A stretch of DNA of 32,712 nt, from contig JACPZO010000035.1 of assembly GCA_016195465.1 (NCBI GenBank), positions 1-32,712 on the forward strand, written 5' to 3'. The position numbers and the translations under genes were made by a program. Numbering within the stretch: position 1 is the stretch's first letter; every line of letters begins with the position of its first letter. The DNA is from Nitrospirota bacterium (GTDB lineage Bacteria > Nitrospirota > RBG-16-64-22). Shown here one piece after another: positions 1-32,712 of the stretch. Under the pieces are notes generated by a model that saw only the letters and a list, made by a program, of their open reading frames with translations, did not search any database and was not told the origin of the DNA.

Positions 1-2
1 CC

Positions 3-1745
3 GGCGCGGGGACCGTTCTCCTCTGGTTCGCGCTTCCGGCCTGCGCCTCGATCCTCCTTCTGGCGATGACCAACCAGCTCTGCCAGGAAGTCGCGGTGAT
101 CCCCTTCCTCTGGATGCTCCCGCTCGCCCTCTACCTCCTGACCTTCGTTCTCGTCTTCGACAGCGACCGCTGGTACATCCGGAAATGGTATCTCCCCCTG
201 ATGGTCTTCTTCGCGTCCACGATCACGCTCGTCTGGCAGGTTGGCCCCGATGTTCCGATTCTCGTTCAGGTCGGCGCCTACGCCGTGACGCTCTTCGTGT
301 GCGCCATGGTGTGCCACGGAGAACTCGTGCGCCTCAAGCCGCCGCCCGAACGCCTCACGTCGTTCTACCTCGCCGTGACGGCCGGCGGGGCCGTGGGCGG
401 CCTTTTCGTCGGTCTCGCCGCTCCGAACCTCTTCGCGGGCTTCTGGGAGCTCCCCATCGGGCTCTGGCTCTGTGGACTCCTTGTCCTGGTTGTCCTCGTG
501 CGCGATCGGACGTCCGTCCTTTACACCGGGCGCCGCTGGCCGGCCCTCACGGTCTTAGGCTTCGCGCTCCTCCTCGGCGTGGTCGTCACGATCGACCGTC
601 TTCCGGTCCTTTTTTCCGCCCAGTGGTACTGGTATCCGGTGTTCTGGTCCGCGGGGCTGGCCGCGGTCGTGGTTTCACTCCCCGCCGTCCATCGGCGCGT
701 CCGCGCGACGACCCGCTTCGCCGGCGGTCGGCCGAACGTTCCCCAGCCTCGCGCCGGCACGGCAAGTCTTGCCGCGGCGCTCGCCGTCTTCGGCCTCCTC
801 CTTGCCCTCGTGGCCGCCGAGCCGGCGCGGGGCTCAATTTGGAGCGTCCGCAACTTCTACGGCCTGCTCCACCTCGTGGAGCGCGAGGCCGCCGATTCCG
901 ACCAGCACAACCTCCAGCTCAAGCACGGCCGGATCGCGCACGGCCTCCAGTACCAGACCGACTCCAAGCGGCGGGAGCCGACCTCGTATTACGGACGGAA
1001 GAGCGGCATCGGCCTCGTCCTCCAGCACCATCCGGCCCGGAACGTTCCGCGGCCGGGGATGGGGAGCTTGACCGTGGGCGTGATCGGGCTCGGGGCGGGG
1101 ACGCTCGCCGCCTACGGGCGGGCAGGCGACGCGTTCCACTTCTACGAGATCAACCCGGCCGTCGTCGGGCTCGCCGGGGGTCCCCAGGGCCGTTTCACTT
1201 ATCTCGCCGACACGGCCTCGCGCGTCCGGGTCATCCTCGGGGACGCGCGGATCTCCCTTGAGCGGGAGGCGGCGGGGGCACCCCCCCCGCGCTTTCACGT
1301 CCTGGCCGTGGATGCCTTCAGCAGCGACTCGATCCCGGTCCACCTCCTCACGCGAGAGGCGTTCCAGCTCTACCTCCGACGCCTGGACGAAGAGAGCGGT
1401 GTCCTCGCCCTCCACGTGAGCAACCGCTATCTCGATCTCGTTCCCGTCGTGTGGCGGCTGGCCCAGGAGCTCGGGCTCGCGGGCGTCGTCGTTGAAGGCC
1501 CGAAGGGGGCACTGGAATGGGAGAGCACCTGGGTCCTTCTGGCCAGGTCGCGGAAGACGCTCGCCGCCCCGGCCATCACCGCCGCGGCCTTCCCCAAGGT
1601 CCCGAGCGCCGGACCGCTCTGGACGGACGACTACAGCAACCTGTTCCAGGTCCTGAGAATCCGCCTGCTCCCGACGGGCGGGCGGGACCGCTCCCCCGCC
1701 CCGAAGCCCGCCGAGGCGCCGGGGCCGTCGCAAGAGGAGGCTTGA
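3..1745 (+). CDS. Fused integral membrane / spermidine synthase-like methyltransferase protein, 5' end outside window
   Basis: ORF 66..1745 stays open to the window edge (GAGTVLLWFALPACASILLLAMTNQLCQEVAVIPFLW...). N-terminal hydrophobic helices; C-terminal Rossmann pattern VGVIGLGAGTLAAYG...FYEINP...ILGDAR...LAVDAFSSDSIPVHLLT is typical of spermidine-synthase-like domains. Confidence 0.85.
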   Translation, partial: GAGTVLLWFALPACASILLLAMTNQLCQEVAVIPFLWMLPLALYLLTFVLVFDSDRWYIRKWYLPLMVFFASTITLVWQVGPDVPILVQVGAYAVTLFVCAMVCHGELVRLKPPPERLTSFYLAVTAGGAVGGLFVGLAAPNLFAGFWELPIGLWLCGLLVLVVLVRDRTSVLYTGRRWPALTVLGFALLLGVVVTIDRLPVLFSAQWYWYPVFWSAGLAAVVVSLPAVHRRVRATTRFAGGRPNVPQPRAGTASLAAALAVFGLLLALVAAEPARGSIWSVRNFYGLLHLVEREAADSDQHNLQLKHGRIAHGLQYQTDSKRREPTSYYGRKSGIGLVLQHHPARNVPRPGMGSLTVGVIGLGAGTLAAYGRAGDAFHFYEINPAVVGLAGGPQGRFTYLADTASRVRVILGDARISLEREAAGAPPPRFHVLAVDAFSSDSIPVHLLTREAFQLYLRRLDEESGVLALHVSNRYLDLVPVVWRLAQELGLAGVVVEGPKGALEWESTWVLLARSRKTLAAPAITAAAFPKVPSAGPLWTDDYSNLFQVLRIRLLPTGGRDRSPAPKPAEAPGPSQEEA

Positions 1746-1877
1746 GGCGAACGTCTCACGCAATTTCCATCTGGCATTTCGGGTTGGATTCCTGTATACA
1801 ACGGGGCGTTTTTTTGCCGCGCCGCAAGGACGGCTCTCCCTGTGGGACTCCCCTCCCCTCGATCTCGTGAGGAACGC

Positions 1878-3905
1878 GTGACTTCGAAGCTGGACGACCT
1901 CTGCATCAACACGATCCGCATGCTCGCGGTCGATGCCATCGAGAAAGCCAACTCCGGTCATCCGGGAATGCCGATGGGCGCGGCCGCCATGGCGTACGCC
2001 CTGTGGACCCGCTTTCTCAAGCACAATCCGGCGAACCCCGTATGGCCGGACCGCGACAGGTTCGTTCTCTCCGCCGGCCACGGCTCGATGCTCCTGTACG
2101 CTCTCCTGCACCTGACGGGATACGATCTCTCCCTCGACGAGATCAAGCGGTTCCGCCAGTGGGGGAGCCGGACGCCGGGGCATCCCGAGTACGGCCACAC
2201 GCCGGGCGTGGAGACGACGACGGGTCCGCTGGGGCAGGGGTTCGCCACGGGCGTCGGGATGGCGATCGCCGAGAGGTCGCTGGCTGAGCGGTTCAACCGG
2301 CCGGGGCACGCGATCGTCGACCACTACACATACGGAATCGTAAGCGACGGCGATCTCATGGAAGGCGTGGCCTCGGAGGCCGCCTCCATCGCCGGGCATC
2401 TTCGTCTTGGGAAGCTCATCTATCTGTACGACGACAACAAGATCTCGATCGAGGGGAGCACGGACATCGCTTTCACCGAGGACGTCGCCAGCAGGTTTTC
2501 GGCCTACCACTGGCACGTGATCCACGTGGACGGAAACGACCTCGGGGCCGTTTCGGCCGCGCTCGAAACGGCCCAAGCCGAGAAGGAGCGTCCTTCGCTG
2601 ATCGTGGCCCGGACGCAGATTGCCTTCGGAAGTCCGGGAAAGGCCGGCAACGCGGAAGCCCACGGCGCGCCGCTTGGAAAGGAAGAGGTCCTGCGTACGA
2701 AGGAGGCGCTCGGATGGCCCGCGGAGCCCGCGTTCCACGTCCCCGCCGAGGCGCTCGTTCAATTCCACAAGGCGTTCGACGAGGGCAGGCAGCGCGAGGC
2801 CGACTGGAAATCCCGAATGGACGCATACGGGGCGGCCCATCCCGATCTCGCGCGGGAGTGGTCGCGGATCATGGAAGGGCGCCTTCCCGGCGGATGGGAG
2901 GACTTGCTGCCGCGCTTCAAGGCCGGCGATCCCGCGCTCGCTACGCGCGAAGCCTCCGGCAAGATTCTGAACGCCGTCGCGCCGAGGGTTTCGAATCTCC
3001 TCGGCGGCTCCGCCGATCTCGCCCCGTCCAACAACACCTTCCTCAAGGCGTATGGGAGCATCACGGGAAGCGATTTCTCCGGGCGGAACATCCACTTCGG
3101 CGTCCGCGAGCACGCCATGGGCGCGGTCCTGAACGGTCTCGCCATTCACGGCGGGATCATTCCCTACGGCGGGACGTTTCTCGTCTTCGCGGACTACATG
3201 CGCCCGGCGATCCGCCTCGCGGCGATGATGGGGCTCCACGTGATCTACGTTTTCACCCATGATTCGATCGGTCTCGGCGAGGACGGCCCCACGCACCAGC
3301 CCGTCGAGCACCTGGCGGCCCTGAGGGCGATCCCGAATCTCACCGTGATCCGTCCCGCGGACGCGGCCGAGACGGTGGAGGCGTGGCGTTTTGCCCTCAA
3401 CCACCGCGCGGGTCCGATTGCCCTCATCCTCACGCGCCAGAAGCTCCCCGTTCTCGACCGGACGAAGCTCGCATCCGTGTCGGGCGCGGGGAAAGGCGGC
3501 TACGTTCTCTCGGATCCGTCGGGCGGCACGCCGCGGGTCATTCTGATCGCCACGGGGTCCGAGGTGGAAGTCGTCCTCGGCGCGCAGGCGAAGCTGGCCG
3601 AGAAGGGGATCGCCGCGCGCGTTGTAAGCCTGCCGTCGTGGGAGATCTTCGATCGTCAGCCGAAGGAATACCGGGAGAGCGTTCTTCCTCCGGCCGTTTC
3701 CGCCCGCCTCGCCGTCGAAGCCGGCGTCTCTCAAGGGTGGGAGAAGTACGCCGGGTCAGCGGGAGACGTCATCAGTCTCGATCGGTTCGGCGCGTCCGCG
3801 CCCGGCAAGGTGCTGATGGAGCAGTTCGGCTTCACGGCGGATAGTGTCGCCGCCCGGGCGCTCTCCCTTCTTCAAGGTCTCTCCACCCTCACAACCGTCT
3901 CGTAG
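1878..3905 (+). CDS. tkt: Transketolase
   Basis: ORF 1842..3905; GTG at 1878 is the likely start ([36 protein letters not shown]). TPP/transketolase motifs [45 protein letters not shown]-like [28 protein letters not shown]. Confidence 0.96.
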
Positions 3906-5902
3906 TAGCAGGCCCCGGCGCCGTCCCAGGAGAGGACGGGAGGCGCGAGCGCGTTGACGCAGGCGCCGCGGGCGTGGTGGCCGCCCTGGTCCACGCGGAC
4001 GGCGTCGCGGCGCATCTTCCCGTCCAGCGAAATCCGGACGCGGAGTCTGCCGACGGATGAGACGAGATCGACTTCCTCGTCGTCGCGCAGTCCGGTCGCG
4101 GCATCCGGGTGCAGAAACGCGACGGGAACCCCCGGGTCCTCGACAGCGAGGATCTCCGAGTTCTGGAACGCCTTCGCCTTGGGCGTGACGAGAAAGAGCG
4201 ATCCCGGCGGCGGCCCGTCCTCCGGCAAGCGAAGGTCCGCGGGAAAGCGATAGCGGCCGGACGTCGTCTTGAACCTGCCCCCCGCGAACGGAACGTCCGG
4301 GATGAGAGGCGAGACGACCTGCCCCTTCTCCCGCAGGGTTTCGAGCCCGATTCCCATGGCCTCCAGCGGTGCGATCAGCTTTCGGATCCATGACTCGGGG
4401 CCGCCTTTCATCCTCTCGCCGAACCCCAGCCGCCCGGCCAGCGCCTGGTAGATCTCAAGGTCCGACGGGACGCCCGGAGGCGGGTCGACGACCTTCGCCA
4501 TGTATCCCACGGTCCTGTCGCCGTACGAGCCGCGGATGTCTTCCCGCTCGAGGAACGTGCTGACCGGAATGACCAGGTCGCACGCCCGCGCCGTGTCTGT
4601 CATGTAGATGTCGAGAGCCACTTTGAACGGCACGCGCGCGAGAGCTCTCAGGATTCCCGCCGTGTCCTGGGACTGGGTCACGATGTTGCTCGCGTGGAAC
4701 CAGGCTGCCTGGATGGGTGGATCGGTCAGCCGCGCGATCTCTTCTCCCAGGATCGGCTTGAGAACGGTCCGTTTGCCGATCAGCGAGCCGGGGACGTCGA
4801 ACGCCGACCGGTCGAAGGAAAGAGCGCTCGGATGGTTGAACGAGACCCCCCCGCCGGGAATGCCCAGGTTCCCCGTCATAGCGCCGAGGGCGCTCACGGC
4901 CAGGTGGGCTTCTCGTCCCCAGCGGTAGTGCTGAACGCCCGTTCCCGTCCAGATGGATGCCGGCTTCGTCCGGCCGTAAGCCAAGGCGAACTCTCTCGCC
5001 GCGGAAAGACTCGCGTCGCATCGGGCGCAAAGCTCTTCAACCGGGAACCGGACAAGGAGGGAGCGGTACGCCTCCCGCCCTTCCGTCCTGTTCCGGACGA
5101 ACGGTTCGTCCACGCCCCCTTCTTCCAGCAGGATTCGCCCGATGGCAAGGGCCAGAAAGAGATCGCTCCCGGACTTCGGTTGGAGCCAGAGATCGGCCAT
5201 CCGGGCCGTCGCCGTCGGGAGCGGATCGACAACGAAGAAAGACGCGCCGTTCTTCCGGGCTTCTTTGATGAACGGGAGGAAATGAAGATGGGTCGTGGCG
5301 ACGTTCTTGCCCCATGCCACGATGAGCCGGGAATTGAGGACGTCCCGGGGATCGTGCGTGAGGCAGGCGCCGAACGCGTCTTCCTGGGCCTTTTCGCCGG
5401 CGGCGTCGCAGAGGCTTCCGGTCGTCGTAGTCGCGCCCCCGAGGAGGCCGAAGAAGAGCCGGCCGGCCATGCGGACCATGCCGAAATTGCCCGCGGCGAG
5501 CTCGAACAGGATGGAGAGCGGGCCATGTTTGTCGACGGCCGACCGGAGGCGCTCGGCGCAGATGTCGAGGGCCGCCTCCAGGGAGATTTCTTCCCAGCCG
5601 GCGCCCTTCTTCCGGATCGGCTTGAGGATACGCTCGGGGGAGTCTTGCCACCTTGGAAACCGCTGCATCTTCCCGCAGAGGAATCCCTGCGTGTAGGGAT
5701 TGTCGGGGTCGCCCTCGAGCCTCACGACCCGCCCGTCCCGGACGGTTGCAATCATCCCGCAGGCGTCGTTGCAGTCGTGGAAGCAGGTTGTCTTGATTTC
5801 CAGGTCGCGCATTTCGGTTGAAGCCGCTTCAATATGAGGGAAGGGATAGGTCCTTTTATCAGAATCCGGAGCGATTCCAAAGCGTTTCATCGGCGTTTCC
5901 AA
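3872..5902 (-). CDS. Molybdopterin-dependent oxidoreductase (COG0243/BisC-like), [4Fe-4S] N-terminal motif
   Basis: [11 protein letters not shown]...GFLCGKM Fe-S ligation pattern (Cx3Cx3C...C), [33 protein letters not shown]-terminal MopB dinucleotide-binding-like segment. No Tat signal seen. Start could be TTG 5902, ATG 5890 or ATG 5812 ([14 protein letters not shown]). Confidence 0.88.
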
Positions 5903-5946
5903 TCTCCCCTTGTCGGGCCGAATACGGCTGGGCTATAGTCTTGTGG

Positions 5947-6816
5947 GTGAAGGGCGGGGAGAAAGTCTGGCTCACCCGGCGGGCGGAGTTCTCCGCGGCG
6001 CATTACTTGACGGCGCCCGGGGGTCGGGCGGACGCGATCCATGGCGAAGAGGCCCGCCGGCACGGCCATAACTACCTGATCGAGCTGACCGTGGCCGGTC
6101 CCGTGGACGCAGCCACGGGCATGGTTGTGAACATGTCGGAGATCAAGCGGGGGATTGCCGCCTTCTCCGATCTCTTTGACCACAAGTCTCTCAACGACGA
6201 TACCGCGTTTTTCGCCGACGCGCCGCCGACGGTCGAGGCGTTCGCGTCGGTCGCGTGGGGCCTGTTCGCCCCCCTGTTTGCGTCCCGACCGGTTTCGGGA
6301 CAGGCCGGGCGGTTCGGGGCGGCCCGTCTGGCAAGGCTCAGACTGTGGGAAGACGAGCGGACGATGGGAGAGATCGAAGACGACGCTCCGCCGGCCCCAA
6401 GGGGCGCGGCCCTGACGAGGGTCTACCGCTTCTCCGCGTCCCACCGCCTCAACGCCCCGGGACTCTCGGAGGCGGAGAACGAGCGGATCTACGGCCGGTG
6501 CAACAACCCCCGGGGCCATGGCCACGACTACGCTCTGGAGGTGACGGTCCAGGGAACACCCGATCCGGGAACGGGCCGGATCGTTCCCGTCGGAACGCTC
6601 GACGATATCGTCTCCCGGCAAATCCTCGGACGGTTCGACCGGCGGGACCTGAACGACGACATGGACGCCTTCGGCGCGGTGATCCCGACGGCGGAGAACA
6701 TTCTGAGGGTTTGCTGGGGGCTCATCGCCCCGTCCCTTCCCGCGGGGACTCTTTACCGTCTGCGGCTCGTTGAGACGCGGGACAACTATTTCGAGTATTA
6801 TGGACCCGAAATCTGA
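5947..6816 (+). CDS. Tandem two-domain 6-pyruvoyl-tetrahydropterin synthase / QueD-family fusion
   Basis: Two PTPS domains in one ORF: domain 1 FSAAHYL...[10 protein letters not shown]...DHKSLNDD...PTVEAFA; domain 2 FSASHRL...[14 protein letters not shown]...DRRDLNDD...PTAENIL...[17 protein letters not shown] 5947 chosen as start from the domain boundary; the ORF is open further upstream to 5818. Confidence 0.9.
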
Positions 6817-6832
6817 CAAAGGAGGATCGACA

Positions 6833-7456
6833 ATGGCGTCGATGCTGACGGCGGACCAGGCCATCTCGGAGATGGCGATGCAGGAAGACCGTTCCCGGAG
6901 GTTCCAGGAGACGATCCAGGAGATCCTCTCGCTGGTCGGGGAGGATCCCGGACGGGAGGGGCTCGTCAAGACGCCGGAGCGTGTGGAGAAGGCGTATCGG
7001 TTCTTCACGAGCGGCTACGGGAAGAGCGTGAAGGAGGAGGTCAACGGCGCGCTCTTCACCGTCGAGTACGACGAGATGATCATCGTGAACGACATCGACT
7101 TCTATTCCCTCTGCGAGCACCACCTCCTCCCGTTCTTCGGAAGATGCCACGTCGCCTACGTCCCGAACGGAAAGGTCCTCGGCCTCTCCAAAATCCCGCG
7201 CCTGGTGGAGATCTTCTCCCGCCGGCTCCAGGTCCAGGAGCGCCTGACCACGCAGATCGCCGAAGCGATCCAGGAGACGGTGAACCCCCTGGGCGTGGGC
7301 GTCGTGATGGAGGGCCAGCATCTCTGCATGATGATGCGGGGGGTCGAGAAGCAGAACACGGAGGCCGTCACGAGCGCCATGCTGGGCGTGTTCCGGACGG
7401 ATTCGAAGGCCCGGACGGAATTCCTCGACCTGATCCGAAGGGGCCGGGCGAAGTAA
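6833..7456 (+). CDS. folE: GTP cyclohydrolase I
   Basis: ATG 6833 preceded by aaaggagg. Motifs [88 protein letters not shown]. Confidence 0.97.
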
Positions 7457-7490
7457 CAATCGTCTCAGAACGGCAAAAGCGCGTGGATAC

Positions 7491-7566
7491 AGAATCTCCC
7501 CATCCCCCTCTTTTCCAAAGAGGGGAAAATCCCTCCCTTTGGAAAAGGGAGGAGAGGAGGGATTCT
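7491..7566. repeat. Imperfect inverted-repeat intergenic element (small palindrome)
   Basis: agaatctccccatccccctcttttccaaag ... ctttggaaaagggaggagaggagggattct; contains inner hairpins cccctcttttccaaagagggg and ccctccctttggaaaagggagg. Confidence 0.7.
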
Positions 7567-7697
7567 GCAAACGAGCGCCGTCTCCACTGCCAGGCCGTTC
7601 ATAAGAGCGGCGTTTGACGGGCCGTTCGGAGAGACGGCCGGGGCCGCCAGAGGGGAGCCGGATTTCCTGTTGATTTCTCCCGGCCATCTTCCTATAA

Positions 7698-8072
<375 letters not shown>

Positions 8073-8112
8073 CCGGGCCGGCTCCGGCGGGACCGGGCCG
8101 CCAGTTTTCTCG

Positions 8113-8150
8113 AAGGGCTCCGGAAACCTGTTCCGGAGCCCTTCTTTATT
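8113..8150 (+). terminator. Rho-independent terminator after ferredoxin
   Basis: Perfect 13-bp stem aagggctccggaa / ttccggagccctt with acctg loop, followed by ctttatt. Confidence 0.85.
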
Positions 8151-8172
8151 GGCTACTGTCCTCCGCAAAAAG

Positions 8173-8200
8173 TCCATCGTGTCGCAAGCGACACGATGGA
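8173..8200. repeat. 28-bp near-perfect palindrome
   Basis: tccatcgtgtcgc-aa-gcgacacgatgga, 13-bp arms with 2-nt spacer. Confidence 0.75.
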
Positions 8201-8353
8201 GGAATGCTTGAAGAAGGCGATGCTTGCAGGGACGGGTCGGTTGGTTCTGGGATCTCGGCTTGAACAGGGTCCGGAGAGGGGCTTGGGGGGTGCTCCGGGC
8301 GTGGTTCGGCCTGGAGGGCAACAGGAACGGCCGATTTCTGAAAACAGGGAAGC

Positions 8354-9506
8354 TCAGGCCGCGAGCTTTTCCAGTCTGTACTCGTGATGCAGGCCGCCGA
8401 GGATCGGCTTCACTCCAATCCGGGCGTCCTTCGGGATCCGGTGCCTGTGAGGCTGCGGCTTGGCCGGCAGTCCCTCGGGCGGCTCCGGGATGCCCGGTCC
8501 CAGGCTTGAATGTGGTCGGCCGCGGTTGTAGTGGCCGACCCACTCCTTGAGGATCACGCTCAGGTGGTTCTCGCCCAAGGGGATCAGGAAGTCCAGGCAC
8601 TCCCTTCGGACCGTCCCGATGACCCTCTCGCAGAAGGCGTTGGCCTTGGGCGCCCGGACCGGCGTCTTGAGCACCCTGATCCCCATGTTTGCGACCGACC
8701 GATCCAGGGCCTCCGAGAAGATGGAATCCCTGTCATGGATCAGGAAGCGGTACGGGTGCTCCCAGGGAATGGCCTCCCGAAGCCGTTGCGTGGTCCAGCC
8801 CGCCGTGGGGTTTGACGTCACGCCGCAGTGGACGATCCGGCGGGATTCCACCTCGATGACCACGAGCACGTAGAGCGTCCGGAAGGACGCTGTCACGGAG
8901 ACAAGGAAGTCGCAGGCGATGATGGCCTTAGCATGGTTTCGGACAAAGCTCCCCCATCGCAGGGAATCTACCGTTTGCCTCGGCCTTCCTTGCCAATCCC
9001 TCGGCATATATTTCCTCACCGTCCGCGCCGAGACCCGGATGCCGAGCTTCACGGACAGTTCCGCCGCGATCCGCTCCTCGCCCCAGGTCGGGTTGTCCCG
9101 CGCCATGGCCGCGACCAGATTCCGGAGATCCCGCGGAAGCCTCGGCCGCCCCAGACATTTCCTCCGCCAGAGCATACGAAACCCCAGCCGGTGCCACCTG
9201 ATCAGCGTTCCCGGCTTCACGGCAACGAGAGCGTCCTTCCAGTCGAAGAGCCGTGACAGCAACACCAAGCCGAGCCGTGTCGCTCCATCCGCCCGCCGGG
9301 GCCTGACCTTACGCTCCCGAAAGAGCGCGAGCTGTTTTCGGAGAAAGAGGTTCTCGGCGGCGAGGGACGCGCGGGGGCGCAGGAGGCTCCCCGAGAAGCT
9401 TACGGCGTCGAGTGCGAGCCGGAGGACGCAGGAGGCTCCCCGAGAAGCTTACGGCGTCGAGTGCGAGCCGGAGGAGCGTGGAAAGAAGACGCAGAAAGCC
9501 GGCCAT
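8354..9506 (-). pseudogene. rve/DDE integrase-core transposase (IS3-like), frameshifted near N-terminus
   Basis: ORF 8354..9268 contains DDE-type motifs (IIACDFLVS, HDRDSIFSEAL, PKANAFCERVIGTVRRECLD). Its expected N-terminus MAGFLRLLSTLLRLALDAVSFSGSLLRP lies in another frame (ORF 9309..9506). Removing one copy of the 49-bp repeat restores SLLRPRASLAAENLFLRKQLALFRERKVRPRRADGATRLGLVLLSRLFDWK in frame. Confidence 0.85.
9378..9475. repeat. 49-bp perfect tandem duplication inside transposase
   Basis: cgcaggaggctccccgagaagcttacggcgtcgagtgcgagccggagga at 9378-9426 and again at 9427-9475. Confidence 0.95.
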
Positions 9507-9666
9507 GGCTGATATCCCTCTGTGGTGCTTGATTGCCGGAAGTCCAACGCGATCATATCAGGAAGGCGGATCGCCAAGAAGCCCGGCGAGCACGTCATCA
9601 CCGGCCTTGTCGCCTGGCGCGACGACCACTTCGGCATCGCCCACGTGCGCGTGTGGGTGGAAAAAG

Positions 9667-9771
9667 AACGGTGAATGGGGAAGGAACAAAAGAACGGTGA
9701 ATGGGTGAATGGGTGAATGGGGAAGGAACAAAAGAACGGTGAATCGGTGAATGGGTGAATGGGTGAATGGG
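9667..9771. repeat. Nested tandem repeat (42-bp period with inner 8-bp gggtgaat units)
   Basis: ggggaaggaacaaaagaacggtgaat starts at 9677 and again at 9719; each is followed by repeated gggtgaat octamers. Confidence 0.9.
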
Positions 9772-9944
9772 ACAATAAACTCCTCCCCTTTGTAAGGGGA
9801 GGTGGGGTGGGGTAGAGATGTGAATCGGTGAATGGGCAAGAAATCCCCCCTGCCCCCCCTTTGCCAAAGGGCATGCCTGTGCGTTGCACTTGCCTGCGCG
9901 CAGCGCGCAAGCAGGCGCAGACAGGGGGAACGGGGAGATTGGCC

Positions 9945-10186
9945 GTAGGGGCGAACCTGCGTGTTCGCCCGAATGGACGGGGCAACCGTAGGGGCGAACC
10001 GATGTGTTCGCCCGTTGTAGGGGTCCCGCCTTGGCGGGATGTTCGCCCGGATGGATGGCAACCGTAGGGGCGAACCCCCGTGTTCGCCCTTGGGTGCATC
10101 GGTGAATCGATATTGTGTAGGGGCGGACCCGTGTGTCCGCCCGGATGGGTGGGTAGGGGCGCCGTTCATGGCGCCCGATGCCCCTA
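9945..10186. repeat. Cluster of small interspersed palindromic repeats of the GTAGGGGCGAACC...GTTCGCCC type
   Basis: Hairpin units at 9945-9970, 9988-10013, 10017-10048 (variant), 10064-10089, 10117-10142 (gtaggggcggacccgtgtgtccgccc), 10153-10186 (gtaggggcgcc...cccctac). Confidence 0.92.
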
Positions 10187-10576
10187 CCGGGGCAGGCGCA
10201 TGAGGGATATGACGACGCTGATGAGCGATCCAATCGAGGCGGCGAGGGTGCCGAGAACGAAAAGATACAGCCGGTCGATTTTCTGGTCCAGGGCGTTGAA
10301 GCGGGAGTCGACGGCGTTGAAGCGGGAGTCGACGGCATTGAGGCGCGTGTCGAACTTCCGATCGAGGGCGTCGATCCGGGTGTCGAACTTCTGGTCCAGG
10401 GCGTCGATCCGGCCGGAGAGTTCGTCCCGGAACCGATCGACCTTCTGGTCCAGGGCGTCGATCCGGCCGGAGAGGTGCCGGACGTCTTCCCGCAGATCGC
10501 GCACGTCGGCGTCAAGCCTGGCGATGTCCCCGCTCTTTCCTTCCAGGTATGCGACGCGCTCTTCGAGGGTGGCCAT
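10184..10576 (-). CDS. Coiled-coil protein with C-terminal transmembrane helix
   Basis: MATLEERVAYLEGK...SGRIDALDQKVDRFRDELSGRIDALDQKFDTRIDALDRKFDTRLNAVDSRFNAVDSRFNALDQKIDRLYLFVLGTLAASIGSLISVVISLMRLPR: repeated RIDALDQKFD units followed by a hydrophobic segment. Confidence 0.75.
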   Translation of the reverse strand: MATLEERVAYLEGKSGDIARLDADVRDLREDVRHLSGRIDALDQKVDRFRDELSGRIDALDQKFDTRIDALDRKFDTRLNAVDSRFNAVDSRFNALDQKIDRLYLFVLGTLAASIGSLISVVISLMRLPR

Positions 10577-10853
10577 GCGTTTAGATTACGGGAAGGCCGG
10601 CATGGTGTCAACCGTCTTGGCGCCCGGCTTGGCGCGGCGTTCGGCCTTGGACCTTGGACCTTCAACCCCGGCCTTTGCAACTCTTGACCCTGGACTTCGG
10701 ACCTTTGACCTTTTCAGCCTTGTCTTTCTCCCATGGAGGGACTCATGACTTCGCCCGTCCGTCGGACCGCCTCGCCGCTCCCGGCTTCCGCTCCGCTCTT
10801 GCCTGTTCCTGCGCATCCGGCAAGCGGGCGGCGGGCAGCCGCGCCCTTCAATC

Positions 10854-12188
10854 TTGCATAATGATAATTTTATGCTCGGCCTACCCAAACGATTTATAAT
10901 AGGTGCAAAATTTGTCGTCCATGATGCCAAAAACATCCTGAGATCTGGAGGATTTCTTGTCGACAGTGGACGAGTAGTTGAAGTCCGACGTTTCAATGAG
11001 TTATGTAGATTATCCTCCAGCATCCCTTTCACTTATTTTTCAGACCATGTTATCATTCCCGGCCTTGTAAATGCCCATACTCATATTGAATTATCCGCTC
11101 TCGGACCGCCATCTGGCCCGGCGGAAGGGTTCCTGGATTGGTTGATCCAACTCGTCCGGGCAAGATCTGCCCTTGATCCCGTCAAACGCGCATCCGGGTT
11201 CATTCTGGGTCTGAATGCCGCCCTCGCTTCGGGAACGACCTGCATCGGAGACATAGAGTCCCTGGGTTTTCCTCCCACGCCGGCCGAAATCGAGTCCCGG
11301 CAGACGATCCTCGCCCGCTCCGGTCTTCGCGCAGTTTCGTTCCTGGAAGCCATCGGCCTCGATCCTGCCGAAGCCGGCAAAAGAGCGTCGTGCGTCAGGA
11401 GGGGCCGGCCGCAACCGGGCTCCACAACCGACAAAGCGCACCGGCGGCTCCTCGCCGGACTTTCTCTTCATGCGCCATATTCCGTCTCCGATGAACTGGC
11501 GGCCCGCGTTGCAAGTCTCGCGCGCAGATACTCCCTTCCCGTTTCGGTCTATCTCCTTGAAACCCCTTTTGAGAGAACCATGCCCGGCCGTCTCCGCGAC
11601 TTCCGCCGGTACTGTGCAACGTTCAACTGGAATTCTTCCTGGCTTAATCACCGCCCCTCCTCCCCTCTCGACTGGCTCGGCCGCCATGGTCTTCTGAACC
11701 AAAGGACGCTCGCGGTTCACGGCGTCCACCTGAACCGGCGCGAGATCGCAACGCTCGCCCGGAAAAAAATCTCCCTCGTCCTTTGCCTCCGGAGCAACCT
11801 CTACCTCCACGGAAAGCTCCCCCCGATCGCCCATCTCGTCGCGCAGGGCGTTCCTCTCGCCATGGGGACGGACTCGTTGGCCAGCAACTCCTCCCTCTCG
11901 CTCTGGGATGAGATGCGCGCGATCCTCGATCACGGCCGGCCGATCCTGACTCCTGCCGCCATTTTCTCGATGGCCACGGAGGGGGGGGCGCGGGCCCTCG
12001 GCCTGGCCGGGGTCGCCGGCGCGTTGCGGCCCGGATACCGCGCCGATTTCGTCATCGTCCGCCCGGGGTTTCGCGTGGACAACGCACGGGGCCTCTTTTA
12101 TAATCTGATTCGTTCCGTACGGGAGGCGCATGTCCAGGGCGTCGCCGTGGACGGGAGGATGATTTTCACGAAGGACCTGCCTCTTTGA
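10854..12188 (+). CDS. mqnX: Amidohydrolase-family deaminase, probable aminofutalosine deaminase (MqnX-like)
   Basis: Metal-binding motifs NAHTHIE, LSLHAPYSVSDE, AVHGVHLNRREI, GTDSLASNSSLS. Directly upstream of and overlapping mqnE. Start TTG 10854 or, more likely, ATG 10872. Confidence 0.8.
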   Translation: MHNDNFMLGLPKRFIIGAKFVVHDAKNILRSGGFLVDSGRVVEVRRFNELCRLSSSIPFTYFSDHVIIPGLVNAHTHIELSALGPPSGPAEGFLDWLIQLVRARSALDPVKRASGFILGLNAALASGTTCIGDIESLGFPPTPAEIESRQTILARSGLRAVSFLEAIGLDPAEAGKRASCVRRGRPQPGSTTDKAHRRLLAGLSLHAPYSVSDELAARVASLARRYSLPVSVYLLETPFERTMPGRLRDFRRYCATFNWNSSWLNHRPSSPLDWLGRHGLLNQRTLAVHGVHLNRREIATLARKKISLVLCLRSNLYLHGKLPPIAHLVAQGVPLAMGTDSLASNSSLSLWDEMRAILDHGRPILTPAAIFSMATEGGARALGLAGVAGALRPGYRADFVIVRPGFRVDNARGLFYNLIRSVREAHVQGVAVDGRMIFTKDLPL

Positions 12189-13270
12189 ACGAGAACGACC
12201 TGCTTCATTCGATCGAAGAAAAAGTGGACGCCGGAGTCCGTCTCACGCCTCATGATGCCCTGGCCCTCTTCCCCTGCAACGACCTCCTGGCCCTGGGCCG
12301 ACTCGCCGACAAGGCGGCCGTCCGCCTGAACGGGAACCGGGCTTACTTCGTCAGGAACCGTCACATCAACCCGACGAACGTCTGCGTTCACCGGTGCACG
12401 TTCTGCTCGTATCGGCGCGGCCTCTTCGATTCGGACGCGTACACGTTGGGCCTCGATGAGATCATGGAGAAAGTCGAGGGAGCCGGTCCCGACGTCCGGG
12501 AGTTCCACGTCGTCGGAGGGCTCCATCCCGACCTTCCGTTCGACTATTACCTTGATATCCTCCGCCGGATCCGCCGCGCGCGTCCCGGTGTCCACCTGAA
12601 AGCCTACACGGCCGTCGAGATCGACTTCTTCTCCAAGCGCTTTCGCCTCCCGCTCGAGGAAGTCATCCTGGCCTTGAAAGAAGCCGGGATGGATTCCATT
12701 CCCGGCGGGGGGGCCGAGATCTTCGCGCCGGCCGTCCGGGAGAAGATCTGCGGGGAGAAGATCGACGGCGACCGCTGGATCGAGGTGATCGAGACGGCCC
12801 ACCGTCTCGGGATCCCCTCGAACGCAACGATGCTCTACGGCCACCTGGAGACGAACGCCGACCGGGTCGATCACCTCTCGAAACTCCGCGATCTCCAGGA
12901 CCGGACGGGCGGAATCATGGCTTTTATCCCCCTCGCCTTCCACCCGGAGAACAACAGGGTCGGCCTCACGCGATTCACGTCGGGGCTCGACGACCTCCGC
13001 GTCCTCGCCGTATCCCGGCTGTTCCTGGACAATGTCCCACACGTCAAAGCGTACTGGGTGATGCTCGGCGAGAAGATGGCCCAGGTCGCCCTCCGATTCG
13101 GCGCGGATGACATCGACGGGACGGTCGTCGAGGAGAAGATCTACCACGCGGCCGGAGCCCGGGAACGGCCGGAGATCCCGATCGAGCGGCTGGTCCACCT
13201 GATCCGGACGGCCGGCAAAGTTCCCGTCGAGCGAGACACTCTCTACCATGAACTCCGTATCTGGAACTGA
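12185..13270 (+). CDS. mqnE: Aminofutalosine synthase (radical SAM)
   Basis: INPTNVCVHRCTFCSYRRG radical-SAM motif, EFHVVGGLHPDLPFDYY, AGMDSIPGGGAEIF. TTG start overlaps the upstream stop (TTGA). Confidence 0.92.
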   Translation: MNENDLLHSIEEKVDAGVRLTPHDALALFPCNDLLALGRLADKAAVRLNGNRAYFVRNRHINPTNVCVHRCTFCSYRRGLFDSDAYTLGLDEIMEKVEGAGPDVREFHVVGGLHPDLPFDYYLDILRRIRRARPGVHLKAYTAVEIDFFSKRFRLPLEEVILALKEAGMDSIPGGGAEIFAPAVREKICGEKIDGDRWIEVIETAHRLGIPSNATMLYGHLETNADRVDHLSKLRDLQDRTGGIMAFIPLAFHPENNRVGLTRFTSGLDDLRVLAVSRLFLDNVPHVKAYWVMLGEKMAQVALRFGADDIDGTVVEEKIYHAAGARERPEIPIERLVHLIRTAGKVPVERDTLYHELRIWN

Positions 13271-14348
13271 ATCGACGCTCGCCGCTGCCGTCGAGCGGGC
13301 GCGGGAAGGCCTTCGCCTCTCTCCCGCGGACGGCCTCTTTCTCTTGCGGGAGGGCGATTTCCTGCTGCTCGGGGAACTCGCCGCCCGGGCCAGGAGGCGG
13401 CTCCACCCCGATCCGCTCGTCACGTTCGTCGTCGACCGAAACGTCAACTACACGAATATCTGCGTCACGGAGTGCCGCTTCTGCGCCTTCTCCCGCCGTC
13501 CTTCGGATCCGGACGCCTATCTGCTGCCGTGGGGGGAAATCGCGAAGAAAATCGAAGGACTCCTCAGCGTCGGCGGAACGCAGATTCTCCTCCAGGGGGG
13601 ACACAATCCCGCCCTGCGGATCGACGACTTCGAGAATCTGTTCCGTAGGATCAAGTCGAGTTACCCCGTCCACCTCCACGCGCTCTCCCCGTCCGAGGTC
13701 TCGTACATCGCCCGGATCTCACGCCTGGACGTGAGGACGACGCTCTCCCGCCTCAAGGCCGCGGGTCTCGACTCCATCCCCGGAGGAGGGGCCGAGATCC
13801 TGAGCGACAGGGTGAGGGCCGTCATCGCCCCCAAGAAGGTGACGGCGGACGAATGGATCGGCGTCATGCGGGAGGCGCATCTTCTCGGCATCCCCTCTTC
13901 GGCGACGATGATGTTTGGAAGCGTCGAGACGGAAGAGGATATCCTCGAGCATCTCACCCGCATCCGAACCCTTCAGGATGAGACGCGCGGCTTCACGGCT
14001 TTCATCCCGTGGAGTTACCAGCCCGTGCCGGGAGAGCTGGAGCGCGACGAGGCGACGGCGATCGACTACCTCAGGATCGTCGCTTTCTCCCGCCTCTACC
14101 TCGACAACGTTCCCAACATCCAGGCTTCGTGGGTGACGCAGGGGCCCAAGATCGGGCAGGTGGCTCTCTTCTTCGGCGTCAACGACATGGGCGGAACGAT
14201 GATGGAGGAGAACGTCGTCTCGGCCGCCGGGACGGCGCACAGGATAACGATCGAGGAGATGGTAGACCTGATCCGGGAAGCCGGATTCGAACCCTGCCAG
14301 AGGGACACCCGCTACAAGATCATCCGGCGCTTCCGAACTCGCGGCTGA
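13248..14348 (+). CDS. mqnC: Cyclic dehypoxanthinyl futalosine synthase (radical SAM)
   Basis: RNVNYTNICVTECRFCAFSRRP, GGTQILLQGGHNPALRIDDFE, GLDSIPGGGAEILSDRVR. ATG 13248 overlaps the mqnE end by 23 bp. Confidence 0.93.
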   Translation: MNSVSGTESTLAAAVERAREGLRLSPADGLFLLREGDFLLLGELAARARRRLHPDPLVTFVVDRNVNYTNICVTECRFCAFSRRPSDPDAYLLPWGEIAKKIEGLLSVGGTQILLQGGHNPALRIDDFENLFRRIKSSYPVHLHALSPSEVSYIARISRLDVRTTLSRLKAAGLDSIPGGGAEILSDRVRAVIAPKKVTADEWIGVMREAHLLGIPSSATMMFGSVETEEDILEHLTRIRTLQDETRGFTAFIPWSYQPVPGELERDEATAIDYLRIVAFSRLYLDNVPNIQASWVTQGPKIGQVALFFGVNDMGGTMMEENVVSAAGTAHRITIEEMVDLIREAGFEPCQRDTRYKIIRRFRTRG

Positions 14349-14349
14349 C

Positions 14350-15999
14350 TTGGAACCCCCGAGCTTCCGTACGACGGACCGCGCGCGCCAGGCCCTCTTT
14401 GCGGACAGGGAATTCCTGCTCCTGCTCCTCGTGTGCCTGGCACGGATCGTCCCGGGGCTCACCGGCCACGATCCCTGGAAGCCCGACGAAGCCTACAGTT
14501 TCGGCATCGTCAACCACATCTTCAAGAGCGGCGACTGGGTCGTCCCCATGCTGGCGGGCGAACCTTTTATGGAAAAACCGCCCCTCTATTACGTGATCGC
14601 CGCGCTGTTCGCCCGCGCTTTCTCCCCCTGGCTCCCCTTGCACGATGCGGCCCGCCTCGCCACCGGATTCTTCATGGCGTCCACGCTCATCTTCTCCGGT
14701 CTGGCCGGGCGGGAAGCCTGGGGAAAGGGACATGGACGGACGACGGCGTTGATCCTGATCGGTTGTCTAGGCCTCCTGATTCCTTCCAATCTGCTCGTGA
14801 CCGACGTCTCCCTTCTCGCCGGCCTCTCGATGGCGGTCTTTGGCCTCACCCTTTTCCCAAGGCGTCTTACTCTCGCGGGGGTTCTGATCGGAACCGGAAC
14901 GGGCATCGGCTTCATGTCGAAGGGGCTGATCGCTCCCGGGATGATCGGCGTCACCATGCTCGCGTTGCCTGCCTTGAGACCGTGGCGCAACCGGAGGTAT
15001 CTCCTCGCCGCGATCATCGCGTTTGCGGCGGCCCTGCCGTGGCTCGCGATCTGGCCCTACGCCCTCTACCGGCGTTCCCCGCAGTTGTTCCTGGAATGGT
15101 TCTGGGTGAACAACTTCGGCCGCTTTCTGGGATTCGCCCGCCTCGGCCCGGCCAACGAGGCGGGTTATTACCTGAAGATCCTCCCGTGGTTCGCCTGGCC
15201 GGCCCTTCCCCTTGCGCTCTGGACGGCGTGGCGCGGCGGACGAGAGGCGTTGAGGCAGCCCGCCGCACAACTCGCCATCACGACGTTCCTCGTCATGCTG
15301 ACGATTCTGAGCCTCGCTTCAGACGGCCGGGAGCTCTATGCGCTGCCGATGCTCCTCCCCCTTTCGATTCTCGCGGCGTCCTCGGCCGACGCCCTGCCCC
15401 AAGGGGCGGCGCGCGGCTTGAGCCGGGTGAGCCTCGGCGCGTTCGGGCTCTTGTCGGTCGTTCTGTGGCTCGGCTGGATCGCCTTGGTCACGGGCCGCCC
15501 CGCGTTCATCGCCGAGCCGCTCCGATCGCTACGGCCCGCCTACGCGCCGTCGGTCAATCTTTTCCATCTCGCCGTCGCGCTCGCCCTCACGCTCTCATGG
15601 CTTGCAACGGTCATCCGGTCCGCGTCCGCGGGCCGGGTCATCCACAGTTGGACGATGGGACTGACGCTGGCCTGGGGTCTCTCGATGACGCTCTGGCTCC
15701 CCTGGCTCGACGCCGCAAAGAGCTACCGTGGAATGGTCGCTTCCTTGAGACAGGCGATGCCGGCGCAATACCGCTGCGTCTCGAGCGAGGGGCTGGGAGA
15801 ACCGCAGCGCGCCCTGCTCGAGTACTACGCCGGCATCGTCACGCGCCGCGAGGAGGTCGTCTCGTCGCTCGACTGCGATTTGGCGATTTTGCAAGGGACG
15901 CCGGGCCAGATTCTCGAACTGGGCCCGCCATGGCGCCTCGCCTGGGAAGGCGCGCGCCCCGGAGACGGCAAAGAGAAGTACCGGCTGTATCAGCGGTGA
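14350..15999 (+). CDS. GT39/ArnT-like membrane glycosyltransferase (possible Ara4N transferase)
   Basis: TGHDPWKPDEAYSFGIVNHIFKSGDWVVPMLAGEPFMEKPPLYY is the ArnT/PMT-type first-loop motif; followed by multiple hydrophobic helices. TTG start. Convergent with the arn operon. Confidence 0.85.
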   Translation: MEPPSFRTTDRARQALFADREFLLLLLVCLARIVPGLTGHDPWKPDEAYSFGIVNHIFKSGDWVVPMLAGEPFMEKPPLYYVIAALFARAFSPWLPLHDAARLATGFFMASTLIFSGLAGREAWGKGHGRTTALILIGCLGLLIPSNLLVTDVSLLAGLSMAVFGLTLFPRRLTLAGVLIGTGTGIGFMSKGLIAPGMIGVTMLALPALRPWRNRRYLLAAIIAFAAALPWLAIWPYALYRRSPQLFLEWFWVNNFGRFLGFARLGPANEAGYYLKILPWFAWPALPLALWTAWRGGREALRQPAAQLAITTFLVMLTILSLASDGRELYALPMLLPLSILAASSADALPQGAARGLSRVSLGAFGLLSVVLWLGWIALVTGRPAFIAEPLRSLRPAYAPSVNLFHLAVALALTLSWLATVIRSASAGRVIHSWTMGLTLAWGLSMTLWLPWLDAAKSYRGMVASLRQAMPAQYRCVSSEGLGEPQRALLEYYAGIVTRREEVVSSLDCDLAILQGTPGQILELGPPWRLAWEGARPGDGKEKYRLYQR

Positions 16000-16907
16000 G
16001 ACGGGGGGAGTTGGACGGCGAGGGAGCCGGAGCGGCCGTCGACCGCGCCGACCCCCAGATCGCGGATCGGGATATTTTCCGGGCGATCGAGGAGAGCCGT
16101 CGCCAAGTCGCACAATCGTGTCACGCGCACCGACCGCGCGAGCGCGCGATCGAGGAACGACTGGAAGAAAACGAGCTTCCCCATCCCTTCGATCTCGGCG
16201 TGGACCGTCATCACGTTCGGCGCGCGGGGATCGAGAAGAGAAAGGTAGTGCTCCCCCAGGCGTTCTTCCGGGTATTCCGGCCGTCCGAGCAGCTCATCCA
16301 GCGTCGGCAGCGTGGTCGGAATCTGGAGGGTCTTGTACACGACCCCTTCGACGCGCGGGTAGAACGGATGCGTGCCGCGGGCGTCGCTCGCGTAGAGGAG
16401 GCCCGCGTCATCGTACGCGGCGAGGCTTGCGCGGTTGGCCTGCCAGCCCGCGGCGCCCGCCGTTCGGGCGGGCTCGCGAAATACCCGCTCGAACTCCCGC
16501 CTGGCTTTGTCGAACTCCGCGGCGACCTCCGCCGCGGTCATCCCGCCAAGGTCGTCCTGCCAGCGGGTATGGTCGTAGCAATGAATCCCCACCTCGTGCC
16601 CCTCCGCCCGCACCCTCCTCATCACGGCTTCGTTTCTGCGGCCGATGTGCGGCGCGGGCAGGAGGGTTCCGTTCAGCAGGGTCCGCAGCCCGTAGACGCC
16701 GAGCGCGCGGGTCCGCCGGACCTTGCCGAAGAACCCCGGCCGGAACAGGCGCCTGATCGCCCGGCCGGTCGTGTCCGGTCCCAGGGAGAATAGAAACGTG
16801 GCCCGAACGCCGAGCGCCCTGAAGAGGCCGGCGAGATTGGGAACGCCGATCCGCGTTCCTCGGTCGGTGTCGACGTCGACCTTGATCGCAAGGAGAGGCC
16901 CGTCCAT
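15990..16907 (-). CDS. arnD: ArnD-like polysaccharide deacetylase (4-deoxy-4-formamido-L-Ara-P-undecaprenol deformylase)
   Basis: IKVDVDTDRGTRIGVPNLAGLFRALGVRATFLFSLGPDTTGRAIRRLFRPGFFGKV...EVGIHCYDHTRWQDD...VMTVHAEIEGM. Start ATG 16907 chosen by homology; the longer ORF is a frame extension. Confidence 0.9.
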   Translation of the reverse strand: MDGPLLAIKVDVDTDRGTRIGVPNLAGLFRALGVRATFLFSLGPDTTGRAIRRLFRPGFFGKVRRTRALGVYGLRTLLNGTLLPAPHIGRRNEAVMRRVRAEGHEVGIHCYDHTRWQDDLGGMTAAEVAAEFDKARREFERVFREPARTAGAAGWQANRASLAAYDDAGLLYASDARGTHPFYPRVEGVVYKTLQIPTTLPTLDELLGRPEYPEERLGEHYLSLLDPRAPNVMTVHAEIEGMGKLVFFQSFLDRALARSVRVTRLCDLATALLDRPENIPIRDLGVGAVDGRSGSLAVQLPPSHR

Positions 16908-16936
16908 GCCCGTGTCGGGAGGGACCCGCCTCCCCT

Positions 16937-17977
16937 TTACCCGCCCAGATCTTGCATCGGCCGCGCCAAGTGGTAGTCCAACGTCCTGCGGAGCGCGGTC
17001 CGGAGGTCCGTCGTCGGCCTCCAGCCGAGGTGCTTCCGGGCATTCTTGATGGAAGGAACCCGGGTCATGATGTCCTGGTACCCCTCGCCGTAATACGCGC
17101 TCGACTTGACCGTCACGAGCTTCACGGTCTCCGCGAGCGCTCGGTGTTGGGGGTAGGTCTTGACGAGAGAGATCAGGGTCCTGGCCAGCTCGCGGATGGA
17201 GACGTCGTTGTCGGGATTCCCGATGTTGAAGATGCGGTTGTCGGCGCACCCCCCCTTGTTCTCGATGATCCGGATGAGCGCGTCGATCCCGTCGTCGATG
17301 TAGGTGAAGCTCCGCCGCTGAGCACCCCCGTCGACGAGCAGGATGTCCTTGCCGCGGAGGATGTTGCCGATGAACTGCGTCACCACGCGCGAGCTCCCCT
17401 CCTTCGGCTCCAGGACGTTGTCCAGTTTCGGCCCGATCCAGTTGAAGGGCCTGAACAGCGTGTATCGCAGGCCGTTCTGCATACCGTAGGCGTGGATCAC
17501 GCGGTCCATGAGCTGTTTCGAGCAGGAGTAGATCCACCGCTGCTTGCGAATGGGACCGAGCACGAGGTTCGTGCTCTCCTCGTCGAATTCCGCGTCTCCG
17601 CTCATCCCGTAGACCTCGGAGGACGACGGAAAGAGGACGCGCTTCCCGTATCGCACGCACTTTCGCACGATGTCGAGGTTAGCCTCGAAATCCACCTCGA
17701 AGACCCGCAGCGGATCCTGGACGTAGGTCGCCGGCGTGGCGATGGCGACGAGCGGAAGCACGACGTCGCATTTCTTGACGTGGTACTCGATCCATTCCCT
17801 GTTGACGGTGATATCGCCCTCGACGAAGTGGAACCGCTTGTGGCCGAGGAGGGGGTCGAGCTTGTCGAAAGCCACGTCCATGCCGTAGACATCCCGATCC
17901 TTTTGCTTCAGAACACGTTCGGTCAGGCTGTTGCCGATGAACCCGTTGACGCCAAGGATCAGAATCTTGAGACTCAT
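16937..17977 (-). CDS. arnA: NAD-dependent epimerase/decarboxylase equivalent to ArnA C-terminal domain (UDP-GlcA decarboxylase)
   Basis: MSLKILILGVNGFIGNSLTERVL...SSSEVYGM...WIYSCSKQLMDRVIHAYG...RPFNWIGPKLD...; ggaggaac upstream of ATG 17977. Confidence 0.92.
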   Translation of the reverse strand: MSLKILILGVNGFIGNSLTERVLKQKDRDVYGMDVAFDKLDPLLGHKRFHFVEGDITVNREWIEYHVKKCDVVLPLVAIATPATYVQDPLRVFEVDFEANLDIVRKCVRYGKRVLFPSSSEVYGMSGDAEFDEESTNLVLGPIRKQRWIYSCSKQLMDRVIHAYGMQNGLRYTLFRPFNWIGPKLDNVLEPKEGSSRVVTQFIGNILRGKDILLVDGGAQRRSFTYIDDGIDALIRIIENKGGCADNRIFNIGNPDNDVSIRELARTLISLVKTYPQHRALAETVKLVTVKSSAYYGEGYQDIMTRVPSIKNARKHLGWRPTTDLRTALRRTLDYHLARPMQDLGG

Positions 17978-18900
17978 GATGTTCCTCCGAGGACCTGGCC
18001 GGTCCGCAAGCCGTGCGCGCCGCCGCCGGCCTCTTCCTCGTTTGCGCCGTCCCGCTGCATCTTGACGATCTCGAGGCTTCCCGACCCGGCGGCGACCCGG
18101 AGCCGATCGGTCGACAACACCTCTCCGGGCCTTCCTCCTCCGCCCGGGAGAGGGCGCGCCCACCAGATGGCGACCTTCCTCCCGCCGGCGTGCGTGAACG
18201 CGCCCGGGTAAGGGTGCGTGACGGCGCGGATCAGGTTGTAGATCGACTGGGCGCTCCGCGTCCAGTCGATCCGCCCGTCCTCGGGCCGCCTCCGGCCGAA
18301 AGCGGTGGCCTGCGACTCGTCCTGGGGCCGCCGCGGGGCGATCCCCGTCTTGAGCGCGTCGATCCGCCGCTCCAGGACGCGGCGCGCGGCTCTCGTCACC
18401 TTCTCGAAGACGTCTCGGGCCGTCTCGTCCGGCCCGATTGGCACGGGTTCCTGGTCGACGATGTCCCCCGCGTCGGGGCGCATGATCATGTGGTGGAGGG
18501 TGGCGCCGGTCTCCTTCTCGCCGTTCAGGACGGCCCAGTTGACCGGCGCCCGGCCGCGGTACCGGGGGAGAAGGGAGCCGTGCATATTGAACGCCCCCAG
18601 GCGGGGAAGATCGAGGACCTCCTGCGGGATGATGTTCCGGTAGTAGAACGAGAAGATCAGGTCCGGGTTCATGTCGCGGACGCGCGCGATCCACGCCGGA
18701 TCCCCGAGCGAGTCCGGCGTGTGGACGGCGATCCCGTGGCGGCGCGCGAGATCCGCCACCGATCGGAACCAGACGTTCTCCCCGGGGCTGTCCGGATGCG
18801 TGAAGACGGCCGGGATCCTCTCGCCGCGGCCGATGAGCGCGGACAGGCACTCGTACCCCACGTCATGGTACGCGAAGATCACGATGCCGGGCTCATTCAT
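17974..18900 (-). CDS. Formyltransferase equivalent to ArnA N-terminal domain
   Basis: IVIFAYHDVGYECLSALI...GAFNMHGSLLPRYRGRAPVNWAVLNGEKETGATLHHMIMRPDAGDIVDQ (formyltransferase motif). Overlaps the downstream decarboxylase by 4 bp (ATGA). Confidence 0.92.
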   Translation of the reverse strand: MNEPGIVIFAYHDVGYECLSALIGRGERIPAVFTHPDSPGENVWFRSVADLARRHGIAVHTPDSLGDPAWIARVRDMNPDLIFSFYYRNIIPQEVLDLPRLGAFNMHGSLLPRYRGRAPVNWAVLNGEKETGATLHHMIMRPDAGDIVDQEPVPIGPDETARDVFEKVTRAARRVLERRIDALKTGIAPRRPQDESQATAFGRRRPEDGRIDWTRSAQSIYNLIRAVTHPYPGAFTHAGGRKVAIWWARPLPGGGGRPGEVLSTDRLRVAAGSGSLEIVKMQRDGANEEEAGGGAHGLRTGQVLGGTS

Positions 18901-19834
18901 CGGGCGCCTCGATAATCTCGCGGATGACGAAACGGGGCCTGTGCCTCACTTCCTGGAAGATGCGGCCGATGTACTCTCCGATGATTCCCAGGCCCATGAT
19001 GACGACGCCCACGAGAAAGTAGAGGATCGTGAACAGGGTGAAGATCCCCTCCGCTTCCGGGCCGATGACCAGGCGGCGAATGAAAAGGTAGACGACGAAG
19101 AGAATGCTGAGGATCGAGACGACCATCCCGAAGAGCGTGAAGATCTGGAGCGGCACCACGGAGAATCCCGTCATCAGGTCGAAGTTGAGGCGGATCAGGT
19201 CGTACAAACCGTACTTGGAGCGGCCGACGGTCCGCGGCGCGTGTTCGACCTCCACCTCCGCGGGATTGGCGGCGAAACTGTACGCCAGCGCCGGGATGAA
19301 CGTCGAGGTCTCCCCGCTCGCCGTGATGTGATCCACGATCGACCGGCGGTAGGCGCGCAGCATGCACCCCTGGTCGCGCATGCGGATGCGGGTGATGCGC
19401 GCGCGCAGGCCGTTGATCAGCCTGGACGCGGAGCGCCGGAAGAGCGGATCCCGGCGGTTCTCCCGGTAGCCGCCGACCACGTCGTGACCGGCCTCGATCG
19501 CCGCGAGCAGCTTGGGAATCTCCTCCGGCGGATTTTGCAGATCGGCATCGAGCGTCACGACCACGTCCCCCCGCACGCGCTCGAACGCCGCCATGATCGC
19601 CATGTGCTGGCCGAAGTTGCCGCCCAGCTCGATGACGCGGACATGGCGGGGACGGCGGTGGTGAAACTCTTTGAGAATGGCGCCGGAGCGGTCGCGGCTG
19701 CCGTCGTTGGTGAAAAGAATTTCAAAAGGTTTTCCGAGTTTGTCGAGCGCCGCCGTCAAGCGCAAAAACAGCGCCGGCAGATTCTCCTGCTCGTTGTACA
19801 CCGGGATCACGACGCTCAGATAAGGCTTCGCCAC
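18893..19834 (-). CDS. arnC: GT2 glycosyltransferase with two C-terminal TM helices, ArnC-like
   Basis: LSVVIPVYNEQENLPALF...TNDGSRDRS...VTLDADLQNPPEEIP...TVGRSKYGLYDLIRLNFDLMTGFS plus hydrophobic C-terminal helices. Confidence 0.92.
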   Translation of the reverse strand: MAKPYLSVVIPVYNEQENLPALFLRLTAALDKLGKPFEILFTNDGSRDRSGAILKEFHHRRPRHVRVIELGGNFGQHMAIMAAFERVRGDVVVTLDADLQNPPEEIPKLLAAIEAGHDVVGGYRENRRDPLFRRSASRLINGLRARITRIRMRDQGCMLRAYRRSIVDHITASGETSTFIPALAYSFAANPAEVEVEHAPRTVGRSKYGLYDLIRLNFDLMTGFSVVPLQIFTLFGMVVSILSILFVVYLFIRRLVIGPEAEGIFTLFTILYFLVGVVIMGLGIIGEYIGRIFQEVRHRPRFVIREIIEAPDE

Positions 19835-19835
19835 G

Positions 19836-21005
19836 CTATTTCTTCCCGAACAAATCGGCCATGGCGCGGATCACCCGGTCCTGGTCGTCCGTGGTCATGG
19901 AGGGGAAGAGGGGGAGGCTCACGATGCGGTCGGAGACGGTTTCCGCGTTGGGGAAATCTCCCCGCTTGAAGCCGAAGCGTTCCCGGTAGTAGGGGTGGAG
20001 ATGGACGGCCCGGTAGTGCAGGCCCGTTCCGATGTTGCGCGCCTTCATCCCCTGCATGAAGGCGTCGCGGTCCATGCCGGCGGTCCCGGGATTGATGAGG
20101 GGCGCGAAGAGGTGCCAGGCGTGCCGATGAGGGTACGGCGGGTTCCCGGGCAGCGTCCACTGCGGCCAGCCGGCGAGGATATCATTGTAACGTTGGACCA
20201 TCCCGGTGCGACGAACGATGAACCCGTCCAGCTCCTGGAGCTGATGCAGCCCGATCGCGGCCTGGATGTCCATCATGTTGTACTTGTACCCCGGCGCCAC
20301 GATCTCGTAATGCGGGCTCCCCTGCTTGCCGAAACGGGCCCACGCTTCCCGGTCCATCCCGTGGAAGCGCAGCAGGGCGACGGTCTCCGCGAGATTCCCG
20401 TCGCGCGTGGCGACGGCCCCCCCCTCGCCCGTGGTCATGTTCTTGTTGGGGTGAAAGCTGAAGACCTGCGTGTCGCCGAAACTGCCGATGCGCCGGCCCT
20501 TGTATTCCGCGCCGATCGCGTGCGCCGCGTCCTCGATCACCCGCAGGCCGCGCTTGCGGGCCAACTCGTAGAGGGGATCGAGATCGGCGGGAAGACCGGC
20601 GAAGTGCACCGGCACGACCGCGCGCGTCCGCGCGGTGCAGGCTCCGGCCACTCTCTCCGCGTCCATGTTATAGGTTGCGGGGTCGACGTCCACGAGCACC
20701 GGTCTCCCGCCCGCCAGCACGATGGTGTTGAGGGTGGCGGCGAAGGTCATGGGCGTCGTGATGACCTCGTCCCCGGGATCGAGGTTCAGCGCCGCGAGGC
20801 AGAGGTGCAGTCCGGCCGTCGCGGAAGAGAGCGCCAGCAGGTGCGGCGCGCCGACATAAGCCGCGAGATCCTCCTCGAATTTCTTGACGCGCGGGCCGGT
20901 TGTAATCCACCCGGACTCAAGGCACGCGACGACTTCGTCGATCGCCGCGCGGCTGATCGAGGGACGCGAAAAGGGCAGGAACTCTTCGTTCGGATCGCCT
21001 GTCAC
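19836..21005 (-). CDS. arnB: DegT/DnrJ/EryC1 aminotransferase, ArnB-like
   Basis: FLPFSRPSISRAAIDEVVACLESGWITTGPRVKKFE...LSSATAGLHLCLAAL...FSFHPNKNMTTGEGGAVAT (PLP lysine). Confidence 0.93.
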   Translation of the reverse strand: MTGDPNEEFLPFSRPSISRAAIDEVVACLESGWITTGPRVKKFEEDLAAYVGAPHLLALSSATAGLHLCLAALNLDPGDEVITTPMTFAATLNTIVLAGGRPVLVDVDPATYNMDAERVAGACTARTRAVVPVHFAGLPADLDPLYELARKRGLRVIEDAAHAIGAEYKGRRIGSFGDTQVFSFHPNKNMTTGEGGAVATRDGNLAETVALLRFHGMDREAWARFGKQGSPHYEIVAPGYKYNMMDIQAAIGLHQLQELDGFIVRRTGMVQRYNDILAGWPQWTLPGNPPYPHRHAWHLFAPLINPGTAGMDRDAFMQGMKARNIGTGLHYRAVHLHPYYRERFGFKRGDFPNAETVSDRIVSLPLFPSMTTDDQDRVIRAMADLFGKK

Positions 21006-21148
21006 GATGCTCCTTCGTCAAAGGTCTTGCGCCCGCCGGCCGACACGCCCGTGCGACGGCCGCAATGTCGGCGACACGCGGTTCGGAGGCGGGAGGATCT
21101 TCGCGCGCTTTCCGCCGTTCAGCGGTTTGCCGCAATGCGCGCGCGTGG

Positions 21149-21154
21149 ATTATA
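21149..21154 (-). promoter_or_regulatory. Candidate -10 element (TATAAT) upstream of arn operon
   Basis: Minus strand ...ggatccaatgcTATAATccacgcg, about 145 nt upstream of arnB ATG; -35 is weak (TGTGAT). Confidence 0.35.
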
Positions 21155-21213
21155 GCATTGGATCCAAGGAGATCACAGCCGGCGGCTCCCGAAACGGCAG
21201 CCCACGAGAACTA

Positions 21214-21441
21214 GGGGGACGTAGTTTTGTTAAGTTATTCGCCAGGACTTTGTGGAGGCGGTTTCCTGCGTCGCATTCCGAGGGACGATGCGACGAGGAT
21301 TGAGGGCTTGCGACCGCATGGCCGAGGGAAAGGGCGCGATCGCGGTTTGGCGAGAGCCTGCGTGGACCCCGCGAAGGCGGGGCGGGGTTCCGAGAGAGAG
21401 CCTGCAACCGCATCGTTCCTGATTCCTTGAGGGGATGGAGC
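21214..21441 (-). repeat. Dispersed element copy 1 (~228 bp), same family as 32306-32594, inverted relative to it
   Basis: Reverse complement gctccatcccctcaaggaatcaggaacgatgcggttgcaggctctctctcggaaccccgccccgccttcgcggggtcc...acaaagtcctggcgaataacttaacaaaactacgtcccc matches copy 2 closely over its length. Confidence 0.93.
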
Positions 21442-21453
21442 TTTACTTCAGCG

Positions 21454-21693
21454 TTACGCGACGTTTTGCATCTTGTTCACGAAATCGCGGCCTGAGGTCG
21501 CGGGAGGAAGCGATTTGCCATCCTTATGGTAGAGTGCAATGGCCTCCTCAACAACTTGGCAAAGCTCCGAGAAGACGGCTTCCTCGTCCGCGCCGTGGCA
21601 ACCACCATAGATCAACCCGGGTGAACTGCCCACGTAGCATTGATCTTCCTCGGACCACTCGACGATCTTCGCGTATCTCGCGCTTTCCTTCAT
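21454..21693 (-). CDS. hicB: HicB-family antitoxin
   Basis: MKESARYAKIVEWSEEDQCYVGSSPGLIYGGCHGADEEAVFSELCQVVEEAIALYHKDGKSLP; 4-bp overlap with upstream hicA. Confidence 0.88.
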   Translation of the reverse strand: MKESARYAKIVEWSEEDQCYVGSSPGLIYGGCHGADEEAVFSELCQVVEEAIALYHKDGKSLPPATSGRDFVNKMQNVA

Positions 21694-21887
21694 GACAGCG
21701 ACTCCTCAATGGCGCGCCTCACGGCACGGACCTGATACTGCTTCGCATCATCGCCGAGCGCGCCTGATATTGTCACCGGCTTGGCGACTTTCGGGTGGAC
21801 ATAATTTCTGTGACTGCCCCTCCCGCCACGATCCACGAAACCCGCCCTAGCAAGATCGGCAACAAGCTCCCTTACTTTCGGCGGCAA
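21690..21887 (-). CDS. hicA: HicA-family mRNA interferase toxin
   Basis: MPPKVRELVADLARAGFVDRGGRGSHRNYVHPKVAKPVTISG: HicA fold with GSHRNY catalytic-His motif. Confidence 0.9.
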   Translation of the reverse strand: MPPKVRELVADLARAGFVDRGGRGSHRNYVHPKVAKPVTISGALGDDAKQYQVRAVRRAIEESLS

Positions 21888-22277
21888 TGACTCACCATCT
21901 GCAATCCAGTCGTCCTATGACCAGGGAGATTCTTCCCGTTACTGCGGGGGTCAAGGCGGCAGTCGAAAACCTACCAGAAACCCCCGTTTCGGTCAATGCG
22001 CGCGGCGTTCTCATGCCCGGCATTCGCTCCCGGCCCCCTTCGGAGTCCCTGATTCCGCCTTCCTTCCTGAGGATGTCAATATTCGCCATGCCGGCCACTC
22101 TGCCCGCCGCGCGGAAGAAGCCGGCCGTTCCCCAGCCCTATCCCCCTCACCCTTCCCTCTCCCCGATGGGGCGAGGGGATTGACCCGGGAAGGCCGCAAA
22201 GAGGCGAGAATGGGGCGCAGAGCCGGGAGGCAAGCCCGCCGCGCGGTCAATGCGCCCCGCGGGACGATCTTCCCGCG

Positions 22278-24107
22278 CTATCCCTTCTTTCGCTTGGCGT
22301 CTTGGCCGGTGAGGTCTCGCTTCCGCAGGCGGATCGACTTCGGCGTCACCTCCACCAGCTCGTCATCGGCGATGAACTCGATGGCCCGTTCCAGCGTCTT
22401 CTCGCGCGGCGGGGTGAGGCGGATCGCCTCGTCGGACCCAGCGGCGCGGATGTTCGTGAGGTGCTTCGTCTTGCAGGGGTTCACGCGAAGGTCGTTCGTC
22501 CGCGCGTGCTCGCCGACGACCATCCCCTCGTAGATCGGCTCGCCCGGCTCGACAAAGAGAACGCCCCGCTCCTGGAGGTTCCAGAGGGCGTAGGCGACCG
22601 CGGTCCCCGTCTCCATTGAGATGAGCGACCCTCGCAGGCGGCCGGGGATTTCCCCGGCGAACGGCCGGTAGGAGTGGAACGTGTGGTTGAGGATCCCCGT
22701 CCCGCGGGTATCGGTGAGGAACGCGTTCCGGTAGCCGAAGAGCCCTCGTGACGGAACGAGGAACTCGAGCCGCACCGTCCCGTCGCCGAGGCTCGTCATG
22801 TCCTGCATCTCCGCCCGGCGGGGGCCGAGGGTCTCCATCACGACGCCGACGTACTCCTCGGGGACGTCGATCAGAACGGTCTCGAACGGCTCGTTCACTT
22901 CCCCGTCGATCTCCCGCAGGATGACCTCGGGCCGCGAGACGGCCAGCTCGTGACCTTCCCGGCGCATTGTCTCGATGAGGATCGCGAGATGGAGCTCCCC
23001 CCGCCCGGAGACCTTGAAGACCTCCGGCAGGTCGGTCTCCTCCACGCGAAGCGCAACGTTGGACCGGAGCTCCCGCATCAGCCGCTCGCGCAGGTTCCGG
23101 GACGAGACGTACTTGCCTTCCCTTCCCGCGAAGGGCGAGTTGTTCACGATGAAGTAGATCGAGAGCGTCGGTTCGCCGATGGAGAGCGGGGGAAGGGGGG
23201 CGGGCCGCTCGGGGTCGGTCAGCGTCTCGCCGATCTCCACCTCGTCGAAGCCGGCGAGAAGGACGATGTCGCCCGCGCGCGCCTCGGCGAACGGCGTTCG
23301 GCGGAGCCCCTCGTAGACGAAGAGATGCGTGACCTTCGCCTTGACGGCGGCCCCGTCGACCATGACGCGGGCGGCCGTCTCGCCCGGCGCGATCCGCCCG
23401 TTCATGACGCGGCCGAGCGCCATCCGGCCGATGTAGTTGTCGTACTCGATGGAGGTGACCTGCATCTGGAAGGGGAGCGTCGGGTCCCCGGCGGGAGCGG
23501 GCACGTGCTCGATAATCAGATCGAAGAGAGGTCCCAGGTCCACCTCCGGGCCGGCCGGATCGAGGCGCGCGTACCCTTCCTTGGCCGAGACGAAGACAAC
23601 GGGGAAATCGAGCTGGGCTTCGGCCGCGTTCAACTCGACGAAGAGATCGAAGACCTGATCGACGACCTCGTGAGGCCGCGCTCCCGGTCGGTCGATCTTG
23701 TTGACGACGACTATCGGCCTGAGCCCCAAGTCGAGGCTCTTCCGGAGGACGAACTTCGTCTGGGGCATCGGCCCCTCGCAGGCGTCCACGAGGAGCAGAA
23801 CGCCGTCCACCATCGTCAGGACCCGCTCCACCTCTCCGGAGAAGTCGGCGTGGCCGGGCGTGTCGACGATGTTGAAGCGGTGCCGGCCCCAGTGGACCGA
23901 CGTCGCCTTGGAGAGGATCGTGATCCCCCGCTCGCGCTCAAGGTCGTTCGTGTCCATCACGCGCTCGGCGACGGCCTCTCCGGTCCGGAAGACGCCCGCC
24001 TGGCGGAGCATCTTGTCCACGAGGGTCGTCTTCCCGTGGTCGACGTGGGCGATGATGGCGATGTTCCGGACGTCCGTCCGGACGGCTGTCTGGGTCAGAG
24101 CGTTCAA
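22278..24107 (-). CDS. typA: Translational GTPase TypA/BipA
   Basis: [93 protein letters not shown] start 24107 after caggaga. Confidence 0.96.
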
Positions 24108-24133
24108 AGAGATCTCCTGCGGGATTAGCGCAC

Positions 24134-24161
24134 AAAAAAGCCCCGAGACTCTCCCGGGGCT
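24134..24161 (-). terminator. Intrinsic terminator in typA 5' leader
   Basis: Minus strand AGCCCCgggagagtctcGGGGCTTTTTT; U-tract ends 26 nt before the TTG start. Confidence 0.75.
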
Positions 24162-24179
24162 CTCCGGTTGCGCCCCATA

Positions 24180-24209
24180 CTTATACCAGAGTGAGGCGCC
24201 TTCCGACAA
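24180..24209 (-). promoter_or_regulatory. Candidate sigma70 promoter for typA
   Basis: Minus strand TTGTCG-N18-TATAAG (24209 to 24180), just upstream of the leader terminator. Confidence 0.45.
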
Positions 24210-24575
24210 GGCCAACTGTTGCGGGCCAACCGTTGCGGGGAGGATGTGGCCCCTTCCCCCCCCCTTTCCCCCATTTTGTAAGGAGCCCTCGACCAGCCGC
24301 GATCGTAGTACACGGTCGGCGCCCCGGTGGAGGTGATTTCGGAGCGGGGCGTGACCGGCACAAAGCCCATGAGTATTGTGAAGTCGAGGCCTGACCGGTG
24401 GGTGCCTGAACGCAAGAGTGTCGGCGGTGCGTGCTGAACGGAGGGGGGAAGAATCGAGACGTCTCGGAATGAAATTCACGAAATACTTCGAGGAGATCAG
24501 GCAACGTCCTGACCGCGCGATGATCAAGCTCGAATGGATAGGACGGGTTGTGGACGATCCGGCGAGAGAGGTGAT

Positions 24576-25013
24576 TCAAATGTTTTCCCAGTTGTCATGT
24601 CGTTGCCGCCGTTCCTGACGATAGCCGGTGATCTCCAGCCGCACCCCGTCGGGGTCGGAGAAGAACACCGCGAGATAGTCTGGTGCGTATTCGGGATACA
24701 GTTTCGGCTCGCTCACCGAAATATTTTCCTCTTTGAGTATTCTTGCCGCTTCTTTTACTTCTTTTTCGCTCGCCACTCTCAGGCAGAAATGATGGAGTCC
24801 AGGCGAATAAGGGTCGTGCAAGTTCATGGACCGGGCGAGCCGAAGCACATACCCGAAGTGGCGGTTGTAATACTGAATGTGCTTCTCGCCGCCGATTTGG
24901 AACTGGTTCTTTCGGAAGCCGAGCACCTTCATTACGACGTCGTAGAAGGCTTCCGACCTTTCAAGATTCGAGACCGTCACGTAGATGTGGTCGATTCCGA
25001 TAACTTCCGGCAT
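24576..25013 (-). CDS. VOC (glyoxalase/bleomycin resistance) family protein
   Basis: MPEVIGIDHIYVTVSNLERSEAFYDVVMKVLGFRK...GLHHFCLRVAS...YLAVFFSDPDGVRLEITGYR. Confidence 0.9.
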   Translation of the reverse strand: MPEVIGIDHIYVTVSNLERSEAFYDVVMKVLGFRKNQFQIGGEKHIQYYNRHFGYVLRLARSMNLHDPYSPGLHHFCLRVASEKEVKEAARILKEENISVSEPKLYPEYAPDYLAVFFSDPDGVRLEITGYRQERRQRHDNWENI

Positions 25014-25027
25014 GTGTGTTTGTTCAG

Positions 25028-25090
25028 CCCTCACGCAGAGCTAACCGGCGCGCCGCTTTTGGCGGGGCCGGGTGGGGTGCTTTGTTGGGC
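25028..25090 (-). other. Candidate degenerate integron attC-like palindrome
   Basis: Minus strand GCCCAACAAAGCACCCCACCCGGCCCCGCCAAAAGCGGCGCGCCGGTTAGCTCTGCGTGAGGGC: GCCCAAC resembles R'', GTGAGGGC a degenerate GTTRRRY, internal imperfect stem. Confidence 0.35.
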
Positions 25091-25404
25091 ACGTTTCTGG
25101 TTTACCCGCTCCGAAAATGGCTGACCCGTGCGTCGGTTTTCATCACTTTGCTGAAGCGGCTCTGCGTCACCGAGGGTCGGGAAGCCCGGTCACTTCGTGA
25201 GGTGGTACCCGTTTGTACCGTTCGTGCAATACTACCGATTATCCACGCCCCGGTCAATGCCTGTTGCCGCCTGTTGCCGGCGGGCTCCCCTCGTCTCCGT
25301 CCCACTCCCGCGTCTTGCCTCAACTTCCAAGGGTGATAGGATCGGGTTCGTCCGGTTGCCGGGAGATAACCAGATTCTAAACAAAATCTGTTACGTAAAC
25401 GCAC

Positions 25405-25704
25405 ATGAAGGGCTTACTGCTGCGTATGGATTTAGACTGGGATCCGAAGAAGAGCGATGCGAACCGAACCAAGCATGGGATCGATTTCGAAACAGCCAAA
25501 GAGCTCTGGCAGGACGAGAACCGTGTGGAAATCCGGGCTCCGCATCCGGTGGAAGATCGAGCGATCGTTATTGCCCGACGGCATCAGAAACCCTGGACGG
25601 GCATCTACGCTGTGCGAGGCGCGACTCTTCGCATCATCTCGGAAAGGCGCGCCAGGAAGAGGGAGGTGGCGTTGTATGAAAAAGAGGCAACCGGCTCGGA
25701 CTAG
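25405..25704 (+). CDS. brnT: BrnT-family toxin
   Basis: LDWDPKKSDANRTKHGIDFETAKELWQDENRVE...RAIVIARRHQKPWTGIYAVRGATLRIISERRARKREVALYEK is a BrnT/DUF497 pattern. Confidence 0.88.
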   Translation: MKGLLLRMDLDWDPKKSDANRTKHGIDFETAKELWQDENRVEIRAPHPVEDRAIVIARRHQKPWTGIYAVRGATLRIISERRARKREVALYEKEATGSD

Positions 25705-25951
25705 CGAGGAGTTCGACCGTCGCTTCGATGCCGGAGAGGATGTTCACGATCTCGTCGACATCTCCCAGGCAACGGTCATCCACTACGGGAAGAAGATGCG
25801 CATCACGTTGGATGTCGCGGGTTCCCTGGTGCGGGAAATCGATGAAATCCGACGGCAAATCGGCGTCGACCGCGGCTCGCTGATCAAGGTCTGGCTCCAC
25901 GAGCGAGTCAAGCAGGAGAAAGCCCGCCCGTCGAAGCCGGCGCTTGAGTAG
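25676..25951 (+). CDS. brnA: BrnA/CopG-like antitoxin
   Basis: MKKRQPARTSEEFDRRFDAGEDVHDLVDISQATV...ITLDVAGSLVREIDEIRRQIGVDRGSLIKVWLHERV; overlaps the brnT end. Confidence 0.82.
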   Translation: MKKRQPARTSEEFDRRFDAGEDVHDLVDISQATVIHYGKKMRITLDVAGSLVREIDEIRRQIGVDRGSLIKVWLHERVKQEKARPSKPALE

Positions 25952-25985
25952 CCCGAGGGCGCGGGCGGCGACGCTCGCAACCGGG

Positions 25986-28580
25986 TCAGGCGGACTTGAA
26001 CAGGTCCGGGGACGGCCTTCCGACGTGGTATCCCTGGGCGAAATCGATGCCGATGAGCTTGACGGCGTTCAATGTGTCCTCGTCCTCGACGTGTTCCGCG
26101 ACGGTGCGGATGTCGAATTCGCCGGCCAGCAGACAGATGCTCTTGACGAGAGCCATATCCCTGCGATCCCGAAGCATGTTTCGGATGAATTCACCCTCGA
26201 TCTTTACAAAATCGATCGGAAATCTTTTCAGGTAGTGGAACGTCGAAAAACCCGAACCGAAATCGTCGATGGCGAACTTGAACCCCTCGCCCTTGAGATT
26301 GCGGACGAACTTTTCAAGCGTTGACAAGTTCTTAACGGTTTCCCGTTCCGTCATTTCGAAGACCACCTTGGCGTGGTCGATTTTATATCTCCGTGTCAGG
26401 TCCAGGATCTGCGGCACGAATTCCTTCAGGATCAACAGCTTCGGCGACAGGTTGATGAAAAGGGTCCCGTTGTACCCCTCCGTCGCGGCCCGTTCGAAGA
26501 TGTGTTCCATCATGATGTAATCGAGCTTGTTGATAACGCCCATTCTCTCCGCGATCTCGATGAATTCTTCGGCCTGAAGGACGGTCCGGTCCGTGGGCAT
26601 CCGGCTGACGGCTTCGTGGCCGTTCACCTCGCCCGTCTTCAGGTTAACGATAGGCTCGTAGTAGGGGATGATGGTTTTTTCCTCCAGGGCCTGCAGGAGG
26701 ATGCGCGTTTTCTCTCCTATGCTCTTAAAGACCGCCATGATGTCGTTTTCGTTCGGGACCATCATCCTATTCTTCCCTTCCGCCTTTGCGCGATAAGCCA
26801 TGTTGTCCGCAAAGAGGACGAGATCCTTACCCGAGGCGGCGTGATCCGGGAAGACGGCCAAGCCGATCGAGACGGTGATCCTGATCGTTGTCCCGTCGGG
26901 TGCGGTGATCAACGGAGCGTTCAAGGCCTCCAGTATCCTGCTCCCGACGGAAAAAGCCTGCTCCTCATCGGCTTCCGGGAGAACGATCGCGAACTCGTCT
27001 CCGCCGTACCGGGCGAATACGTCGCCTTTCCGGAGCGATTCCCGCGCCTTCTCGGCAAGGGCGACGAGACACCGGTCGCCGAGTACGTGGCCGTGGGTAT
27101 CGTTGATCATCTTGAAGTTGTCGATGTCGATCATTAGGAGCGAGAACTTGTAGGCGTGCCTCTCGGCACGACTGATCTCGTAGCCGATCAGTTCCCAGAA
27201 CAGTCGTTGATTGTAAAGCCCCGTGAGGCCGTCTCTGGTGGCGAAGAACTCGAGGTCGATCGTGTACTTGGAAATGGCCCTGATCGAGCCGACCACGTTG
27301 AGCAACGTCGTCAGGATGCCTTCGATCGCCAGCGAGCGGATGGGATCCTGCGCCGCATCGGACTGAATTCCGATTCCCACGATTCCCCCGATTTGAGGAA
27401 GATCGAGAATCAGGGTCCTCGTCTGAATGGCGAAGGCCGCCTCGCTCACGTCCAGGACCGCCTGGGAGGGGTCGGCGACATTGTGCGAAACGGCCGCCCC
27501 GATGCTGCGCCCGGTGTCGGGGGCATCCTTTTCGATCCGCCGCCGGATCATTCTCTCGCCGCGTTCCCTTGCCGCCGGAGACGGTGTTCCCCTCCAGAAT
27601 ATTTCAAGGGCATACTCCCCCTCTCCAAGGCAAAAGATCGAAAAGAGCGCATCCGCCGCCATCACTCTATTGACTTCCACCAGAATGCGCCCTACGTGCT
27701 CTTTCCAGTCCCTCACGGCCTCCGAGGTGATGACGAATTTCTCCAAGAGGCGTATTTCGAACTCGAGGATATCCTTGTCGATGGCGACGTGTCTCATCTT
27801 CGCAACGAGCACCTCGAACTCCGCGAAGAGGCGGTTGTATTCGGAGAACCCGAGGGCGACGCCCTTCATCTCGAGACGGGTCAGGTCGGCGACGCTGTTG
27901 ATCTGAGCGATCTGTTCGTGGAGGAGGCGAGTCGATCTGTTGATTCGGGAGTTGACGAAGCGCGTGACCAGGAACGCCATGGCGATTGGAATCGGGGAGA
28001 GGCTCAGGAAGAAGAATCTGAATCCCCGGCTCGCCTTGCCGACGACGGGTGCCAAGTCCTGGACGATCGTGATGAGGCCCAGCGTGTCCCCGGCCGTCGC
28101 GTTGGTGTGGCAGGACAAGCAGGGGCCCAGGGCCTTAAGGGGGTAATGGTTACGCACGGCGTGGTCGTTCCATTTGCGGACGGTGTTCCCCGTCCGGAAC
28201 GCGGTCTCGGCGTCGGCGTCCATCGCCTGCTGGGGAATCTTTCCGAAGAGCTCTTCGACGATCTCTCCGCGGTGAATCTCCACGGTGAAGGGCGCCGCCT
28301 CGTCAACGCTCTGGTGCGACGAGATGAAATCGAGAAGATCGGCCCGGGTCCAGCCCTTTTTCATGACCTGATACATGGAGTTGAGAATCTGCCGGGATAC
28401 GGTGTCGGAAAGTTCAAGAGCGTGCGCCTCGATGGCGCGCTCATAAACGGTGGACGTCACAACATACGCCGAGTAAAAGCTGACGAAGGAAACCGCCAAC
28501 GTTGCCAGGCAAACAAACGACCTCATGGCCATTTGCCTCGGCGGTTGCGGTGCCCGATCGGTTCCGATGCCAAATCTCAT
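25986..28580 (-). CDS. Sensor diguanylate cyclase/phosphodiesterase: N-terminal TM plus single-heme (CLSCH) periplasmic domain, GGDEF and EAL domains
   Basis: TM helix VCLATLAVSFVSFYSAYVV; LGPCLSCHTNATAGDTLG; second TM; RKGDVFARYGGDEFAIVLPEAD; YYEPIVNLKTGEVNGHEAVSRM, FINLSP, EMTERE, IDDFGSGFS, VKIEGEF, AEHVED. Confidence 0.95.
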   Translation of the reverse strand: MRFGIGTDRAPQPPRQMAMRSFVCLATLAVSFVSFYSAYVVTSTVYERAIEAHALELSDTVSRQILNSMYQVMKKGWTRADLLDFISSHQSVDEAAPFTVEIHRGEIVEELFGKIPQQAMDADAETAFRTGNTVRKWNDHAVRNHYPLKALGPCLSCHTNATAGDTLGLITIVQDLAPVVGKASRGFRFFFLSLSPIPIAMAFLVTRFVNSRINRSTRLLHEQIAQINSVADLTRLEMKGVALGFSEYNRLFAEFEVLVAKMRHVAIDKDILEFEIRLLEKFVITSEAVRDWKEHVGRILVEVNRVMAADALFSIFCLGEGEYALEIFWRGTPSPAARERGERMIRRRIEKDAPDTGRSIGAAVSHNVADPSQAVLDVSEAAFAIQTRTLILDLPQIGGIVGIGIQSDAAQDPIRSLAIEGILTTLLNVVGSIRAISKYTIDLEFFATRDGLTGLYNQRLFWELIGYEISRAERHAYKFSLLMIDIDNFKMINDTHGHVLGDRCLVALAEKARESLRKGDVFARYGGDEFAIVLPEADEEQAFSVGSRILEALNAPLITAPDGTTIRITVSIGLAVFPDHAASGKDLVLFADNMAYRAKAEGKNRMMVPNENDIMAVFKSIGEKTRILLQALEEKTIIPYYEPIVNLKTGEVNGHEAVSRMPTDRTVLQAEEFIEIAERMGVINKLDYIMMEHIFERAATEGYNGTLFINLSPKLLILKEFVPQILDLTRRYKIDHAKVVFEMTERETVKNLSTLEKFVRNLKGEGFKFAIDDFGSGFSTFHYLKRFPIDFVKIEGEFIRNMLRDRRDMALVKSICLLAGEFDIRTVAEHVEDEDTLNAVKLIGIDFAQGYHVGRPSPDLFKSA

Positions 28581-29493
28581 CGTTTGTCCGCGCGTGGAGA
28601 GGCCGGTCCGCTCGGTCTCGATTCAACTGCCGGTTCAATGGCCGCCAGGAGATCGTCCGGCCCAGCCGTCATCCGTAGCATTGTGTTATTCGGAAGAAGA
28701 TGCGATTCCGATCGGTTCGAGAGGCGTGATAGACCGATCCGGGGGGAGCCCAGGCGCCCGCGCCACCCGATCGGGCCGAAAGGCGCTTGCGCCTGGTAGA
28801 CTACCTGTTAACAATTTACCAAGGAAACGCGAACGAGTCAATCGCGGTTCCATGTGCGAATCCCAGGAAATCTATTTAATCTTCTTATCGAAATCCCCTC
28901 GGTTTCTTATAAGGCGTTCGTCCAGATGACCCTCCGCAAGATCCCCAAGGAGGAGTATGGGAGACTCCTTCATCCGTTGCGTCAAATTCCGGCAGATCCG
29001 TGGGGATGGGAAGAACCGCTCAAAAGGAGAAATACGACCTCCGGCGCCGCTGGTTCGGGCGGCAGCGGGTTGACCGGAACCCGCGAAACCAAGGGAGACG
29101 CCATACGAAGCCGGCGTGTAAGGCGGGGTCCTCGGGAGATCTCGCGCAATGGGTTTACAAACCGGATTTGCGAGGTTGACGCACATAGGGTATCATGTAT
29201 TCGCAGTCAGGCAGAGACGAGAATCGGAGGAAGAAAAGGCCGTTTCTCGACCGGTGACAAGGTGGAGCCGGCCCCTTCGCATCCCCACTCGGTTGCGTTC
29301 GATTTTTCGGGGTGTCTTCATGAACCGCGCAGTGCGCCACAATCCCGACCCCGATCTCTTCATCCGCATTGAGGGAGTCTCTGAGTGGACGGAGGTCAGC
29401 CCGCAGGTATTCAGCACTCCGCGAGCGTGCGTTTCATGACCGATCCCGTGTCCCGGCATTGTCCTTTTCCGCCGCGCTTCCGTTAGTCGTCCC

Positions 29494-31722
29494 ATGAGTC
29501 TCGCCGATTCGGCCGCCACGCCGCGCATCGCCGAAGTCGCCATCGGTCAGCGGGTGGACAAGCTGTTTCACTACGCCGTGCCGCCCCGCCTGGCCGCGAG
29601 CCTGCATCCCGGCCACCGCGTCGTCGTTCCGTTCGGCAAGGGCCGCCGCGTCGGGTTCGTCGTGGCGCTCGTCCGCGAGGCCGGCGTCCCCGTCCTGAAG
29701 GAGATCGAATCGGCGCCGGACGAGCAGGCCGTCGTCTCCGAAGACCTCCTCGATCTCGCCCGCTGGGTGGCCGACTACTACGCCGCCCCGCTGGGCCTCG
29801 TTCTCCGGACCATCCTCCCTCCCGGTTTCTCCGACCCGGAAAAGGCCTTCGCGAAAGAGAAACGGGAGATTCGAGTCGCCCTTGTCGGCAACCCTTCCGC
29901 GGCGCGGATGAGGCTCACGGCGAAGCAGGAAGCCGTCCTCGACCTCCTCCAGGATTTCGGCGGGGAGATGCCGCTCGCGGCCCTCCGCGCCGCGGGCGCG
30001 TCGGCCGCTGCCGCGTCCGCTCTCGAGAAGAAGGGACTCGTGGCGTTCAGGAAGGGGGAGGCCGCCCGCCCCGCGCACCCGGATACGGGCGAGCGGGAGG
30101 GGGCGATCGTCCTCTCGGAGGCGCAAACGAGGGCCGTCGCGGCGATCGGCGAGGCCGTTCGCGGCGGAACGTTCGCTCCGTTCCTTCTCCACGGCGTCAC
30201 GGGGAGCGGAAAGACGGAGGTCTATCTTCGCCTCATCCAGGAACTCGTCCGGGAGGGGGGCGGGGCGCTCGTCCTCGTCCCGGAGATCGCGCTCACGCCC
30301 CAGCTCATCGGCCGGTTCGTCCGGCGGCTCGGGGACGCCGTGGCCGTCCTCCATTCCGGCCTCACGGACGCGGAGCGGCGGGACCAGTGGAAGCGGCTCC
30401 GGTCGGGGGAGGCGCGCGTGGCCGTGGGCGTGCGGTCGGCCGTCTTCGCCCCCGTGGAGAGCCTGAGGCTCCTCGTCGTGGACGAGGAGCACGATCCGTC
30501 CTACAGGCAGGACGAAGGCGTCCGGTATCACGCCCGGGACGTGGCCGTGATGCGGGCCAAGCGGGCGGGGATCCCCGCCATCCTCGGAACGGCGACGCCT
30601 TCCCTCGAGACGTTCCACAACGCCCGCGAAGGCCGCTACCGGACCCTCGATCTTCCCGAGCGGGCCGGGGGGGCTGTTTTTCCGACCGTCCGAATCGTGG
30701 ATTTGAGGAGCGCAAAGTCGGGCAACCGGTTCCTCTCCCCGGACCTCCTCTCGGCCGTCGAAGAGAGACTCGCGAGAAGCGAGCAGTCTCTTCTCTTCCT
30801 GAACAGGCGCGGCTGGGCCTCCTTCCTCCTCTGCCGCGAGTGCGGCGCGACGCTCTCGTGCGATCATTGCAGTGTCACGCTCACTGTCCACAAGGGGGAC
30901 AGATCCGCCCGGTGCCACTACTGCGGCCACACCCGCCCTCTCCCCGAAATCTGCCCAAGTTGCGGCGGGACGCGCATGGCCCCGCTCGGCGTGGGGACGG
31001 AACAGATTGAGGAAGAGCTGAAGGCGCGGTTCCCATCCGCCCGAGTGGCGCGGATGGACCGGGATACGATGGGGGAAAGGGGGGCGTACAGCGATCTTGT
31101 CCGCAGTCTCAATGAAGGGGACGTGGATATTCTCGTCGGGACGCAGATGGTCACGAAGGGGCACCACTTCCCGCGCGTGTCGCTCGTGGGCGTCGTCCTG
31201 GCCGAGGCGTCGCTCATGGTGCCGGATTTCAGGGCGACGGAGCGGACGTTCCACCTTCTCATGCAGGTGGCGGGCCGGGCCGGACGGGGAGAGGTGCCGG
31301 GAGAAGTCATCGTCCAGACATTCGTGCCCGAGCACCCGGTCCTCGCCTTCGTCCGGGAGCACGACTATGCGGGTTTCGCCGAGGCGGAGCTTTCCGCGAG
31401 ACGCGAGGTGCGCTATCCTCCCTTCGTCCGTCTCGTGCGCGTGTTGATCACGGGGGCGGACGAATTGCGAGTCTCCGCGGCCGCCGCAAGGGGCGCGGCC
31501 GCCATGCGGGACGCGAGCGGGAAAGACATCGATGTCCTCGGGCCGGCGCCCGCGCCCCTCGCGCGGCTAAAGGGGAAGTTCCGCTGGCACATCCTCCTTA
31601 AAGGCAAGGAACCCGGCCGGTTGAAGGACTTGGCTCGGCGCGGATCGCAGGCGATTCAACGGGCGCCGGCCGCTTCGTCGCTCGCGGTGCTGATCGACGT
31701 CGATCCCGTGGGACTCATGTAA
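29494..31722 (+). CDS. priA: Primosomal protein N' (PriA helicase)
   Basis: FLLHGVTGSGKTEVYLRLI, VPEIALTPQL, VVDEEHDPSYRQDEGVRYHARDVA, zinc-binding CRECGATLSCDHCSVTL...CHYCGHTRPLPEICPSCGG, GTQMVTKGHHFPRVSLVGV. Confidence 0.97.
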   Translation: MSLADSAATPRIAEVAIGQRVDKLFHYAVPPRLAASLHPGHRVVVPFGKGRRVGFVVALVREAGVPVLKEIESAPDEQAVVSEDLLDLARWVADYYAAPLGLVLRTILPPGFSDPEKAFAKEKREIRVALVGNPSAARMRLTAKQEAVLDLLQDFGGEMPLAALRAAGASAAAASALEKKGLVAFRKGEAARPAHPDTGEREGAIVLSEAQTRAVAAIGEAVRGGTFAPFLLHGVTGSGKTEVYLRLIQELVREGGGALVLVPEIALTPQLIGRFVRRLGDAVAVLHSGLTDAERRDQWKRLRSGEARVAVGVRSAVFAPVESLRLLVVDEEHDPSYRQDEGVRYHARDVAVMRAKRAGIPAILGTATPSLETFHNAREGRYRTLDLPERAGGAVFPTVRIVDLRSAKSGNRFLSPDLLSAVEERLARSEQSLLFLNRRGWASFLLCRECGATLSCDHCSVTLTVHKGDRSARCHYCGHTRPLPEICPSCGGTRMAPLGVGTEQIEEELKARFPSARVARMDRDTMGERGAYSDLVRSLNEGDVDILVGTQMVTKGHHFPRVSLVGVVLAEASLMVPDFRATERTFHLLMQVAGRAGRGEVPGEVIVQTFVPEHPVLAFVREHDYAGFAEAELSARREVRYPPFVRLVRVLITGADELRVSAAAARGAAAMRDASGKDIDVLGPAPAPLARLKGKFRWHILLKGKEPGRLKDLARRGSQAIQRAPAASSLAVLIDVDPVGLM

Positions 31723-31766
31723 GAGAACCCAACGTGGGCCGTTGACGGGCCGCGCGAGGGGGGAAA

Positions 31767-32207
31767 ATGAGACGGCAGAAGGACAGGCTGTGGACATGGC
31801 TCCTGGCGGAAGGACCGCCGCGGATCGACGAGAACGAGTGGGCGAGGCGCGGCGGCAAATGGATCGTCTTCGACAAGGCGGAGAGGATCCTCGATCTGGC
31901 GGAGAAGCTGGCTCCGCTAGTGGATTCCGGCGAGGTCGTGAGCGCCAAGTACTGGAACGGCGACCCGAGCGCCATCTGCGTCTACTCTCTGGATCGGGAT
32001 CGAGAGAAAACCTGGGGGATTCTGAGACGGCTGGGCGCCGGCGACAGCATCGTCTGGGAGTACGACTTCGCCTGGGACAAGAACATCCGCGAGCCCCTGG
32101 AGTTCCTCTTCTCCTGGTCCTCCAAGTTCCGAACGATCGTTCAAAGCTACGGCGTATTCGGGACGCTCAGATTGATCCGCGAGGTTCTCACCGGGGGCAA
32201 GGGCTGA
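31767..32207 (+). CDS. Conserved hypothetical protein (possibly DUF1917/phosphothreonine-lyase-like; tentative)
   Basis: Complete ORF MRRQKDRLWTWLLAEGPPRIDENEWARRGGKWIVFDKAERILDLAEKLAPLVDSGEVVSAKYWNGDPSAICVYSLDRDREKTWGILRRLGAGDSIVWEYDFAWDKNI...; family assignment is from memory only. Confidence 0.65.
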   Translation: MRRQKDRLWTWLLAEGPPRIDENEWARRGGKWIVFDKAERILDLAEKLAPLVDSGEVVSAKYWNGDPSAICVYSLDRDREKTWGILRRLGAGDSIVWEYDFAWDKNIREPLEFLFSWSSKFRTIVQSYGVFGTLRLIREVLTGGKG

Positions 32208-32305
32208 GTGGTTCCGGGCGCAGGAACGCGCAGGATGTTGCGACCGTTGACCCGGGGGAGGGTTTCTGGTAGCTTTTCCTTAAAGCCGTCCAGACAGGCT
32301 GTCAG

Positions 32306-32594
32306 GCTCCATCCCCTCCAGGAGTCAGGAACGATGCGGTTACAGCCCCTCTCCCGGAACCACGCCCCGCCTTCGCGGGGTCCGCACAGGCTCTCGCGGA
32401 ACCGCGATCGTGCTCTTTTCCCCGGCCATCACCTGCCCTTGCAGGCCGGGCCATGCCTCAGGCGACCGAAACGGCGCCCCGGCCCTACGGTCGAAAGCCC
32501 GCAATCCTCGCTGGATCATTTCTCAGAATACGTCGCAGGAAACAATTCCCACAAAGTCCTGGCGAATAACTTAGCAAAACTAGCAACGTCCCCG
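32306..32594 (+). repeat. Dispersed element copy 2 (~289 bp), inverted relative to copy 1, with ~57-bp extra internal segment
   Basis: gctccatcccctccaggagtcaggaacgatgcggttacagcccctctcccggaaccacgccccgccttcgcggggtcc...acaaagtcctggcgaataacttagcaaaactagcaacgtcccc. Confidence 0.93.
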
Positions 32595-32645
32595 TCGGGC
32601 CCTCGTCCAGACAGGTAACAGTTTAGCCCTTTTGCAATAAATTTT

Positions 32646-32685
32646 GCCCGGATGTCGGGAAAGACCTTGACATCCGGGCTTTTTG
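32646..32685 (+). terminator. Intrinsic terminator
   Basis: gcccggatgtc-gggaaagacctt-gacatccgggc followed by ttttt; perfect 11-bp stem. Confidence 0.85.
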
Positions 32686-32712
32686 TGGTAAATTTATAAG
32701 AGTATAAAGGCT

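Follow-up and report, generated by a model that had tools for sequence, protein, structure and literature searches.

A two-domain PTPS gene beside folE

The window analyzed here, a whole stretch of 32,712 nucleotides from a Nitrospirota bacterium (contig JACPZO010000035.1), carries a gene for two tandem PTPS-family domains with folE directly behind it. Conservation is counted throughout in units, meaning fusions or adjacent gene pairs from Nitrospirota and Acidobacteriota, of which 59 were aligned and 47 have both zinc sites intact. The features are:

5947..6816, + strand: tandem PTPS gene, 289 amino acids plus stop, two PF01242 domains
5968..6375, + strand: domain 1 (D1, A-type), with three zinc His, Glu at the Cys position and Asp-His kept (HMM placement, residue table)
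6049..6051, + strand: D1 Glu35, at the catalytic Cys position (residue table)
6178..6183, + strand: D1 Asp78-His79, kept in 59 of 59 aligned units (residue table, alignment)
6412..6801, + strand: domain 2 (D2, B-type), with three zinc His, Cys kept and Asp-Arg replacing Asp-His (HMM placement, residue table, rat PTPS alignment)
6499..6501, + strand: D2 Cys185, kept in 47 of 47 units with both zinc sites intact (residue table)
6637..6642, + strand: D2 Asp231-Arg232, replacing Asp-His (residue table)
6833..7456, + strand: folE, GTP cyclohydrolase I, with GGAGG at 6821-6825 and its ATG 17 bases past the PTPS stop codon

The full 289-residue protein matches PF01242 at E 1.1e-48, with two matches above the cut-off in an open reading frame, and belongs to the PTPS/QueD family (PF01242, COG0720); whether it starts at GTG 5947 or TTG 5941 is uncertain. 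A sequence-only reading had proposed that its catalytic residues are divided between the two domains, and this division is confirmed: neither domain holds a complete Cys-Asp-His, D1 being without the Cys and D2 without the His. The zinc-type histidines noticed in both domains number three in each (His19, His39 and His41 in D1; His166, His191 and His193 in D2), and the Asp-His pair ascribed to D1 is indeed there, as Asp78-His79. Alignment with rat PTPS sets D2 Cys185 on Cys42 and Asp231-Arg232 on Asp88-His89, bearing out the description of D2 as a Cys domain with Arg in place of the His. D1 does lack the Cys, as had been claimed, but the detail needed correction: Glu35 occupies the position and the motif reads ExxxHGH, its Glu taking the place of the Cys in the QueD motif CxxxHGH, one position off ExxHGH. 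The CxxxxxHGH motif of PTPS-II type occurs in D2, as CNNPRGHGH, and is missing from D1. Sequencing error is unlikely, because a 90% identical protein from the same genus (L005, genome G002) carries identical residues at all these positions.

Further along the window, about 0.9 kb downstream of folE, lies an integrase-core (rve) transposase-like gene (8354-9268, minus strand). Positions 10854-14348 of the plus strand hold a futalosine-type menaquinone synthesis cluster, in which an amidohydrolase related to aminofutalosine deaminase is followed by MqnE and MqnC.

Relation to known enzymes

Each half of the fusion has a recognizable counterpart. D2 resembles PTPS-II, the animal 6-pyruvoyltetrahydropterin synthase (PDB 1b66, 3i2b), over its full length (E 2.6e-30), sharing the CxxxxxHGH motif and zinc ligands; the animal enzyme, however, is made of single-domain chains that each carry the whole Cys-Asp-His set, whereas the fusion has two domains with half a set each. 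QueD (6-carboxytetrahydropterin synthase, PTPS-I) is of the same family, and D1 has its spacing with Glu for the QueD Cys, but QueD is a single domain with CxxxHGH and is encoded separately in the window's genome. PTPS-III, the folate bypass enzyme of Plasmodium and bacteria, likewise has Glu for Cys plus a complete Asp-His, yet it is a single domain with ExxHGH, unlike the ExxxHGH of D1.

An AlphaFold model of the single chain was poor from a single sequence (pLDDT 58) and good from nine sequences (pLDDT 89, pTM 0.83), and a fold search with the AlphaFold model returned PTPS structures as its best matches, with TM about 0.93 per domain. Urate oxidase offers a looser parallel. It has two T-fold domains per chain, and its eight domains form four active sites at dimer interfaces (PMC5138847), so that it too is a tandem T-fold protein with fewer sites than domains, although its chemistry is different and cofactor-free. 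The tandem model fitted poorly onto urate oxidase (TM 0.21), and comparison with urate oxidase and GTP cyclohydrolase IB together spanned TM 0.2-0.25 with rmsd 16-20; ring size and alignment may differ, and these values do not show a common arrangement of the two domains.

Distribution and ancestry of the two domains

The closest relatives of the tandem protein are from Nitrospirota, where 161 of 396 genomes gave a profile match at E <=1e-15, single-domain matches included. Acidobacteriota have the family in two forms, fused and as neighboring gene pairs. In a tree of the domains, D1 clusters with A, the upstream member of the Acidobacteriota pairs, and D2 falls across the central split, together with B, the downstream member, and the singles. 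An ancient A/B divergence thus appears likely, though not firm, since the central split has an SH-aLRT of only 83; D1 of one fusion, L116, departs from it. The fusion has folE directly behind it in f2, f3, f24, f39 and f42, as well as in the window's own lineage and the L114/L115 group; folE also follows most A-B gene pairs, and precedes the fusion in genome G402. A literature search of one library, with a limited set of terms, found no paper on tandem PTPS proteins.

Catalytic residues are lost in one direction

Across the 47 zinc-intact units, D1 has lost its Cys in 18 and D2 its Asp-His in 14, 12 units having lost both; the D1 Asp-His and the D2 Cys are lost in none. For Asp-His, Glu counted as Asp (EH in two pairs). 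On the tree these patterns require at least four changes at the D1 Cys, five at the D2 Asp-His and zero at either of the other two slots. That all nine losses should fall on one complementary pair of slots has a chance of ~0.004 if each loss is equally able to strike either pair, a rough figure given that deep branches of the tree are unresolved. For joint loss, the events are too few for an independent-pairs test, and no weight is given to the raw Fisher p of 2e-5, which takes no account of kinship.

What replaces the lost residues varies widely. At the D1 Cys position stand Glu (f1, f3, f24), Ala (f42), His or Arg (L114/L115 group) or Lys (L116), while the D2 Asp-His has become DR in f1, HY or NF in f3, DQ in two unfused pairs, and SG or QG, or DC, in Acidobacteriota fusions. 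Six Acidobacteriota fusions show the split, combining His, Arg or Lys at the Cys position with SG, QG or DC for Asp-His. Conservation of the complementary substitutions in homologs was a check set by the sequence-only reading: the lost slots vary, and the kept slots are never lost in units whose zinc sites are intact. In the L114/L115 group, D1 of all five fusions has in addition lost its counterpart of rat Glu133, which D2 keeps in zinc-intact units. The zinc histidines and T-x-E motif of D1 are kept in nearly all two-domain fusions. In one f39 fusion (L054, genome G376) His occupies the D1 Cys position and a TAA falls inside D2, reflecting either an assembly error or a decaying gene.

Two Acidobacteriota proteins go further, with three PTPS domains each: L150 (genome G753; a 529-residue ORF from stop to stop) and L151 (genome G771; 431 residues). 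In both, domains 1 and 2 retain the Asp-His but have no Cys and only part of the zinc ligands, and domain 3 retains zinc ligands and Cys, with QM or DG replacing Asp-His. By their residues, these proteins obey the same one-way rule as the two-domain units.

A different history is seen in f10 and f18 of Nitrospirota, where many fusions have a complete D1 and a decayed D2 without zinc ligands (for instance L069, L070, L095 and L103). The same genomes also encode a single-domain PTPS that groups with the D2 of Nitrospirota fusions, and folE adjoins this single-domain gene in five of five loci checked. We read this as duplication and reciprocal decay that left one A and one B. It also makes clear that a full D1 triad can persist when its own chain has no working D2.

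Composite active sites as a probable explanation

In PTPS the Asp and His are supplied by a subunit of the opposite trimer. Characterized PTPS enzymes are dimers of trimers with active sites between three monomers (PMC7546909), and their triad is described as intersubunit in that paper, as well as in the title of Burgisser 1995, cited there and in PMC2229834. Where the triad is intersubunit, two diverged domains can specialize, with half of the potential sites given up. We consider it probable, on the pattern of residues, that the fusion is a PTPS-family lyase in which paralogous subunits A (D1) and B (D2) have been joined and share out the catalytic residues in composite sites. Dihydroneopterin triphosphate, the product of the FolE encoded next door, would be the substrate; D2 would bind zinc, and its Cys would take protons from the substrate, activated by the Asp-His pair of a neighboring D1 from its own or another chain. 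The reverse site, made of the D1 zinc pocket and the D2 Asp-His, would have been given up, leaving the D1 Cys and D2 Asp-His free to change.

We infer, then, that the D2 Cys meets the D1 Asp-His in the assembled enzyme, and the chemistry is proposed on the same footing. Units that have lost both slots favor composite sites: read domain by domain they would contain no complete triad, yet the D2 Cys and D1 Asp-His are kept. Linkers of 7-19 residues between model ends in the two-domain fusions are short, which favors neighboring domains. Other observations pull the opposite way. A two-domain chain is not an obvious fit to a ring of three domains, the zinc ligands retained by D1 in two-domain fusions suggest that this pocket still does something, and the D1 of f10 and f18 need not depend on the D2 of its own chain. 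The sequence-only interpretation is partly supported: its composite sites, a prediction as regards structure, have good support from comparative sequence evidence, in complementary slots that zinc-intact units never lose and in recurrence in Acidobacteriota with other residues. A stronger form of the proposal, to which we give roughly even chances, is an obligate and one-directional A/B PTPS in which A supplies Asp-His and B supplies zinc and Cys, encoded by adjacent genes, fused in both Nitrospirota and Acidobacteriota, and extended to chains of three domains that each hold a single zinc-Cys centre.

Alternative readings

Each domain might instead pair with its own copies, D1, with its zinc, Glu and Asp-His, acting as a PTPS-III-like enzyme that makes 6-hydroxymethyl-dihydropterin for folate, and D2 being inactive or altered. 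There is precedent in Plasmodium PTPS, where Glu can replace Cys and yields 6-hydroxymethyl-dihydropterin (PMC2229834), and the three genomes of the window's genus have FolK with no FolB found. This alternative, also raised by the sequence-only reading, emerged the weaker and is less likely than composite sites; we regard it as unlikely overall. The D1 motif is ExxxHGH where PTPS-III has ExxHGH (PMC5041015), and FolB occurs in both f24 genomes and in three of the four from f3, all with D1 Glu; motif position and FolB in relatives together make a PTPS-III identity for D1 improbable. In other fusions the D1 Asp-His stays when the Glu position holds Ala, His, Arg or Lys, D2 still has its Cys and zinc ligands, as a dead domain would not, and the other PTPS seen in the three genomes of the genus (on C113, of HEH type) could fill the folate gap.

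Should D2 be the sole enzyme, working without a partner His while Arg or other residues compensate, D1 would become a structural or regulatory pseudo-domain. D2 does match animal PTPS better than D1 does and keeps Cys, zinc ligands and Glu, but we find this reading quite unlikely given that 59 of 59 units keep a D1 Asp-His that a pseudo-domain would not require, and that the substitutes for the D2 Asp-His are highly diverse (DR, HY, NF, SG, QG, DC), without any one shared substitute. Very unlikely, finally, are two kinds of site in use, a composite D2-Cys/D1-Asp-His site for one reaction and a D1 zinc-Glu site for a second, which the persistence of the D1 zinc histidines and T-x-E and the Glu of f1, f3 and f24 would favor, but which meets Ala, His, Arg or Lys at the Glu position in other fusions and a gene neighborhood that points to no second product.

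Predicted function

Dihydroneopterin triphosphate is most likely the substrate, a prediction made because folE adjoins the gene; carboxy- and pyruvoyl-tetrahydropterin are the two candidate products. No PTPS other than the fusion was detected in f39 and f42 genomes, and QueC has a strong match in all of them except G352, on which grounds the fusion there probably serves 7-deazapurine (queuosine) synthesis. The window's own genome, at 93% completeness, has the separate QueD (on C138), a further variant (on C113, HEH) and FolK, with no FolB detected. A folate role is possible for one of its PTPS proteins, not necessarily the tandem fusion. The extra PTPS-family protein of the window's genus (L002; G000:C113:13077-13424), which has CLEAPHEHDW replacing the HGH motif region and is without Asp-His, is a candidate for the folate step, since FolB was not found in this genus.

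A biopterin role was considered for the window's organism and rejected, as no aromatic amino acid hydroxylase was found in the 25 Nitrospirota genomes tested. The triple fusions of Acidobacteriota have other neighbors. The fusion gene of G753 and an aromatic amino acid hydroxylase gene some 0.7 kb from it point away from each other, and in G771 an SDR reductase gene comes directly after the fusion; these adjoining genes suggest that the triple fusions are working biopterin-type enzymes, a predicted activity.

Implications for the PTPS family

A split that runs in the same direction in fused relatives from two bacterial phyla suggests shared active sites. If the A/B reading is true, unfused A and B proteins would form hetero-oligomers, and the three-domain forms may be usable for dissecting single sites. 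Composite sites, if true, would offer a test of which interface bears the PTPS triad, and would mean that naming domains by motif alone (QueD, PTPS-II, PTPS-III) misreads the enzyme. The family would then provide a clean example from nature of an active site, formerly common to identical subunits, that has been divided several times, and each time the same way, between two domains that diverged and are fused.
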